A program made the position numbers and the translations under genes. The notes beneath the pieces were generated by a model that was not told the DNA's origin, searched no databases, and saw nothing but the letters and a program-made list of their open reading frames with translations. Of a stretch of 64,000 bases of DNA, positions 1 through 64,000 are shown in pieces (position 1 is the first letter of the stretch; every line of letters begins with the position of its first letter). The stretch is from an uncultured Verrucomicrobiota bacterium (GTDB taxonomy: Bacteria > Verrucomicrobiota > Verrucomicrobiia > Methylacidiphilales > UBA1321), in contig CAIPBM010000164.1 of NCBI GenBank assembly GCA_903863295.1, forward strand, positions 62,001 to 126,000. Direction: 5' to 3'.

Positions 1-417
1 GCATGGTTTAAAGACCTTGGCTTGATCCAGGAGCGCGGCCAATTGCGCCTTTCATTCACCTTCGTCTTTGTCATCACTCCAGACAAAAGCTGCACGGTAA
101 TTATGAACGATACCCTCCAACGATTCGGCAAGGAGGCTGACTATCTCGTGGTCAAAAACTACGGCAAGGGAAAGAACTTTTCCATTTACGAGGAATCCAA
201 GCTTCGCACTTCCCTGCTGAAGCAATATCAGGGACAGGAGATCGCCTTACCATCTCTCCTCGAACGCACGGTGGTTCACCTTGATTCCCACGACATCGGC
301 TTTGGTGATGCCATGAAGCATCCCGACGTGACGGTGGCCGACCGTTCCAGAGTACGCGGATTCTTGGAACAGAGTTACGCACAGCTCAACGCCGTTAAAA
401 GCCTTCTAATCCCCTAA
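1..417 (+). CDS. Partial ParA/TraL-like ATPase, C-terminal part
   Basis: The frame is open from base 1 with no stop, so this is the C-terminal 138 residues of a gene that begins outside the window. The visible part has a hydrophobic strand followed by a TPD segment (FVFVITPDKS), then an alternating strand-helix pattern around LVVKNYGKGKNF. This resembles the second half of ParA/MipZ-type P-loop ATPases, including the plasmid transfer protein TraL. The Walker A motif would lie upstream and cannot be checked. It stops 3 nt before the next gene, and both precede a coupling ATPase, which favours a DNA-processing (tra) role. The family call is inference from fold pattern and context. Confidence 0.5.
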   Translation, partial: AWFKDLGLIQERGQLRLSFTFVFVITPDKSCTVIMNDTLQRFGKEADYLVVKNYGKGKNFSIYEESKLRTSLLKQYQGQEIALPSLLERTVVHLDSHDIGFGDAMKHPDVTVADRSRVRGFLEQSYAQLNAVKSLLIP

Positions 418-420
418 CCT

Positions 421-939
421 ATGACTGAACAAATCGAACTCAGACCACCCGAGCAAGTCTTCAATGGTGACGATTTACCGGATGATTTAAAATGGCTAAT
501 GACGGCCTTCAATCTCCCCAAAAGTGACCCAGCAGTGGTCCTCATGGCATGGCATTGGAAGCGCACCGCAAACACCCACGACATTATTAAGGTGGGGCAG
601 ATGGAACTGATAGCCGCACTAGAAAGCCGGATCAACAAAGTCAAAGGCTTTGCCGAGACGATCCAACAGGTGGATGCCAACCTCAGCAATGTGAACCACG
701 CACTGGCCCAGGAGCACTTGGGCCTAAAAAACAAAATCGAAACGGAATTGAAACAGCCACTTGCCGAAAGCCTAGGAAACGCTGTTCAGCTTGCAGCAAC
801 ACTTGAAACCCTCCTGAAGACGGTTCAGACGAGCGGGGCAGAATATAACCGCAAACGATGGAGAGCAGCCTATTGGTCAGGCTGGGCTTCCGGTGTTCTT
901 ATCATGGGGTGCCTATGCTGGCTTTTATTTGCGCATTAG
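421..939 (+). CDS. TraM-like conjugation protein with C-terminal membrane anchor
   Basis: 172 residues. The N-terminal half is soluble; residues about 60-130 are helical and rich in L, N, K and E, suggesting a coiled coil. The last 25 residues (YWSGWASGVLIMGCLCWLLF) form one membrane segment, so the protein is probably tail-anchored. Size, architecture and position after a ParA/TraL-like gene and before a coupling ATPase match TraM of RP4-type elements, but I see no diagnostic motif. The 3' end overlaps the following gene by 25 nt, indicating translational coupling in a tra operon. Confidence 0.45.
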   Translation: MTEQIELRPPEQVFNGDDLPDDLKWLMTAFNLPKSDPAVVLMAWHWKRTANTHDIIKVGQMELIAALESRINKVKGFAETIQQVDANLSNVNHALAQEHLGLKNKIETELKQPLAESLGNAVQLAATLETLLKTVQTSGAEYNRKRWRAAYWSGWASGVLIMGCLCWLLFAH

Positions 940-2390
940 GTTGCGGGGCTCTCACGTTCGCTGCGACTTGGCTCACCCATTCGTTCAACCCGGCGACTGT
1001 GCTGTTTGGCTTTAGTGCCGGATGGTTCGTTTATCAAGGCTTTTTGCCCGATAAAAAGAAAGTGGATTACGTTCTGGAATTGGGAGGAGTTCGATGGAAT
1101 GAAGAAGACTTTTGTCGTGGTTGGGAAATCGATGGACGAACCGGTTCCGGCAAAACAGCCAGCGCGGTTGTCCCGATTATCCATGCCTTGAAAAAGAACC
1201 GACCCGAAATCGGCATTCTGGCCCTCGACACGAAAGGAGACCTGAGCGAACCGCTCACCGCTATCGCAAGAGACCTCCATTGTACGCAGGACTTAGTCCA
1301 AATCGAAGTCAGGCCAGATGATGCGCCTCTCGACTGGAAGCCTCCCTACACCATGAATTTTCTTGCCGATGATTCCATTCCGTTTTCAACCTACGCGAAA
1401 ATCCTTGTCGATGTTGCGACGGCGGCTGGGCAGAAGGGAGGTCAGGCTTTTTTCAAGAATGCGGCCCAATCAGCCATTCAAAATGGCTTTACGGCTTTAC
1501 GGGTCTTGCGGCATTGCGTCACCATCGACAATTGCTGCAACATCATCAACGATCTTACCCAACTAAAAAGCATTACTGAGCAATTGGTTCAACTGGCAAA
1601 GGCTCAGCCTCAGCATCAGGAATTGACCGATTATTTTGTGGAGTTGCAAAAGCAGCCACCTGAACAGTTGAGCGGTATTCGCTCAACCGTGTTCAACTAT
1701 CTCCAACCATTCACCGCGCCGGACATAGCCGAAGTGTTTTGCCCGATGGACCCGACATTCACCCTAAATGAAATCGACCAGGGTAAATTGATCAGCGTCA
1801 AAATCCCGCAGAAATACCAGGTCGAGAAGAAGTACGTCAGCCTACTCTTGAAGGTCCTGTTCTACCTCCATGCGCTAAGACGGTACGATCTGACCGCAGC
1901 GGATAGACGAAAGAAAAACCTAATCGTTATGGTCCTTGATGAAGCACAAGAAACAGTCCTCGTGAGTGAGGACGGAATCTCCGATTTCAATGTCGTGGAC
2001 AAAATTCGCGGCGCACGAGCCACGACGATTAACTCAACGCAATCTCCAACCTCGTATATTCCACCGATGGGCTCTCGCGAGAAGGCTGATGTTTTTCTCC
2101 TAAATCTGGGCAACAAGATCTATTTTGCCGCCGCCGACAAACAAGCCTCAGAAATGATCGCTGATTCGATTGGCAAGCATACAATCAAGAAGCGCACTTA
2201 TGGCCGATCCATGGGTAAGAGCAACACGAGTTGGACCGAACAAGATGAACATTGGATCAAACCTCATGCCTTGCGATCCTTGCCTAAGCACAGAGCTGTC
2301 TTGAAGCACTGCGAACGATCTTTCAAGAACGTGGTCTTGCATCCATTGCCATTTACGAAGCCAGCCCATGAAAATACTTCTAAAACATAA
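915..2390 (+). CDS. VirD4/TraG-like type IV coupling ATPase
   Basis: 491 residues from the ATG at 915. The frame opens upstream at 858, but 915 puts a membrane segment at the N-terminus. Residues 1-45 contain two hydrophobic stretches. Walker A is GRTGSGKT at about 74-81, and a Walker B-type strand is LIVMVLDEAQ in the second half. Late motifs include a Gln-containing segment (NSTQSP) typical of the TraG/VirD4/TraD group. Such proteins bring the relaxase-DNA complex to the type IV secretion channel at the inner membrane. The matching channel operon lies 14 kb downstream (16.07-25.9 kb), separated by the phosphorothioation island. It is shorter than typical TraG (about 600 aa), and the family subtype is uncertain. 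Confidence 0.7.
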   Translation: MLAFICALGCGALTFAATWLTHSFNPATVLFGFSAGWFVYQGFLPDKKKVDYVLELGGVRWNEEDFCRGWEIDGRTGSGKTASAVVPIIHALKKNRPEIGILALDTKGDLSEPLTAIARDLHCTQDLVQIEVRPDDAPLDWKPPYTMNFLADDSIPFSTYAKILVDVATAAGQKGGQAFFKNAAQSAIQNGFTALRVLRHCVTIDNCCNIINDLTQLKSITEQLVQLAKAQPQHQELTDYFVELQKQPPEQLSGIRSTVFNYLQPFTAPDIAEVFCPMDPTFTLNEIDQGKLISVKIPQKYQVEKKYVSLLLKVLFYLHALRRYDLTAADRRKKNLIVMVLDEAQETVLVSEDGISDFNVVDKIRGARATTINSTQSPTSYIPPMGSREKADVFLLNLGNKIYFAAADKQASEMIADSIGKHTIKKRTYGRSMGKSNTSWTEQDEHWIKPHALRSLPKHRAVLKHCERSFKNVVLHPLPFTKPAHENTSKT

Positions 2391-2503
2391 GAGACCTAGC
2401 GAATTCGGCTTCAAAGACAGCCTCGTGAACTTCCTTGCCCCCAAGGCATAAGGCCACTAAAACTTACGCCAACATTAACAACCGTCTGCAAAACGAGGAT
2501 CAA

Positions 2504-4252
2504 ATGGCACAAGACACCGACAAGATCAGTTTAGTTCTGACAGGGCAAGCGATCGCTTCGCTGCGAGAGTCCGATTTTGATACTTGCAGCGCTGTTGGCG
2601 AAATAATTGACAATTCACTGCAAGCCGGTGCCTCCGAAATTAATTTATCGGTCAAAGAAATGGAGCTACCAAATCGAGGACGCCGCAAAAGCGTTACAAC
2701 GATTGTTGAGTCAGCCTGCGGCGACGATGGATGTGGCATGGATGCCGAAGTCCTTCATCGATGTCTCCAACTTGGCTACTCCACCCGCTACAATAAGCGG
2801 GACGGCATTGGCAGATTCGGCGTTGGGATGACGCTCGCGGCAATTAATCAATGCCAATCAGTTCAAATTTATTCGAAAACCGAGAAAGCCAAAAATTGGC
2901 TCTTCACCGGAATCGATTTAGAGAAACCAGTCGAAAGCCCATTCATTCCCGAGCCAGTCGCGAAACAGTTACCCGAAGAGTACAAACATCTTGTCGGCAA
3001 GAACCAAGGGACGCTGGTAATCTGGTCGAAATTCGATCGCCATACGCAAGAGTTGGAGGAGATAACTCACTGGCTTTGCCGCACCTATCGGAAGTTTATC
3101 GCTGCTCAAATTGTGCAAAACGGGGAAGTCGTACCCAATGAGAAGCCTGTTAAAATCACGGTAAACGGCAATCCGCTGGAGCCATGGGATCCTCTGTATG
3201 TGATTCCTAACACGGTATTCCCGAAAGGCGAGTTAGCAACACTCGCCGAGCCCATTGAGTTTGAAATAGATGTCCCCCTTGATTCAGGTGTGCTTTTCCA
3301 AACATCAAAGATCACCATTCAAATGAGCTTTACCCCGAAGCATTGGCGTCCTGAAGGAGGCGGTGCGTCAGGAAGAAGCGACCTAGCCAAACATCTACGC
3401 TTAGAAGAGAACGAAGGTTTTTCGATTCTTCGCGCAGGGAGGGAGGTGTTTTACGACGAAATGCCCCATTTCAAACCCAAGATCAATGCCGACGGGCTTG
3501 ATCGTTGGTGGAGCGCAGAAATCTCTTTTGAACCATGCTTGGACTCATATTTTGCGGTAAAAAATATCAAGCGAGGAGCCAAATTCGTACCCCAGCTCCG
3601 CGAGAAGATTGAAGACAAAATGCTCGATACGATCACCGCGTATCGCCGGGATGTACGCGAATACTGGAACGAGAATAAGCAGAAGCACAATCAGGAAGGT
3701 GTGGACGTTTCAACAACCCATACCGAAGCGGAAAAAACTGTTAAGCGGGTCGATCCGACGCCAGTCAAGGCAGGCCGGGAGCTTACGCCAGATCAAAAAG
3801 AAGCAGACGTAAAAAAGATTCTTTCCGAGGTAATCAAAAATCACTCTGAGCTTGAAGCATGGCGAGCTAAGATTGAAAATCAACCGACCACTATTGTCGA
3901 TAACGAGGGCACCCAATGGCGCGGCAGCACATTTTTGGATATTCATCCGCAAGGTGGCCGCACAATTATCGAATATAACATGGGCCACGAGTTCTTTCTC
4001 TTCGTGTACGGGGTTATAAAGGAAATTGACCAAACAACCGCTGCCTCAGATCCACAGAAAGTAGTAAACGCAGCAAGAAAGCTTAAGGTCGCAATGGATC
4101 TTTTGTTTATGGCATATGCTCAGGCCGAAGGACTCCAGGATCCCAATCATGAACAAAAGGTCGTTGATACCTTGGACTTCCTAAAAAACAACTGGGGAAG
4201 CTTTCTCAGACAATTTGTACAGGCTTACGAAACGGCCAACACCGAGCGCTAA
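2504..4252 (+). CDS. GHKL ATPase of the MORC/MutL/Hsp90 type, probable defence effector
   Basis: 582 residues. The ATG at 2504 is chosen because GAGG lies just upstream and the GHKL fold begins there; the frame is open from 2435. The three Bergerat-fold motifs are clear: N-box EIIDNS (33-38), G1 box DDGCGM (74-79) and G2 box GRFGVGM (103-109). The C-terminal half has a charged linker (about 390-440) and an unassigned domain. Prokaryotic MORC-like GHKL ATPases are known from restriction-type operons together with helicases and nucleases, which is exactly the neighbourhood here: an SF2 helicase 11 nt downstream, then a PLD nuclease. I infer an ATP-gated clamp in a DNA-targeting complex linked to the Dnd genes. 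Histidine kinase is excluded by the absence of HisKA and phosphoacceptor regions. Confidence 0.75.
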   Translation: MAQDTDKISLVLTGQAIASLRESDFDTCSAVGEIIDNSLQAGASEINLSVKEMELPNRGRRKSVTTIVESACGDDGCGMDAEVLHRCLQLGYSTRYNKRDGIGRFGVGMTLAAINQCQSVQIYSKTEKAKNWLFTGIDLEKPVESPFIPEPVAKQLPEEYKHLVGKNQGTLVIWSKFDRHTQELEEITHWLCRTYRKFIAAQIVQNGEVVPNEKPVKITVNGNPLEPWDPLYVIPNTVFPKGELATLAEPIEFEIDVPLDSGVLFQTSKITIQMSFTPKHWRPEGGGASGRSDLAKHLRLEENEGFSILRAGREVFYDEMPHFKPKINADGLDRWWSAEISFEPCLDSYFAVKNIKRGAKFVPQLREKIEDKMLDTITAYRRDVREYWNENKQKHNQEGVDVSTTHTEAEKTVKRVDPTPVKAGRELTPDQKEADVKKILSEVIKNHSELEAWRAKIENQPTTIVDNEGTQWRGSTFLDIHPQGGRTIIEYNMGHEFFLFVYGVIKEIDQTTAASDPQKVVNAARKLKVAMDLLFMAYAQAEGLQDPNHEQKVVDTLDFLKNNWGSFLRQFVQAYETANTER

Positions 4253-4263
4253 CATTCAGCACT

Positions 4264-5877
4264 ATGTTGGCAAGTAACCTATCTCTCAAGGAATTGCAAT
4301 CGGCTCTTCCGATGGAGGAGGTCGAGCAGCTTGGTAAAATTCTTGCTTCGCTGGAACCAGGTCGGCAGGACATTGAACTGGTCACAGATAAACAGTTTCT
4401 TGGCAAATTTTACGAGGCGTATGTAGGAGCCGACTTATTAGGTCAACCTGGTCAAAGACGCCGGATCTTCTCTTTTTTACCAGAAACTCGCTTACGGCAG
4501 TTGGCCGCACTTCACGGCTTAATCCCAAATCTAACTTATCAAGAGACTTTGGAGCAAGTGAGTGCGCTACCATGGGGACTTAATCCTTCGACTAAAACAA
4601 CGTTAGAATTCCTTCAATTGCCTTTGGAGTTCATGCCAGAAGAAATTGACGCAGGAACTACGATCGAAACGATCATACCTTACTCTCCAGCTTATCGGAG
4701 TTTGTACGACTACCAATCTTCCATCTACTTTCGGGCTTTTGAATCGCTAACCCCTCCCTTCGCCAGACTCCTGATTCAAATGCCTACCGGGGCTGGAAAA
4801 ACTCGTACTGCGATGGAGGTTGTGTCGGCCTTCTTAAATTTCAAACCTCATGCCCGCATCTTGTGGCTGGCCCATTCTGAAGAACTCTGCGAGCAAGCGG
4901 TTCAGAGTTTTCAAGCTGTTTGGAAGCATCTAGGAAAATTCCCTGTCACGCTCATTCGCTGTTGGGGTGGCTTCACACCAACCTTTCCTTCACCAAGCTG
5001 CTCTTTAACCGTTGGGGGATTTCCCAAGATAAATCGAATGCGGCAAAAATGCCCTTCCATCCAAGCAGATTTAATTATTGTTGATGAAGCCCACATGGTA
5101 CTTGCGCCTACTTATGCAGCTTCCGTTAATTGGGCTAAGACTCAGAATACGCGGATACTTGGCCTGTCCGCTACGCCAGGAAGAGGACGCGCGGATGACT
5201 TTGGAAATGAGGCTCTCGCCGATTACTTTAACCGCAGAACCATTGGAATCGATTCATCTGGTGTTGGAGTCATCCGCTATCTCCAGGGAAAGGGTGTTTT
5301 ATCACGTCCCATTCGGGAACCTTTACGGTCTAATATTACCTTCCATTTAACGGCTGCCGAATGGGAGAAACTCGAAGAAGAATTCGATTATCCGACTAGT
5401 TTCTTGCGTCGCGTAGCTCAAGATCACGAACGCAATAAATTGATAATCGACCAGCTTTGGAAGTTGGCAGCGGATCAATGTCAGGTTCTTGTTTTCGCCG
5501 CAAGTGTTGAACAATCTAAGTTATTTTGCGCTGCGCTACTGTACAAAGGGTTCAAAGCCGCACATATCGACGGAGACACTTCAAAGGAGAACAGACGTGC
5601 TTCGATTGCAAAGTTCAGAAGGGGAGAAATCAATTTTTTATGCAACTACGGAGTCTTAGCTACCGGATTTGATTCGCCCAATACGGATGTTGTTTTTATT
5701 ACCCGCCCAACAAAATCAATCGTGTTATATAGCCAGATGATTGGACGGGGAATGCGGGGGCCTGCTGTTGGCGGTACCAGCTCCTTTCGACTCGTGGACG
5801 TAATTGACAACGTCGTAGACTATTCGAGCGATTTCGATGATGTTTACGAATACTTTGCTGAATACTGGGCCGCGTAA
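4264..5877 (+). CDS. SF2 DEAH-type helicase, second gene of the GHKL-helicase-PLD trio
   Basis: 537 residues. All main superfamily 2 motifs are present: I MPTGAGKT (173-180), II DEAH (274-277), III LSATPGR (301-307), V GVLATGFDSP and VI QMIGRGMRG. The first 140 residues are an extra N-terminal domain I do not recognise. The pattern is closest to the RecG/Ssl2/type I and III restriction helicase group (DEAH and the QMIGRG motif VI). The gene starts 11 nt after the GHKL ATPase and ends in a TAATG overlap with the PLD nuclease, so the three are surely co-translated. It probably unwinds or translocates along target DNA to feed the nuclease. Confidence 0.85.
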   Translation: MLASNLSLKELQSALPMEEVEQLGKILASLEPGRQDIELVTDKQFLGKFYEAYVGADLLGQPGQRRRIFSFLPETRLRQLAALHGLIPNLTYQETLEQVSALPWGLNPSTKTTLEFLQLPLEFMPEEIDAGTTIETIIPYSPAYRSLYDYQSSIYFRAFESLTPPFARLLIQMPTGAGKTRTAMEVVSAFLNFKPHARILWLAHSEELCEQAVQSFQAVWKHLGKFPVTLIRCWGGFTPTFPSPSCSLTVGGFPKINRMRQKCPSIQADLIIVDEAHMVLAPTYAASVNWAKTQNTRILGLSATPGRGRADDFGNEALADYFNRRTIGIDSSGVGVIRYLQGKGVLSRPIREPLRSNITFHLTAAEWEKLEEEFDYPTSFLRRVAQDHERNKLIIDQLWKLAADQCQVLVFAASVEQSKLFCAALLYKGFKAAHIDGDTSKENRRASIAKFRRGEINFLCNYGVLATGFDSPNTDVVFITRPTKSIVLYSQMIGRGMRGPAVGGTSSFRLVDVIDNVVDYSSDFDDVYEYFAEYWAA

Positions 5878-6833
5878 TGTGGACAAGAGATTTAGCGGGG
5901 CATTTCTCTCGCTTCTGTGGTGGCGCACAAAACACGCTCCACATTATTTGTCCTTTCATCAGGGTAGAAGCTCTGAAGTCCATCTTAGACGAATGCAAAA
6001 CTCGAGAAATTGCGGTTATAACAACTTGGAATCCCGCTGATATCGCAGAAGGGTATTCTGATCTATCGATCTACCCTTGGTTGAGGCAGCGAGGCGCTTT
6101 CCTTTACGTGAACAGTCGCTTGCACGCCAAGGTTATCGTCCGCGATTATACCAGCGGGATTTTAAGCACCGCAAATATCACCGGGAAGGCCCTGGGACTG
6201 GTGAAAAATTCTAACATCGAAGCTGCCGTCGAACTCGCTAAATTCACCGAGCAGGACCAGCTCTGGTTACACCAAACGCTTTGTCAGTCGGTTTTGGTGC
6301 AGGATTCTTATCATCGTGAACTGGAAGCTTTTATGGGCAGTATGCCCGCACCGCAGAAACCCGAAGCAAGCGACGGGTTCGACGATCGCAAATTTGGGGC
6401 GCAAGCTCCATTCCTACTATCCAATCTTCCTCAATGCGTTTCTCCGTCGTCGCTACTTTCTCAAGTGCTAGCCTTGCAGGGGGGACGCCCGCCAACGGAT
6501 CCAATCGAATTGCAATGCGTGCTCCACGATATGGCACTATTTGATTTGAAATTGGAGGACTCGCCCGATCAAACCGCCCACACCCTCACAAAGGCTTTTT
6601 CAGCGCATCCCTTTATCTTTGCTTTAAAGGAATTCATCGCAGAAAGACGCTTTTTTGGTGAGGTAAAAGAGTGGTTACAATCAACCTGCACAAATGTTCC
6701 CATTCCCAGGCGAAAAGATCTAACTGTCCATGTTCAAATACTGCTGGAATGGCTTGCTACACTAGAGCCAACCCGATTCGCGGTGACGAGACCTAACTAC
6801 TCTCAATGTATCGAGAGAATTCACAATAAGTGA
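5877..6833 (+). CDS. Phospholipase D-family nuclease
   Basis: 318 residues. A single HKD motif is visible: HAKVIVRD at 83-90 (H, K and D all present), followed by the usual S-x-N segment (STANITG). A lone HKD motif means that catalysis needs a dimer, as in Nuc and BfiI nucleases. The C-terminal 180 residues are unassigned. The start codon overlaps the helicase stop (TAATG). PLD nucleases with a helicase occur in DISARM (DrmC) and in MORC-containing restriction operons; here it is the most likely DNA-cutting subunit of the trio. It converges on dndE across a shared hairpin. Confidence 0.75.
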   Translation: MWTRDLAGHFSRFCGGAQNTLHIICPFIRVEALKSILDECKTREIAVITTWNPADIAEGYSDLSIYPWLRQRGAFLYVNSRLHAKVIVRDYTSGILSTANITGKALGLVKNSNIEAAVELAKFTEQDQLWLHQTLCQSVLVQDSYHRELEAFMGSMPAPQKPEASDGFDDRKFGAQAPFLLSNLPQCVSPSSLLSQVLALQGGRPPTDPIELQCVLHDMALFDLKLEDSPDQTAHTLTKAFSAHPFIFALKEFIAERRFFGEVKEWLQSTCTNVPIPRRKDLTVHVQILLEWLATLEPTRFAVTRPNYSQCIERIHNK

Positions 6834-6848
6834 ACTTTTGGTTTCAGA

Positions 6849-6887
6849 GATAGGGTTTCGCTTATGCCTTATGGTGCGCACCCTATC
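6849..6887. terminator. Hairpin between convergent PLD and dndE genes
   Basis: Arms GATAGGGT (6849-6856) and ACCCTATC (6880-6887) pair perfectly around a 23-nt loop. The hairpin lies in the 57-nt gap between the plus-strand trio and the minus-strand dnd operon. A run of Ts follows on the plus strand after a short spacer. It probably acts as a bidirectional terminator; the long loop makes this moderate. Confidence 0.45.
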
Positions 6888-6890
6888 GGT

Positions 6891-7274
6891 TCAATCTTTT
6901 AGCGGTATCAGGCTTAACAAACTTTCCACCGAATTAATTTCTCTGCGATTAGCCAAGGAAGAGATACCCCGATGTAAATGAAGCCTAAAGTACGTTCCAA
7001 TATCTGTGCCTTTACTATTTCTCAATCGGAATCGGTACACAAGTAAGCCCTGAATTATCTCACCGTAATTTCCTGAGAAGGTTTTCCAAGTCATTTCTAA
7101 ATTACTGTCCGCAGGAATTTTTACCACTGTCGGTTCGGTAGAATCGGCTAACGAAAACAATACGGCCCATCTACAAAGTATATTCCATTGGTCGATGCCT
7201 GTTAAGCGTTTCAGTTTGGTCAACTGATCTTTAGCTGTTTGGGAAAGATGGATGCTTTCAACAGAAGGTTTCAT
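6891..7274 (-). CDS. dndE: DNA phosphorothioation protein DndE
   Basis: 127 residues, the size of DndE (about 110-125). It begins with the KPSVESIHLSQTAKDQLTKL segment typical of the family, and a helical core follows. DndE is reported to bind nicked dsDNA and belongs to the DndBCDE set that puts sulfur into the DNA backbone. It overlaps dndD by 4 nt (start at 7274, dndD stop at 7271) and is the last gene of the operon. The assignment rests on length, sequence pattern and order. Confidence 0.8.
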   Translation of the reverse strand: MKPSVESIHLSQTAKDQLTKLKRLTGIDQWNILCRWAVLFSLADSTEPTVVKIPADSNLEMTWKTFSGNYGEIIQGLLVYRFRLRNSKGTDIGTYFRLHLHRGISSLANRREINSVESLLSLIPLKD

Positions 7275-9247
7275 TTTGTAATCGGAAAGTATTTTTCATG
7301 AATCGATGACGAACCCAATGCATCCGAATATTCTATGAGGTATGTTTTAGAAATTCGCGGTAGGAGCGCCTTTCGGTATGCGCCATTAATCTCCTCATCA
7401 GTGGATAGAAGAATTACTTGGTGAGATGCGTTGGGGAAATAGCGCTCGACCAGATTTATGCGATGCTTGGAATCGAGTCGCCCCAGTGGCGTGTCGATTA
7501 TGGTTGGAAGCGTTCGACCGGACGCTTTTCCTAGCCCCCAAAGCAAGGATACGGCGAGGAGTTGACGCTCTCCGGCCGACAGCCTTTCAGCGGCAATGAT
7601 TTCGTTGGAGGAACCTCGCAAAGATAACTCCAATGTTACCGGATCAATTTTTACTCCCCCAATCAACGATGGTTTTTGTAAAAGGAGCTTGAAACTCTCT
7701 AGGATGAACATTTCGATTCGTTCGATATGCTTCAAAAGAATTCGTCGCTTAAACTGATCTAATGTCAGTTTCACCTTGCTGCTATGCACCAAAATCCGGT
7801 CCTGATCGCGCACCGCCCATTCCGATCTCAGCGCTTTTTCCCTGAGATTACGAACAATGGATACTTGACGCTCTAGCTCCGTGCTTAGCGACTTATGCTT
7901 GGCCCCTTTTTGTTCAAGAATACCTTCTGTTCGTCCCAGTTCCTTTCGCTTTTCGACCAATTTTGTTGTTAGTTCAGCAAGCGAATCTTCCGAGGGAGCG
8001 GAAGCGAGTTTCTTTTCGATCAGAGATGCCTTTTCAACTGCATTGTTGTATTCACGGAGAAGGTCCTTAATATTTTGATTCGCTTTAGGCAAATTGCGCA
8101 CAAGTGATTTAAGCTCTTCACTCCCATTGCGAGACATCGACAGATACGATTCTATCCTCGAATTGGACTGACGATCATCTCGGTCGGACCTAAGAAGTCT
8201 CGCTACCTCTTTCACAATCACGGGCGCAAGTTTGGCCTTACTGAATACACTCACAACCTCAGCATCTCGCTTCTCTAAAATCGAATTTAGCAACTTGCTT
8301 TCATCTGCTTTCCGCTCAAGGTCGCTTTGCTTCTCAATTTCAGCAAGAAGGGGTCTTATGAGTAAAAAAGGAGCCGTTCCCGAAGCTATATCTTTAAGGT
8401 TTGCCTTTATGTGTTCGACGGAAGCCTGGGCGATAGCCTGTTGACTAAGTAACTCATTACGCTCATTTGCAAGGGTGCCTCCTCTCGACTGATAATCTGC
8501 CTCCAACTCGGAAACCTCCTTTAGCAAATAATCCGAGCGAGATTGAGTGCTGGCAAGCTCTTGGGCTGATGATGCATGGAGTGAAGATAGCTCGTCTAAA
8601 TCCGCTTGTGCCCGCATTATTTTAGCGGCCACTTCGTCGCCTGAGCGGCTAGGGTTTTTCTTTTCGAGGGTTGTTAAGTCGGCGGACAATCGGTCGATGA
8701 TGTCTAGTCCAAGCAGGGAATTTATCCCGGTGTTTAAGATTCTTGGAGCGTTTTTAGGATCCGCGAGTTGTTCAATCTTTTCACCGTCGAAGAAGAAGAG
8801 TTGAGATACGCCGTTAGGTACGAGGCCCTCGACATGATCGGACCAGGAATCTGCTAGGAAGGCTTCTTCTTTGCCATTTAGCCAAACTCTAATCTGCTCT
8901 TTGGGGTTAGTACGCTCACCATCCCAGGAGCGATGTATGCGATAATGACTGACAGCCCCACCAGTCGCGTGAGAAAAAGAAAGCTCAACGAAGGTCGGTT
9001 CAGAGGGTTGAGAATTACGATGCCGGCAACTCGAAAGATATTGATCGTATGCTTGGGAGCCTCGGTTAGAGCAATTCGCACTTTTACCGTACAGAACCAA
9101 TTGAATCGCATCTAAAAACGTAGTCTTTCCTCGTCCGTTCAAACCTCCAATGAGCACGATTGGCTTATCTGGCTCGCTTGTGAGAATAATGCTCTGGAGA
9201 CCTGCATAAACTCCAAAGTTTTGAATAGTAAGCTCGTTCAGGATCAT
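7271..9247 (-). CDS. dndD: DNA phosphorothioation ATPase DndD (SMC/Rad50-like)
   Basis: 658 residues, normal for DndD. Walker A is GGLNGRGKTTF near residues 34-44. The middle (about 190-480) is a long coiled coil with heptad-like L, E and K spacing. The ABC signature LSAGERQ and Walker B TIIDTPLGRLD lie in the C-terminal lobe, so the head is split by the coil as in Rad50 and SMC. DndD is thought to open or nick-translate DNA around the modification site. It is 18 nt downstream of dndC and overlaps dndE by 4 nt. Confidence 0.9.
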   Translation of the reverse strand: MILNELTIQNFGVYAGLQSIILTSEPDKPIVLIGGLNGRGKTTFLDAIQLVLYGKSANCSNRGSQAYDQYLSSCRHRNSQPSEPTFVELSFSHATGGAVSHYRIHRSWDGERTNPKEQIRVWLNGKEEAFLADSWSDHVEGLVPNGVSQLFFFDGEKIEQLADPKNAPRILNTGINSLLGLDIIDRLSADLTTLEKKNPSRSGDEVAAKIMRAQADLDELSSLHASSAQELASTQSRSDYLLKEVSELEADYQSRGGTLANERNELLSQQAIAQASVEHIKANLKDIASGTAPFLLIRPLLAEIEKQSDLERKADESKLLNSILEKRDAEVVSVFSKAKLAPVIVKEVARLLRSDRDDRQSNSRIESYLSMSRNGSEELKSLVRNLPKANQNIKDLLREYNNAVEKASLIEKKLASAPSEDSLAELTTKLVEKRKELGRTEGILEQKGAKHKSLSTELERQVSIVRNLREKALRSEWAVRDQDRILVHSSKVKLTLDQFKRRILLKHIERIEMFILESFKLLLQKPSLIGGVKIDPVTLELSLRGSSNEIIAAERLSAGERQLLAVSLLWGLGKASGRTLPTIIDTPLGRLDSKHRINLVERYFPNASHQVILLSTDEEINGAYRKALLPRISKTYLIEYSDALGSSSIHEKYFPITK

Positions 9248-9265
9248 GGTCGGCGAACTCTCACG

Positions 9266-10732
9266 TTAGGAAATGGGTGTTTCAACGTGCAGCGCGCTTT
9301 TCATTTCATCTGCCTTCTGTCCAGCTCGCACTAATGCTTCTTCAGGATTGTCGTAAAAACTCCTTTTGAAAGCGTCTTCCATTTCTTCAAAAAGTCCCAC
9401 CCGGCGAGCCATTGTCCGATAGCGGCGCTCTATATCAATAAGTTCACGAATCATCTCAAAATGGAGTTTGTCTTCACCGCACAAGTCGCGAAGAATTTTT
9501 ATTTCATCGGCGCCCATTACGATATTGTCGTCCAAGTTCGGACCTGGGTAAGGAACGCCCATGCATTCGGCGTAAATACCGGGCAGATTATCTTCAATCT
9601 CATGCTTTTCGATGACCCAGAGGCGTCGGATTTCTTGCAATTCCGCCAGGGTGATAAGTTCGAGTGATCGAACATTTTTGGGCCCGTTTTTGCGGATCCA
9701 ACTTTGTGCTTGTAGCAATTTCCTTAACCATTTTTCTCGAGCCTCTTGGGTGTAAGGGCCAGGAATAACCTTACCCTGCGCCATTAATTGGACTGAGCCA
9801 TTCATCCGTCGAAAATCGCGAAGTGGTCGATCATCAGGAACATCAAGTTCATTGCGCAATTGAAGTAAGGGCATCATCCATTCCTTTTCACCGTCGTTTT
9901 GGATCATTGCCGACATTGATTTGTCTTTTTCCACCAAGGTACATACCCAGCACCCAAACCTACTGTCTCCGCAACTTGGTGAGCTAGAGTCAACAACCAG
10001 AGGGCATTCACCATCCGCTGAAGCTCCTTGATACATGGTCAGGAGTTCTTTGTTGTTGTATCCCCAAGGATTCTTAATTTGCATCAAAAACATCCACACA
10101 TCGTCGTTAGTCCAATCCTCGACCGGTGTGTAAACGAGTGTTCCGGGGAGAGACGCATTAGGGCTAAGCCGCTCACGAATTCTTCCAGCTTCAAGGGCCG
10201 TCATGCTACGTGAACGTGCCTGGCTCTCGGCCTTCCTTGTTCCAAGAACTAGAATTGCCTCACCGCTGGTTTGAACCACATTTTGAATGAAACGATTTGA
10301 GGGTCGGATTTTCAATCGTTCGGTGCACCATCTAAATTTGGGCCGAGGGGCAGGATAGCCTTTTCCAATTAGATTTACCCAAAAGGAGTCTTCGGTTGCC
10401 GGCGTCAGTCGATTGGGACTAATCGGGATTTGCTGGGAGATTGCAGCGGACTTCATCACTTCTAAAGAGTGTGTAACCCAGGAAGCAACGACAGGATTTT
10501 CTACCAAGGTATCCGTACTGATGACGTGAACTGTTTTATTTCTTTTGTTCGGAGGTAGATCGGCAATTGCGAGCCAGATAAGCTGTAATACCGCGGTAGA
10601 ATCTTTTCCTCCGCTATAACCGACTACCCAAGGAATGGAGTCGGCCAGGTATAATTCCTGAATTTCTGCTTTTATGTTAGCGAAAATAGAGTTGAGTCCG
10701 TTTTCCCGGAAGGCGGATGTAGTCTTAGTCAT
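9266..10732 (-). CDS. dndC: DNA phosphorothioation sulfurtransferase DndC (PAPS-reductase-like)
   Basis: 488 residues from the ATG at 10732, which has AGGAG upstream; the longer frame to 10777 lacks this. The PP-loop YSGGKDST (39-46) is the ATP pyrophosphatase motif of the PAPS reductase family. A Cys-rich segment CGDSRFGCWVC, plus an earlier FRWC, supplies ligands for the known 4Fe-4S cluster of DndC. The protein adenylates the backbone and passes sulfur from the cysteine desulfurase. Its start lies inside the end of dndB (8-nt overlap), and dndD follows after 18 nt. Confidence 0.93.
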   Translation of the reverse strand: MTKTTSAFRENGLNSIFANIKAEIQELYLADSIPWVVGYSGGKDSTAVLQLIWLAIADLPPNKRNKTVHVISTDTLVENPVVASWVTHSLEVMKSAAISQQIPISPNRLTPATEDSFWVNLIGKGYPAPRPKFRWCTERLKIRPSNRFIQNVVQTSGEAILVLGTRKAESQARSRSMTALEAGRIRERLSPNASLPGTLVYTPVEDWTNDDVWMFLMQIKNPWGYNNKELLTMYQGASADGECPLVVDSSSPSCGDSRFGCWVCTLVEKDKSMSAMIQNDGEKEWMMPLLQLRNELDVPDDRPLRDFRRMNGSVQLMAQGKVIPGPYTQEAREKWLRKLLQAQSWIRKNGPKNVRSLELITLAELQEIRRLWVIEKHEIEDNLPGIYAECMGVPYPGPNLDDNIVMGADEIKILRDLCGEDKLHFEMIRELIDIERRYRTMARRVGLFEEMEDAFKRSFYDNPEEALVRAGQKADEMKSALHVETPIS

Positions 10733-11819
10733 GCTTGCTCCTGCTGAACGCTTCTTCAATCCGAAGTTCATTTTCATCCAAATCGATTCCTAAAGCCTTT
10801 TTGATTACGTTGGTCGTCAAAATTACATTCGAAGTCGCCTTAGTCACTTTTCCGCCAATTAGCGCTCTTCCCTCCCATAATTTAGCGTTGCGACGAGACC
10901 AGTCGATTTCTTCCAAATTTCGAAGCCGACTTTTCCAACCACTCGAACCATTTTTCAGCAAGCAATTGCCTGCACAACCAAGCGCCTGCAGAGCAATTCC
11001 ATGAGAATGAATATAACCCTCGCGAACCTCGCTGGCTGCCAATTTTCCATCACGAATCTGTGACCACGCAGGAAAATGCTTTGCCACTGCTTCCCAGAAA
11101 TCACGCGCAACATCGGCATCATCCTCGAGAACGCCTGTCGCAATTCCCTCAACCAGTACGGCTGTTGCGGTATAAAATGCGCTTAAAGTAAAGAGCTTGC
11201 TTGAACGAAGCGCTAACGAATTTTTAGCCATTTCGACAATTTCGCGAAAAACTTCGGACTTCATCACCACGAGTTTTGCCAGCTTGCCTTTCGCATCACG
11301 ATGATCGTACAAGACTCCAAGTGATCGGCTTGGACGAATGGCGTAGCGATTCAAATCCGCAAACATCTGTTGGCTCCGCGCCAATCCCAAATCTAAAAAG
11401 AAAACGACAGCGATCGTCTCGCTTGCCATTTCGGGCTTTTGTTCCAGCGCAGTCAAAATTGCAGCTCGTCTGTGTTGACCATCGTTGATAATGAATTTTG
11501 CATCCATGGGGACTCGCAACATTCCGAGGCGGCTGTTTTTCCCCGATTCATCCAGTGGCTCAAAACTGACGTGCGAATCGATGGAAGCGGTGATCGCTGA
11601 AAAAATGTAATCCTTGGGGTTATCCAGCATGTAACTGGCAATCTCGGGAATGCGTCCGCGATTTAAACCCCGTTGAGCCCGAAGTTCGGGAGGAAGTTCT
11701 TGTTCGTCAAAAATGGAAATCTGCTTCAACATCCGAAGGCTCCACATCGAAACGTAGTATTCTCGGCCCGCTTGGATGCCGCGAATAACTGGAAAGTTGA
11801 GGGTGGAGAGTGTTTCCAT
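10725..11819 (-). CDS. dndB: DndB, DGQHR-domain protein of the dnd operon
   Basis: 364 residues from ATG 11819; a TTG at 11828 is possible, and neither has a good ribosome binding site. The signature DGQHR is at 113-117 (NDGQHRRAAI), with the upstream GLNRGRIPEIASY helix typical of the family. DndB is a regulator of the dnd operon in several bacteria, where it represses transcription from the intergenic region. It is the first gene of the dndBCDE operon and is divergent from dndA. A second DGQHR protein lies at 13138-14151. Confidence 0.88.
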   Translation of the reverse strand: METLSTLNFPVIRGIQAGREYYVSMWSLRMLKQISIFDEQELPPELRAQRGLNRGRIPEIASYMLDNPKDYIFSAITASIDSHVSFEPLDESGKNSRLGMLRVPMDAKFIINDGQHRRAAILTALEQKPEMASETIAVVFFLDLGLARSQQMFADLNRYAIRPSRSLGVLYDHRDAKGKLAKLVVMKSEVFREIVEMAKNSLALRSSKLFTLSAFYTATAVLVEGIATGVLEDDADVARDFWEAVAKHFPAWSQIRDGKLAASEVREGYIHSHGIALQALGCAGNCLLKNGSSGWKSRLRNLEEIDWSRRNAKLWEGRALIGGKVTKATSNVILTTNVIKKALGIDLDENELRIEEAFSRSKHD

Positions 11820-11894
11820 TGAAAGCAAAATGTTTGGATGTATGCTTGTACGTGTTTGGGATTTGTCAAACGAAAAACCCCATACTTAAGCCTG
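11820..11894. promoter_or_regulatory. Divergent dndB/dndA control region
   Basis: This 75-nt AT-rich gap separates the dndB and dndA starts, so it must carry both promoters and any DndB operator. I see a TTGTCA-like -35 hexamer toward dndA and a small dyad, GTTTG...CAAAC, around GGATTTGT. No hexamer pair has ideal 17-nt spacing, so the exact promoters are uncertain. DndB autoregulation of this region is known for other dnd clusters and is inferred here. Confidence 0.45.
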
Positions 11895-13040
11895 ATGACC
11901 TTACCCGTCTACCTCGATTGCAACGCCACAACTCCGATGGAGGAAGACGTTTGGAAAATCGTCCGCTACTTCTTTGAAGTTGAATACGGTAACGACGGTA
12001 GTAGGACCCATGAGTTCGGAACCCGGGCAAAACAGGCTGTTCAGCGAGCTCGCGAGCAAGTTTCCCTCACTCTTTCTTGCCAGCGTGATGAGATAATTTT
12101 CACGAGCGGAGCGACCGAATCTAATAATCTCGCGTTGCTCGGTTTGGCGCAAGCAGCGACACGATCAGGAAGGATGCACATCGTGAGCACAGCAATTGAG
12201 CATAAGGCGGTGCTTGAGCCTCTGGAGCATTTGGGCACGCGAGGCTTTGAAATAACCCTAATACCCCCCTGCTCGACGGGACGGGTAAATGCTCAAGCAA
12301 TCAGGGAAGCAATGCGTCCTGACACATTTGCCGTGTCAGTCATGCACGCAAATAATGAAACAGGTATCGTTCAACCACTCGACGAGATATGCGAAGTGCT
12401 TAGAGATCACAGCGCATATCTGCACGTCGATGCTGCCCAGACATTCGGCAAGCTTATTGAGCCGCTACAGAACGCGCGGATAGATTTAATCAGTCTAAGT
12501 GGACATAAAATTTACGGTCCCAAAGGCATTGGCGCCCTAGCCACTCGCCGAAGAGGATACGAGAAAGTTCCCCTTTCCCCGCTCATATTTGGCGGCGGTC
12601 AGGAGCGAAACCTTCGACCAGGCACTTTGCCCGTGCCCTTGGTCGTCGGCTTGGGCGTAGCGTCAGAAATTGCACTTAAATCGCACAAGAAAAGGACCTC
12701 CGATTGCATAAAATTTGGGAACCGCCTCGAACAGGCACTACTCCCACTGGGCGCTCGAAGGCATGGCAGCAAGGAGTATTGCCTGCCTCATGTCATCAAT
12801 CTTTCATTTCCTGGAATCGATTCAGAGGCGTTGATCGTCGCCCTAAAGTCGTTGGTTGCCATTTCCAACGGGTCCGCCTGCACATCGGCCAGCTATAAGC
12901 CTAGTCATGTGTTGGAAGCAATGGGATTGGCGCCAGACGACATCTCGGGAGCAATTCGGCTTTCTTGGTGCCACATGACACCAGACGTTGACTGGTCGCA
13001 GGTAATCACTCGAATCCATCAACTTCTTCCTGACAATTAA
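11895..13040 (+). CDS. dndA: Cysteine desulfurase DndA/IscS-like
   Basis: 381 residues from ATG 11895 (MTLPVYLDCNATTPM, the standard NifS/IscS N-terminus); the frame is open from 11838. The PLP lysine is in SGHK (K205) and the catalytic cysteine in SNGSACTS (C329). A short lobe around the cysteine and the GGGQERNLRPGT segment are typical of group I desulfurases. In Dnd systems this enzyme supplies persulfide sulfur to DndC and builds its Fe-S cluster. It is divergent from dndBCDE. It could also be a general IscS, but the location argues for DndA. Confidence 0.9.
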   Translation: MTLPVYLDCNATTPMEEDVWKIVRYFFEVEYGNDGSRTHEFGTRAKQAVQRAREQVSLTLSCQRDEIIFTSGATESNNLALLGLAQAATRSGRMHIVSTAIEHKAVLEPLEHLGTRGFEITLIPPCSTGRVNAQAIREAMRPDTFAVSVMHANNETGIVQPLDEICEVLRDHSAYLHVDAAQTFGKLIEPLQNARIDLISLSGHKIYGPKGIGALATRRRGYEKVPLSPLIFGGGQERNLRPGTLPVPLVVGLGVASEIALKSHKKRTSDCIKFGNRLEQALLPLGARRHGSKEYCLPHVINLSFPGIDSEALIVALKSLVAISNGSACTSASYKPSHVLEAMGLAPDDISGAIRLSWCHMTPDVDWSQVITRIHQLLPDN

Positions 13041-13077
13041 TCCCAAAAGCAATCGACCTTGAAGTCCCCAAAATGAA

Positions 13078-13099
13078 TCGCTTGTTAGTGAGCAAGCGA
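13078..13099 (+). terminator. Hairpin after dndA
   Basis: Perfect arms TCGCTTG (13078-13084) and CAAGCGA (13093-13099) flank an 8-nt loop, 38 nt after the dndA stop and 39 nt before the next start. There is no clear T run, so it may be a weak terminator or an operator for the DGQHR gene. Confidence 0.4.
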
Positions 13100-13137
13100 C
13101 CATTCTTCAAAGCAGCAACTAGCTAACTAATCGCATT

Positions 13138-14151
13138 ATGAAAGCCGTACCCGTGAAAAAACTCCCATCCAAAAGAATCAGCGTTCTTGCCATTCAAATT
13201 ACCGACAAGAACGACACCACCTTTTACGTCACGGCCATTCCTGCAAAAACACTGTTTTCTTGCAGCTACATTTCGCGTGCAGATGAAGACCCCATCAAGG
13301 GCTACCAAAGGCTTCTCAATAAAAGTCGCACCAAACAGATCGCCGACTATTTAAATCAAGGGCAATTAATTCCGGGGGCAATAATTCTTAGTACTCAACC
13401 AGCAGCTAAATTAGAGTATGACAGCAAGACTCACCATCTTCACTTTACTATTTCGCCCAAAAGCTTCCTCGTTATCGATGGACAACATCGCCTATTTGGC
13501 GCTTCGGAAGCAAACAACACCATCACCCTTCCCGTTTCAATCCTCTGTGGTCTAACGCAAGAGTTGGAAGTTCAATATTTTAACGACATTAATGGCGAGC
13601 AGCGAGGTGTTCCACGTACTTTACAGCTTGAAATCGAAAAGTTTTTGGTAGCTGCCGAATCGAACGATCAAATTCGCATAAAGCTGTTTCACGCCTTAAA
13701 TGAACGACCTGATTCTCCCTTACTCGGAAGAATGTCAGCGACGAAAAGTGTTCAGGGCAAGCTCACGCATGTGCCTTTTAAGGCCGCAATAGACCCACTT
13801 CTTGATGAACCCATAATGAAGCGTTTAGATTTCGATCAAAAAGTTCAGCTTTTATTAAATTTTCTCAAAGCGGTTGAAGCCATATTGGTTGAATCCACGG
13901 GTGATTCTAAGAAACTGTCTAACGCCGCCTTTTTCCAAGCCCTTTTTATTGCTTTCAAAGGGATCACACAGGTAGTGGTAGAGCGCTATCAGAATTACAA
14001 AGAAGAATCCTTCAAGAGCATTCTGACCCCCTTAGAAAACATCGACTGGAGTGTCCACTCAGGTACGAACCGCGCGTCTATCCAAGCACTCTCAAAACAC
14101 ATTTTGGATCTCGTTTCAGCAGGCGGTAAGGTCTCCAATGAGCTTCTCTAA
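13138..14151 (+). CDS. Second DGQHR-domain protein (DndB paralogue)
   Basis: 337 residues with DGQHR at 114-118 (LVIDGQHRLFG). An earlier helix, NKSRTKQIADYLNQ, matches the region before the motif in DndB-type proteins. Overall it is otherwise quite unlike dndB at 10725-11819, so it is a separate DGQHR subfamily, not a recent duplicate. DGQHR proteins accompany phosphorothioation and deazaguanine (Dpd) DNA modification clusters. It overlaps the next gene by 14 nt, forming a two-gene unit next to dndA. The role is unknown; sensing or binding of modified DNA is a guess. Confidence 0.7.
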   Translation: MKAVPVKKLPSKRISVLAIQITDKNDTTFYVTAIPAKTLFSCSYISRADEDPIKGYQRLLNKSRTKQIADYLNQGQLIPGAIILSTQPAAKLEYDSKTHHLHFTISPKSFLVIDGQHRLFGASEANNTITLPVSILCGLTQELEVQYFNDINGEQRGVPRTLQLEIEKFLVAAESNDQIRIKLFHALNERPDSPLLGRMSATKSVQGKLTHVPFKAAIDPLLDEPIMKRLDFDQKVQLLLNFLKAVEAILVESTGDSKKLSNAAFFQALFIAFKGITQVVVERYQNYKEESFKSILTPLENIDWSVHSGTNRASIQALSKHILDLVSAGGKVSNELL

Positions 14152-15064
14152 CACCCGAGATACCTACCTCTTTTCGAGGAAAGTAGGCACCTCGTTACAG
14201 GACCTTAAAGTTGTCCAAGCAGACGAGGAGAAACCGGAAAGACTGCATAGCCTAAGAGAACGTCTCCTGTCCGGCCAGTCGGTCGGAGTTACAATCCTTT
14301 CCCCGACACGATTTAAAGTGGAAATTAGTGTTCAGGCTTACAGTCAATCGCTTCATAAAGACCTGTATTTTGGGCTATGCCGCATCGGTCGATTAAGGGA
14401 ATCAGTATCCAATTTACGATCCTCCAAAAGTGCCTCCGCTTGGCAAATAACGACTTCCTACTACGCCGCGTTTTTTGCAGCTACCGAGTTGTTGCGGACT
14501 ACGGGGGTTTACATCTCATATTTTGATAGTCCGGCCGCGGCTAGCGTTTCAAGTCATGCTACTGGAAGTGCCGTTTTGGAAGGAGGTACATTTGAAGGCG
14601 TTGCCAAGTGGGACGAGGTGAATGGGGTGATTCAAATGGAATACTCGAAACGAAATATCAGGCATCATGATTTTACTTGGCAAAAGTGTGTAGCCCTCGC
14701 AAAGGGAATTGCGTCTAGCGCGAAGCCCTCCCAGAGGGCCTTCGTCGAGTTGTTCCTGAAACTTGCTGGTGGTCCACAATCGGCATGGGGTTATCCATCG
14801 AGCACTCGAAATAAATGGAATTATGCAGATGCGGACCTGTTCGTAGGACGCGGAGAGCATTTCGCTGCTCAATTTCGCAAGATTAGCGCTAACGACTCGA
14901 CTGCGATTAACTGGGGTAAGGAAGGACATCTGACGGGAGATGAATCCGCAGTCTCCGCAGTAGCTTTTGTTAATTCATTTTTAAGCCAAGTGCTTTCGGA
15001 TGTTTCTAAGATTGTATTTGCCAACACCAAAATTAAGCCGGAAACACTTATTGGACTTAGGTAG
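14138..15064 (+). CDS. Unknown partner of the DGQHR protein, weak HEPN-like features
   Basis: 308 residues from ATG 14138, which overlaps the DGQHR gene by 14 nt. I do not recognise the family. Helix TTSYYAAFFAATELLR (105-120) resembles the first long helix of HEPN domains (xYYAxFxAA), and a later RNKWNY (224-229) could stand in for the HEPN R-x(4-6)-H site. Both are only suggestive. No membrane segment or signal peptide is seen. The tight coupling says the two proteins act together. It could be an effector or an accessory of the Dnd island. Confidence 0.5.
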   Translation: MSFSNTRDTYLFSRKVGTSLQDLKVVQADEEKPERLHSLRERLLSGQSVGVTILSPTRFKVEISVQAYSQSLHKDLYFGLCRIGRLRESVSNLRSSKSASAWQITTSYYAAFFAATELLRTTGVYISYFDSPAAASVSSHATGSAVLEGGTFEGVAKWDEVNGVIQMEYSKRNIRHHDFTWQKCVALAKGIASSAKPSQRAFVELFLKLAGGPQSAWGYPSSTRNKWNYADADLFVGRGEHFAAQFRKISANDSTAINWGKEGHLTGDESAVSAVAFVNSFLSQVLSDVSKIVFANTKIKPETLIGLR

Positions 15065-15083
15065 AAGTAAACCAGCGCCTTCT

Positions 15084-15938
15084 TTATTCTTTAAGCTCCA
15101 ACAAATTCCCACATACAAAATCTTGCAGATATCGGTCGACCGTGCTCCGCATTGGTCTTGCTCCTAAAGTCCGATGATAGCCTTCTCGGACCAGTTCTTC
15201 GATGGTTGCAGCGTCAACTTCGATGACGAATCCCAGTTTACTGAGCCTCGTTCTTTCGCGCTCGACCATCTGTTCACAAATATCGCGCTGAATCGCGAAG
15301 GGAAGGCGATTGAAAACCAGTTTCTCACTAATACGCGCGACTAATTCCGGGCGCAGAACCTGATCCACTCGCCGCAAAACCGTGCGCTCAATCGTGGCAA
15401 ACGCTGAACTTTCCATCCGCATCGCTTCCGCCGCACCTATGTTGGACGTGAAGATGATGTAGTAATCGTTCAGGCTTTTGGTTTCGCCGTTGGCCAGCGT
15501 GATCCGGCCTGCATCCAGAATTTGCAAAAACAAATCCAGCACCAGCGGGTGCGCCTTTTCCATTTCATCAAACAGCAGGGTGCCGCGATCGTGCTTCGCC
15601 AAAGCGCGGCCCAGCATACCCGTTTCAGAAACGGAATTACCCAGGAGCAGACCCACCGAAGATTGATTCTGAAACTCCGACATATCGAATCGGTGGAGAT
15701 GATCTTCACCGAAGAGATAGTTGGTGAAGCAGATTGTGATTTCAGTCTTGCCCACGCCCGTAGGTCCGACGAAGAGGAACGATCCTTTTGGGCGACTGGG
15801 GTGCGCCAGGCCCAATTCGCCTCGCTTGAGCACCGAGGTAATTTTGGGAATGACGTGGTCTTGTCCCTTGATGTTGGATTTAAGGTGATGCTCCAGATGA
15901 CGGAGCTTGGTGATAAAATCAGATGAGAAAGTATTCAT
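15084..15938 (-). CDS. Stand-alone ClpB/ClpA-type AAA+ ATPase (D2-like)
   Basis: 284 residues from ATG 15938; an ATG at 15977 is also in frame. Walker A is GPTGVGKTEI, Walker B LLFDEMEKAH and sensor 1 FTSNIG; the C-terminal ClpB small domain ends with the GARPMRSTVDRYLQ segment. There is no N domain, D1 ring or middle coiled coil. It therefore corresponds to the second ATPase module of Clp/Hsp100 alone. It is divergent from the T4SS operon and convergent with the preceding gene (19-nt gap). It might remodel conjugation proteins; that is inference from position. Confidence 0.75.
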   Translation of the reverse strand: MNTFSSDFITKLRHLEHHLKSNIKGQDHVIPKITSVLKRGELGLAHPSRPKGSFLFVGPTGVGKTEITICFTNYLFGEDHLHRFDMSEFQNQSSVGLLLGNSVSETGMLGRALAKHDRGTLLFDEMEKAHPLVLDLFLQILDAGRITLANGETKSLNDYYIIFTSNIGAAEAMRMESSAFATIERTVLRRVDQVLRPELVARISEKLVFNRLPFAIQRDICEQMVERERTRLSKLGFVIEVDAATIEELVREGYHRTLGARPMRSTVDRYLQDFVCGNLLELKE

Positions 15939-16057
15939 AATGGGCGGACTGTACGGCCAAAAAATGCCCATTTCCAAAGCCTAAAATCGTACAGTTCCAC
16001 TTTGTCTTACTACACCCTGTAACAGCTACATACAGCTTAACGGAGAGTCGCTCGCTC

Positions 16058-16066
16058 ATGGCTTAA
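16058..16066 (+). CDS. Possible Met-Ala minigene ahead of virB2
   Basis: ATG GCT TAA, preceded by GGAG at 16042-16045 (12 nt upstream). It ends 7 nt before the virB2 start, which itself has no close ribosome binding site. A dyad CATGGC...GCCATG (16057-16062, 16071-16076) covers both start codons. It may be a translational control element or chance. Confidence 0.25.
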   Translation: MA

Positions 16067-16073
16067 TCATGCC

Positions 16074-16397
16074 ATGACAACTTCACTCCCTTCACTGGTT
16101 GCCAGCGTGTCTGGCAAATCACTCGTCGGTCTCACCATTCTCGCCCAGGCCACCGGCGGCGACTCCACCGCCCAACTGAAGCAAGGCTTCAGCACGGCTA
16201 TGGGAATCCTCTTCATGTTCGGATTCTTTTGGGGCGTCATCAAAATCTGGTCCGGCGCAAATGCCATCAGCAAAGGCGATGCAGACGGCAAGATGGGCAT
16301 CGTCGCCGGGATCATCATCGCCGGGGCTGCCGCCATCATGGGCGCTCTCTTCGCGATCTTCAATTTGAGCGGGGCGACTCTCACGCCCTCGTTCTAG
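16074..16397 (+). CDS. virB2: VirB2/TrbC-like pilin subunit
   Basis: 107 residues. There are two strongly hydrophobic helices (about 40-60 and 77-97) joined by a short polar loop with ANAISKGDADGK, the normal VirB2/TrbC layout. The N-terminal part up to about residue 30 may be a long cleaved leader. It would form the pilus or channel subunit of the type IV secretion system. It is the first gene of the operon; virB3 follows 38 nt downstream. Family identity rests on size, topology and order. Confidence 0.75.
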   Translation: MTTSLPSLVASVSGKSLVGLTILAQATGGDSTAQLKQGFSTAMGILFMFGFFWGVIKIWSGANAISKGDADGKMGIVAGIIIAGAAAIMGALFAIFNLSGATLTPSF

Positions 16398-16435
16398 TCC
16401 CTGTGGCACCGTCCTGAGCTTTTACCGCCATAACC

Positions 16436-16765
16436 ATGAACGAACTACGACTATCTGACACCAACGCTGCGGATGATTCCGCCGGATCGGTATGGGGCCT
16501 CGACGGCAATCTATTCATGCCCGTCGTCGCCTCAGCAGCCCTTTCCATCGGGGTGATTCTGATTCTGTTCAGTTTCTTTCATGTCGTCTGGTGGTTGAGC
16601 TTCCCGCTCGGGGCGGTGCCCTTCGGGGCAACAGTCAGTTACGTCCTGCTTTTCAAGCAGGGCAAACCGCCCGGATACGACCGGGACCTTTTTGAACTCT
16701 GGATCACCGGCCACGGCTTCGGCTTCAACGCCGGGGATCAACTCAACGCGAGAAAACGGAAATGA
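16436..16765 (+). CDS. virB3: VirB3/TrbD-like inner membrane protein
   Basis: 109 residues with two adjacent membrane segments (about 29-49 and 51-73) near the N-terminus and a short cytoplasmic tail, like VirB3. The tail contains the FELWITGHG segment. VirB3 docks on VirB4 at the base of the channel, and its stop overlaps the virB4 start by 4 nt (ATGA), which fits. Confidence 0.75.
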   Translation: MNELRLSDTNAADDSAGSVWGLDGNLFMPVVASAALSIGVILILFSFFHVVWWLSFPLGAVPFGATVSYVLLFKQGKPPGYDRDLFELWITGHGFGFNAGDQLNARKRK

Positions 16766-19362
16766 AACGACACGACAAAGCACCCAATGGTCACTTCGCC
16801 GAAGGACTCATCCTTTACGGCAACCTCGAAACCGGAGCGATGGCCAGCCAGGGCTTCCTCCTTGAACCGCCCGATTTACAACATGCCTCCATTGGCTTAC
16901 AGAACGATTTCCAGGACAAGCTCCGCATCTTTCTGGCCACGCTTGGCCCCAAACAGCGTGCGCAACTCCAATGGACGTGCAATTCCGACTATCAGAAGGA
17001 ATTGATTCGGTATCACCAGCAGACCGGCAAGGTGACGGATGAATATATCCGCACTGTCCGGCAGGAGCGGTTTTCTCGCTACTGGCAGCGGATGGTGGAC
17101 CGGACGCTTCGCCGCGAGCAGCTCGTCCTCTTCATTTCCCAGGACATCGAAACCTCCGCCAACTTGGTACAGAGCAAAGTCGGCCTGCTCGATTACTACT
17201 ACAAGACGCTACACCAGCTTCGTTCCGGTTTCGACGAACTAGGCACCACGCTTACAACCATCTTTGGCACCGGCACGACCGTGCGCCCGATGACCGACTT
17301 GGAGCACTTCTCCTATTATAAACGGTTTCTTAATCCCTCCCTGGCCGACCGGCTGGAAGTCGATTTCAACAGCCTGTACCGGGACGAGCTTTCCATCCAG
17401 GAATTGTGCTGGGACAGCGATGGTGTGGGTGCGGAAGATAAGGCCGGGTTCTATCTCGACGGTCATTACCATTCTCTTTTCACGATCAAGCGTTGGCCGC
17501 AGAAAACCTATCCCGGTATCGTCCACCGGCTGACCGCACTCCCGTTCCTCGATTACCAAATCACGGTCAATCTTGAGCCGATTCCAGTTCGAGAGGAAAT
17601 CACCCGCGAGGAAAAGGCCATCGACCGCTTGCGCGGCGATTACGAAGAGGAGGGCAAGTATTCAATGTCGGTGGCCCTGAAAAAGAAGGAGCGAAAAATT
17701 GATTCGCTCGCCCAGGGCTTTTCCTTCCCGTTTTACGTCGAGTATTCCATCCGCGTTTGGGACAGGTCCGAAACCGGTCTGCACACGAAATGCGCCGCGA
17801 TCAAAAATGCGGTCAACCAGATGAACGGGGCGCAGGTTTACGAAACGGCACTTCCGACCACAGCCAAGAAACTCTTCTTCTCCACTTGGCCCGGTTGGAC
17901 GGGCAGCAGCTACCGGCACCGGGATCTTTATGCGGAAGACCGTTACTTAGCCGATCTCCTCCCATTCTCCTCGACGTTCACGGCCCACCTGGCCGGGGCC
18001 GAGGCGATCTATGACGGCACCAACGGCAATCTTGCCGGTGTCCGCACGTTCATTGGCGGCACACCCCAACATGCCGTGCTGATCGGCATGACCGGGGCGG
18101 GCAAATCCTACGCGATGGACGACCTCCTGACGCAAACTCAGGCTGGTTACGACTACACCGTCATTATCGAAGAGGGACTTTCCTACAAGAAGTTCACCGA
18201 GAGTTTGGGCGGCAGGCCAATCCTGATTCATCCCGATGGCGAATTGACCATCAATTACCTCGATACGCAGGGTTTGCCCCTCAACCAACTCCAAATCGCC
18301 AGCGCCGTTGCGCTCGTCTCGAAAATGATTGGCGAGTCATCCGATCCCGAGAAGCAGCAGCTTCGACAGGCTCAAATCGGCCAATACATCCAGCAGCTTT
18401 ATTCCGATACGTTTGTGGAATGGGCGGGCAGGCATCAGGCCCGAATTCCCGGCCTGCAACGACTGGCGTGCGCCGTTCACAAATGGCGGCAGGAAAAGAT
18501 GGGGCTTGGTTCCACCTTCCTTGAGGCATTCGCGGAATTGCGCGACCGGATGGAGGCAACGGATTCCGAAGCCTTGGATTTCCACGGCTCCATTTCGGAA
18601 GGCGAGATCACCCAATTCTTGAAGGAGCCGCAAACCGAGCGGTTTTTGATGCAGACCGCCTACAGCGCCTTTACCCCCGAGGAGTACCCAACCCATTCGG
18701 CCCTGTTGGATTTGATGTTCTTTTCCCGGTTGCCTGAGCACCGGAAAGAAGAGATCGATCAGATTGCGACCCTGCTCACGGCTTGGACCGCCGCCGGCCA
18801 GTACGGAAAACTTTTCGACGGCACGACCAACATTTCTCTGACCGGGAAAATCGCTCACTTCGAGCTGGGCTACATCCCCGAGCAGGCCGTCGAATTGAAG
18901 ACGGCGGCGGGATTGCTTATTTCGGGCTTCACCCGGCAGCACATCATCACCCTCCCGCGCCATCTCTGGAAACGGATCATCTTCGAGGAAGCAGCTCGGT
19001 TCCTCGATGTTCCAGGTGGCGAGAAGATCATGGGAGAGGGTTATGCCCAGCTTCGCAAATTCAACTGCTGGATTATTTCCATTGTTCAGCAGTACAGCAA
19101 ATTCAAGAGCACGCGGATTCGTCCCGTCATCATGGGAAACTCGAAACAGTTTTTCCTCATGCGTCAATTCGACCGCTCCGACCTGGAGGACATCTCCAAG
19201 GACATCCAGTTGCCCGAAGTGATGATCGACGCCGTTCAGCACTACCCGTTGCCCGAGCAGCAGGCCGCCAACCAGAAGTTTTCCTCCCTCTGTTACTACT
19301 CGCCCACGGTTCAGCCGCCCCTCTGCGGAACGCTTCGCCATGTCGCGGGCACCAACCCTTAA
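16762..19362 (+). CDS. virB4: VirB4/TrbE ATPase of the type IV secretion system
   Basis: 866 residues, normal for VirB4. Walker A is GMTGAGKSYA at about 445, and a Walker B-like strand is RIIFEEAARFL, as in VirB4 proteins where the acidic pair follows the hydrophobic strand. The motif SIVQQYSKF (Gln finger) follows. The N-terminal half is the CagE/TrbE/VirB4 domain. It energises pilus assembly and substrate transfer at the inner membrane. It overlaps virB3 by 4 nt. There is no VirB11 ATPase in this operon. Confidence 0.92.
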   Translation: MKRHDKAPNGHFAEGLILYGNLETGAMASQGFLLEPPDLQHASIGLQNDFQDKLRIFLATLGPKQRAQLQWTCNSDYQKELIRYHQQTGKVTDEYIRTVRQERFSRYWQRMVDRTLRREQLVLFISQDIETSANLVQSKVGLLDYYYKTLHQLRSGFDELGTTLTTIFGTGTTVRPMTDLEHFSYYKRFLNPSLADRLEVDFNSLYRDELSIQELCWDSDGVGAEDKAGFYLDGHYHSLFTIKRWPQKTYPGIVHRLTALPFLDYQITVNLEPIPVREEITREEKAIDRLRGDYEEEGKYSMSVALKKKERKIDSLAQGFSFPFYVEYSIRVWDRSETGLHTKCAAIKNAVNQMNGAQVYETALPTTAKKLFFSTWPGWTGSSYRHRDLYAEDRYLADLLPFSSTFTAHLAGAEAIYDGTNGNLAGVRTFIGGTPQHAVLIGMTGAGKSYAMDDLLTQTQAGYDYTVIIEEGLSYKKFTESLGGRPILIHPDGELTINYLDTQGLPLNQLQIASAVALVSKMIGESSDPEKQQLRQAQIGQYIQQLYSDTFVEWAGRHQARIPGLQRLACAVHKWRQEKMGLGSTFLEAFAELRDRMEATDSEALDFHGSISEGEITQFLKEPQTERFLMQTAYSAFTPEEYPTHSALLDLMFFSRLPEHRKEEIDQIATLLTAWTAAGQYGKLFDGTTNISLTGKIAHFELGYIPEQAVELKTAAGLLISGFTRQHIITLPRHLWKRIIFEEAARFLDVPGGEKIMGEGYAQLRKFNCWIISIVQQYSKFKSTRIRPVIMGNSKQFFLMRQFDRSDLEDISKDIQLPEVMIDAVQHYPLPEQQAANQKFSSLCYYSPTVQPPLCGTLRHVAGTNP

Positions 19363-19374
19363 CCCTCACCATTT

Positions 19375-19659
19375 ATGAAACCTCGATTCTATCTCCTTCT
19401 TTTATCTCCGCTGATTCTGGCGCATTGCGCTTCGACCTCGAACCCACCCGGCCCGGAAGGGACCGGCGATCACAAGAACGGTTACTTCCTCGGAAGGAGC
19501 GATGCCGTGAAGCAGCAATACTGGATGGTTCAAAACCTTCAGAAGCAGCCGAAGGCACCGCAGCCAAAAGTCACGGACATCCCGATCACGATTCCCGGCC
19601 AGACCGCCAACGGAGTCACCACCGTCCCCCACACGGAAACGGTCCGCATCGAACAGTAA
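19375..19659 (+). CDS. Small T4SS lipoprotein
   Basis: 94 residues with a lipoprotein signal: a hydrophobic run ending in LILAHC, Cys at residue 18. The mature part is short, polar and Pro/Gln-rich with no recognised domain. It lies 12 nt after virB4 and 17 nt before the TrbJ-like gene. By position it could correspond to VirB7 or an entry-exclusion lipoprotein (TrbK type); I cannot decide which. Confidence 0.7.
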   Translation: MKPRFYLLLLSPLILAHCASTSNPPGPEGTGDHKNGYFLGRSDAVKQQYWMVQNLQKQPKAPQPKVTDIPITIPGQTANGVTTVPHTETVRIEQ

Positions 19660-19676
19660 TCCCAACCCAAACGCCT

Positions 19677-20471
19677 ATGAAAACCACATTATTTTTACTC
19701 CTTGCTTTCCTGGTGAGCCTCGCGCCGATGGCTCGTGCTCAATACTCCGTCGCGGTCGTGGCCGATCCCATCGCCCAACTCAACCATGTTGAGGACATCG
19801 CCAAATTCACCGAGTCCATCGGTGTCCTTAACCAGCAATTGCAGCAGATGCAGCAATACGTCGCCTTGGCCCAGCAAGTGAAGGGCTATATCGGCGATCC
19901 GGCGTCCGCAGCCGGTGCGTTGCAATTACAGTTGCTTGGCGGCTCCCAACTCAGTTCGAGCGTGGGTCAGCTTACCTCAGCCATCAGTCAAACGGTGGAC
20001 GGAGCCAAGGCCCTCGAAAACAGCGGTTCTCAGTTGTTCAGTCCCATCGACCTGAAAACGCCGAGTGGATTGACCATGAACTTTGACCCGAGCCAGTTCA
20101 AGGCGTTCGCCGCGATTCAAAATCAGGACGCCAATGTGAGCACCGTTGTGCAGGACACGGTTTCCCGCATCGCCGCCTTGCAGCAGCAGAAGGCAACCAC
20201 ACTGGCGCAAATCCAATCCGCTCCCGACCAGAGCACGGTGCAAAAGCTGACCGCCCAGGCCACAGCCATCGACGGCCAGATTGCTGCGCTGGGACAGCAA
20301 CAGCAAACCGCCACCGACCAGATCGTGACGCAGAACATCTCGAATCAAAACGACCAGCAGATGAAGGCGCAGGCCGCGAATCAAGCCGCCGACCACGAAT
20401 TGAACGTGTCCCTCCAGAACTTCATGCAGTGGGAAGGACAAATCAGCAGCGACCGGACGGAGTTCAAATAA
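19677..20471 (+). CDS. trbJ: TrbJ/VirB5-like periplasmic protein
   Basis: 264 residues from ATG 19677; the frame is open far upstream inside virB4, but that part is a shadow. A signal peptide ends at ARAQY (residues 20-23). The mature protein starts with a VADPIAQLNHVEDIAKF segment, the usual TrbJ beginning, followed by long Gln-rich helices (about 50-240) that look coiled-coil. It is probably the minor pilus component or adhesin of the T4SS. Confidence 0.8.
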   Translation: MKTTLFLLLAFLVSLAPMARAQYSVAVVADPIAQLNHVEDIAKFTESIGVLNQQLQQMQQYVALAQQVKGYIGDPASAAGALQLQLLGGSQLSSSVGQLTSAISQTVDGAKALENSGSQLFSPIDLKTPSGLTMNFDPSQFKAFAAIQNQDANVSTVVQDTVSRIAALQQQKATTLAQIQSAPDQSTVQKLTAQATAIDGQIAALGQQQQTATDQIVTQNISNQNDQQMKAQAANQAADHELNVSLQNFMQWEGQISSDRTEFK

Positions 20472-20475
20472 CCCC

Positions 20476-20811
20476 ATGAAATATCTCTATCTCCAATTCC
20501 TGAAGCTGCGCGTCTGGTTCCTGCGCCGCCGATTGCGGCGCTTGGGATTCCGGGATGCTGCCGACCGGACGAATGCTCAAACCCTGTTGCACCTCAAAAT
20601 GGAACATGGCAAGAGGCCGAGCCGGATTCTCCGCTGGCTTGAAATCGGTCTACTCATCACAGGCCTCTCGATCTGGCTGATTTTTTATCTCCGAATCGCA
20701 ACGCCCGCTCAAGCCGTTGTGCCGTCAGCCAAGAAGTCTCCCTCTCCCATCCAGGACATTAAGAGTCCCGACCAACAGCAGGATCCTTCCACCTTTCATT
20801 ACGTTTTATGA
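20476..20811 (+). CDS. Small single-pass membrane protein of the T4SS operon
   Basis: 111 residues. The N-terminal 50 residues are very basic (a VWFLRRRLRRLG segment), then comes one membrane helix (about 57-75, LEIGLLITGLSIWLIFYLRI), then a Pro/Ser-rich tail. I recognise no family. It starts 4 nt after trbJ and overlaps virB6 by 4 nt, so it is part of the same translation chain. It may be an immunity/exclusion or assembly factor; unknown. Confidence 0.65.
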   Translation: MKYLYLQFLKLRVWFLRRRLRRLGFRDAADRTNAQTLLHLKMEHGKRPSRILRWLEIGLLITGLSIWLIFYLRIATPAQAVVPSAKKSPSPIQDIKSPDQQQDPSTFHYVL

Positions 20812-22043
20812 CCATTAGCGATCTCGTTCCCAATTTGATGCCGATGGTTGAAGACCTCAGCCAGCAATTGCGCTTCATCTGCTATTTCATCCTCACGGCG
20901 GCCATCGTCGTGAGGACCGGCAGGGGCAGCATGAGCATCGGTCAATTGGCCCGGCCCATCGTCACCAACATCATCCTTTGCGGAATCATTGCCACGTTGC
21001 CTATGTGGTTCAACCTCATCCGCGACGAGTTTTGGAACATTGCCGTTTCCATCCGCAAGGAATTCACCGGCAGCGTCGATGGCACGGGTGCGGCCCTCAT
21101 GCAATTGATCCAGCCTCCCAACAGCGGGATTAATTGGCTCGATGTCGGCAATTCCTTAATGAAGGCCGTTCAGTACGCCCTGGGCTGGTTGATCGTGTGG
21201 ATAGGGGGACTCATTCAGTTGCCCATGATGATTGTGCAATTCGTGATGGAATGCCTCTGCTACCTGTTCCTTCCCATCGCTCTCAGTCTCTTTGCCTTCG
21301 ACAGCACCAAGGGGCTTGCGATCAAATACATTCAGCAAACCTTGGCGATCCTCGCATGGCCCATCGGCTTTGCCGTGGTTGATCTCGTCGGTTATTCGCT
21401 TCTCACCAGTTCGACATCCGTCGTCAGCGCGGGCGCTCTCGCGGCTGGACTGGCGACCGGCTTTACTCCGGCCAAACTGGTCATCGGCGGCATTGTCGCC
21501 GTTTGGCTCATCCTGGGAAGTCTCGTGACACCGATTGTCATGCAGATGCTCTTTTGCTCAGGCACGCCCATGTCATCGGCAGTGGGCGCGGCGATTCAAA
21601 TGGGGCTTGGTTTCGCCGGGGCTTCCAAGTTAATGCCGAAAGTCGGCAGCGGTGGAGGTGGAGAGGGCGCACCTGCGCCAAGCTCATCCGCAGGCTCGAC
21701 CGGTTCGGCTCCTATGCCGCCCCCGAGTGCTCCGTCGAGTCCAGCGTTGCCTTATACGCCTCGGGGTCCGCTTGCTCCGTCGTCTGGTTCGGTTGCTCCG
21801 TCCTCTCCTTTTCCGAGCGGTTCTAACGGCCTTATGCAGACTCCGCGCGGTTCGTTGGCCGTTGGTCAAGTTGCTGACCGTATTAGTCCGCAGCAGGCTC
21901 AGAACTTTGCGAATCAGTCGGGTACTCCGTTTACCCAGGCTTTTTCTAACGGCTCAGTCGTCACTCACCAGCCCGCCGTTTCTCGTTCTCCGGCTTCTCC
22001 CACTTTTGTTGCTCCCTTAACCCCTAACCCAATATGCGTATGA
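20808..22043 (+). CDS. virB6: VirB6/TrbL-like polytopic channel protein
   Basis: 411 residues. There are about six membrane segments in residues 15-270, including IVRTGRGS loops and a conserved-looking W/P-rich core, as in TrbL/VirB6. Residues about 280-411 are a low-complexity tail rich in Ser, Pro, Ala and Gly. In the DNA the tail uses many T-ending codons (TCT, CCT, GCT), unlike the neighbouring genes. TrbL proteins often have such variable tails. It overlaps the next gene by 10 nt. Confidence 0.8.
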   Translation: MTISDLVPNLMPMVEDLSQQLRFICYFILTAAIVVRTGRGSMSIGQLARPIVTNIILCGIIATLPMWFNLIRDEFWNIAVSIRKEFTGSVDGTGAALMQLIQPPNSGINWLDVGNSLMKAVQYALGWLIVWIGGLIQLPMMIVQFVMECLCYLFLPIALSLFAFDSTKGLAIKYIQQTLAILAWPIGFAVVDLVGYSLLTSSTSVVSAGALAAGLATGFTPAKLVIGGIVAVWLILGSLVTPIVMQMLFCSGTPMSSAVGAAIQMGLGFAGASKLMPKVGSGGGGEGAPAPSSSAGSTGSAPMPPPSAPSSPALPYTPRGPLAPSSGSVAPSSPFPSGSNGLMQTPRGSLAVGQVADRISPQQAQNFANQSGTPFTQAFSNGSVVTHQPAVSRSPASPTFVAPLTPNPICV

Positions 22044-22693
22044 CTGTCTTAAACGAAACCCCTGTTCCTTTTTCTTCTGAAATAAAACGACCCCACGCCG
22101 CTCCTACGGTGCTCCGGTTGTTTGCTGACCACGGCTGGGCGGCCCGTGTTTGGTTCCTCATTGCCGCACTTGCGGTGGCTGCCGCCTTCGCTCAACCGTT
22201 TTTCATCATCAGTGCCTTCCGCACCCAGGAGCGCGTTGTCATTCTCGATGAAACCGGGACGTACCATGTTTCGCCGCTCCTCAATTTCGAGGACGCCACG
22301 AAATTACACACGTCGCAGACGCTGCTTGCCTGCCTCGCGTTGCTCGAAAAGAACCCCAATGGGTTCGATTACCCTGACTTGCTGGAAAAGATGTATCTGC
22401 CCGAAGCCTTGAATCAGGCCAAGGCGATGCAGACCCAGCAGGCCGATGAGCTGCGAGCCAAGCAGATTCACCAGAAGGTCGAAATCTTCCGGCTCGATGT
22501 CCTGAAAACCCGCAATGACCAAGTCTTGGTCGAGGCGACAGGGCAATTGATCCGGGTTGGCCTCTTTAACGGCGAACCGTTCACCGAGGCCCAAAAGTTT
22601 CGGGCGCAGTTCACCCTCCTCCACAACCCCAACCTGACCGCCAACGGTCGCTTCCCCCTTGCTGTATGGAAATTCCAATTCGTTCAACTCTAA
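22034..22693 (+). CDS. virB8: VirB8/TrbF-like inner membrane protein
   Basis: 219 residues; the second Met (22040) is an alternative start. A short cytoplasmic N-terminus is followed by one membrane helix (about 38-58) and a periplasmic domain of about 160 residues with the VVILDETGTYHVSPL pattern of TrbF/VirB8. It nucleates the inner membrane ring. The 3' end overlaps the virB9 frame by 28 nt. Confidence 0.8.
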   Translation: MRMTVLNETPVPFSSEIKRPHAAPTVLRLFADHGWAARVWFLIAALAVAAAFAQPFFIISAFRTQERVVILDETGTYHVSPLLNFEDATKLHTSQTLLACLALLEKNPNGFDYPDLLEKMYLPEALNQAKAMQTQQADELRAKQIHQKVEIFRLDVLKTRNDQVLVEATGQLIRVGLFNGEPFTEAQKFRAQFTLLHNPNLTANGRFPLAVWKFQFVQL

Positions 22694-23538
22694 TGACCCT
22701 CGTTGTTGTCGTGCTCGGTCTCACCTCCGCGCACGCCCAAGCCATCAAGACGTTCCCACTCGATGAGCAGACCGTTTATCACCTCAAAGTCGGCACCGAC
22801 AAGGTGACTACCCTTGTTTTCCCGCAGCCCATCACGGCTCTGGAAGGCAGTGGGATCACCGCCGATCCGAAGACCCCGGCCAAGATGCTTCTCAGTTATC
22901 ACGCAGGCGACCGCTTCCTTTCGGTGCGGCCCCTGGCTGACTCGGCCACCGCGACGTTAAACGTCATCATTAACCGCAAGGTTTATGTCGTGGAACTCGC
23001 CACGGATAAAAACCCGTTTCAATCGGTGACGTTTTATCCCGCGGACGAGCCGCCCGCTCAGTCGGCAGGACAACCGAATATCGGGCCATCCCGTTTGCTC
23101 GGATTGCTCGATAAGGCGAAGGCGTACCCGATCCTTTCGGAACAATACCCCGAGATGGTTTCGCAGATCGACAAAGCGGAGCCGTTTACCCGAACCCTGT
23201 ACGAAGGATTCAACGTGATCCTCACGAAGGTCTTTCGGTTCGATGCCGAGGACGCGCTGATCTTTCAGGTCGAGTTCGTCAACGATACCGACAAACCGAT
23301 TTTTTACGTCCCGCAATCGCTCGCGGTGCGTGTCGGTTCCAACGTCTATTGGAGCGCGTTGTCCGATGCGTCCGGGATCATCGCGCCGGGAGTGAAAGAC
23401 CCAAACACCGGAAAAATCACCTCCGGTCACAGCAACGGCTACTTCGTCATTTGCGGGGCGCCTCACGGTGGACGCAACCACCTGTCCGTCCAGAACGCTT
23501 TCAACGTCCTCGTCTTTCGTCAGGAGAACAATTCATGA
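22666..23538 (+). CDS. virB9: VirB9/TrbG-like outer-membrane-ring protein
   Basis: 290 residues; Met 10 at 22693 is an alternative start that avoids the overlap with virB8. The signal peptide ends near AHAQA (residues 22-26). The mature protein has the N-terminal beta domain with VYHLKVGTDKVTTLVFP, as seen in VirB9/TrbG. The C-terminal domain differs from classical VirB9: it has a long insertion or extra domain (DKPIFYVPQS region). The protein forms the outer core ring with VirB10. It overlaps virB10 by 4 nt (ATGA). Confidence 0.75.
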   Translation: MEIPIRSTLMTLVVVVLGLTSAHAQAIKTFPLDEQTVYHLKVGTDKVTTLVFPQPITALEGSGITADPKTPAKMLLSYHAGDRFLSVRPLADSATATLNVIINRKVYVVELATDKNPFQSVTFYPADEPPAQSAGQPNIGPSRLLGLLDKAKAYPILSEQYPEMVSQIDKAEPFTRTLYEGFNVILTKVFRFDAEDALIFQVEFVNDTDKPIFYVPQSLAVRVGSNVYWSALSDASGIIAPGVKDPNTGKITSGHSNGYFVICGAPHGGRNHLSVQNAFNVLVFRQENNS

Positions 23539-24560
23539 ATCCGCGTAATTTCCTTAACTTTTTCAAATCGAAGACCGGCCAGGTCACCGGCTTTGGCCTT
23601 CTGTTCTTCGTTGGCGCGTGTCTGCTCACGGGCGTCCTCTATTTTCGTCACAGCACGACGACAATCACCAACTTGTCGGCACCCAAGCTCGACAAGACGG
23701 AGGACAAAACGCAGAAGCCTTCCACTTGGTACTCGCACGAGCCAGATGCGGACTTTGCCAACAAACATCCTGTCGAAGCGGGAGACGGTGGAACGACCAC
23801 CGGCAAGACTCCCGCCACCCCCGCAGTTCTTCCCATCTCCCTCTATCACGGGAATGGCGAGCCCACGGAGGTATCGGACACCTACGCCCCATACGGAAGG
23901 ATGATTCCATGCGAAACGGTGATCACGATCGACTCGGCTAAGATTGAAACGCCGATCATCGGTTTCGTCACCGAGGACGTTTGGCATGACGGGAAACTGA
24001 TTATTCCAGCAGGAGCCGAAGTCCACGGCAAGGCCCAGGTCGATCCATCCCGCGAGCGAATCGCCAGTGACAACAACTGGATTCTTGTCTGGAGGACGAC
24101 CGACCGCATGAATGGAGCCGAGCTGCCCTTGCATGGCGTTGCCCTCGACATGGAAAGAAATGAGACGACGGGAACTTGGCAACTCACGGACGGTTCAGCC
24201 GGTTTGAAGGGCGACATCCTGAAAACCGACAATTGGGCCGAAATCAAACTCTTCGCCGCGACCTTCCTCAGTGCCGCCACGACGGGATTGGAAGACACGA
24301 CCTCCTCTTCCAACGCATTGACCGGGCAGACGACGGAAACGCCTCTCAGTACGCCCAAGAACGCCGCTCTCGCCGGATCGAGCGCCGTCCTCAACCAGTA
24401 CGCGCAGCAAATCCTCGATTCCATCAAGCGCGACGGGTTCTACGTCCGCGTCCCGGCCGGAAAACAGTTTTACCTCTACGTCACACAAACCATCGACCTC
24501 GACAACGCCAAACGCGGCCAATCGCTGGTTGATCTCAAACCTGAAAATCAAAAACCATGA
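23535..24560 (+). CDS. virB10: VirB10/TrbI-like core complex protein
   Basis: 341 residues from ATG 23535 (GGAG upstream, 4-nt overlap with virB9). One N-terminal membrane helix (about 18-38), a Thr/Pro-rich periplasmic linker (about 50-110), then the TrbI beta-barrel domain with LIIPAGAEVHGKAQVD and the terminal PAGKQFYLYVTQTID. It spans the envelope and gates the channel. It overlaps the following lipoprotein gene by 4 nt. Confidence 0.85.
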   Translation: MNPRNFLNFFKSKTGQVTGFGLLFFVGACLLTGVLYFRHSTTTITNLSAPKLDKTEDKTQKPSTWYSHEPDADFANKHPVEAGDGGTTTGKTPATPAVLPISLYHGNGEPTEVSDTYAPYGRMIPCETVITIDSAKIETPIIGFVTEDVWHDGKLIIPAGAEVHGKAQVDPSRERIASDNNWILVWRTTDRMNGAELPLHGVALDMERNETTGTWQLTDGSAGLKGDILKTDNWAEIKLFAATFLSAATTGLEDTTSSSNALTGQTTETPLSTPKNAALAGSSAVLNQYAQQILDSIKRDGFYVRVPAGKQFYLYVTQTIDLDNAKRGQSLVDLKPENQKP

Positions 24561-25180
24561 AACTCCATTATTTGTTCCCCGCGCTCCTGCTTGCCGGTTG
24601 CGCCACCTCCAATCCTCCGACTGTGAACGTCAGCCCAGGGCCGTTGCCGCAAAAGCATCATGTCCCTGATACGGCCAGCGTCCGCACACCGGAACAGTTG
24701 AAAGCCTATCCGGTCGGTCGTTACCAAGATCCCAGCGATCCCGATGTCATGCACGAGGGCCACACGGTCTATCGCGCTGAAACGTCGCCCGATTGGAACA
24801 CCGATCCGAACGAGCCGACTTCCCTGCCTTTGGGGCCGGGGGAGATGGCGACCGCCGATCCAGCCCAGCAGCACACCGCCTTGACCGCGGAACTCGAACA
24901 ACGCCTCAAGCAGGAGGACCAACTTCTTCAAACGACCTATGAGCAAAACCAAAGGCTCGCGGAGGAGATTAAGACACTTCAGGAAGAGGCTCCCCACCTC
25001 CGACTCGCCGTGCCCGACTCCCAGCCTGCCCCTCAACCTTCCGTGCCGGCATCCGAACCGAAGCCGCAGACGGATTCACCCTCTCAGCCATCGCCAGTAG
25101 CCACCAATCCGAGTTCTAAAACTTGGGGTCAGTGGTTCTGGTCGAAGGTTCACCCCACAACCAATCAGAAAGACAAATAA
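24557..25180 (+). CDS. Second T4SS lipoprotein with coiled coil
   Basis: 207 residues. The lipobox LLLAGC places the lipid-bearing Cys at residue 15. The N-terminal part is polar and Pro-rich, residues about 108-150 form a heptad-rich coiled coil (LEQRLKQEDQLLQTTYEQN), and a Pro/Ser tail ends in WGQWFWSKV. No family is recognised. Coupled to virB10 by a 4-nt overlap, it probably helps anchor the outer complex. Confidence 0.7.
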   Translation: MKLHYLFPALLLAGCATSNPPTVNVSPGPLPQKHHVPDTASVRTPEQLKAYPVGRYQDPSDPDVMHEGHTVYRAETSPDWNTDPNEPTSLPLGPGEMATADPAQQHTALTAELEQRLKQEDQLLQTTYEQNQRLAEEIKTLQEEAPHLRLAVPDSQPAPQPSVPASEPKPQTDSPSQPSPVATNPSSKTWGQWFWSKVHPTTNQKDK

Positions 25181-25182
25181 AT

Positions 25183-25440
25183 ATGATGCACATTACTGTC
25201 GCGCTGCCCGATGAGGTGGCGCAGGAATACTACACCGCGTCCGAAAAGCTGGCCGACGTCCTCAAGGATGTCTCCCCGGCTCCGAATGCCCAAACCCTCA
25301 TGCGGCTGATGTTGGCGAGTTTCACCTCGCATGACATCGCGGCTCACTTCGACCGCGCTTTGCGCAACGTCACCGGCGCGCCCATGCCCGACGAAGCCGA
25401 CACTTGGGTCTTCAGCCCCGAGTTCGAGGCCGCTCCCTAA
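25183..25440 (+). CDS. Small unknown protein at the end of the T4SS operon
   Basis: 85 residues (MMHITVALPDEVAQEYYTAS). It begins with a strand-like HITVALPDE followed by helices, the pattern of ribbon-helix-helix or antitoxin-type proteins, but residues after 35 do not clearly fit. It starts 2 nt after the lipoprotein stop. Possibly a regulator of transfer. Confidence 0.6.
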   Translation: MMHITVALPDEVAQEYYTASEKLADVLKDVSPAPNAQTLMRLMLASFTSHDIAAHFDRALRNVTGAPMPDEADTWVFSPEFEAAP

Positions 25441-25466
25441 TCCCCTCAACCGAAAGGAAAATTACC

Positions 25467-25886
25467 ATGGCTCTTAAAACCAAAAATCCTCCGCCCATCC
25501 CGGAGCAATCTCCGGCTCTTTCCGAAGAGCGCATTCTGCGGATTAACCCCGAAATCGACCGCCGCTTGGACGGCTTCATGCAGGCCAATACCAAGCTGAC
25601 CGATTACTACACGAATCTGGTCAAACAGAATCCCGACCGCGCGATCCGGGCGTTCATGTTGACCAAGATGTTTCGGCACGAAGCCGAACTGCGGGTCGTT
25701 TCACGTCAGGCTCCCCAAGCCAAGGAATGGCTGGAGCAGCAGTCACCCGAGGTCAAACAGCGAGTCGCCGAACGGCTCGATAAAATCAGCCCGTTCTATC
25801 GCGAAAAGGCGGCTGTCCGCGTCATCTCCCAGGAGAAGGCCAAACTCGACTTCACTCCGAGGGTTGGACAAAGCATGGCAGCTTAG
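25467..25886 (+). CDS. Unknown helical protein, last gene of the T4SS operon
   Basis: 139 residues from ATG 25467 with AAAGGAAA upstream. The predicted structure is helical and charged, with no signal or membrane segment. The segment RILRINPEIDRRLDGFMQAN suggests a DNA-binding or relaxosome-accessory protein, but nothing diagnostic is seen. A very strong hairpin follows 18 nt after the stop, consistent with the operon end. Confidence 0.6.
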   Translation: MALKTKNPPPIPEQSPALSEERILRINPEIDRRLDGFMQANTKLTDYYTNLVKQNPDRAIRAFMLTKMFRHEAELRVVSRQAPQAKEWLEQQSPEVKQRVAERLDKISPFYREKAAVRVISQEKAKLDFTPRVGQSMAA

Positions 25887-25903
25887 CAAGGCCCGGCGCG
25901 AAA

Positions 25904-25942
25904 GGCGGGCACGGCAGGAAAAAGTCGTCCTGCCGTCCCGCC
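25904..25942 (+). terminator. Strong hairpin at the end of the T4SS operon
   Basis: Left arm GGCGGG-C-ACGGCAGGA (25904-25919) pairs with TCCTGCCGT-CCCGCC (25928-25942), 15 bp with one bulged C around an 8-nt loop. There is no T run, so it may be a Rho-assisted terminator or an mRNA 3'-end stabiliser. Confidence 0.55.
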
Positions 25943-26020
25943 ACTCGCGCTCGGGTTGGCTGCGTGCCCAGAGAACCGGACTCCGTCCGCTTCCTCGGCA
26001 ATCACCGAAATCTATTTCAC

Positions 26021-26242
26021 ATGGAAACCGTGCCCCCTCTGAATGTCCGCTTTGATCCAGAGTCACGAGCCTGGATAAAACAGGTCGCTCACCTCTTGAA
26101 TTGGTCGGAGAACAAGGTCGTTCGTGAGTGCGTTGCGCACACGCGCATGATGATCGAAAATCCCGAATCCATAGCAGTGCCTCGCATCATCCAGTTGTCC
26201 AAGGACCTTGCTTTAAACAAAGCTGAAGTCTCCTTAGAATAA
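26021..26242 (+). CDS. Small CopG-like (ribbon-helix-helix) protein
   Basis: 73 residues from ATG 26021. It has a beta strand PPLNVRFDP, then two helices (SRAWIKQVAHLL, SENKVVRECVAHTRMMI), the arrangement of ribbon-helix-helix DNA-binding proteins. It lies after the T4SS terminator and could repress transfer or maintenance genes of the element. The family call is by pattern only. Confidence 0.5.
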   Translation: METVPPLNVRFDPESRAWIKQVAHLLNWSENKVVRECVAHTRMMIENPESIAVPRIIQLSKDLALNKAEVSLE

Positions 26243-26292
26243 ATTTTTGTCCCTGAAAACAGGAGACTTAGAGCCATATAGAAATCGAAGTA

Positions 26293-26371
26293 TTGACCTG
26301 TTTATACGAAAGTATAACGTGATTCAAACGACGTCAACGGCAGCTCTCGTCCCTTAAGGGCGAGCGCCCTT
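26293..26371 (+). promoter_or_regulatory. Promoter with operator-like dyads
   Basis: A TTGACC hexamer (26293-26298) is followed by the perfect dyad TTATAC-GAAA-GTATAA (26302-26317), which contains a possible -10. Further on, CCCTTAAGGG (26351-26360) overlaps AAGGGCG-AG-CGCCCTT (26356-26371), giving three CCCTT half sites. It lies in the 171-nt gap upstream of the helix-turn-helix gene at 26414, so it is probably its control region. Confidence 0.4.
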
Positions 26372-26413
26372 ACCGGGAGAAAGGCACCGTCGCTCTACCT
26401 CAGGAGTCTGCCC

Positions 26414-26908
26414 GTGCCTAGCCCAGTTCGTTACTTGGCCCGTCTTCCATTTCCACGTCTAACGTGCCTGCTGTTGGCTGCTATCCAACTCATGCCGTTG
26501 CCCGAAGAACCGGAAGCACGGCTGTTTGATGCTCTCGGCATTGTCTCGGTCGGTCCTGATCCGTGGTCCGAACGACCACCCTTGGAAGGAGGGATTAGTA
26601 TGCCGCTTGATGAAAAACAACTTCACCAAATAGCCCAGGATTATCCTTGGTTTATGTTCACGGTCGAAGAAATCGCAACCCTTTGCAATGTCTCGAGAGA
26701 TTTTGTGAGCAAAGTCAGAGCGTCCACAGATGGACCGTTCTGCCTCAACAAATGCCGACCGGAATGGTTTGCCGACTGGATGCGGGCGCATCCTGATTTC
26801 CAACTCACTAAGGAAATGCCGGCTCGGGTTAAAACCCTCGTGGAAAGACACCACGCCAAAATCGGCGGAAAGCGTAAACGCGATGGCGTGAAAGGGTCTT
26901 ATGTTTAG
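26414..26908 (+). CDS. Helix-turn-helix DNA-binding protein (excisionase-like)
   Basis: 164 residues from a GTG at 26414 with AGGAG upstream. An internal ATG at 26600 also has a near-perfect site (GGAAGGAGG) and would give 102 residues. The core EEIATLCNVSRDFVSKVRAS is a MerR/Xis-like helix-turn-helix, and the basic C-terminus (GGKRKRDG) would contact DNA. The first 62 residues are of unknown nature, so the shorter start may be the main product, or both are made. Confidence 0.5.
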   Translation: MPSPVRYLARLPFPRLTCLLLAAIQLMPLPEEPEARLFDALGIVSVGPDPWSERPPLEGGISMPLDEKQLHQIAQDYPWFMFTVEEIATLCNVSRDFVSKVRASTDGPFCLNKCRPEWFADWMRAHPDFQLTKEMPARVKTLVERHHAKIGGKRKRDGVKGSYV

Positions 26909-27166
26909 AACATTCGATGTTACAAACCGTGGAACCCTTTTAAGTCAGAAGGCCTTTCAACGTCGCGTTAGTCGTACCAACTTTGTTCCTCGTTGTTTGG
27001 TACAACCCTCCACCATTTGGGAAAAAGCTCTTCGTATCGAGGTTCCAAGAACCGTCGATCGACCAGCATGGCGGCGCCCAGATCATCTTCTGATCGAATG
27101 AGCCGCGCCACGGCTTGTAGGACTAGCAGCATGCCCGGAGACGATTGATTTTGGCAGAGCGAGCGT

Positions 27167-27331
27167 TCATCCCTTGGTTACCACCTGAAAGTAAGCTACC
27201 TCCGTCTGATTGCTAACGGTAACGACTGAAACGATGAATTCTCCGTAGAGAATCCAGCCCTTCGCAAGGAATGCGTTGACCTGCTTTTCCATCTCGTCGG
27301 GCGAGGTAGCATTCAAAATTTTATATTCCAT
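27167..27331 (-). CDS. DUF1737-like small protein
   Basis: 54 residues (starts MEYKILNATSPDEMEKQVNA), too short for usual ORF filters. The pattern of a strand, a helix with E/K, then GWxLYGE and a second strand pair (EVAYFQVVTKG) matches DUF1737, a short family of unknown function with the W-x-P/L-x-G centre. It stands alone on the minus strand; no good ribosome binding site is visible. Confidence 0.6.
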   Translation of the reverse strand: MEYKILNATSPDEMEKQVNAFLAKGWILYGEFIVSVVTVSNQTEVAYFQVVTKG

Positions 27332-27424
27332 AATTGAAGTCTATCCCATGGATCAGCCCGATTTGAACGGCGGGCTTCCGCACCATCTAGGGGGGCCACC
27401 TACATCTATTTTTGCGAGTAGTAA

Positions 27425-27610
27425 TTAAACCGCGTGTCGGAATGTTTGAGGTTGATCCGTCTTCGTTTGGCGGGTGTCGCGATCTTCTCGGTTATCTCGG
27501 GATTTAGAGAAGGTGTTGCCGCGCTTGGGGGGCTTTACGCTGGGAATCGCTTCCTTGGCCTTGCGTTCCTTTTCATGGAGTGCTTTTTGGGAAACCGTTA
27601 GTTTGTTCAT
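27425..27610 (-). CDS. Small charged protein of unknown function
   Basis: 61 residues from ATG 27610 (MNKLTVSQKALHEKERKAKE). It is very rich in K, R, E, D and T and probably disordered. No family is recognised and no ribosome binding site stands out. It lies 49 nt downstream of the PNPOx-fold gene on the same strand. Confidence 0.35.
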   Translation of the reverse strand: MNKLTVSQKALHEKERKAKEAIPSVKPPKRGNTFSKSRDNREDRDTRQTKTDQPQTFRHAV

Positions 27611-27659
27611 ATTGGTATTTTTGCCGATCGTGGATTCGTCGTGAAACTGAGGGTAGTTT

Positions 27660-28181
27660 TCATTCGCAGTTTTCTTTTGAGACGCATTCAAGGTCGGCGC
27701 TGTGAGCATGGAACCGGATGTCATACTTCGGCATCGTGGCATCGATATCTTCGATCTCCGTTTCGATCACGGCGAAGCCGGGTTCGTCGGTGGCGCTGTT
27801 CAAAAAATATGCTTTTGAGGTGTCTTCCAGAAGTTCCCAAACCCGCTGCATTTCCAGGCCATCGGTGATGATTCGGGCTTTGCCGCGAATATTGATGATG
27901 ACGTTCATTTCTTCGTTGGAAAACATCCAGCTCACGCAGGGTTGTTGGCCAATATGCTGAATTTTGCGGCTCTCTGGTGAGGCGATGGTGAAAAGCAGAG
28001 GCCAATCGTGCAGCGAAACGGTCGCCATCCAGCGCAAGTGAGGTGCGCCGTATTCATCAACCGTGGCAAAAACGCCGGGTCGTTTTCCATTGGCTAACTT
28101 TTTAGCCAGGTCGATGACGTAGTCGGCGTGTATCGTCGGCTTTTTGGGCGAAGATTCAAGGCGGGCAGTGGTTAGGTTCAT
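27660..28181 (-). CDS. Pyridoxamine 5'-phosphate oxidase-fold protein
   Basis: 173 residues. A split-barrel flavin-binding pattern is visible: FATVDEYGAPHLRWMATVS, LLFTIASPESRKIQHI, VSWMFSNEEMNVIINIRGKARI. It resembles general stress protein 26-like members rather than PdxH, as the PdxH substrate motifs are absent. It is probably a flavin- or F420-type oxidoreductase or heme-binding protein; the substrate is unknown. It stands alone. Confidence 0.75.
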   Translation of the reverse strand: MNLTTARLESSPKKPTIHADYVIDLAKKLANGKRPGVFATVDEYGAPHLRWMATVSLHDWPLLFTIASPESRKIQHIGQQPCVSWMFSNEEMNVIINIRGKARIITDGLEMQRVWELLEDTSKAYFLNSATDEPGFAVIETEIEDIDATMPKYDIRFHAHSADLECVSKENCE

Positions 28182-28275
28182 AGGTGTGCTTTTTAGGACC
28201 GCTGCTCACTTTGCTATCGCTCAGGGTTTAACGCCCCTTTTAAGCCAGGCTAGCCCGCCTGCTTACTGGCCGAAT

Positions 28276-28662
28276 CTACGGTACGTTCGCATCCACTAAA
28301 CCGCCTTCGTTGACTTCGGCGGCTTTGCGGACGGGCACGGTAAAATGGGCTTCCGCCCGAACTCTTTCACTTTCGCGGACAATCTCGTCGCGCGACAGTA
28401 TCTCCACCGAGTGTTCCGACGCTAACTCCTCGTCTCTTCCAGATTGTTCCCGCGCCCGCCAGCCCAAGCTAAAGCACTCAACCTTGCCACCCACAGTATC
28501 CATCTGTTCGACAGCCGATTCATGGAGGAAGAAGTGGTTTGCCTGTTCGTCCGTATGGCCTCGGTCTCTCGAAGCTTGCTTAAGGAGCGCAACCGGCTCG
28601 TGCATCGTATCGAATGGCCCCCGGCGGTCATCATCACCGATCATCGCGAAGTATTCGGTCAT
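28276..28662 (-). CDS. Hypothetical protein
   Basis: 128 residues from ATG 28662 with an AGGGGG stretch upstream. Charged and soluble, without signal or membrane segment. The opening YFAMIGDDDRRGPF and the E/R-rich end look like real protein, while the overlapping plus-strand frame is Ser/Arg-rich and looks like a shadow. No family is recognised. Confidence 0.45.
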   Translation of the reverse strand: MTEYFAMIGDDDRRGPFDTMHEPVALLKQASRDRGHTDEQANHFFLHESAVEQMDTVGGKVECFSLGWRAREQSGRDEELASEHSVEILSRDEIVRESERVRAEAHFTVPVRKAAEVNEGGLVDANVP

Positions 28663-28752
28663 AAGTCAGCATACCCCCTTATGGTGACAAGTCCATTGGC
28701 GCAAGGGGCTGCTGCCATGTTTGTCTCGTTTTGCTCTAATGTATTCCTCGTT

Positions 28753-29592
28753 TTAAGCGGCCTCCGCCGCCTTTCTGAGTTTCTCGTATTCGAGCAGCTT
28801 CAGCATCTTGACCGACTCGGCGTGAGAAATGCCGTGGGTGATCCGGGTATGCAGGCGGCGTGTCAGATATTCCTCCACCGTCAGCCATTCCCCTTCAAAT
28901 TCGATGAGCTTCGACCAGGCGCAGATGGTGATCATTTCGTGCATCTGCTCAAATCGACGCAGCAGAAAAAAAGAAACGATGGCGATGGTAAAGCCGAGGC
29001 CAAGCACAGTCAGGAGGACGGAAAGTTCGGAGTTGATTTGAGAGTTCCGCTGATAGGCCTCATCCCTCAGTTGGAGTAACTTCGTTTCGGACTCTTGCAT
29101 CGTGCGGACCGTGGACCTGATTTCATCCATGGTGCTCTTGCCATAACCCCTATCGACTATCTGCAAAGCACCAGTGTGATTGTCGGCCTGCTCAAGAGAG
29201 ATGGCCTGCGCCATTTCGCCGAACTTGGCCTTTATTAAGACCTCAAGGCGGTCGAGATCGATTTTCTCGTTAGGGTTATCCGAGGTGAGTTGCCGCAGGG
29301 TCTGGATCTGATCGTAGATGGAAGCCAAAGACTGGTGGTAGGGCTCAAGGTAATTATCCTTGTGGGTGAGAAGATAACCGCGTTGGCCTGTTTCCGCGTT
29401 CAGCATACAGGTGAGAAGAGATTCCAAATCGAGAAGGACGGTGCGGGTGTGAACGGTCCATTCGCGTGAGGTACGAAAATCGTTTCCTGATTTCCATTGC
29501 AATCCACCGACCAACAAAAGGAGTAGCGTGGTAACTGTCATCCCGAGAATGACCAGATGGCGGGCCGATAGGTTGTGAGGAAGGAATTTCAT
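28753..29592 (-). CDS. Membrane protein with CHASE3-type sensor domain
   Basis: 279 residues from ATG 29592 (MKFLPHNLSARH). It has a membrane helix at about 11-29, an extracytoplasmic helical domain (about 30-180) with the CHASE3 signature NAETGQRGYLLTHKDNYLEPY, and a second membrane helix at about 194-214. The C-terminal 65 residues are cytoplasmic and carry no kinase, cyclase or methyl-acceptor domain. It may pass a signal to a separate protein, such as the nearby response regulator (30050) or hybrid kinase (31464). Confidence 0.75.
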   Translation of the reverse strand: MKFLPHNLSARHLVILGMTVTTLLLLLVGGLQWKSGNDFRTSREWTVHTRTVLLDLESLLTCMLNAETGQRGYLLTHKDNYLEPYHQSLASIYDQIQTLRQLTSDNPNEKIDLDRLEVLIKAKFGEMAQAISLEQADNHTGALQIVDRGYGKSTMDEIRSTVRTMQESETKLLQLRDEAYQRNSQINSELSVLLTVLGLGFTIAIVSFFLLRRFEQMHEMITICAWSKLIEFEGEWLTVEEYLTRRLHTRITHGISHAESVKMLKLLEYEKLRKAAEAA

Positions 29593-29734
29593 GGGTAAAT
29601 AGACGATTGTAAAAGATGGCTCCAAACTGAGATGCCTCGCATTTCAAGTAGGAGTCGTCCAACAGTAAAATTGGACGAGAAGATGGAGAGGTTGTTTAAG
29701 GAGTACGACAGGTAATTGGCCTTTCAGGCCCCTC

Positions 29735-29932
29735 TCAAACCGGCAGCAATTGACAACCACACCGGAGGCAGATCGCGGTTTCGATATCAACCCTGCAATC
29801 GCAGTCGGGGCATCGTTTGGCGGCCCGAAGTTGAATCAAAATCCCGAAGATCAAAGCTGCAAAGCCTAGAACCAGCACGATTGCCCCTGCGAGAGTTAAG
29901 GGCCATCCAACTACCGCCTGGATCATTTGCAT
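29735..29932 (-). CDS. Small membrane protein with zinc ribbon
   Basis: 65 residues. There is one membrane helix (about 10-35), then a four-cysteine cluster CPDCDCRVD...CLRCGC, a compact zinc ribbon. An AAAGG sequence precedes the start; Met 3 (29926) is an alternative. Function unknown. Confidence 0.55.
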   Translation of the reverse strand: MQMIQAVVGWPLTLAGAIVLVLGFAALIFGILIQLRAAKRCPDCDCRVDIETAICLRCGCQLLPV

Positions 29933-30049
29933 CCTTTAGCGTAGTCCCGATTCGAGAGATAGGTTGGGATTTTTTATAAGGGGTTCATCGCTTTGAGCCC
30001 CAACTCGGCACGATTTCGGTTGTCGAACGCCCGGTGCTCTTATTCAGCT

Positions 30050-30580
30050 TTACGACGAGGTGATGGCACGATCAGAAATCGCCAGGCGAGCCACTTTCTT
30101 TTTTAACAATTCACATTTACGGAATATTTTCTGGCATTGGTCCCGCAGGTGTTTGGAAATCGACGTGCTGAAATAAGAGTGCCCTTTGAGCACCTCTCGA
30201 ACAGCCTCGGCAAGAAATTGGGTCGAGGATTGCTTAACCAAGTAACCGGACGCGCCGAAGATCATGGCTTGCTCGATGTAGGCGGGGTCGGAATTGGCGG
30301 AAAGAATGAGTACCCTCGTCGCAGGGGAGGTTTTCATGATTTCCTGGGTTGCCTGCAAGCCGTTGAATAACGGCATCGCGATATCCATGACCACTATCTC
30401 GGGGTTAAGGCTCTTCGTCAGGCGTACCGCTTCACGCCCGTTTTTTGCCTCTCCCACAACCTCAATATCTCCGTCCGATTCAACGAGCAGTTTTAAAGTC
30501 TTACGAAAACTCGCACGATCCTCCGCCAGAAGAATCGTAACTGGCCTTACCGTTCTGGAATCAATCAATTCTCTTTTCAT
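30050..30580 (-). CDS. Response regulator receiver protein without DNA-binding domain
   Basis: 176 residues. A REC domain (about 14-135) has the acidic pocket (LLAEDRA), the phosphoacceptor D in VVMDIAMP, the T/S in LILSANS and K in GYLVKQ. It is of NarL/FixJ receiver type, but the LuxR helix-turn-helix is missing; instead a basic helical tail of about 40 residues ends the protein. It may act by protein contact. A Cys-rich small gene lies 17 nt upstream on the same strand. The partner kinase may be the one at 31464. Confidence 0.8.
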   Translation of the reverse strand: MKRELIDSRTVRPVTILLAEDRASFRKTLKLLVESDGDIEVVGEAKNGREAVRLTKSLNPEIVVMDIAMPLFNGLQATQEIMKTSPATRVLILSANSDPAYIEQAMIFGASGYLVKQSSTQFLAEAVREVLKGHSYFSTSISKHLRDQCQKIFRKCELLKKKVARLAISDRAITSS

Positions 30581-30597
30581 ATCTGATTACATGGGTT

Positions 30598-30777
30598 TTA
30601 CCGATCCAGTTCACTTAACCGGGCACATTGTTGGCAAAGAGGTCGATCATCCGTCCCGTAGCAATGGTGCTTTTTTCCGATGCTTTTACCTAACTTGCAT
30701 CCACTGTGGTGATGGTAAACGGCCACTTTCCCCGAACCTTGCTTTGTTTCAGTGGAGAACCAGGGATTGACGATCAT
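30598..30777 (-). CDS. Small Cys/His-rich protein upstream of the response regulator
   Basis: 59 residues from ATG 30777 (AAGGA 12 nt upstream). Cysteines and histidines in HHHSGCKLG, HHCYG and CQQCARL could bind zinc. The frame is open further upstream to 31092, but that part has an unlikely composition. It is probably co-transcribed with the response regulator. No family known to me. Confidence 0.4.
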   Translation of the reverse strand: MIVNPWFSTETKQGSGKVAVYHHHSGCKLGKSIGKKHHCYGTDDRPLCQQCARLSELDR

Positions 30778-31029
30778 GAAATTTGCTTCCTTGAAAGGAA
30801 TTCTCCGAGCCTCATGCTGGAATAAGAACGACGTAAAGTGCCTGTCACAGAGTGACCGTAGACCCGAGTGATAAGAAGATGATATGGGGTGTTGACCCCA
30901 TTGGTGCGAAACAAATAGCGAGCGGTTAAAATTGCTGGCAAGTAGCTGGGAGGATGTAAACCAAGGCCCGTGGCCGCGTGTGCTTACGAGTTGAATCGCC
31001 TCTGAGCCGAAATGCGGTAGTATCACCCC

Positions 31030-31251
31030 GTGACAAAAGACGAAAAGACTTTGGAATTGGTACGGCGGGCGGTGCAGGCTTTCAAAAATCATGCGGCTCC
31101 GGTGACGCTAAGTGAACCTGCGGCAATCAAGACTTACTACGCCGTTTTCAACGGTCCCGCAATTTGGAAGCCGGGTATTCGAACCTCACAGGAGATGCTC
31201 GCTCCTGCGGTAAAAATGATGGCCCGTTTTAAGCGAAGCTTTGGAAGTTAG
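31030..31251 (+). CDS. Small hypothetical protein
   Basis: 73 residues, GTG start. Soluble, basic; segment YYAVFNGPAIWKPGIR is distinctive but I do not recognise a family. Ribosome binding site weak. It stands alone upstream of the hybrid kinase. Confidence 0.35.
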   Translation: MTKDEKTLELVRRAVQAFKNHAAPVTLSEPAAIKTYYAVFNGPAIWKPGIRTSQEMLAPAVKMMARFKRSFGS

Positions 31252-31463
31252 ACTTACGAACTGGATTCGAGAGGTTGAAGAAAGAAATAAGTTCTGGCCC
31301 CAGATTGCTGGCGCGCTAAACCCCCTCGGCGATTCGCGAAGAAACCCTTAGGTTGCGGCCACTTGTGGGAGTAGCTTGTTAATAACCAATTCTTCCATCG
31401 TGCCCTCCAACGTCTTCTACCTCTTGGAAGACAAGTTTGTCCTGGAAATAAAATGGACAAATC

Positions 31464-33761
31464 ATGAGCACCAAACATCCCAACGGGAGTTTATCGGTTC
31501 AGGCAGCGCTTCAAGCCTCGGAACTTAGTTATCGTCGGCTGTTCGAGGCAGCTCAGGATGGCATCCTGATTCTGGACGTTGAAACGGGACGGATCGATGA
31601 TGTGAATCCTTTTCTGGTGAAGCTGTTAGGTTTTTCGCACGGTGAAATGGTCGGTAAGACCGTCGGGGAACTGAGTCCGTTCAAGGATGTCGTGTCCAAT
31701 CAAGCGATGTTGGAGCGGTTGCAAAAAGACGGATATGTCAGGTACGAAGACTTACCCTTGGAAACGAAGGACGGTCGCCATATTGCCGTCGAGTTTGTCA
31801 GCAATGTTTATCAGGCAGGTGATAAAAAAGTGATCCAATGCAACATCCGCGATGTCACGGATCGGAAAAAACTGGAGAATCAGCTGCAGTGGAAGACGGC
31901 CTTCTTCGAAGCGCAGGTCAACTCGGCCCTCGACGCTATCATTGTCGTAGACAGCGAATTTAAGACAGTCCTCCAAAATCGACAGATGCTGGATTTATGG
32001 AAACCTCCCCAAGAAATCGCCCATGGTATCGATCATCGAAAGCGGTTGGATTGGATAGCCACTCAAGTCAAAGATTCCCAGAAATTTATCGAGAAAGTTT
32101 CCTATCTTTATGCACATCCGAACGAAGTCAGCCGTGATGAACTAGCACTGAATGACAACCGATATCTTGACCGATATTCGGCACCCGTTCGAGGCAAAGA
32201 CGGACAATATTATGGGCGAATCTGGGCCTATCGGGACATCACGGAACAAAAGCGAAACGAAGCGCGATTCCGTCTGCTGGTCGATTCCAACGCACAGGGT
32301 GTCATTTTTTGGAATACCAAGGGTGATATCAGCGGGGCTAATGATGCCTTCCTCAATCTCGTTCACCATACCAGGGAGGACTTGGAGGCCGGACGCATTA
32401 ATTGGGTTGCGATGACGCCGCCGGAATATGCACACCTTGACCGTCAGGCCTTGGAGCAACTTGCTGAGACCAGAGTCTGTACGCCATATGAGAAGGAATA
32501 CATCCTCAAGGATGGCTCAAGAGTTTCCATTCTGCTCGGTGCGGCCATGTTCGAAGACAATCCAAACGAGGGAATCTGCTTTGTCATCGATCTCACCGAG
32601 CGCAAAAAGCTCGAACAACAATTCCTTCGTGCACAACGAATGGAGAGCATCGGCACTCTGGCCGGGGGCATCGCTCACGATCTGAACAACATTCTTGCAC
32701 CGATCATGATGTCCATCGATCTCTTGAAAGGCATGTCGGAAAATCCGCAGGCAGTGGCAATTTTGGCAACCATAGAGGTCAGCGCCAAGCGTGGGGCTGA
32801 CATCGTAAAGCAGGTACTCTCATTTGCGCGAGGGATGGAGGGTGAAAAAATGGAAGTCCAACCCAAGCACCTGCTTCAAGACATCGAAACCATCATCAAG
32901 GATACCTTCCCGAAAAACATTCGCCGGGAGTTTTCCCTTCCGAATAACCTTTGGAAAATTTTAGGCGATCCCACTCAATTACATCAGATTCTTCTGAATC
33001 TCTGCGTGAACGCCCGCGATGCGATGTCGAACGGAGGTAGCCTGACCATCACCGTTGAAAACGTGGTATTGGACGAGCAATACGCGACCATGCACATTGA
33101 GGCCAAGGCTGGGCAGTATGTGTGCATTAACGTCACGGATTCTGGATCGGGCATTCCTCCCGCCATTATCGACAAGATATTTGAACCTTTCTTCACGACG
33201 AAAGATATGGGTAAAGGCACGGGCTTGGGCCTCTCTACGGTCATGGCCATTGTGAAAAGTCATGGCGGATTTATCAACGCTTACAGCGAACAGGGCAAAG
33301 GTACGACTTTCAAAGTATATCTGCCCGCCACAGAAGTTTCATCGAAGGCAAAGGGCGATACGGTTGCGCTACCTTCCCCACCACGGGGCAAAGGTGAGAC
33401 TATTTTAGTGGTCGATGACGAAGCATCCATTCTCACGATAACGAGTAAAACGCTGGAGGCTTTTGGCTACCGGACGTTAACCGCTGATGATGGAGCCGAC
33501 GCCGTAGCCCTTTATGCTCAGCACAGAGACAAGATTGCAGTTGTTCTGACTGATATGGCGATGCCTATCATGGATGGGGCCACCACCATCCGTGCTCTGA
33601 AAAAAATCAACCCGGCAATAAAAATCATCGCGGCGAGCGGTCTTAATACGAATGGCGGCGCGACCAAGGTATCCGAGGGTGGGGTCAAATACTTTCTGAC
33701 CAAACCCTATACGGCGGGAACCTTGCTCAATGCTGTGCGGGCAATTTTGGATGAAGTCTGA
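31464..33761 (+). CDS. Hybrid sensor histidine kinase with three PAS domains and a receiver
   Basis: 765 residues, no membrane segment, so a cytosolic sensor. PAS domains lie at about 17-135 (RRLFEAAQDGILILD), 145-265 and 270-385. The HisKA phosphoacceptor is in GGIAHDLNN (about 405), and the HATPase N-box is CVNARDA with later DSGSGIP and GTGLGLS boxes. The C-terminal receiver (about 647-765) has VVDDE, phosphoacceptor D in VVLTDMAMP and K in FLTKPY. The ATG follows a dyad TTTGTCC...GGACAAA (31436-31461). The stimulus is unknown. It could phosphorylate the receiver protein at 30050. Confidence 0.92.
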   Translation: MSTKHPNGSLSVQAALQASELSYRRLFEAAQDGILILDVETGRIDDVNPFLVKLLGFSHGEMVGKTVGELSPFKDVVSNQAMLERLQKDGYVRYEDLPLETKDGRHIAVEFVSNVYQAGDKKVIQCNIRDVTDRKKLENQLQWKTAFFEAQVNSALDAIIVVDSEFKTVLQNRQMLDLWKPPQEIAHGIDHRKRLDWIATQVKDSQKFIEKVSYLYAHPNEVSRDELALNDNRYLDRYSAPVRGKDGQYYGRIWAYRDITEQKRNEARFRLLVDSNAQGVIFWNTKGDISGANDAFLNLVHHTREDLEAGRINWVAMTPPEYAHLDRQALEQLAETRVCTPYEKEYILKDGSRVSILLGAAMFEDNPNEGICFVIDLTERKKLEQQFLRAQRMESIGTLAGGIAHDLNNILAPIMMSIDLLKGMSENPQAVAILATIEVSAKRGADIVKQVLSFARGMEGEKMEVQPKHLLQDIETIIKDTFPKNIRREFSLPNNLWKILGDPTQLHQILLNLCVNARDAMSNGGSLTITVENVVLDEQYATMHIEAKAGQYVCINVTDSGSGIPPAIIDKIFEPFFTTKDMGKGTGLGLSTVMAIVKSHGGFINAYSEQGKGTTFKVYLPATEVSSKAKGDTVALPSPPRGKGETILVVDDEASILTITSKTLEAFGYRTLTADDGADAVALYAQHRDKIAVVLTDMAMPIMDGATTIRALKKINPAIKIIAASGLNTNGGATKVSEGGVKYFLTKPYTAGTLLNAVRAILDEV

Positions 33762-33851
33762 TGCTGCACCTAGTTGTGACCTGAGTCTGCCGGAGGATGG
33801 TACTCAGGATAACTCAATCTCGATTTGCAAAGGGCGAGAGTGATTCTAATG

Positions 33852-33870
33852 GGGGTAGCGTCTTTACCCC
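33852..33870 (+). promoter_or_regulatory. GGGGTA...TACCCC dyad
   Basis: Arms GGGGTA (33852-33857) and TACCCC (33865-33870) with a 7-nt gap, located between the hybrid kinase stop (33761) and the amidohydrolase start (33906). It could be a regulator binding site for the amidohydrolase or a weak terminator. Confidence 0.3.
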
Positions 33871-33905
33871 ATAGTCGATGTCTGGCACGGGCGTAAGCTG
33901 AGGCC

Positions 33906-35018
33906 ATGCCTAACAACATCGCAGTGCTCAGTGATGAGCTCGATAAGACCGAAAAGGAAAACCACGCAATCGTCGATACCCATCGGCACCCGATTGGACC
34001 CAAGCTCGCAGCAAAGATGGCGGATGCAGGCCTGTACGACCCGAAAGCAGCGTTCCCACAGGCCACCGATAACGACTTGATGTGCTACCGCGAGTTTTTC
34101 GATCTGGACTTCGCCATGCCCAAGCAGCGCGAGGAAGGTGTCACCCTCAGCCTTGCCAGCAATGGCGGCGAGGTGGAGTGGTTTGCGCGGGATATGCTTC
34201 AAGTCAGCACGGTCGATGCCCTTAAGTTCTTGAACGACGAATACCTGGAGATTAGGGATCGCTATCCCGGCGAGTTCGCTCTCATGGCCAACGTCCACGC
34301 GCTCGAAGAAAGTTGCCGACCCATCGTCGAGGAGATGATCACCAAAGGCGGTGCCAAGGCGATTGCCGTGGCTTGCAGCTACGGCGACGGCCCGGATCGC
34401 ATCTACCTCGACAGCCCAAAAGCTGAATGGTTATGGGAGTTTGCGGAAGCGAACGGCATCGTGGTCCACATTCATCCACCCATGCTGTCGGTCAGACACG
34501 AGGTGCTCATGCAGTACCGCCTCAACGAGGCGGTTGGCCGTCCCTTCGATTCGACCGTCAACGGTGCCCGGATGATCGCCTCTGGCGTGTTCGACCGCCA
34601 CTCCAAGCTGCATGTGTTGATCGTGCACATGGGCGGTGAACTCCCGTCGGTTCTTGGACGCCTCGAATTCAATTGGCACCTCAACTACAATGGCATCGCC
34701 AACCCGCCAGCCGGTCGGCCTTACACGAATAAACGACCGCCATCTGAATATTTCAAGACCAACATCCTGGTCGATTGCATGGGGTTCAACCCAATTGGAC
34801 TGCGAGCGGCGGTTGAAATGTGCGGTGCGGACCGAGTGGTGTTCGGCTCCGATTACGGTCCGATTCCATACGGGGTAAAAGAGCATGTGCAGATCGTCGA
34901 AGACGTGCTTCCGAACCTGGCTCAGCGCCAACTGGTGTTCCGAAAGACAAGCAACAGAGTATTCCGCCTGGGCCTAGCCGCGCTCGAAATCGCAACATCC
35001 TCTGGCAGCAGGGTTTGA
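33906..35018 (+). CDS. Amidohydrolase-2 family metal-dependent hydrolase
   Basis: 370 residues. It has the TIM-barrel features of the amidohydrolase-related family (ACMSD/aminocarboxymuconate type): N-terminal metal site D-T-H-R-H (IVDTHRHP), a central H in VVHIHPPML, a later H in LIVHMGGELP and the C-terminal D in VVFGSDYGP. It probably decarboxylates or hydrolyses an aromatic or cyclic acid; the substrate cannot be told from sequence. It is monocistronic, with a hairpin 5 nt after its stop. Confidence 0.85.
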   Translation: MPNNIAVLSDELDKTEKENHAIVDTHRHPIGPKLAAKMADAGLYDPKAAFPQATDNDLMCYREFFDLDFAMPKQREEGVTLSLASNGGEVEWFARDMLQVSTVDALKFLNDEYLEIRDRYPGEFALMANVHALEESCRPIVEEMITKGGAKAIAVACSYGDGPDRIYLDSPKAEWLWEFAEANGIVVHIHPPMLSVRHEVLMQYRLNEAVGRPFDSTVNGARMIASGVFDRHSKLHVLIVHMGGELPSVLGRLEFNWHLNYNGIANPPAGRPYTNKRPPSEYFKTNILVDCMGFNPIGLRAAVEMCGADRVVFGSDYGPIPYGVKEHVQIVEDVLPNLAQRQLVFRKTSNRVFRLGLAALEIATSSGSRV

Positions 35019-35022
35019 ATCG

Positions 35023-35047
35023 AACTTGTAAGTAAAGCTTACAAGTT
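35023..35047 (+). terminator. Intrinsic terminator of the amidohydrolase gene
   Basis: Perfect 10-bp arms AACTTGTAAG (35023-35032) and CTTACAAGTT (35038-35047) with a 5-nt loop, starting 5 nt after the stop codon. A short TTTT follows after GCC. Confidence 0.65.
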
Positions 35048-35371
35048 GCCTTTTAACGCTGATGGAATTCCTCCAAGGAAGCTGAGCAGCCGCCGCGCCA
35101 CGTGCTCGCGTCACGTCGCCTGCGATTCCCGAGGATGTGTGTGCTGCGCATTGATCCCGGCCCCAGAAGGAAGAGGGGGCCGGGCTTCAATACGCAGGTA
35201 AGAGGGCGGCTTCCGTTGGTCGCCGCTCGCGCGTTGATTCGTGGTTTTTTCTTGGACCCGTCAAAATAATTCGCTCGGCGTTGGTCGGCGATCATCGGCG
35301 CTGATCGGCACCTGTCGGCGTTCATCGGTGCCGAGGAATTTGCAAAAAAGAACTCGTGTTGGACTTGGCCC
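35048..35371. repeat. Gene-free stretch with GC-rich hairpin and 10-bp phased repeats
   Basis: It contains a strong hairpin CCCGGCCCC (35156-35164) / GGGGCCGGG (35176-35184). It also holds six consecutive 10-bp units ending in TCGGCG or close variants at 35271-35330 (four variable bases, then the hexamer). No gene is supported here; a long minus-strand frame across it reads through the repeats and looks spurious. Confidence 0.6.
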
Positions 35372-35863
35372 ATGAAAACAAAGACTCCCAAGACACGGAA
35401 GCACATCACGCATTTAGTTGATCGCGGCTTCGCCATCCACCAGCAGCTCCTTCTCCTGAATGAGGAATTCAAGAAGATCAAAGATAGCCTGAAGGAGGAG
35501 GCAGACGCGCATCCCAATGAACACCTTCCTTTGCTGGAAAAGGACAGCGAAGGCAAACAGTGGATCATCCTCGGCGATGGCTGCGAATGCCGGATTGTCT
35601 TTCCCGATGCGAAGATCAAGTCGGACTTGGATCCTTGCACTTCGGACTTCCTCACCATCCGGTCTCTCGCCGGAGACCGATTGAAGACTCTGTTCCGAAA
35701 GGTCACCGTCTACCGTCCCATGGACAGGAAGACCTTTCGTGGCCAGGTAAACAACCTCCTTAAACCCAAGGACGCCGCTCAGTTGCTGGACCTCTGCTCA
35801 AGCCCCACTGAAGCCAAAGCTGTTTGGAAGGCTCGTCCGGTCAAGAAAGAGGGTCGGAAGTGA
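35372..35863 (+). CDS. Hypothetical protein, first gene of the operon beside the tRNA
   Basis: 163 residues, soluble. A basic start (MKTKTPKTRKHITHLVDRG) is followed by a helical region and a strand-rich middle (CECRIVFPDAKIK). I recognise no domain; it is not an integrase. It overlaps the next gene by 4 nt (GTGA), and the third gene is coupled in the same way, so the three act together. Confidence 0.65.
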   Translation: MKTKTPKTRKHITHLVDRGFAIHQQLLLLNEEFKKIKDSLKEEADAHPNEHLPLLEKDSEGKQWIILGDGCECRIVFPDAKIKSDLDPCTSDFLTIRSLAGDRLKTLFRKVTVYRPMDRKTFRGQVNNLLKPKDAAQLLDLCSSPTEAKAVWKARPVKKEGRK

Positions 35864-36225
35864 ACACCGATAAACTTGCCTTCTTCACGTACCGAGTCCT
35901 CCCGGCCCGCCTGAACGTCATTGAGGCGGGGTGGCTTCTCGGTTTTGGACCGAAGGATATTACGGTTCTTGTTTCTCATGGGCTGCTTAAGCCCGTGGGA
36001 CAGCCCGCTCCCAATGCGACCAAGTATTTTTGCTCAGTCGAGCTTGAGGCGCTCAGGACCGATGCCAAGTGGATCAATCGCGCTTCCGCCCTGCTTTATC
36101 GGTACTGGAGGACAATGAACGGGAAAAGGGACGGCGAAGAGGAAACTTCCCCTACCAAGGGCGTTAGTCCGCAGAGAAGCACCATCAAGAGCCACAATCA
36201 ACTCATTCGACTCAAAGCCGCGTGA
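35860..36225 (+). CDS. Helix-turn-helix protein, excisionase-like
   Basis: 121 residues from GTG 35860 with GAGGG upstream and a GTGA overlap with the preceding stop. The segment LNVIEAGWLLGFGPKDITVLVSHGLLKP is the layout of a winged helix-turn-helix as in Xis/HTH_17 proteins: helix, turn with G, recognition helix, then wing. The C-terminus is basic. Position next to a tRNA-adjacent repeat region supports a role in excision or control of the element. Confidence 0.55.
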   Translation: MNTDKLAFFTYRVLPARLNVIEAGWLLGFGPKDITVLVSHGLLKPVGQPAPNATKYFCSVELEALRTDAKWINRASALLYRYWRTMNGKRDGEEETSPTKGVSPQRSTIKSHNQLIRLKAA

Positions 36226-36440
36226 AAACTTTTGCAACAGTTCAAATCAAGCCGTTTACCGTCCGACCCGAAACGGCTGCTGCCTTGTTTGGTGCCCCTC
36301 ACCTTCTCCAGGACATGGTTAAGGCAGGCTGGGTCGCGCCGTGTTATAAGACGAATCGATGCACCCTTTATCTCGTCAGCGATCTCGAGAAATGCGCCGA
36401 GCGCCTAGCGCAAGGTGATCGGCCTGATGTAGCGGTTTAA
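36222..36440 (+). CDS. Small helix-turn-helix protein
   Basis: 72 residues from GTG 36222 (overlaps the previous stop). TVRPETAAALFGAPHLLQDM and the following GWVAPCYKTNRCTLYLVSDL give another short winged helix-turn-helix like that of the preceding gene. Last gene of the three-gene unit. It might cooperate with or counter its neighbour at the repeats downstream. Confidence 0.5.
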   Translation: MKTFATVQIKPFTVRPETAAALFGAPHLLQDMVKAGWVAPCYKTNRCTLYLVSDLEKCAERLAQGDRPDVAV

Positions 36441-36837
36441 CCGCATCGCTTGCAGGAGAAGTTTTCAGACCTTCCGCTCCGCACTTCTGGCGGAATTCGA
36501 TCCCATTGCCGCCTTGTTTTCCGGTGGTTTTCGACCCTCGGAATTTGGTCGCTTTGTAATCACAAAAAGATGAAGTGCGCGCTTCGCGAATCCTCTTTGT
36601 TCCTGCTCACGGCCACAAAATAGTAAGGAAGTGGTAAGTTCCAAAAACTTGCTCAGGTCTCAACCCTGACAAGACGAGGAGGTAATTTTCCCGCCCGTTC
36701 TTACTAATTTACTTACTACTTACTTACTAAATTAGCGGCTTAAGATGGCGAAATATCGCTAAACATGGGAAAAGGAGCACGATCAGCCCGTTAGAGGTAA
36801 GTCTCTCAAAATAAGCCTTTTAGAGGGAATAAAAGGG
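36441..36837. repeat. Gene-free stretch with CTTACTA repeats and dyads
   Basis: CTTACTA occurs at 36700-36706, 36712-36718 and 36723-36729 (spacing 12 and 11 bp), with an inverted copy TAGTAAG at 36621-36627. The cluster lies inside the dyad CTAATTTA (36704-36711) / TAAATTAG (36728-36735). Further dyads are TTAGCG (36732-36737) / CGCTAA (36757-36762) and GCGA-AATA-TCGC (36748-36759). No coding frame is convincing. It looks like a protein-binding region, either recombinase/Xis arm sites or replication iterons. Confidence 0.55.
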
Positions 36838-36911
<74 letters not shown>

Positions 36912-36921
36912 ATTTGAGGTG

Positions 36922-36968
36922 GCGCAACTTCCTGAACCGAAGGGCTTTCATCTCGCCCGAAGTTGCGC
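36922..36968. promoter_or_regulatory. Inverted repeat between tRNA-fMet and thrB
   Basis: Perfect 10-bp arms GCGCAACTTC (36922-36931) and GAAGTTGCGC (36959-36968), 27-nt spacer, just upstream of the tRNA 5' end. It may be an operator or an upstream terminator; nothing more can be said. Confidence 0.35.
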
Positions 36969-37080
36969 GGAGTTCTAATATCCACTTTCCGCAAGTAATG
37001 GCAAGGTGTTTCGCAAAATCCTTTGTGGGCCTTGCTCCGGTCTCGACTGTTTCGCGGCAGGGTGGTGAAGTAAATCTTCT

Positions 37081-37977
37081 ATGTCTCGCTCACGAATTCA
37101 GGTTCGCGTCCCGGCCAGTACGTCCAACCTTGGTCCCGGCTTTGATTGCCTGGGTCTCGCCCTGCAGCTTTACAATACGACGACTCTGACGCGTGGGGCG
37201 GATGAGCGGTTGCCCAAGGGGATGATCGGCGACACGGCCGCCTCGTTTTTTCAGAACATCGCAGGCGGGAAGATTGAGCCGTTTGGATTCGAGGCGCGGA
37301 TCGATGGAGACATTCCGGTATCGCGCGGCTTGGGGAGCAGTGTGACGGTGCGCCTCGGGGTCTTGATGGGACTGGCGGAACTTGTCCGGGAATCGGTCGC
37401 GATTCCCCAGCAGGAAATTCTTGATCTCCTGATCAAGCTGGAGGGGCATCCTGACAACGCGGTGCCGTCGTTCCTGGGAGGCTTTGCGATCTGCGCCCGC
37501 GCCTCAGATAATCCGGCTGACGGGTTTGCCTACACGCGGGTGGCGGTGAAGCCGGAACTTTCTTTCGTCACGCTGGTTCCCGACCTCAAGCTCTCCACGG
37601 AAGCGGCGCGTGGTCTTCTGCCGAAGGAAGTGCCGTTTCGTCAGGCGGTCGAAAATGTGCAACGCACGGCGCGAATTACGGCGGCGTTCTGTACCGGCGA
37701 TTACGATGCGCTCCGCGGGATGTTCATCGATCATCTGCATCAGCCGTTTCGGCAGGTGCTGATTCCGGGATTTGCAGACATCCTGGGGGCGGCTCGGGAG
37801 GCGGGAGCTCTGGGGAGTTTCCTGAGTGGCTCCGGATCCTGTCTGATGGCTGTCACGCTGGGAGAAGAGGAGGCCATTTCCCAGGCGATGTTGACGACCG
37901 CCCAAAAGCACGGACTATCGGCCCGGGCTCTCGTCCTAAAAGCGGATAACGAGGGTGTGAAAATTCTCGATCCGTGA
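37081..37977 (+). CDS. thrB: Homoserine kinase
   Basis: 298 residues, the usual ThrB size. GHMP kinase motifs: N-terminal VRVPASTSNLGPGFDCLGLAL, ATP-binding GRGLGSS-like SRGLGSSV (about 80), and the C-terminal GSGSCLMAV. It phosphorylates homoserine in threonine synthesis. Monocistronic here; thrC and hom are not adjacent. It converges on ftsZ with a 33-nt gap. The N-terminal PASTSNLGPGFD is diagnostic. Confidence 0.9.
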   Translation: MSRSRIQVRVPASTSNLGPGFDCLGLALQLYNTTTLTRGADERLPKGMIGDTAASFFQNIAGGKIEPFGFEARIDGDIPVSRGLGSSVTVRLGVLMGLAELVRESVAIPQQEILDLLIKLEGHPDNAVPSFLGGFAICARASDNPADGFAYTRVAVKPELSFVTLVPDLKLSTEAARGLLPKEVPFRQAVENVQRTARITAAFCTGDYDALRGMFIDHLHQPFRQVLIPGFADILGAAREAGALGSFLSGSGSCLMAVTLGEEEAISQAMLTTAQKHGLSARALVLKADNEGVKILDP

Positions 37978-38010
37978 CGGTACGAATGAGTCGCCGGTTT
38001 CAGCCTGGCG

Positions 38011-39468
38011 CTAAACCTTGATCTTCAGTCCACGACGCCGAAACGTGGGTTGATCGAGATTCTCGCCGCGGTACATCGTCTCGTGGGTCTTTTCAAAACG
38101 ACCCCGCGTGGCTGATTCAAACTGCATCTCCTCCTGCTTGGCGACGAAACGACGGGACGTGCGACCTTGGCTGGGAGTGAGTGCGGGCGCGGGAATGGCA
38201 ACGGGTGTTTCGACCGGGGGCAGGGATTCCGGCTGAACATTCGATTCGTCCTCGCTGACATGATTAATCGCCGTGACCGGCGCAGGCTTGGTCTTGGCGG
38301 GGGAGGCGGGACGCGAGGGCTTCGCTTTGGGGGAATCGGTTACCGCGATCGGTGAAGCAAGCTTGGCGGTCGCTTTCAAATCGGGCATGGGGACGGTGGC
38401 CGTCTGCGGCTTTCTCGCTGGTGTGGCCGGGGGAAAATCCGCTGCGACTTCTGCGGGAATCGCGGCGACGGGCGCCGTCATGGCCAGAAGCACGCTCATG
38501 CGGACCTTGTCGTGATTTTCTTCATCCAGGCTCGCGCTGGTGGCGATGGGAATATTGACGGGAAGGAGATCCTTGAGGGCGCTGACCAGTTCCTGGACAT
38601 CGGAGAGGCCGAGGTCGCGGGTGCCGCTGACCGCGACGATGGCGTGGTCGATCTGCTTCCAAATCTTTTCATCGGCAAGGAGCGGGCCCTCGAGTAATTC
38701 GCCGATCAGGTCTTCCGTGCAATCACGGATACTTCCCTCGACATGGGCTACCCAGCAATTTTCGAGCACTTCGGAACCGGCATAGCGACCGTAGAGGCTT
38801 CGGACGTCGGCGAACGAGAGCTGAATCAAGCCGCGCTTGCAGACGACTTGCGAGAGAGCCTGCGCCGTCTTGGCCAGCAGCTCATGCATGAGATGAAAAC
38901 CGTGCCGGATATTTTTCCGGGTCGCATCGTTGTCCGCCAGCCGGTCGCTGGAAAGGACGAGGACGCTATCGGCTTCCCGGCGCATCTCGGCGATGGCCAG
39001 GGTCGATTTTTCGCGCCGGGCCCAGCCTTCAAAGGCAAAGGGCTGCACGCCTATGACGATGACTTTGGCTCCGGCTTCGTGACCCAGTTCAATCAGGCGC
39101 TCCGCCACCGCGACACCGGTGGAACCAGCGAGACCCAGGACGAGGATGATGAAGTCGCATCCCCGGGAAACCGCACTGAGCTGAGCTTCTTCGAGCGCGA
39201 CAATTTCGCGCGCAAGCTGGAGGTCTCCGTTGCAGCCGAGGCCATGAACCAGGCTTTGCCCCAGCAGGTGGCGATTGGGCACGACCGATCCTTCGATGGC
39301 CAGTTGATCCGAATCGAAAACCCATAGGTCTTGTCCGGGACGACCGTGGAGAACAAGTTGATCGCAGACCGCCGCACCGGTCTGGCCGAGTCCGATGATC
39401 CGCACCCGGTCGGGAAACAGTTGGTCGGCCTTGTCTGCGAACGGTCCGTCTTGGGTGAATTCGATCAT
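38011..39468 (-). CDS. ftsZ: Highly derived FtsZ with degenerate GTP-binding loops
   Basis: 485 residues, preceded by AAAGGAG. It is recognisable as FtsZ by its place after ftsQ-ftsA and by RVRIIGLG (21-28), PFAFEG (143-148), the SFADVRSLYG segment (218-227) and the C-terminal peptide ENLDQPTFRRRGLKIKV, which matches the FtsA-binding tail (LDxPxFxR). But the key loops differ from the consensus. T1 GGGGGN reads GQTGAA. T3 GLGAGANP reads GLGCNGDL. The tubulin signature GGGTGTG reads LAGSTGV (113-119). T7 NxDxxD reads QLSFAD (216-221), so only the last Asp remains. A Pro/Ala/Lys-rich linker (about 340-440) precedes the tail. GTPase activity is doubtful, but the intact frame and ribosome site argue against a pseudogene. 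Confidence 0.8.
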   Translation of the reverse strand: MIEFTQDGPFADKADQLFPDRVRIIGLGQTGAAVCDQLVLHGRPGQDLWVFDSDQLAIEGSVVPNRHLLGQSLVHGLGCNGDLQLAREIVALEEAQLSAVSRGCDFIILVLGLAGSTGVAVAERLIELGHEAGAKVIVIGVQPFAFEGWARREKSTLAIAEMRREADSVLVLSSDRLADNDATRKNIRHGFHLMHELLAKTAQALSQVVCKRGLIQLSFADVRSLYGRYAGSEVLENCWVAHVEGSIRDCTEDLIGELLEGPLLADEKIWKQIDHAIVAVSGTRDLGLSDVQELVSALKDLLPVNIPIATSASLDEENHDKVRMSVLLAMTAPVAAIPAEVAADFPPATPARKPQTATVPMPDLKATAKLASPIAVTDSPKAKPSRPASPAKTKPAPVTAINHVSEDESNVQPESLPPVETPVAIPAPALTPSQGRTSRRFVAKQEEMQFESATRGRFEKTHETMYRGENLDQPTFRRRGLKIKV

Positions 39469-39482
39469 GGTATCATTCTCCT

Positions 39483-40718
39483 TTAGATGAGTCTCATGCT
39501 GGCGAGGGCTTTTCGTAAGGACTGGCCGACACGGGCGAGACCGCGACGGGAGGGGAGCTCCAGTTCAGCCTGGCGCGCGTATTGCAGGAGTCCCAGGATT
39601 GTACTCAAATCGGGACGGCGCCCGTAGTTTTGATCGCCATCGAAAGGAGATTGGTGGGCCAGTTCGACCGGGCAGGGGAAGATCTGGGTGGCCAGTTCGA
39701 CAAGGCCCTTGACCTGGGAGGCGCCGCCGGTGAGGTAGATGGTTCCGGCAAAATCCGCCCAGAAGGGCGCTTGCTGCAGGTCTTCCAGGATGATCTCAAA
39801 AATCTCCGCCTGACGGGCCTGCATGATGGTGTTGAGAGAGGCCCGGTAGAGTTTCCGTTCCTCAAAATTATACGCGCCGGGGAGGGTGATGCGGTCGTCG
39901 CCTTCCTCTGGATCGAGAATCACGGAGCCTTCGTTCTTTTTCAGCAGTTCCGCCTTGGCGTACGGAATTTTCAAGCCCGAGACGATGTCATTGGTCAGGT
40001 GATCGCCGCCCACCCCGAGCACGCCGGTGTGAACCACCGCACCTTTTTGGTAGGCGATATAATCCGAGATACCGCCGCCCAGGTTGATGACCACAGCACC
40101 GAATTGCTTCTGGTTGCGCGTAAGCACGGCCTGGGCCGTGGCATAGGAACTCAACGCGTAATTCTTAACGTCGATGCTGAGTTCCTTGACACAGCGGATG
40201 GTGGTTTGGAGCCGCGTGGCCAGTCCGTAGACCTGATGAAAATGGGCGGTGAGCTGCTTGGAGGCCAGCCCGATGGGATTGTCGGTGGTCGATCCGTCAT
40301 CAAGGACGTAATGCTGCAGGAGATGATGGACGATGGCGTGGTCGGTGGGGAGTGGCTGAGAGGCTGCCATGTCGTGGAGCTCCTGCACATGTTCGTGCGT
40401 GATTTCGTCGCCATCATTATTGATCAAGGTGGTGACGCGCGTATTGGATGAGCGGACGTGCGCACCGGATATCGCGAGATAAACCTCGGCGATGACCACG
40501 TCCGTCTTCAGTTCCGCCTCGGCCAGGGCGTCCCGCACGCAACCTTGCGCCACTTCGAAATCGACGATCTCGCATTTGCGCACCTGACCCGAGGTGGACT
40601 CGCCGATGCCCAGCAACGCGAGCGTGCCATCGGGACGAATTTCTCCCACGGCGGCGGCGACCTTCGTGCTGCCGACTTCCAGTGCGACAATGATATTGCG
40701 TGATTTTCCCCAGAACAT
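39483..40718 (-). CDS. ftsA: Cell division protein FtsA
   Basis: 411 residues. Actin-fold phosphate loops are visible: ALEVGSTKVAA at the start, VVINLGGGISDY in the middle and IYLTGGASQVKG late. The C-terminal LARVGQSLRKALASMRLI is the amphipathic membrane-targeting helix. FtsA tethers FtsZ filaments to the membrane through the FtsZ C-terminal peptide, which this ftsZ retains. It lies 14 nt upstream of ftsZ and 26 nt downstream of ftsQ. Confidence 0.9.
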   Translation of the reverse strand: MFWGKSRNIIVALEVGSTKVAAAVGEIRPDGTLALLGIGESTSGQVRKCEIVDFEVAQGCVRDALAEAELKTDVVIAEVYLAISGAHVRSSNTRVTTLINNDGDEITHEHVQELHDMAASQPLPTDHAIVHHLLQHYVLDDGSTTDNPIGLASKQLTAHFHQVYGLATRLQTTIRCVKELSIDVKNYALSSYATAQAVLTRNQKQFGAVVINLGGGISDYIAYQKGAVVHTGVLGVGGDHLTNDIVSGLKIPYAKAELLKKNEGSVILDPEEGDDRITLPGAYNFEERKLYRASLNTIMQARQAEIFEIILEDLQQAPFWADFAGTIYLTGGASQVKGLVELATQIFPCPVELAHQSPFDGDQNYGRRPDLSTILGLLQYARQAELELPSRRGLARVGQSLRKALASMRLI

Positions 40719-40744
40719 AATGGTTTGTGGTTAAGGGTCAGGAT

Positions 40745-41602
40745 TTATTGGTAAAAAGTGACGGGAACGTTGTAGTTGGGAGTGAGATCGACGGTGCGAA
40801 TGGTGCGCTGCTGGAAATCGGGATGGTAGATGATCTGCTGGAGCCGGATGAGTTGCTGGTCAATGCAATCAGTCCGGAAGGTGATCGACATGTCGCGTGT
40901 GGTGACCATCGTAATCGAAAGCGGGTCGCTGAGGTTGATGGTGCGGATATCGATCAGGGTGTGGAGCGGCGTGTGATCGATCGCGTCAAGGATCTGGAGG
41001 GCGCAGGCCATGCTGGGCTGTTCAAGCTTGGTGCCCGGCTCAAACTCGGCATTAGTCATGCCGATGATCTCCGGCAACATCTGGGGCGTCTCGTCTTCAC
41101 GCGGCTTGAGGACGATCCCGTCGCGATCCAGGTAAAAGGTCTCCTTGGTTCCGAGGTCGCTGTTCAGGCCGACGATCTTGACCACCGGGATGCGTTCGTG
41201 GATGAGGATGGTAAGCTTGTCCGGGAAATGGCGCTCGACCGTGGCATGCGAAACATAGGGCAGTTTTTCGAGGTCCTTGGTGATTTGAGGCAGGTTCAAC
41301 GTCCAGAGATTCTGCCCTGTTTCGAGACCGGCGGCCTGGCGGATCAGCCGTTCGGAGAAATGGCCGCGAGGCTGAATCTCGATTTCATTCAAGGTGTAGT
41401 GGGGATTGGAATAGAGGGCCTTGTTCAGGATGAAGCCAACCCCAAGATGAAGCCCAAGCCCCACGGCGACGATCATCGCGAGGACCAGTCCGCACCAGAC
41501 CGTGGCCTGCACGACCTGTTTCTGCGAATGCCGCTTCTTGGTCGTGGTGTGCAGAATGTTGATCTGCTTCTGGCGGGAGCGGGAGCGATGGCGGCGGGTC
41601 AT
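40745..41602 (-). CDS. ftsQ: Cell division protein FtsQ
   Basis: 285 residues. A basic cytoplasmic N-terminus (RRHRSRSRQKQ), one membrane helix (about 36-57), a POTRA domain (about 68-140, IEIQPRGHFSERLIRQAAGL) and a beta domain. It links early and late divisome parts. Overlaps ddl by 4 nt. Confidence 0.82.
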   Translation of the reverse strand: MTRRHRSRSRQKQINILHTTTKKRHSQKQVVQATVWCGLVLAMIVAVGLGLHLGVGFILNKALYSNPHYTLNEIEIQPRGHFSERLIRQAAGLETGQNLWTLNLPQITKDLEKLPYVSHATVERHFPDKLTILIHERIPVVKIVGLNSDLGTKETFYLDRDGIVLKPREDETPQMLPEIIGMTNAEFEPGTKLEQPSMACALQILDAIDHTPLHTLIDIRTINLSDPLSITMVTTRDMSITFRTDCIDQQLIRLQQIIYHPDFQQRTIRTVDLTPNYNVPVTFYQ

Positions 41603-42513
41603 GCAGACCTCTCTTTCCGCCGGGCGATCCAGGAGAGTTCAACGATCCTGCGGCAAAGTTGCGGGAAGGAGATGCCGGCGGCAGCGGCTGCCTTGGGGAG
41701 CAAGCTCGTGGCCGTCATGCCCGGAATGGTATTGATTTCGAGGCAATAGGGAAGCGTGTCTTTCTCGAGAAGAAAATCGATGCGGGAATAGACGGCATCG
41801 CCCACCGATTGATGCGCCGCAAGGGCATAGCGCTGGATCAATTCGGTGATTTCCTGCGGAAGGTGCGCAGGGCAAAAGTACTCCGTATTACCCTTGGTGT
41901 ACTTGTTCGTGTAATCGTAGAAACCGGCGAGTGGATGAATCTCGACGATTGGGAGCACCTGGTCGCCAAGGACGCCGACGGTCAATTCCCGGCCCGTGAT
42001 GAGCTGTTCGACAAGGACGGATGAATCGAATTTCAAGGCATCGTTCACGGCGGAGGCGAGTTCCTCCCGGGTCGTGGCGGAGCGTGAGCCCACGCTGGAG
42101 CCCTGGGCGTTCGGCTTGATGAAAACGGGCAGAGGGACGGTGACTTCGTCCAGGCTGTGGACGAGTTGGCCTGAAGGCGTGGGCACGCCGTGGTGACGGA
42201 ACTTTTCTTTCGTCTTTTCCTTGTCGATGGTGATGCGGCTGACCTCGGCTCCCGCGCCGGTGAAGGGGATGCCGCGCGCATTGAGGATGTCCTGGACCTG
42301 GCCGTCTTCGCCGAACGTGCCGTGAAGCGAAATGAAGGCGAGGTCGGTGCCATCGGGAATGACAAAATTCTCGTCTTCCACAATCACTTCGCTCACGTCG
42401 TAACCAGCTTCGCGCAACGCGATGACGCAGGCGGCACCAGTGCGGAGGGAGACTTCACGTTCAGCGGAGGGGCCGCCCATGAGCACGGCAAGTTTGTGAG
42501 GTTGATCGCTCAT
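41599..42513 (-). CDS. ddl: D-alanine--D-alanine ligase
   Basis: 304 residues, the DdlB size class. MGGPSAEREVSLRTG is the first signature; ATP-grasp elements are VFIKPNAQGSSVGS and the closing LEINTIPGMTATSLLPKAA. It makes the D-Ala-D-Ala dipeptide for MurF. One nucleotide separates it from murC-murB upstream, and it overlaps ftsQ by 4 nt downstream. Confidence 0.93.
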   Translation of the reverse strand: MSDQPHKLAVLMGGPSAEREVSLRTGAACVIALREAGYDVSEVIVEDENFVIPDGTDLAFISLHGTFGEDGQVQDILNARGIPFTGAGAEVSRITIDKEKTKEKFRHHGVPTPSGQLVHSLDEVTVPLPVFIKPNAQGSSVGSRSATTREELASAVNDALKFDSSVLVEQLITGRELTVGVLGDQVLPIVEIHPLAGFYDYTNKYTKGNTEYFCPAHLPQEITELIQRYALAAHQSVGDAVYSRIDFLLEKDTLPYCLEINTIPGMTATSLLPKAAAAAGISFPQLCRRIVELSWIARRKERSA

Positions 42514-42514
42514 A

Positions 42515-44809
42515 TTAATTTTCCTCTCCCAGGACGATGACCTCGGTGTGCAGGTCGATCTGGCGCGATTCGCGGGCGCGGCTCTGGATCAGCGCGATGA
42601 GCTGCAGGACGTCCTCCGCGGTGGCGCCCCCGTCATTGACGATGAAATTGCCGTGGACTTCTGAGACTCGGGCCGGTCCGACGGAAAGATTCTTGAGGCC
42701 GAGTTCATCGATCAGCTTGCCCGCTGGCAACGGCCCCGGATTCTTGAAGATGCACCCGGCGCTCGGCGCGGCGGGTTGCGAGGTCCAGCGTTTGCCGGAG
42801 TAGGCCTTGAGCTTTTCGTTGATCTCGTCCTTGGAACTCGGCTTGCCTTTGAGACGGGCGGAAAGAGCAATGTGATTCTGGAAATGAGGCACGCTGCGGT
42901 AATGGATTTCCATCTCTTCTTTTTTGACCTCATGGACATGTCCAAGCAGATCCATGCTACGGACGCTCTCGACCACTTCCATGGTCCAGCCCTGCATGGC
43001 ACCGGCATTCATGCGCAGGGCGCCGCCGAGGTTGCCCGGAATGCCTTCCATGAACTCGAACCCACCGAGGTTGTGCTTGCGTCCATCCGCCACGATCTGC
43101 TTCAGCCGTGCGCCGGCGCCGACCGTGACGTACTCGCCTTCAACTTCAATCCGGCTAAACCAGGGTCGGCCAAGATGCACGCAGAGCCCGAGAATTCCGC
43201 CATCCCGCACGAGGAGATTGCTGCCGCGTCCGATGAAGGTAACCGGAATGGCGCGGTCATGCGCGAAGCGAAGACCGGTCTTGAGGTCTTCTTCGTCCTC
43301 CGGTTCGAACCAGAGTTGCGCGGGGCCGCCGATCCGCATGGTGGTATGCTTGTGCAAAGGTTCGTCCCGCTTGAGAATGCTCTCAGGTTTGATCAGGGCT
43401 TTTAATTCAGTGTACCAGGTCAAACCTTGGGCGAGATGCTGCGCCACGCGATGGATATCGCCCGCGCCGAGGGTGATCACGAGATCGCCCGGTTCGAGCG
43501 CCGCATTGACCGCGCCGCGAAGTCGACCGAGGGTTGGCTCGTAGTGGACTTTCGGGTGATGGGCGGAACGAATCGACTCCGCGACTGATTCGCCGGTGAC
43601 GCCTGCCATGGCCGCTTCGCTGGCAGCGTAAATCTCCGTAATAAAAACTTCCGAGGCGTCCTGGAAAGCGCCGGCGAATTCGCCGAGCAAGGCCTTGGTT
43701 CGCGAATAGCGGTGCGGTTGAAAAAGGGCCAGGACCCGCTTCCAGCCGCTGTTTTTCGCTGCGGCCAGGGTCGCCTTGATTTCGGTGGGGTGATGCGCGT
43801 AATCATCCACCACCATGTAGTCCGCAGAACGATACTTGACCTCAAAGCGGCGTGCGGCACCGCGGAAATCGGCCAGTGCACTCACGATCTGGTTCCAGGC
43901 GACTCCCTTTTCCGTCGCGAGGGCGATCACGCCGAGGGCATTGCACACATTTTGTGCGCCCGGTACGCCGAGCGTCACTTCGCCGAGAAGCTGGCCGCGA
44001 CGCAGGACTGCAAACTTGGAGGAAAAATTCTCCAGCCGGACATCCAAGGCGCGGTAGGTGGCCAAATCGGAAAGACCATAGCTGATGGCCTGCCCGTTAT
44101 GGGAGCAGAGCAGCATGGTGTTCTTGTCGTCCGCGCAATAAATAATGGGGCCCGTGGTGCGTTCGCACAGCGTCGCGAAGACCTGCACGATTTCCTCGAT
44201 GTTGTGATAAAAATCGAGATGCTCTTCCTCAATGTTGAGGATGAGGCTGGCCTCGGGCGCAAAAAGCGCCAGCGTGCCGTCGCTTTCGTCGGCTTCGATC
44301 ACGAAAGGCTTTCCCTCCGTCCACGAGGCATTGCTGCCGAGGAGCGGAACCTGCGCGCCGATGTAGTGGGACGGATTGCGGTCGGCCTGGCGCAGGACGT
44401 GGGTCAACATGGAGGAGGTGGTCGTTTTGCCATGACTCCCGGCCACCACGTAGGTGCTCTTGGTGTCAGCAAGAACGACGAGACATTCCGCCCGGCGTAC
44501 GCAGATAATCCCTTGTTCCACCGCAGCTTTGCGCTCGGCATTTTCGGCCATGATCGCCGATGAGAAAACCACCAGGGCCACGCCTTTGACATGGGAGGCG
44601 GCGTGTCCTTCGAAATATTCGATGCCATCCGGAATGTAAGAAGAGGCCTCTTTCTGCGGTACGAGATCCGAGCCGGAAAGGTGATGGCCTTGTGCCAGGA
44701 GCAGGCGGGCCAGGCCGCTCATCCCGCTGCCGCAAACGCCAATGAGGTGAATCCGTTGCGGACCGCTCTTCAGCAGCGTCTCGAGACGTGTTTTCAATTC
44801 CGGTTGCAT
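42515..44809 (-). CDS. murC-murB: MurC-MurB fusion: UDP-MurNAc--L-Ala ligase plus UDP-MurNAc dehydrogenase
   Basis: 764 residues made of two complete enzymes. Residues about 1-455 are MurC: GVCGSGMSGLA, Walker-type GSHGKTTTSSM, NIEEEHLDFY, DDYAHHPTEI. Residues about 475-764 are MurB: TTMRIGGPAQ, FIGRGSNLLV, GIPGNLGGALRMNAGA and SAGCIFKNP. Where E. coli MurB has a catalytic serine, this protein has Cys (GCIFKNP). MurB makes UDP-MurNAc and MurC adds L-Ala, consecutive steps, so fusion may channel substrate. No frameshift is needed. It overlaps murG by 16 nt. Confidence 0.92.
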   Translation of the reverse strand: MQPELKTRLETLLKSGPQRIHLIGVCGSGMSGLARLLLAQGHHLSGSDLVPQKEASSYIPDGIEYFEGHAASHVKGVALVVFSSAIMAENAERKAAVEQGIICVRRAECLVVLADTKSTYVVAGSHGKTTTSSMLTHVLRQADRNPSHYIGAQVPLLGSNASWTEGKPFVIEADESDGTLALFAPEASLILNIEEEHLDFYHNIEEIVQVFATLCERTTGPIIYCADDKNTMLLCSHNGQAISYGLSDLATYRALDVRLENFSSKFAVLRRGQLLGEVTLGVPGAQNVCNALGVIALATEKGVAWNQIVSALADFRGAARRFEVKYRSADYMVVDDYAHHPTEIKATLAAAKNSGWKRVLALFQPHRYSRTKALLGEFAGAFQDASEVFITEIYAASEAAMAGVTGESVAESIRSAHHPKVHYEPTLGRLRGAVNAALEPGDLVITLGAGDIHRVAQHLAQGLTWYTELKALIKPESILKRDEPLHKHTTMRIGGPAQLWFEPEDEEDLKTGLRFAHDRAIPVTFIGRGSNLLVRDGGILGLCVHLGRPWFSRIEVEGEYVTVGAGARLKQIVADGRKHNLGGFEFMEGIPGNLGGALRMNAGAMQGWTMEVVESVRSMDLLGHVHEVKKEEMEIHYRSVPHFQNHIALSARLKGKPSSKDEINEKLKAYSGKRWTSQPAAPSAGCIFKNPGPLPAGKLIDELGLKNLSVGPARVSEVHGNFIVNDGGATAEDVLQLIALIQSRARESRQIDLHTEVIVLGEEN

Positions 44810-45888
44810 GACGCTTCAATCTCCTCCGCCACGCGCCGCGCGGCATCTTCCCCGGCTAATTTTTGGGCGGCCCCGGCCATCTTGCTTCGTAGTTCGCGAC
44901 CCGCGAGAATCTCAGAAACGGCCTGATGGAGCGCTTCCGGCGTCGTCTTGCTTTCAATCATCATCCGGGCTGCACCCGCGCGCTCGAAAATACGCGCGTT
45001 GTAGGATTGATGATCGTCTGCGGCTGCCGGGTAGGGAATCAAAATGGAAGGAAGGCCGTAATGGCTCAACTCGGTCAGCGAGGCCGCGCCGGAACGGCTG
45101 ATGACCACGTCAGCCAGGCTGTAAAAATGTTCCATCTGGGTCGAGAAGGCCTGCACGACGGCGATGAGCCGCTGACGACGGTAATTGATTTCCGCGATGT
45201 TGACGTCGGCCTGGCCAGTCAGGTGAATAAATTGCACCTCCTCGCGCTGATTATGCCACATCGGGAGTGTTTTGAGAATCAGTTCATTGATGCCATGAGC
45301 GCCCTGGCTGCCACCCATGACGAGGATGATCGGCTGGTTGGGATTGAGGCCGAATTTCTCTGCCGCCACGGCCCGATCAATCCGCTCGAGACCGCGCCGG
45401 ACGGGAGTGCCGGTGACCACGCAATGGGCCTTGCGGAGATAGTTCGCGCAACCCTCAAAACCGAGCAGCGTCTTATTGACCCACGGGGCGATGACGCGGG
45501 TGACGCGTCCGGGAATGGCGTTCGATTCGTGGATGAGCGTGGGTAATTGGAGATGGCGTCCCAGTAGCAGGGGAATCGCGCTGGTGAACCCGCCCATGCC
45601 GACGACGGCGGTCGGTTGGAAATCGCGATAAACCTGACCGCACTCGCGCCAGCTCCGGACGAGACTTAATCCAAAGGTGAAAACACGCGGTGAAAGAAAA
45701 CCGGGCCAACCGATGCCGGGCAACGCATGGGCCTGTTGTTCCCCGGCACCCTTCAGGGCAATGGCATCAATCTGCTTCGGAGAAACGAGCAGAAGCGTAT
45801 CATGACCCCGCTGGCGCAGTTCTTCCGCCACGGCCAAACCGGGGAAAAGATGGCCTCCCGTACCTCCGCATGCGATGGCAATTTTCAT
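44794..45888 (-). CDS. murG: UDP-GlcNAc:lipid I transferase MurG
   Basis: 364 residues. GGTGGHLFPGLAVAEEL (N-terminal lipid/nucleotide loop), HESNAIPGRVTR, MGGSQGAHGIN and SRSGAASLTEL are standard MurG motifs. It makes lipid II from lipid I at the inner membrane face. It sits between ftsW and murC-murB. Confidence 0.95.
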   Translation of the reverse strand: MKIAIACGGTGGHLFPGLAVAEELRQRGHDTLLLVSPKQIDAIALKGAGEQQAHALPGIGWPGFLSPRVFTFGLSLVRSWRECGQVYRDFQPTAVVGMGGFTSAIPLLLGRHLQLPTLIHESNAIPGRVTRVIAPWVNKTLLGFEGCANYLRKAHCVVTGTPVRRGLERIDRAVAAEKFGLNPNQPIILVMGGSQGAHGINELILKTLPMWHNQREEVQFIHLTGQADVNIAEINYRRQRLIAVVQAFSTQMEHFYSLADVVISRSGAASLTELSHYGLPSILIPYPAAADDHQSYNARIFERAGAARMMIESKTTPEALHQAVSEILAGRELRSKMAGAAQKLAGEDAARRVAEEIEASCNRN

Positions 45889-45906
45889 GGTTTGTTCGGG
45901 ATAGAA

Positions 45907-47064
45907 TTACATTCTCACGCTGTAGGCCGTCACGGCCAGCGTGGGGGTACTGTGCGTTTGGTAAATGCCTTGGCGGTGCAAGTTGAAAAGAATACCGATG
46001 GCGGCGAGACAAGTCAGCAAATTCGAGCCGCCATAACTGATGAAAGGAAGGGGGATTCCCTTGCAGGGCATGAGCGAGGTCACCACGGCCAGGTTCATCA
46101 GCGCCTGTAGCGCGATCATGAGCGTGATGCCAGTGCCGAGGAGCACCCCGGCGGGGTCGGGCGCGTGGATGGTGATCCAGCCACTGCAGAGCACCAGAAT
46201 GAGAAAAGCGAGAACCACCGAGAGCGTGATCCACATGCCCAGTTCTTCCCCGATGATGGGGAAAACGAAATCGGTATTCACCTCAGGCAGCCAGTACATT
46301 TTTTGGCGGCTGTTCCCGAGACCAAGTCCGGTCAATCCACCGGAGCCCAGAGCGATCAGTGCCTGAAGTTGTTGCCATTGTTTGGCATCCACGGGCGAGT
46401 TGCCGAGATGGGGATGCAGGAACGCCATCCAGCGCGCGAGCCGTTCCGGTTTCAGGAACGTAAGCGTGAGCAAGCCAGCAAAGCCGAGAACCGGAACGGG
46501 CAGGAGATAAATCATCCGGCTTCCGGCCACGAACATGATCGAGACGACGATGGCCAGCATGATCGCGGTCGTGCCGAAGTCCTCCTGCTTGATCATGAGG
46601 AGAAAGAGCGGGGCCACGATGAGCATCGGCCAGAGAAAGCCCTTGAGGAATTCGCCCACGCGACGCTGATTTTTCCCCATCCACCACGACAGGAAAAGAA
46701 TCAGCGCCAGCTTGGCGAATTCCGAGGGTTGATAGGTCCATCCGCCGAAGCTTAGCCAGCGTGGGGAGCCGTTGATCCGGCGTCCCACATGCGGAATAAG
46801 GCAGAGGATCAACAGGATGCAGGCAAGACCGAGCGCGTACGGCGCGAAGCGCAACAACTTCTGGTAATCGTAACGCGAGAGAAAAACGCAAACGATTCCG
46901 CCGATGGTGAGCCACGCGCATTGTTTGCGCAGGTTGCTGTAGACAGCGCTCATGTCATGGGCGGCGAGGACGGCGCTGGTGCTGGAGAGCATCACCAGGC
47001 CCAGGGCAATAAGCCCGAGCATGGTAATCAGCAGCAGGTAAGCGACGTTTCGTTGCATGAACAC
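45907..47064 (-). CDS. ftsW: SEDS glycosyltransferase FtsW
   Basis: 385 residues with about ten membrane segments. The LMLSSTSAVLAAHD beginning, the loop with GLGNSRQKMYWLPEVNTDFVFPIIGEE and the closing GIPLPFISYGGSNL are SEDS signatures. It polymerises lipid II at the septum with the PBP encoded at 53871. RodA is possible by family, but the location supports FtsW. Confidence 0.93.
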   Translation of the reverse strand: MFMQRNVAYLLLITMLGLIALGLVMLSSTSAVLAAHDMSAVYSNLRKQCAWLTIGGIVCVFLSRYDYQKLLRFAPYALGLACILLILCLIPHVGRRINGSPRWLSFGGWTYQPSEFAKLALILFLSWWMGKNQRRVGEFLKGFLWPMLIVAPLFLLMIKQEDFGTTAIMLAIVVSIMFVAGSRMIYLLPVPVLGFAGLLTLTFLKPERLARWMAFLHPHLGNSPVDAKQWQQLQALIALGSGGLTGLGLGNSRQKMYWLPEVNTDFVFPIIGEELGMWITLSVVLAFLILVLCSGWITIHAPDPAGVLLGTGITLMIALQALMNLAVVTSLMPCKGIPLPFISYGGSNLLTCLAAIGILFNLHRQGIYQTHSTPTLAVTAYSVRM

Positions 47065-47077
47065 GGGCGGAATCTCC

Positions 47078-47230
47078 CTAGGAATGCAGCAGATGGTAGG
47101 CGGTCAATCCGCTGATGACCAGAAGATGGAGCGTCAACATCGCGATAAAAATCGTAAACATGAGCGCCGCACACCAGACGCTGAACGCCACCAGGACGTT
47201 CAGCGTGATGTTAATCGTTTTGATCACCAT
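47078..47230 (-). CDS. 50-residue membrane protein in the dcw cluster
   Basis: Too short for normal ORF filters. It starts MVIKTINITLNVLVAFSVWC and is almost entirely hydrophobic, with one or two membrane helices and polar TAYHLLHS at the end. It fits between the LysM gene (11-nt gap) and ftsW (13-nt gap) with no other use for the space. No family is known to me; perhaps a small divisome or FtsW partner. Confidence 0.5.
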   Translation of the reverse strand: MVIKTINITLNVLVAFSVWCAALMFTIFIAMLTLHLLVISGLTAYHLLHS

Positions 47231-47241
47231 GGAAGTGGCCG

Positions 47242-48495
47242 TTATTGGTCAGCATTGGCGAGCCGGGGCGTCATCGAGGCCGGGCTGGCCTTCAACTGAA
47301 TCGGCTCTTTGGCCGCCGGTGTTGCCGTCGCCGTGCTGCGGACTTCCTTGGAAGGAATCTTGAGCTGCTTGCCGATGGTGAGCTTGGTTGGATCGCTGAT
47401 GTTGTTCACGGCCATGAGGGCCTTCGGGGTCGTCTTGAACTTATGCGCGATCTTGGTCAGCGTATCGCCCTTCACAATCGTGTAGCTATGCGAATGGGCT
47501 GGTGTTGAGGTGGAGGCAACATGAGCTGTGCTCTTCGCGGTCTTGACCTTGGCCGTTGAAGCCACGGTCGGAGCCGTTGTCGAAGGAGCCGTCGCCGCAA
47601 CGCTGCTGGAGGTTGCGGAGGCATCCGGGCTCTTCGCCGCAATGGCCGTCGCCGGAATAACCAGCTTCTGGCCGATATGCAACAGATCCGAGTTGAGGTT
47701 GTTGGCCGCCTTCAGCTTGGCAACCGTCGTGTGATTCTGGTGCGCGATGCGATCCAGCGAATCGTGGGGCTTCACCACATAGGTCGTGGCATCGGTAGCG
47801 GGAGTCGAGGCCGCGGCAGGTGTCGCAGGCGCGGGAGTCGTCGAGGTCGACTCCGCGACAAGCGGCGTGGGGCCGGAGGTCGAGGTGGTTGGCGCAGGAG
47901 TCGGTGTGGCACCCATCACGACAGGCTCGGGTGGAGGCATGAGCGACGAGGGAGTCGTGCTCGTGGCCACTGGTGACGAACTCGCGGGAGCAGGCGTCGT
48001 GCTGGCAACCGGAGCGCTGGATTCGGTCGTCGTTGCCGTCGTCGTAGCTGCTGCGGTGGGAGCCGGTGTCGTTGTCTCTGGAGTGGTCGAGGCCACGGTC
48101 GAGCTGGCGCTGCTGGCGGTCGACGCAGGGGTCTGATCCGATGGAGGCGTCTGGTCGGCGACATTGCCGGGGGCAGGCATCGGGGCTGCATCTGGTGCAT
48201 TCGTGGAGGCAGGTGTGCCATTCACGACATCACTGTTGACGGTCAGGACTCCCGGAGTCTTGTCGCTCGTTTCGGGGAGGGGGTTCTCGCTGGCAACGGA
48301 GCTTTCCGAAGCGGCCTTCGGGCTCTTGGTTGCCTTGTCGGCCATATCGGCCTCGGTGCTTCCGCCCTTGAGCAGGTAATAGGTGGTCATGCCACCGATG
48401 ACGACGACGTGCAGGGCAAGCACGAAGACGAAGACCGTCATGAGTTTAAGACCGCCGGTCGATTGCGGTTTGAGGTTGCTGTCGTTGGTTTCCAT
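47242..48495 (-). CDS. Membrane-anchored protein with two LysM domains
   Basis: 417 residues from ATG 48495 (AAAGAGAGA upstream). The frame extends upstream into murD, which is a shadow. One membrane helix (about 18-45, VFVFVLALHVVVIGG), a long Thr/Ser/Ala/Pro-rich linker (about 75-235), then LysM 1 (TYVVKPHDSLDRIAHQN) and LysM 2 (SYTIVKGDTLTKIAHKF). LysM binds GlcNAc in peptidoglycan, so it probably joins membrane to wall. Its place inside the dcw cluster suggests a septal role. Confidence 0.85.
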   Translation of the reverse strand: METNDSNLKPQSTGGLKLMTVFVFVLALHVVVIGGMTTYYLLKGGSTEADMADKATKSPKAASESSVASENPLPETSDKTPGVLTVNSDVVNGTPASTNAPDAAPMPAPGNVADQTPPSDQTPASTASSASSTVASTTPETTTPAPTAAATTTATTTESSAPVASTTPAPASSSPVATSTTPSSLMPPPEPVVMGATPTPAPTTSTSGPTPLVAESTSTTPAPATPAAASTPATDATTYVVKPHDSLDRIAHQNHTTVAKLKAANNLNSDLLHIGQKLVIPATAIAAKSPDASATSSSVAATAPSTTAPTVASTAKVKTAKSTAHVASTSTPAHSHSYTIVKGDTLTKIAHKFKTTPKALMAVNNISDPTKLTIGKQLKIPSKEVRSTATATPAAKEPIQLKASPASMTPRLANADQ

Positions 48496-48539
48496 GGTTT
48501 TTCTCTCTTTCGTTATGTGTTTGTGGTGGTGGTTGGGAT

Positions 48540-49871
48540 TTAAAGGGACATTTGTTTGGTCTGGGCCTGGACGAGTTCGCGGAACTGGTTGCCGCGATCC
48601 TCGAAGTCCTTGAACATGTCGAAGCTGGAGCAGCCGGGGGAAAAGAGAACGGTGTCCCCCGGCTGGGCGAGCTTCTGCGCCTGCGCGATGGAATCGGCTA
48701 GCGACGTGGCTCGGACGCAAGGCACGGCGGTATTCCATGCCGCGAAAAGCTTCTCGGTCATCTGGCCGATCAACACAACCGCTTTGACCTTCTCCCGCAG
48801 GAGAGCTCGCAGGCTGGTGAAATCGAGGCCCTTGTCTTTTCCACCCGCAATCAGAACCGCGGGCGAACTCATCGCAAGGAGCGCTTTCTCCAGGGCATCG
48901 ATATTCGTCGCCTTGGAATCGTTGAGGAAAGTCACGCCATCAATCACGCCGACATTCTCACAGCGATGGGGCAGAGCCTTGTACTGGCTGAGCGCCGCGA
49001 TGGTAGCTTCGCGGGGAACATGGTAGAGATCGGCCACGGCCAGAGCGGCCAGCATGTTCTCCGCATTGTGCTGTCCAATCAGATTCGTGCGCTTTTGCTC
49101 CAGAACTTGCTCGCCCCGCGCGACCAGCCAGCCATCGATGAATTGGTAATCGGCTGGTTTTCCAGCGGCGCTGATCGTGATCTTGCGCGCCGCGATTTCC
49201 GGCAGGCGCACGTCGACATTCACGATCGCATAGTCATCCGCAGTCTGATTCCGGAAAATCTGCCACTTGGCGACTTCGTATTCCTCCATCGAGCCGTAAC
49301 GGTCGAGATGATCAGGAGTAAGATTGAGATGAACGCTCACCCTCGGACGAAATTCAACGATATGTTCCAACTGGAAGGAGCTAACCTCGAGTACCATCAC
49401 ATCAAGGTTTGCGCTCTCCCGCACGGCGGCGGAAAAAGCGGTGCCGATGTTGCCGGAAGCGGTCGTGCGCTTTCCACCTGCGGCCAGGACGGCGTTGACC
49501 AGTTCGGTCGTGGTCGTCTTTCCGTTCGTCCCGGTGATGGCCACAATCGGGCAGGCGCAAAAACGATAGGCGATTTCAAGTTCGCCAAACATCGGCAGTC
49601 CCGCCTGGCGCAGGGCCTGTACGAGCGGTGCGTTGGGATTAATGCCGGGACTAAGCACGCAGAAATCAAAACGCGAAGTCGCCTGTACGCCCGTGCCCAG
49701 CTCGACCCCGATGCCGCGTTGACGCAGGGCCTCGGCGCGTGACGAGACCTTCGCGTCGCTCGCGTTGTCGCGCACGGTCACGTCAGCGCCCTTGTCCTGG
49801 AGGAGTTTGGCCGCTTCCATGCCGCTAATTCCCAAGCCGAGCACCACGGCTCGTTTTCCGGTTAAGTCCAT
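48540..49871 (-). CDS. murD: UDP-MurNAc-L-Ala--D-Glu ligase
   Basis: 443 residues. N-terminal Rossmann AVVLGLGISGMEAAKLL, ATP loop AITGTNGKTTTTELV, NLTPDHLDRYGSMEEY and the C-terminal LIAGGKDKGLDF are typical MurD. It adds D-Glu in the cytoplasm. It lies 17 nt after mraY in the direction of transcription. Confidence 0.95.
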   Translation of the reverse strand: MDLTGKRAVVLGLGISGMEAAKLLQDKGADVTVRDNASDAKVSSRAEALRQRGIGVELGTGVQATSRFDFCVLSPGINPNAPLVQALRQAGLPMFGELEIAYRFCACPIVAITGTNGKTTTTELVNAVLAAGGKRTTASGNIGTAFSAAVRESANLDVMVLEVSSFQLEHIVEFRPRVSVHLNLTPDHLDRYGSMEEYEVAKWQIFRNQTADDYAIVNVDVRLPEIAARKITISAAGKPADYQFIDGWLVARGEQVLEQKRTNLIGQHNAENMLAALAVADLYHVPREATIAALSQYKALPHRCENVGVIDGVTFLNDSKATNIDALEKALLAMSSPAVLIAGGKDKGLDFTSLRALLREKVKAVVLIGQMTEKLFAAWNTAVPCVRATSLADSIAQAQKLAQPGDTVLFSPGCSSFDMFKDFEDRGNQFRELVQAQTKQMSL

Positions 49872-49888
49872 ATAAATTCATTGTGCTT

Positions 49889-50989
49889 TCAACGCAGTTT
49901 CAGCGTGGCCAGCGCCGCCAAGGAGGCGATCAGGCTCAGGATCCAGAAGCGAACCGTGACGGTTGTCTCGTCCCAGCCCTTCAGTTCAAAGTGATGGTGG
50001 ATGGGCGACATGGCGAAGATGCGCTTGCCGGTCAGCTTGAACGACGCGACCTGCAGCACGACCGACATGGCTTCCATGACGAAGACTCCGCCGGCAATGA
50101 CCAGCACCAATTCCTGGTGAACGCAAATGGCGATGACACTGAGCACGCCGCCCAGCGCCAGTGATCCGGTGTCGCCCATGAACACGCGGGCCGGATGGCA
50201 GTTGAACCAAAGGAAGCCGAGTCCGCTCCCGACCAGTGCGGCGCAAAACACGGCGAGTTCACCCGCCCCGCTCACGGGTTGAAGAAAGAGATAGGTGGCC
50301 AGCTTGGCATTCCCGGTGACATACGAGAAAATGGCGTAGGTCATTGCCACAGTGATCGAGCAACCAATGGCGAGACCATCGAGGCCGTCGGTCAGGTTGA
50401 CCGCGTTTGAGGTGCCCATGATCACCATGGCAAAAAACACCACGGTGAGGAGGCCCATGTCGATCACGGCAGCGGTCTTGAAGAACGGAATATAAAGCCG
50501 GTGCCACTCATCGGGATAAGTGGAAAAGAAACCGAGGTATTCAAAAACGAAAACGGCGAGAAGGAGTTGAGCGGCGAGTTTGTGCCAGGGACGAATCCCC
50601 TTCGAATTCTTCTTCGCCACCTTCTCGTAATCGTCGGCAAAACCGATGAACCCCAAAAAGATCATCGAGATCAGCGCGAGCCAGACGAGCTTGTTGGTCG
50701 GATCGCACCAGAGAAGCGAACTGAGGGCCACCGTCAGGATGATCAGCAAACCGCCCATCGTCGGCGTGCCTTTTTTGCTGCTATGCAGGTCGGCCAGTTC
50801 GCGAACTTCTGACTTGAGGCGCAGAGGTTGGCCGAGTTTCAGGCGGGTCAGCAGGACGATCATTGTCGGCCCCATCGCCAGCGACAGCAGGAGAGCCGTC
50901 AGGGCCGCAGCCATGGCGCGGAAGGTTTCGTAGCGGAAGACATTAAACGGCTCCCACACATGGGAAAAATTGGAGAGATAATAGAGCAT
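49889..50989 (-). CDS. mraY: Phospho-MurNAc-pentapeptide transferase
   Basis: 366 residues with about ten membrane helices. KKGTPTMGGLLI, GFADDYEKV, NAVNLTDGLDGLAIG and HHHFELKGW are the diagnostic loops of MraY. It makes lipid I on undecaprenyl phosphate. It overlaps murF by one nucleotide at 50989. Confidence 0.96.
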   Translation of the reverse strand: MLYYLSNFSHVWEPFNVFRYETFRAMAAALTALLLSLAMGPTMIVLLTRLKLGQPLRLKSEVRELADLHSSKKGTPTMGGLLIILTVALSSLLWCDPTNKLVWLALISMIFLGFIGFADDYEKVAKKNSKGIRPWHKLAAQLLLAVFVFEYLGFFSTYPDEWHRLYIPFFKTAAVIDMGLLTVVFFAMVIMGTSNAVNLTDGLDGLAIGCSITVAMTYAIFSYVTGNAKLATYLFLQPVSGAGELAVFCAALVGSGLGFLWFNCHPARVFMGDTGSLALGGVLSVIAICVHQELVLVIAGGVFVMEAMSVVLQVASFKLTGKRIFAMSPIHHHFELKGWDETTVTVRFWILSLIASLAALATLKLR

Positions 50990-52377
50990 TAGCGTTCGTC
51001 CTTTTCCGTCAGCGACTTCACCAGGCGTTCCAGGCCCATGAAGCGCGAGCCCTTGACCAGGACCGCGTCACCCTCCCGGAGGATTGGCTTCAACGCGATC
51101 GTGGCCTCTTCCGCATCGAGCGCTCCGGTGATCTGGTTGACGCTCAATCCGCCGGCCAGTGCGCCAGCGGCATACGCTTCGGCATGGGGCCCCACGGCAA
51201 TCAGCGCCGAAACGCCTTGTTGCGCGGCAAACTCTCCAACCTGGCGGTGAAGCTCGACCGCGTGCTGCCCCAACTCACCCATGGAACCGAGCACAGCGAT
51301 GCGGCGGCCGGTGGCGGGAAATTCCTTGAGTGCGACAAGCGCCGCTTTCATGGAGGAGGGATTCGCGTTGTAGGCGTCATTGATGATGGATGCCCCGTGC
51401 GCCTGCACGACCTGCATCCGCGCTCCGGGCAATTGAACCGATTCGAGCCCGGTGGCGATTTCATTGAGCGTCAGTCCACATTCGATTCCCACGGCTGCGG
51501 CGAGAAGCGCGTTGCCAGCCATGATGCGATTCACGACCGGCAATCGAACGTTGACCGAGGCACCGCCGTGCGAGAGATCGAAGACCAGCGCGTCGCTCGT
51601 CACCTGGAGATTCTCCGCCTGGAAGGTCGAACCGGGGCCATCGCCGACCCACACCACGCGTGCATTCGTCCGGTGGGCTACGCGGCGGCTCCACTCGTCA
51701 TCACTATTCAGAACGGCGAGGCCTTCCGGCGGCAGGGCGGCGATCAACTCGGCTTTTTCTGCGGCGATGCCAGCCTGGTCGGCGAAAAACTCAATGTGTG
51801 CCGGGCCGATGCTGCTGATCACCCCGATCTCAGGGGCGGTCATTCGCGCGAGAGGCGCAATTTCCCCGGGATGATTCATGCCCATCTCGACGACGCCGAA
51901 TTCATCGCCTTCATCCAGTTGGATCAAGGTCAAGGGTACGCCAATGTGGTTGTTCAGGTTGCCCGCGGTGGCCTTCGTCTTGAAGCGGGTCCGCAAAACG
52001 GCGGCGATCAATTCCTTGGTGCTGGTCTTGCCGCTGCTTCCGGTTACCCCGATGGTGCGGACCGAAAGGAGCTGGCGATAGTTCGCCGCGAAACGTTGCA
52101 ACGCGGCCAGCGTATCGGGTACTTCGACGAGCCCGAGCGAGTCGGGCACGCCGGAAAGCGAACGGCTGGAAACCAGCGCGGCGACGGCGCCGCGGGCCTG
52201 CACGTCGCGAACAAAGGTGTGACCGTCAAAACGATCCCCGTGCAGCGCGACGAAGCAATCGCCCTCGGTCAAGGTGCGGGTATCGGTATGGAGACGATTT
52301 ACCGGCAGCGCGGGATCGCCCTTGATCACGAGGCCTCCGCAGAATCGTGCCACTTCTTCCAGGGTGCAACTGCGCAT
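50989..52377 (-). CDS. murF: UDP-MurNAc-tripeptide--D-Ala-D-Ala ligase
   Basis: 462 residues from ATG 52377 (MRSCTLEEVARFCGG). A longer frame to 52485 exists, but 52377 overlaps the murE stop in a TGATG, the common coupled start. GVTGSSGKTSTKELI is the ATP loop and NNHIGVPLTL follows. It adds the D-Ala-D-Ala made by Ddl. Confidence 0.94.
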   Translation of the reverse strand: MRSCTLEEVARFCGGLVIKGDPALPVNRLHTDTRTLTEGDCFVALHGDRFDGHTFVRDVQARGAVAALVSSRSLSGVPDSLGLVEVPDTLAALQRFAANYRQLLSVRTIGVTGSSGKTSTKELIAAVLRTRFKTKATAGNLNNHIGVPLTLIQLDEGDEFGVVEMGMNHPGEIAPLARMTAPEIGVISSIGPAHIEFFADQAGIAAEKAELIAALPPEGLAVLNSDDEWSRRVAHRTNARVVWVGDGPGSTFQAENLQVTSDALVFDLSHGGASVNVRLPVVNRIMAGNALLAAAVGIECGLTLNEIATGLESVQLPGARMQVVQAHGASIINDAYNANPSSMKAALVALKEFPATGRRIAVLGSMGELGQHAVELHRQVGEFAAQQGVSALIAVGPHAEAYAAGALAGGLSVNQITGALDAEEATIALKPILREGDAVLVKGSRFMGLERLVKSLTEKDER

Positions 52378-53867
52378 CACGCGACCCTCCTCTGCAGGAA
52401 TTCCTGGACCACCAGGCGGTCGTCGAAGGGATGAAATTGTCCGGCAATTTCCTGTGAAGTCTCGTGGCCCTTGCCCGCCACGCAAACGATGTCGCCCGGC
52501 TTGGCCAGGGCCAACGCGCGCGCAATCGCCTGGCGGCGATCAGTGATGCGTTCATGGCGTCCATCGAAGCGGGCTTCGTTGACGCCTGCTTCCATGTGAT
52601 CAAGGATCACATCAATGTTTTCGTTGCGCGGATTATCGGCGGTGAAGATCGCGTAATCGGCACATTCGACCGCGGCGCGGGCCATGAGCGGACGCTTGAG
52701 GGCATCGCGATTTCCACCGCAGCCGAGCACGGCGATGAGGCGCCCCTTCGTGATGCCGCGCAGCACGGTCAGTGCTTTCCGCACCGCGTCGTCGGTATGC
52801 GCATAGTCAACGACGGCAGTCACGCCATTGGCCGAGATGAATTTCTCCAGGCGGCCGGGAACCTGCGGTGTATCGCGAAGCCGTTCCACGATCACATGCG
52901 GGGCAATGCCCAGCGCCAGCGCACCGCCGATTGCGGCCAGCGCATTGGCGACGTTGAAGGAGCCAATCAGCGGTAGTGTAAAGGGAAAGGTTTCGCGCCC
53001 GATGCGCAGGGTGCCTTCAGTGCCCATGGCGGTGGAAACCAGGTCACGTGCTTCCAGTTCGCTTCCAGCCGTTCCTTTCAGCGTGTAGGAAATCACGCGC
53101 ACGCGGTTGCCGAGCAACTGCATCAGCTTCATGCCATGGGCATCATCCACGTTGATCACGGCCACGCCCGGATTTTCGGTGCGGTCCAAATTCGTAAAGA
53201 GCAGGGTCTTCGCCGCAAAATAATTTTCCATCGACTCGTGATAATCGAGGTGGTCCTGGGTCAGGTTGGTGAAGATGCCGACCTGAAATTCGATCGGCTC
53301 CACGCGACCCTGTTCAAGCGCATGGGAGGAAACCTCCATCACGGCGGAACGGCACCCCGCCGTCTTCATCTGGGCCAGCAGGGAGTGAAGATCGAGCGAC
53401 TCGGGTGTCGTGCGGGAAGAGGGGAGAATTCGCTCACCAATTTCGTAGCGCACCGTGCCGATGAGACCCACGGGAACCTTGGGCTCCGTGAGAAGATGCT
53501 TGAGAATGAACGCCGTGGTCGTCTTCCCATTGGTACCGGTAATGCCCGCAATCTTGAGCGCGCGATCCGGGCGTCCAAAGAAGCTGGCCGACATCGCCGA
53601 CATGGCCCGCCGCGCGCTCTCCACCTGGATAAAAGTCGACCCACGGCCCACGGCAAAGCGGGGATTCTCAAGAACCACGGCGGCAGCACCTTTGTCGCAG
53701 ACTTCGGTGATGTACTGATGACCATCCGACTTCCCGCCTTTCCAGGCAAAGAAGACGTCGTTGGGCTCGACCCGCCGCGAGTCATAGCGCAGGGCGCGGA
53801 TCAGACGGTCGACCGGGCCCTGGATGGACTTGGTCTTCACGTCCTTGAGAATATCGGAAAGTTTCAC
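52377..53867 (-). CDS. murE: UDP-MurNAc-dipeptide--meso-DAP ligase
   Basis: 496 residues. ATP loop GITGTNGKTTTAFIL, NLTQDHLDYH and the specificity motif DNPR (TADNPRNEN), which marks the meso-diaminopimelate enzyme rather than the lysine one. So the cell wall should be of the DAP type. It follows the ftsI gene by 3 nt. Confidence 0.95.
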   Translation of the reverse strand: MKLSDILKDVKTKSIQGPVDRLIRALRYDSRRVEPNDVFFAWKGGKSDGHQYITEVCDKGAAAVVLENPRFAVGRGSTFIQVESARRAMSAMSASFFGRPDRALKIAGITGTNGKTTTAFILKHLLTEPKVPVGLIGTVRYEIGERILPSSRTTPESLDLHSLLAQMKTAGCRSAVMEVSSHALEQGRVEPIEFQVGIFTNLTQDHLDYHESMENYFAAKTLLFTNLDRTENPGVAVINVDDAHGMKLMQLLGNRVRVISYTLKGTAGSELEARDLVSTAMGTEGTLRIGRETFPFTLPLIGSFNVANALAAIGGALALGIAPHVIVERLRDTPQVPGRLEKFISANGVTAVVDYAHTDDAVRKALTVLRGITKGRLIAVLGCGGNRDALKRPLMARAAVECADYAIFTADNPRNENIDVILDHMEAGVNEARFDGRHERITDRRQAIARALALAKPGDIVCVAGKGHETSQEIAGQFHPFDDRLVVQEFLQRRVA

Positions 53868-53870
53868 GGC

Positions 53871-55598
53871 TTACGGGGTGTTGGAAGTTAAAACGGGCGT
53901 CGTGGCCGGAATGTCCGCCGGCAGGTTCAAGAGCTGTGCCATTTGCTGAGCAATCGAGGCGAAGACCGGCGCGGAAACCTCGGCGCCGTAGTACTTGGTG
54001 GTATGAGGTTCGTCGACCATCACGAGGGCGACAAACGCAGGATCCTCGGCCGGCATGAAACCGATGAACGAGGAGACAAACTTCGTGTGGGAATAGGCGC
54101 CATCCACGAATTTCTGCGCCGTGCCGGTCTTGCCCGCAAAGGAGTAACCCGCGCCGGTCGAATCGCGGATGTGGATGGCCTTGGCTGTCCCGTCGATCGT
54201 CACTTGTTGCAAGGCCCGTGCGACCTGATGCGCGACGTCGGGGCTGATGACCTGACGAACGATGTGCGGCTGGTAGACCTGCATGACATGCCCGTTCTGG
54301 TCGGTGACTTTTTGCACCAAACGCGGTACGACCAGTCGTCCGCCATTGGCGATGACACTCATGGCGGAGACCATCTGGATCGGAGTGGCGGCCACTTCCT
54401 GGCCCATCGGAATGCGGGTGATCGACAGGGCGCTCCACTTGCTGATGGGGCGGAGCAATCCAGCCGATTCTCCCTGCTGCTCAAGCAGATTAGTCCGCTG
54501 TCCGATACCAAACGCCGTCGCGTATTTGTAGAGCTTCTCTTCGCCCAATTGCAGACCCAGCTTGGCGAAACCGATGTTGCTCGATTGCGCCATCACCTCG
54601 AGCACGGGCAAGGTGCCGTTCTTTTCATCGTCCTTCAGCGTCCGACCGTAATAGGTGAAGGTGCCGTTTTCGCAATTGATCGGCGTGTTGAGATTAACCA
54701 GATTTTCATTCAGCGCCCCGGCCAGCGTGATGATCTTGAAGATCGAACCCGGTTCGACCATGTCCGTGATGCAGCGATTCCGCACCGCATCCTGCTTGAA
54801 GGTGCTGCTGTCGTTCGGATCGTAGGTCGGACGCGATCCCATCGCCATGATCTCGCCCGTGTGGGGATCCATGACGATGATGTAAGCGGCATTCGGCGTA
54901 TACGTTTGCACGATCTGGTCGAGTTCATCCTCGACCACATGTTGAATCGCCATCCGGACGGTCAATGTTACATCGTAGCCGTCGACGGCAGGCGTTTCCG
55001 GGCTCTGGTAACCGGCGATCTCATGCTTCAGTCCGTCACGCTCAACCCACCGTTCGCCCGGGACGCCGCTAAGCGCCTTGTCCATTTCCTTTTCAATGCC
55101 GGAAAGTCCATGCCCGTCTCCATCGACAAAACCGAGGACATGGGCCGCCAGGTCGTTGTTGGGATAATAGCGCTGGTCATGCGGGGTAAAGATCAGGCTG
55201 TTCCACTTCAAGTCATGCAGTTTCGCAGTTACATCTTCCGTCAGGTTATCCGCCACGTTCCAGTGGCGGTTGCGGGGATCAAATTCGGAGGTGAGTTGTT
55301 GCTCGGGGATCTGCAAAATGCCCGCCAGTTGCGCCAATTGTTCTGCGGGATGGTCGAGGAGCTTTCCGTCGAGAAAGAGATCGGTCTTCACCCGCGTTTC
55401 AGCGAGGAGATTGCCGTCATTGTCAAAAATCGATCCCCGTTCCGGGGCGATCTTTTCCGGATGCAGATGGTTCTTCACCGCCATCTTCCAATAGCGGTCA
55501 TGGGAGACGAGCTGGATTTGGATCAGGTTCAGGGAGATGACCGTGAAGCCGCAAGCCAGGCAAGCCAGGATCCAGATGGCGCGGGTGCGGTGTTGCAT
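53871..55598 (-). CDS. ftsI: Septal transpeptidase (class B PBP, FtsI/PBP3)
   Basis: 575 residues. One N-terminal membrane helix (about 7-27), dimer/pedestal domain with ERGSIFDNDGNLLAE, then the penicillin-binding domain. Active-site motifs: SIFK (in VEPGSIFKIIT), SSN (AQSSNIGFAK) and KTGT (FAGKTGTAQK). No PASTA repeats. It crosslinks peptidoglycan at the septum with FtsW. It lies 7 nt after the ftsL-like gene. Confidence 0.95.
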   Translation of the reverse strand: MQHRTRAIWILACLACGFTVISLNLIQIQLVSHDRYWKMAVKNHLHPEKIAPERGSIFDNDGNLLAETRVKTDLFLDGKLLDHPAEQLAQLAGILQIPEQQLTSEFDPRNRHWNVADNLTEDVTAKLHDLKWNSLIFTPHDQRYYPNNDLAAHVLGFVDGDGHGLSGIEKEMDKALSGVPGERWVERDGLKHEIAGYQSPETPAVDGYDVTLTVRMAIQHVVEDELDQIVQTYTPNAAYIIVMDPHTGEIMAMGSRPTYDPNDSSTFKQDAVRNRCITDMVEPGSIFKIITLAGALNENLVNLNTPINCENGTFTYYGRTLKDDEKNGTLPVLEVMAQSSNIGFAKLGLQLGEEKLYKYATAFGIGQRTNLLEQQGESAGLLRPISKWSALSITRIPMGQEVAATPIQMVSAMSVIANGGRLVVPRLVQKVTDQNGHVMQVYQPHIVRQVISPDVAHQVARALQQVTIDGTAKAIHIRDSTGAGYSFAGKTGTAQKFVDGAYSHTKFVSSFIGFMPAEDPAFVALVMVDEPHTTKYYGAEVSAPVFASIAQQMAQLLNLPADIPATTPVLTSNTP

Positions 55599-55605
55599 GG
55601 TGAAG

Positions 55606-56022
55606 TTAGTGGATCACCGGCGGTGTGGCGTTGGCCGTCGCCGGGAGGGAACTGAGGTTCAGGGCGGTATTCGGCATCGTCCCGATCTGGGCCAGGCGTG
55701 CACGGGTGTTTTGATCCAGGCGAACCCAGTTCGCGCGGCCATCACCCCAGGAAACGAGGCTGGAATGCATCTGCGCGAGGCGCCGCTGGAGGAGCTTGGG
55801 GGATTTCATGCCGACGAGGTCGCCGCTCAATTCCGCATTGCGCGTGTTGATCTTGTCGAGCTGGAGCTGCAGCCGGTGCGTCTCCTCGGCAAGATGCAGG
55901 TTGTAGTTCTTGGACAACATGTAAAACAGGCCAAGGCCGGCCAACATGCTGGCGATCAGGACCCACTTCACCACACCCATCCAGTGCAGGGACTGGCTGT
56001 TTTTCATGCGATTGCGGCTCAT
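55606..56022 (-). CDS. ftsL: FtsL-like divisome protein
   Basis: 138 residues. One membrane helix (about 17-36) followed by a coiled coil (about 44-75, HRLQLQLDKINTRNAELSG), the FtsL/FtsB plan, with a Pro/Ala tail. The sequence itself is not conserved enough for proof; the call rests on topology and position between rsmH and ftsI. It overlaps rsmH by 4 nt. Confidence 0.7.
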   Translation of the reverse strand: MSRNRMKNSQSLHWMGVVKWVLIASMLAGLGLFYMLSKNYNLHLAEETHRLQLQLDKINTRNAELSGDLVGMKSPKLLQRRLAQMHSSLVSWGDGRANWVRLDQNTRARLAQIGTMPNTALNLSSLPATANATPPVIH

Positions 56023-56981
56023 AGGATTGGCTCCTTGTTGCGGACGGCGACGCGCAGACGGGCGCTGCGGGCGCGGGGGTTTTTCTCAATCTCTTCGTTG
56101 CTGGGCAAAAAGCGCTTCACCCGGTCCAGGTGATGGGTCGGGTTCTTCACCGTGTTGGGGTGCCGGGGCGTATCGAGCCACTCCGAGCCCCGTTCCCGCA
56201 GGAACTGTTTGACGACACGGTCCTCTCCCGAGTGAAAGCTGATGACAGCAAGCACGGCTCCGGGTTTCATGATCTCCACCGCCTGCGGCAGGGCCGCTAG
56301 CAGCGCCTCCTCTTCTCGGTTGACGGAAATTCGTAAAGCCTGGAAGACCTTCGTAGCCGGATGTATTCCCCCAGCTCGTCGGTGTGGAAGCGTCTCGGCC
56401 ACCACCGTTGCCAGATCGGTGGTGGTGCGGAAGGGCGCACGTTGGCGCCGTGCCGCCAGGGCCCGGGCCACCCGCCTTGCTTCTCGTTCTCCACCATGTT
56501 CATAAAAAAGTCGGCTTAGTTCACCTTCAGGAAGTTCGTTCACCAGATCGGCTGCTGTCGGCCCGCCGCGCCGGTCCATGCGCATATCGAGCGGTCCCTC
56601 GGCCCGGAAGCTGAAGCCCCGCTCCGGGGCGTCCAGTTGCGGCGACGAGACGCCAAGATCCAAGAGAATCCCGTCGACCTTGTCCCAGCCGTGTTCGATG
56701 CTGCATGTTTTCAATTCCTTAAAGTTCCGTTGCTTCCATGTAAATTGTTCCGGCCATTGGGCCTCCAGCGCCCGCGCCGCGTCTTCCGCGGCACTGTCCT
56801 GATCCAGCCCCAGGACCGATGCTCCCCCCTCCAACAGCGCGCGCGAGTGACCGCCGCGCCCGAAGGTCCCGTCGATCCATCGCTGACCGGGACGCACGTC
56901 CGCCGCCGCCAGCACTTCTGCCAGCAGCACGGGTATGTGTTCTCCCCCGCCTCCCCCGTCGTCCCCGCTCTTGCTCACCAA
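56019..56981 (-). CDS. rsmH: 16S rRNA m4C1402 methyltransferase RsmH (MraW)
   Basis: 320 residues. Start is TTG 56981 or GTG 56978 (ATG absent). EHIPVLLAEVL, the SAM loop WIDGTFGRGGHSRALLE, GILLDLGVSSPQLD and VISFHSGEDRVVKQFL are typical RsmH. A Gly-rich N-terminal stretch of five G is unusual. It starts one nucleotide after the stop of the 60-residue gene. Confidence 0.94.
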   Translation of the reverse strand: MVSKSGDDGGGGGEHIPVLLAEVLAAADVRPGQRWIDGTFGRGGHSRALLEGGASVLGLDQDSAAEDAARALEAQWPEQFTWKQRNFKELKTCSIEHGWDKVDGILLDLGVSSPQLDAPERGFSFRAEGPLDMRMDRRGGPTAADLVNELPEGELSRLFYEHGGEREARRVARALAARRQRAPFRTTTDLATVVAETLPHRRAGGIHPATKVFQALRISVNREEEALLAALPQAVEIMKPGAVLAVISFHSGEDRVVKQFLRERGSEWLDTPRHPNTVKNPTHHLDRVKRFLPSNEEIEKNPRARSARLRVAVRNKEPIL

Positions 56982-56982
56982 C

Positions 56983-57165
56983 TCAACTCATTTTCCAGCG
57001 CCAGGCCGGAGCCAGGGCCGGTCGCTTTAATCCCACGAGTTCAAAGGCATTGCGGCGGGCCAGCTTGACTACCGAGGAGCCAATAATCTCTCCTTCGGAA
57101 TCCTTCTCCGCCTCGAATCCGTAAACCATTTGTCTGCGCACAAGACCTTTGATTTTGATTTCCAT
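56983..57165 (-). CDS. 60-residue protein between mraZ and rsmH
   Basis: 60 residues from ATG 57165 with GAGGA upstream; the frame runs further to 57318 but without a start signal. It begins MEIKIKGLVRRQMVYGFEAE and ends with a basic tail KRPALAPAWRWKMS. Soluble, no motif I know. Tight linkage to rsmH suggests a conserved role in the cluster, perhaps regulatory. Confidence 0.6.
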   Translation of the reverse strand: MEIKIKGLVRRQMVYGFEAEKDSEGEIIGSSVVKLARRNAFELVGLKRPALAPAWRWKMS

Positions 57166-57192
57166 ATTCCTCGTTTCGCCTGCGTGGTTAAA

Positions 57193-57290
57193 CGACGGAC
57201 AAGCCGTCGCTGATGCCGCTTTTAGGTGACGAGGAGTAAGGCATCGGTTACATCCTCGTTCGGTTCTGGCCCCTGCCGACACCCGTCGGC
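57193..57290 (-). promoter_or_regulatory. Structured mraZ intercistronic region
   Basis: In the 153-nt gap between mraZ and the 60-residue gene two hairpins are visible: CGACGG (57193-57198) / CCGTCG (57204-57209), and GCCGAC (57275-57280) / GTCGGC (57285-57290), the latter extendable with mismatches. It may attenuate or process the dcw transcript. Confidence 0.35.
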
Positions 57291-57318
57291 CAGGCCCTCG
57301 AAAAATGGAGCGGGACAA

Positions 57319-57759
57319 TCATAAGCCAATCGCGCTGAGCGCCTCCTCCACGGTCATCGTCGCCGTGTCCTTCTTTTCCCAGGTGGCTTTGTCCCAAATT
57401 TGAAAATGATCAAGGCGTCCGATCAGCACGGCCTCTTTTTTCAGGCCCGCGCCCTCGCGCAGCTTCTCTTTCACCATGATGCGGCCCTGCTGGTCGAACG
57501 TGGCGCTTTGGGCCTTGCTGGCCAGAACTTCCACGCCGAGCCGCATCGGATCGGCCGATTTCAGCAGGGAAACCTGCTCCTGCAACCGGCCCAGCCACGA
57601 GGCGGGATAGACCTTCAGGCATTTATCCGACGAGGGCAGAACAAACAGGCTCTCCTCAAACGAGGGCTGCCGCCACTCCGAAGGCACGGTGATCCGTCCT
57701 TTGGCATCAAAGGCATGCCGGAAGGTGTCCGTGTAGGAGGCACGTGCCAAGTTTGTCAT
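57319..57759 (-). CDS. mraZ: Transcriptional regulator MraZ
   Basis: 146 residues from ATG 57759. Two SpoVT/AbrB-type halves: FRHAFDAKGRITVPSEWR (about 13-30) and SATFDQQGRIMVKEKLR (about 85-101), each with the D-x-x-G-R-I/V core. MraZ forms a ring and represses the dcw operon at repeats upstream of its own gene. First gene of the cluster. Confidence 0.93.
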   Translation of the reverse strand: MTNLARASYTDTFRHAFDAKGRITVPSEWRQPSFEESLFVLPSSDKCLKVYPASWLGRLQEQVSLLKSADPMRLGVEVLASKAQSATFDQQGRIMVKEKLREGAGLKKEAVLIGRLDHFQIWDKATWEKKDTATMTVEEALSAIGL

Positions 57760-57765
57760 ATTTTT

Positions 57766-57801
57766 AACCACTACCCTTATTTTTCTGCCACAACAACCCA
57801 C
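57766..57801 (-). promoter_or_regulatory. Putative MraZ box
   Basis: Read on the minus strand, TGGGT, TGGCA (10 nt later) and TGGTT (20 nt further) are in helical phase just upstream of mraZ. MraZ is known to bind TGGGN direct repeats spaced by 5 nt. The middle and last copies are imperfect, so this is tentative. Confidence 0.45.
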
Positions 57802-57982
57802 TTTTAGACACCAAGCGGGCTCAAGGGTCAACTCTAATCGTGAAAAAACGTCACTTTTTCCAGAGGAACGGGCTTCCCCACCAAGGCTTTACCGCAAGTG
57901 GCCGTTAAGCCCGTTTAAAAGGGGCATTAAAACGACATGAGTTGCTCCCTTTCGGGGAAATGGCTAAGGTTTGCCTCTTCCT

Positions 57983-58822
57983 ATGGCCAAGCATCTTGCC
58001 ACCATCACTCTCATCGGCCACGACAAGGCTGGCGTCATCGCCCGGATCACCCAGCTTCTCTTCCAGCTGGGCGCCAATATCGAAGCGCTGGAAGAGCAGG
58101 TGACCCGCGGCCAATTCAGCATGAACCTCCAGGCTTCGTGGACATCGGCCCGGTTCGACCAGGCCCGGATTCAAGCCAGCGTCGCTGACACGGCCCAAGA
58201 CTTGGGCATGGAAGCGAAGGTTCACTTTACTCCGCCGGGTCGCCAGCGTCTCGCGCTTTTGGTCACGAAGGAGCCTCATGTCCTGGAAGGTTTGTTAAGT
58301 CAATCGGTCAAAAGCCTTGGCGCGCAGCCCGCCCTGGTCATTGGCAGTCGACCCGACCTGGAGCCTCTCGCCCGCAAGCGGAAGCTTCCCTTTTACCACG
58401 TTCCATTCCTCGACCGCCCCAAGTCGGAAAAGCAAGTCATGGCGATTTTAGAAGAGCATGCGGTTAATTTTATTGTCCTGGCCCGGTTCATGAAAATCCT
58501 CTCGCCCAACTTCGTCTGGCGCTGGAAAAACAAGATCATCAATATCCACCCCTCTCTGTTGCCTGCTTTTCCCGGGGCAAATGCCTACCGTCAGGCCTAC
58601 GAACGCGGGGTCAAAATTGTCGGCGTCACCGCCCACTTCGTCACGCCACAACTGGATGAGGGCCCCATCATCGCCCAGGAAGTGCTCAAAGTCCGGCCCA
58701 ACGAGCCGTTGGCCAGTATTGTCAAGCGAGGCCAGGCTCTTGAAACCAAATGCACCCTCCGGGCCGTGCGTTCTTACGTCACCAAGCGCCTCGACGTCCA
58801 TTGGGGCCGGGTCTACTCTTGA
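57983..58822 (+). CDS. purU: Formyltetrahydrofolate deformylase
   Basis: 279 residues from ATG 57983. N-terminal ACT domain (about 4-80, ITLIGHDKAGVIARITQLL) and C-terminal formyltransferase fold with VLARFMKILSPNFV, INIHPSLLPAF and the catalytic GVTAHFVTPQLDEGPII. PurU releases formate from 10-formyl-THF to balance one-carbon units. It is divergent from mraZ across a 223-nt gap. The ACT domain distinguishes it from PurN. Confidence 0.92.
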   Translation: MAKHLATITLIGHDKAGVIARITQLLFQLGANIEALEEQVTRGQFSMNLQASWTSARFDQARIQASVADTAQDLGMEAKVHFTPPGRQRLALLVTKEPHVLEGLLSQSVKSLGAQPALVIGSRPDLEPLARKRKLPFYHVPFLDRPKSEKQVMAILEEHAVNFIVLARFMKILSPNFVWRWKNKIINIHPSLLPAFPGANAYRQAYERGVKIVGVTAHFVTPQLDEGPIIAQEVLKVRPNEPLASIVKRGQALETKCTLRAVRSYVTKRLDVHWGRVYS

Positions 58823-58839
58823 TCAAGGAGAACAAAGCC

Positions 58840-59625
58840 ATGTCCTCGCTCATTCCCGGTCTCGTTTCGATCACGTTTCGTAACCTCGCCCCTCCGGAGT
58901 TAATCGACCTGGTGCGTTCCGCCGAACTCAAGGCGATTGAGTGGGGGGGTGACGTTCATGTTCCCCACGGCGACACCGCGAGGGCCAGGGAAGTCCGTCA
59001 ACAGACGCTCGATGCAGGACTTGCCGTGGCGGCCTATGGATCCTATTACCGCTTGGGAGTCAGTGAGGCGCAGGGACTGCCCTTTACGCAGGTTCTTGCG
59101 AGCGCGGCGGAATTGGGAGCGCCGACGATACGGGTCTGGGCGGGAAACAAGGGAGCCCAGGAGACAACCGCTCCCGAGCGTCGGGAGATCATCGCCGACG
59201 CGTTGCGCGTCGCCGATCTGGCGCAGGAGCAGAACGTGGGCATCAGCCTGGAGTACCACGCCAATACCCTGACCGATCAGCGTGAATCGGTGCAGGAACT
59301 TCTCAAGGAATTGGCTCACCCGAATATCGATTTTCTTTGGCAGACGTCTAATGGTGAAAAGGTGGAAGCTTGCCTCGAGCGCCTGGCGGATGTTTTGCCA
59401 AGAGTGCGGCACGCACACGTTTTTCATTGGTGGCCGAATTCGGCGAACCGGTTTCCTCTCGCCGATGGTGAGGCCGATTGGTTGAAATATCTGAAAATCC
59501 TTTCTCGCCCGGGTAAGGCGATGCCCTGCCTCCTTGAATTCGTCCGGGGCGATAGCCCGGAGCAATTCCTTGAGGACGCCGCCACGTTGCGACGCTTGAT
59601 CGCAGCCGTGGAGAAGTCCAGCTAA
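58840..59625 (+). CDS. Sugar phosphate isomerase/epimerase-like TIM barrel
   Basis: 261 residues from ATG 58840 (AAGGAG upstream). The xylose isomerase-like TIM barrel fold shows ELKAIEWGGDVHVP, RVWAGNKG, ISLEYHANTLTD and HVFHWWPN, with E/D/H residues placed to bind a metal. Substrate unknown. It follows purU by 17 nt and is likely co-transcribed. Confidence 0.78.
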   Translation: MSSLIPGLVSITFRNLAPPELIDLVRSAELKAIEWGGDVHVPHGDTARAREVRQQTLDAGLAVAAYGSYYRLGVSEAQGLPFTQVLASAAELGAPTIRVWAGNKGAQETTAPERREIIADALRVADLAQEQNVGISLEYHANTLTDQRESVQELLKELAHPNIDFLWQTSNGEKVEACLERLADVLPRVRHAHVFHWWPNSANRFPLADGEADWLKYLKILSRPGKAMPCLLEFVRGDSPEQFLEDAATLRRLIAAVEKSS

Positions 59626-59647
59626 TCGTCTTGCCAGGTATCCCGAG

Positions 59648-60421
59648 CTAGTGGCTCAAAAGCCCCTTCAGATAATCGTAGCTGATCTTGATCGAATCGA
59701 ATGGATCGCCCGGACAGACATCCTGCTCAACGATGAGCCATTCAGTACCGGCTTTCTCGGCGGCGGCGATGATCCGCTTCCAGTCCAGATTGCCCTGGCC
59801 GATTTCGGCAAAGACCGGCTTGTCCTTGATGAACGCGTAATCCTTGAGATGGAGGAGGGGAGCGCGTCCGGAAAGTTTTTCCAGCCACGCCACCGGATCG
59901 CCGCCGCCGTACTGGACCCAGTAGGTATCCAGTTCCGCCTTGAGATGAGCGGGATTTGTTTTCTCGTAAATGTAGTCGAGAATCGTGGCGTTCCCCAGTC
60001 GCACAAATTCGAGCGCGTGATTGTGGTAGCTGAGCGTGCAGCCATTCCGGGCCAGCACGGCACCTGAAGCATCAAGTTGGCTGATCAGATTTTCCACCGA
60101 TTCCTGATTGTCAAAATCGATGCCGGCGGGCCAGGGATAAGCGGTATGGGTTGCGCCGATTTGCTTGAGTCGCTCGACGACCGCTTCTGGCTTTTGCAGG
60201 ATGGATTCAGACGATTCATGCGTCGCGCAGACCTTAAGTCCGGCGTCATCCAGGACTTTTTTTGCTTCAGGGTAGGAAATCCCGATGCCGCTGACTTGCA
60301 CGGCCCGGTAACCAATTTGGCGAACCTTTTCCACGGCCATTTGAAAATCGGGCAGAGTCTTGGTGAAATTGCGCAGGGTGTAGAGCTGCAGGGCGACGTT
60401 ATCGAGAGTGTAAGTGGGCAT
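59648..60421 (-). CDS. Sugar phosphate isomerase/epimerase (IolE-like)
   Basis: 257 residues. Xylose isomerase-like TIM barrel with YRAVQVSGIG, SYHNHALEF, AELDTYWVQYGGGD, LLHLKDY and WLIVEQD, the usual metal-binding E-D-H-E set for this family. It could act on inositol or another sugar; not determinable. Convergent with the preceding gene, 22-nt gap. It belongs to the same superfamily as its neighbour but to a different subgroup. Confidence 0.8.
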   Translation of the reverse strand: MPTYTLDNVALQLYTLRNFTKTLPDFQMAVEKVRQIGYRAVQVSGIGISYPEAKKVLDDAGLKVCATHESSESILQKPEAVVERLKQIGATHTAYPWPAGIDFDNQESVENLISQLDASGAVLARNGCTLSYHNHALEFVRLGNATILDYIYEKTNPAHLKAELDTYWVQYGGGDPVAWLEKLSGRAPLLHLKDYAFIKDKPVFAEIGQGNLDWKRIIAAAEKAGTEWLIVEQDVCPGDPFDSIKISYDYLKGLLSH

Positions 60422-60605
60422 GCGGGTTGAGAGTTAACTACCAAATGACAAGAGGAGACGCGAGTTTATCCGTGCGTTTTGCGAAGGAGCTTCATTCACT
60501 ACTTGAACTAGAGGAACAGGGGGGGCGAATGCAGGCGGCAAAGTGACGGACAGGTTACGACTACCAACCTTGTCATCATCGGAGTCCCTGATATAGGTTA
60601 AGGCC

Positions 60606-61352
60606 ATGATGAGTCGAATGACACGAGCCTTGGCGTTCTTAACTTTCACCGGAATTTCGTTGACGACGACATGGGCGCAGCAACCCGCTCTCGATTCACT
60701 CAACCTCAATTCCAATCAAGCCCCCGCTGCTCCGGCACCCTCGCCTGCTCCTGTCGCGACGAGTGATGCCTCCACGACCCAGCTTCGCGAGGCATTGCAA
60801 CTCATGCAGAACGGGCAATTGGACGAGGCGCTGGCCAAGGTGAATGCCGTCATCCAGTCAGCCCCCAACAGTCCCGATGGTTACGGGTTGCGGGGGACGA
60901 TCTATTCCAAGAAAAAAATGTGGACTCAGTCGACGCAAGATTTCCAAAAAGTACTCGCGCTGACGCCCAACAGTGTCCCGGCCCGGTTCAACCTCGCTGA
61001 GTTGAATTTCATGCAAAAGCTCTACGATCAGGCCCGTCCCGGCTTTCTTGATCTCGAAACTGACGCTGACTTGGGCGATCTGGCGACGTACAAGGTTTTC
61101 CTCTGCGATCTCTACGGCGGACATGATGCCATCGCCAAGCAGGAATTTGATGCGTTCAATGACAAAGGCACGGGTGCCTCCTATTATTTTGGGAACGCAG
61201 CATGGTTCCTTTATCATCACCAGACGGAAGACGCCCGGGGATGGCTTGTCTCGGCCTCTCACATTTTCGCCCCGGCCAAGCTTAATCTCTATTCGTCCAG
61301 TTTGATTGATCTCGGCTATCTTCCGCTGCCCCCGGCACCGGCGGCGAATTAG
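60606..61352 (+). CDS. Exported TPR protein
   Basis: 248 residues. Signal peptide to about residue 24 (TWAQQ), a Pro/Ala-rich stretch, then two or three TPR units (about 58-160, LREALQLMQNGQLDEALAKVN and following). Ends with a Pro-rich tail. Probably a periplasmic scaffold. Its stop is 5 nt before the MFS gene. Confidence 0.75.
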   Translation: MMSRMTRALAFLTFTGISLTTTWAQQPALDSLNLNSNQAPAAPAPSPAPVATSDASTTQLREALQLMQNGQLDEALAKVNAVIQSAPNSPDGYGLRGTIYSKKKMWTQSTQDFQKVLALTPNSVPARFNLAELNFMQKLYDQARPGFLDLETDADLGDLATYKVFLCDLYGGHDAIAKQEFDAFNDKGTGASYYFGNAAWFLYHHQTEDARGWLVSASHIFAPAKLNLYSSSLIDLGYLPLPPAPAAN

Positions 61353-61357
61353 TCACG

Positions 61358-62551
61358 GTGGATCGATTGCCAGTGATCAGTCATCGGTTGCTTATCTGGA
61401 TCCTCGCGGCGCTTTCCATGATGGGAGCGCTGTCGATTGATGCCTATCTTCCCGCGCTGCCCTCCATCGCGCACAATTTTGGCGTCAGTGCGCCTGCCGC
61501 GCAACAGACCTTGACGGTCTATCTCTTCAGCTTCGCCTTCATGACTTTGTTTTATGGCACCTTGTCCGATTCATTTGGCCGCAGGCCGGTAATTCTGGTT
61601 TCGCTGCTGCTCTATCTCCTGAGTTCCATTGGAGCGGGATGCGCCCAGAACCTGGGTGAACTCCTCATCTTTCGCGTTTTGCAGGGACTATCCGCCGGGG
61701 CGGGTGGCGTGGTCGGGCGGGCCATAGTCGGCGATCTTTTATCTGGAGCAGAAGCCCAGCGGGCCATGGCTTATATGTCGGTGATTTTTGGACTGGCTCC
61801 GGCCATTGCGCCGATACTGGGTGGTTGGCTCCAGGCAGCTTTCGGCTGGCGTTCCATCTTCATGTTCATCGCGCTCTTCACCCTGATATTAATGGTGATC
61901 TGTTATTATCTCCTGCCGGAAAGTCTCCCCCGCAAGGATCGCCATGCCTTTCATTTCAAGGTTATTGTCGCGAACTACTGGGAGGTCGGTTCTCATGCGC
62001 GATTCATGGTCCAGTCCCTGGGTAACGTCCTTTCGTTTTCCGGCATTCTCATTTACGTGGGCGCGGCTCCCGTCTTTGTCATGAACATTCTCCATCTTTC
62101 GGTGAAGGATTTTGGCTGGCTCTTCATTCCACTGATTGGAGGCATGACGCTGGGTTCGTATCTATCGGGATGGTTGAGTCATCGCGTCACGGCGGCGACC
62201 TTGATCGGCGTGGGCTATGGAATCATGTTCACCTCGGCCTTCGCCAACCTGGCCTACTCGTGGTTTTTTATCGCGGCGATCCCCTGGGCGGTGATCCCGA
62301 TGTTTTTCTATGGGATCGGCATGTCCCTGGCCATGCCAGCCATGACCGTCCTGACTCTCGAGATGTTTCCCCGGGTGCGCGGCCTCGCTTCGTCGCTTCA
62401 GAGTTTCCTGTTCATGAGCATCTTTGCCATCGGCTCCGGCGTGATTTGTCCGCTGCTCTTTGACAGCGCCTTTCACCTCGCCTCGGGCGTGATCGTGGGA
62501 TTGATCTTGAGTCTCCTCTTTTGGTGCATGGGATCACGTCTGCCTGCGTGA
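61358..62551 (+). CDS. Bcr/CflA-type MFS drug efflux transporter
   Basis: 397 residues, GTG start, twelve membrane segments. The early IDAYLPALPSIA, LSDSFGRRPVILVSL (MFS loop 2-3 motif) and RVLQGLSAGAGGVVGRAIVGD are the Bcr/CflA features. It exports drugs or small metabolites by proton antiport. A third neighbouring TPR gene follows after 42 nt. Confidence 0.9.
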   Translation: MDRLPVISHRLLIWILAALSMMGALSIDAYLPALPSIAHNFGVSAPAAQQTLTVYLFSFAFMTLFYGTLSDSFGRRPVILVSLLLYLLSSIGAGCAQNLGELLIFRVLQGLSAGAGGVVGRAIVGDLLSGAEAQRAMAYMSVIFGLAPAIAPILGGWLQAAFGWRSIFMFIALFTLILMVICYYLLPESLPRKDRHAFHFKVIVANYWEVGSHARFMVQSLGNVLSFSGILIYVGAAPVFVMNILHLSVKDFGWLFIPLIGGMTLGSYLSGWLSHRVTAATLIGVGYGIMFTSAFANLAYSWFFIAAIPWAVIPMFFYGIGMSLAMPAMTVLTLEMFPRVRGLASSLQSFLFMSIFAIGSGVICPLLFDSAFHLASGVIVGLILSLLFWCMGSRLPA

Positions 62552-62593
62552 ACATTGGCATAATCATCCGCTCTTGCTTACACTTGGCCATCC

Positions 62594-63715
62594 ATGAGCT
62601 CCCCTTCCGACTTCGGCTATTGGTCGCTCCTTCAACGGGGCATGATGCTCCGGGACACGGGACGGTTTGCCCAGGCGGAGAGTTTTTTTCAGCAGGCCAT
62701 CGGTCTCGATCCCGACAGCGCGATGGGCTACCACCAACTCGCGTTTTGTTACTGCAACTGGGATGGCCACGCCAAAAAAGCGCTCAACACCATTGATCGC
62801 GCAATTGCGCTTCAACCGGGCACGGCCAGCTACCATGCCTTGCGGGCGTGGATTCTCGGCAACCTCAACCGGCACAAGGACGCCGTGAAAACGGCGGATC
62901 AAGCCTTGGGTCTTGATCCCCACGAAATCCTGGCCTGGAACGCCAAGACCCGCGCCTGCTGTGCCCAGAGTAAGTGGCGCGACATGGAAGCCAGTGCGCG
63001 TGAAACCCTCGCGGTCGATCCCGAAAACGATCTCGCCGCCAATTTCCTCGCCATCGCCCTGCGGCATCTGGGGCGGCGAGCCGAGAGTGAGCAGATTATC
63101 GCCCAGATTCTTGCGCGGGTGCCGGAGAATCCGACCGCGCAGACGAATGCCGGTTGGTCTGCCCTGGAGGCGGGAGATCACCGTCGCGCCAATGAACATT
63201 TTCTTACCGCGCTCCGGCTTGACCCTCATTACGAGAATGCCCGCACGGGACTGCTCCAGTCCTTCAATGCGCGCGTCTGGTTTTTCCGGATGTATCTCAA
63301 GATCATTACGCCGATCAGACGGATGCAGACCGTGGGCCGCTACACCACGGTCATCCTGATCTATATCGTCTATCGGGTCGTGGTCACTCAGCTTGAACAT
63401 CTCGGTTCGCTCGGGCGACAGGTGGCCCTGGTCGTGATCGGATTCTACATTTTGCTGCTCGTCTTTCCGCGTTCGTTCGGAAATCTTTTTCTCCTCCTCG
63501 ACCGGTTCGCGCGCCACGCGCTCACGCGCAAGGAAAAAGCCTGGTCGGCGGTGGCGGCGCTCTTTTATGGACTGCTCTTGTTTGAAGCCTATGTTGAGGG
63601 CTACTGGATTCCGCTGGTGCTTCTCCTCATCCCCTCGGCCTGCTACCTTTGGAGCATCTTTTTTCCATCCGAACGGCTCATTCCCCAGAGCGCCGATCCG
63701 GTGCCTCTGGGCTAG
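62594..63715 (+). CDS. TPR protein with C-terminal membrane segments
   Basis: 373 residues. TPR repeats in residues about 10-230 (MMLRDTGRFAQAESFFQQAI, then further 34-residue units), then a basic segment and three or four membrane helices (about 245-355, ILIYIVYRVVV, VVIGFYILLLVF, AALFYGLLLFEAYV). The soluble TPR part would be cytoplasmic. Function unknown. Confidence 0.78.
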   Translation: MSSPSDFGYWSLLQRGMMLRDTGRFAQAESFFQQAIGLDPDSAMGYHQLAFCYCNWDGHAKKALNTIDRAIALQPGTASYHALRAWILGNLNRHKDAVKTADQALGLDPHEILAWNAKTRACCAQSKWRDMEASARETLAVDPENDLAANFLAIALRHLGRRAESEQIIAQILARVPENPTAQTNAGWSALEAGDHRRANEHFLTALRLDPHYENARTGLLQSFNARVWFFRMYLKIITPIRRMQTVGRYTTVILIYIVYRVVVTQLEHLGSLGRQVALVVIGFYILLLVFPRSFGNLFLLLDRFARHALTRKEKAWSAVAALFYGLLLFEAYVEGYWIPLVLLLIPSACYLWSIFFPSERLIPQSADPVPLG

Positions 63716-63748
63716 AGTATTCTTGTTTTGAGTAGACGCTGGTCATTT

Positions 63749-63964
63749 CATCCCGAAGGGATGTCAGCACGGTAGCCGGTGGTTGAGCGTAGCGATACCA
63801 CCGGATTTCTTGGCCCTCATATCATAGATCCCGAAGGGATCGTAGCGCGATACGAACTTCTATTCTCCATGGTTCTGTCACTCTTCCGGGGTGAGGACGA
63901 TGGTCTGACCTTTCAGGTGGTATCACTCACTGGGGTGGGTTCAACCACCGGCTAGGGTGCTGAC
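63749..63964. repeat. Intergenic palindromic repeat cluster
   Basis: CATCCC-GAA-GGGATG (63749-63763) and GATCCC-GAA-GGGATC (63827-63841) are two copies of one short palindrome. GTCAGCAC...GGTTGA (63763-63786) recurs inverted at 63941-63964 with two mismatches in 24. CCGGTGGT (63776-63783) also pairs locally with ACCACCGG (63797-63804). It looks like a dispersed REP-type element. No gene is supported in 63716-64000. Confidence 0.7.
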
Positions 63965-64000
63965 AAGCCTTCGTCGTGTAGTCAGCGACAGACCACGATT

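Follow-up and report, generated by a model that had tools for sequence, protein, structure and literature searches.

The only ftsZ gene found in the 94%-complete genome of the soil bacterium from which the window derives (the window being the whole stretch of DNA analysed, 64,000 nucleotides long) closes an intact dcw operon, is under purifying selection and encodes a conserved C-terminal tail, and its catalytic T7 loop carries replacements of both N207 and D209, as do nearly all FtsZs of its order. We consider it moderately probable that this gene is an ftsZ ortholog passed down by vertical inheritance in the order Methylacidiphilales, and that its product would serve as a working, FtsA-anchored scaffold with GTP hydrolysis absent or very slow. 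An intact frame, a constrained sequence, a conserved tail, a broken T7 loop and a partly kept pocket form a pattern that fits a working scaffold; we infer that hydrolysis has been lost, that the filament is slow or static, and that the protein binds FtsA and is used in division.

The host genome is a draft of 194 contigs that total 4.1 Mb, with a completeness of 93.7%. Most of its close relatives that have named records are MAGs of Candidatus Methylacidiphilales or Verrucomicrobia. The ftsZ reading frame runs from 39468 to 38011 on the minus strand and encodes 485 amino acids from an ATG start; the initial annotation, which left the strand unstated, was right that the frame is intact and preceded by an AAAGGAG site. 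The operon reads ftsW, murG, murC-murB fusion, ddl, ftsQ, ftsA and ftsZ on the minus strand, with ftsZ as the last gene, directly after ftsA, and facing a homoserine kinase gene on the opposite strand:

38011..39468, minus strand: ftsZ with a non-canonical active site (alignment; sole PF00091 match in the genome)
39478..39484, minus strand: Shine-Dalgarno sequence AAAGGAG, overlapping the ftsA stop codon (sequence)
39483..40718, minus strand: ftsA, adjoining ftsZ and upstream of it in the operon (TIGR01174, 298 bits, above the cut-off)
40745..47064, minus strand: ftsQ, ddl, murC-murB fusion, murG and ftsW, the remaining dcw operon (profile matches)

The murC-murB gene fusion lies at 42515-44809 of the window; the same fusion has been reported for Verrucomicrobium spinosum.

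The protein matches the Tubulin/FtsZ GTPase domain profile PF00091 with 64.6 bits (cut-off 33) and retrieves solved FtsZ structures in a phmmer search (E 2.8e-25). Foldseek with the predicted model returned FtsZ chains with TM up to 0.82, which confirms the FtsZ fold only. The equivalog profile TIGR00065 (NCBIfam) scores 119 bits, under its cut-off of 295 but still the best family by far, and the FtsZ_C domain PF12327 falls below its cut-off as well (19.4 vs 27 bits). A canonical second ftsZ elsewhere in the genome, which the initial annotation had raised, was not found: the host genome holds a single PF00091 match, and neither among its genes nor among the Pfam matches of the window FtsZ is there a Tubulin_2 domain (PF13809; FtsZl1 paralogs). 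Across the order, 52 of the 62 genomes have a PF00091 match, exactly one each except for one genome (G008), which has two divergent FtsZ genes. There, the copy in the dcw cluster beside ftsA (L184) retains 4/13 active-site residues (L110) and the other copy 8/13 (L011); a division of labour between the two is possible.

To read the active site, the window FtsZ was aligned to the FtsZs of E. coli MG1655 and M. tuberculosis, to another solved FtsZ and to 126 collected sequences. Residue numbers in the text are those of E. coli FtsZ (the S. aureus number is the E. coli number + 1), and those in the following lines are of the window protein:

39370..39393, minus strand: T1 loop GLGQTGAA, residues 26-33 (alignment)
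39109..39129, minus strand: T4 loop AGSTGVA, residues 114-120, equivalent to GGGTGTG (alignment)
38947..38949, minus strand: Ser174, equivalent to guanine contact N165 (alignment)
38884..38886, minus strand: His195, equivalent to guanine contact N186 (Bacillus D187) (alignment)
38806..38823, minus strand: T7 loop QLSFAD, residues 216-221 (alignment; invariant in the genus)

The alignment bears out the GQTGAA reading of T1, which appears as GLGQTGAA, and that of T7, where NVDFAD is replaced by QLSFAD (N207 to Q, D209 to S), with D212 retained. T4 is divergent, as had been claimed, but the segment given for it, LAGSTGV, was one residue out of register: GGGTGTG aligns to AGSTGVA, which departs from the tubulin signature [SAG]GGTG[SAT]G and keeps G106, T108 and G109. 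Beyond what had been noticed before, both positions 165 and 186, which we take from known FtsZ structures to be the guanine contacts, have changed (N165 to S, N186 to H), as have Q47 in the K+ site (to L) and G71 in T3, the catalytic-water loop (to N); N43 is replaced by D. D45, E138 and R142, of the ribose contact, arginine finger and Mg shell, are in place. In total, 6 of the 13 scored active-site positions are canonical in the window FtsZ, compared with 13/13 in E. coli, M. tuberculosis and the further solved FtsZ and with 11.6/13 on average in an Opitutales-like family (f12). The initial annotation's statement that the GTPase consensus is lost thus holds for the T7 catalytic pair but was too strong for the pocket as a whole, where D45, T108, G109, E138, R142 and D212 remain.

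These six residues count against our preferred reading. The GQTG of T1 resembles the T1 loop of tubulin and, with the six residues, makes it plausible that phosphate and ribose are still bound; the sequence suggests that a nucleotide phosphate may still be held, and a different geometry could allow its hydrolysis. The protein could then still be a GTPase, rewired rather than disabled, in which D212 and R142 together with a water, or other T7/H8 residues, hold the catalytic water. Strong purifying selection on the GTPase part is in keeping with this, and an extra Asp at 211 (NxGxDD) occurs in most sequences of families f11, f13 and f15; position 211 is Ala in the window, however, with no shifted acid visible, and the window FtsZ has replaced N207, D209, Q47, G71 and the two guanine contacts. 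The roles of D46, Q48, G72, R143, N208, D210 and D213 (S. aureus numbers) are known from structures and mutants of S. aureus FtsZ, in which D210 positions the catalytic water and N208L, D210N and D213N each abolish assembly (PMC8936486). We regard a rewired GTPase as unlikely, if to be taken seriously. The same mutants also bear on the scaffold reading, since a working filament in the window organism would need compensations when the equivalent single mutants of S. aureus do not assemble. Two AF2 models of the window FtsZ, each from a 7-sequence alignment, reached pLDDT 56 and 62 and pTM 0.49 and 0.56, with a T7 pLDDT below 50, and are too weak for pocket geometry.

Within the genus, the T7 loop is invariant in all 7 sequences, T7 and helix H8 together are nearly so, and the stretch GLIQLSFADVRSLYGRYAGSEVLENCW is nearly invariant as well. 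Median dN/dS of ftsZ, in values that are rough since dS is near saturation, is 0.105 in the GTPase part, 0.10 in the C-domain, 0.39 in the linker and 0.078 in the C-terminal 50 residues, compared with 0.052 for ftsA. The tail reads LDQPTFRRR, as the initial annotation had recognized in describing LDQPTF followed by basic residues, and is conserved across the order:

38014..38103, minus strand: conserved C-terminal motif GRFEKTHETMYRGENLDQPTFRRRGLKIKV, which includes the FtsA-binding peptide (alignment; dN/dS ~0.08 over residues 436-485)

The low TIGR00065 score and the draft state of the genome, with its 194 contigs, could point to a decaying gene or an assembly artefact. However, the frame is intact, the gene has no second copy, dN/dS is ~0.1 and the T7 substitutions are identical in 7/7 genus sequences; we consider such an origin extremely improbable. 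A sequencing error or random decay does not account for a T7 loop that never varies among the genus members, and this invariance and the dN/dS together rule out a pseudogene.

The loss of D209 is not special to the host genome and is apparently old and clade-wide. In the order Methylacidiphilales, methanotrophs included, D209 is absent from 50/51 FtsZs and N207 from all 51. One of its families (f2) has a largely intact pocket with D209 replaced by H in 6/7 sequences, and another (f4) has HLGVAE as its T7. The pocket is most eroded in the methanotrophs (f9, recognized by PF02461 methane monooxygenase genes), where the T7 alignment is uncertain because the segment that follows the loop has been rebuilt too. 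Family codes come from our genome set, and names such as Opitutales-like and Akkermansiaceae are inferred from genome traits. In families outside the order, Gly stands at position 209 in every sequence of f11 (7), f15 (5), f13 and f21, and the motif NxGxDD is that of most f11, f13 and f15 sequences. Sequences of Akkermansiaceae, Verrucomicrobiaceae and related families (L082, L085, L089, L113 and L143-L153) all have Gly in place of D209, and the rest of the pocket is largely canonical. Families f12, f17, f19 and f10 keep D209 and have D212 replaced, mostly by T, A or S (Thr or Ala in f12, L072-L097, and others), and a few scattered losses are also seen elsewhere in the phylum. Both acids are kept in only 11 of 107 verrucomicrobial FtsZs (12 of 108 tree rows with E. 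coli), a count affected by uneven sampling and by a T7 alignment that is weaker where the rows diverge most.

In a quick tree from which the trait columns were left out, the order is a clade (SH-aLRT 100), and a branch with a support of 83 (SH-aLRT) sets apart the order together with the class families without Asp at 209 (f11, f13, f14, f15, f18 and f21). The exception is a long-branch row (L028) with D209, possibly a reversal or a misplacement. The f11 genome G084 belongs to Akkermansia muciniphila or to a near relative of it, since its Amuc_1100 gene closely matches the solved Amuc_1100. Some f15 genomes carry extra, stronger PF00091 matches (L068-L071), which were not hit by the FtsZ queries and are consistent with BtubAB of Prosthecobacter.

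On the scaffold reading, FtsZ would still build a membrane-anchored division scaffold, with a conserved interface and with an LDxPxF tail that should bind FtsA, and hydrolysis at the subunit interface would be absent or very slow because this branch of the Verrucomicrobiota lost the catalytic T7 Asp209 at an early stage. D209 may have gone first, from an intact pocket, a stage still seen in Akkermansiaceae, Verrucomicrobiaceae and family f2 of the order. The result of this step would be a structural, rarely hydrolysed GTP, much like the one in the non-exchangeable site of the alpha/beta tubulin dimer, where the GTP of the interface faces a T7 without a catalytic acid and is not hydrolysed; tubulin, unlike FtsZ, forms a heterodimer there, and the likeness is one of analogy only. 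In the window genus, erosion would then have reached guanine recognition, T3 and the K+ site as well, and the filaments may therefore bind nucleotide weakly or with altered specificity.

Taken further, this erosion could have left a scaffold in the genus that is independent of nucleotide, assembling into filaments or a non-filamentous adaptor either by protein contacts only or with a different ligand bound at a His-His site. In 6 of the 7 genus members N165 is replaced by S, H or Q together with N186 by H, the T3 residue G71 and the K+ site residue Q47 are altered, and the pocket has decayed further in the Methylacidiphilaceae. A His-His pair in place of the guanine-contact Asn pair occurs in L012, in L014 and in the window genus, with His-His present again in family f3, and apparently arose twice. 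However, one genus member keeps N165 and N186, E138, R142, D45, T108 and G109 persist, and the joint change at 165 and 186 does not reach significance when tested with independent pairs (p 0.25), so that co-evolution of the His-His pair is suggestive and not proven. A nucleotide-independent scaffold seems improbable to us.

FtsA, a second NTPase of the divisome, has a catalytic change in the same clade. Asn replaces its phosphate-2 aspartate (E. coli D210) in the window and in every FtsA seen of f1, f3, f5, f8 and f9g15, and Asp is found in f2, f4, f6, f7, f9g11, f9g13 and all FtsAs read outside the order:

40083..40085, minus strand: FtsA position equivalent to E. coli D210, Asn, codon AAC (alignment and codon reading)

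E. coli FtsA(D210A) neither complements nor forms rings; D210N was not part of that study (PMC10213515). The initial annotation had offered a second protein as the source of filament dynamics, for which we see no candidate: FtsA becomes less likely since it has lost this aspartate in the window clade, and searches of the host genome detected neither SepF nor ZapA. It is tentatively conceivable that both FtsZ and FtsA lack their catalytic aspartates in one branch that includes the host, and that a large part of the Verrucomicrobiota divides with a non-hydrolysing FtsZ, with septation proceeding without FtsZ treadmilling.

FtsZ also evolves faster than FtsA (40% vs 73% identity between the window genus and genus g3) and is the less conserved of the two within most order families compared, the opposite of the Opitutales-like family. 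This would suit an FtsZ that has been relegated to a minor or different role through FtsA while another system drives division, for which Nitrosopumilus offers a precedent, with FtsZ degenerate in T4 and T7 and Cdv proteins thought to divide the cell (PMC3684127). However, the dcw position, the tail and purifying selection have all been kept, Tubulin_2, SepF and ZapA were not found in the host genome, and V. spinosum, another member of the phylum, depends on ftsZ as an essential gene (PMC12283558), although the T7 residues of that species lie outside this comparison. We judge relegation quite improbable.

Bacterial division is usually taken to depend centrally on GTP hydrolysis and treadmilling by FtsZ. 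A sole FtsZ without the catalytic Asp, under selection and with its tail kept, is a natural test of whether division needs hydrolysis, and the same state in the gut bacterium Akkermansia and the methanotrophs of the order (closed genomes; genera cultured according to the literature) makes this test practical. The pattern also offers intermediate stages on a path by which Planctomycetes and Chlamydiae could have arrived at division without FtsZ.

Verrucomicrobial FtsZ has been reported as divergent before (PMC9871819, PMC1845146, PMC12283558). For Methylacidiphilum infernorum, a relative at the order level, Hou et al. (2008; PMC2474590) stated an "accelerated evolution" of ftsZ and not of ftsA, reported without data; our FtsZ vs FtsA conservation quantifies that statement, and no residue-level account of catalytic loss was found in their paper. 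Accelerated ftsZ evolution was thus already known, while in the open literature searched no report was found of the loss of T7 aspartates or of the FtsA D210 change. The methanotroph family to which we compare M. infernorum is eroded further than the window FtsZ. The FtsZs of V. spinosum and Prosthecobacter, of the same phylum, are divergent with a GGGTGSG signature (PMC1845146, PMC12283558); in the corresponding family f15 the pocket is largely intact and D209 is Gly. Yee et al. termed V. spinosum FtsZ canonical, and a term search of their paper found no mention of T7 or catalytic residues.

With the canonical FtsZs of E. coli, S. aureus and M. tuberculosis, the window protein shares the fold, the dcw position after ftsA, E138, R142, D45, T108, G109 and D212, and a linker with an LDxPxF tail, but it replaces the equivalents of N43, N207, D209, Q47, G71, N165 and N186 and scores under the TIGR00065 cut-off. 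The FtsZ of Ca. Thiosymbion oneisti is a natural FtsZ of low GTPase activity, in which, unlike in the window protein, the catalytic and GTP-binding residues are conserved (PMC8953583). The FtsZ of Nitrosopumilus maritimus resembles the window FtsZ in its degenerate GTP-binding and T7 motifs, but belongs to a thaumarchaeon with Cdv proteins and did not polymerise in yeast (PMC3684127).
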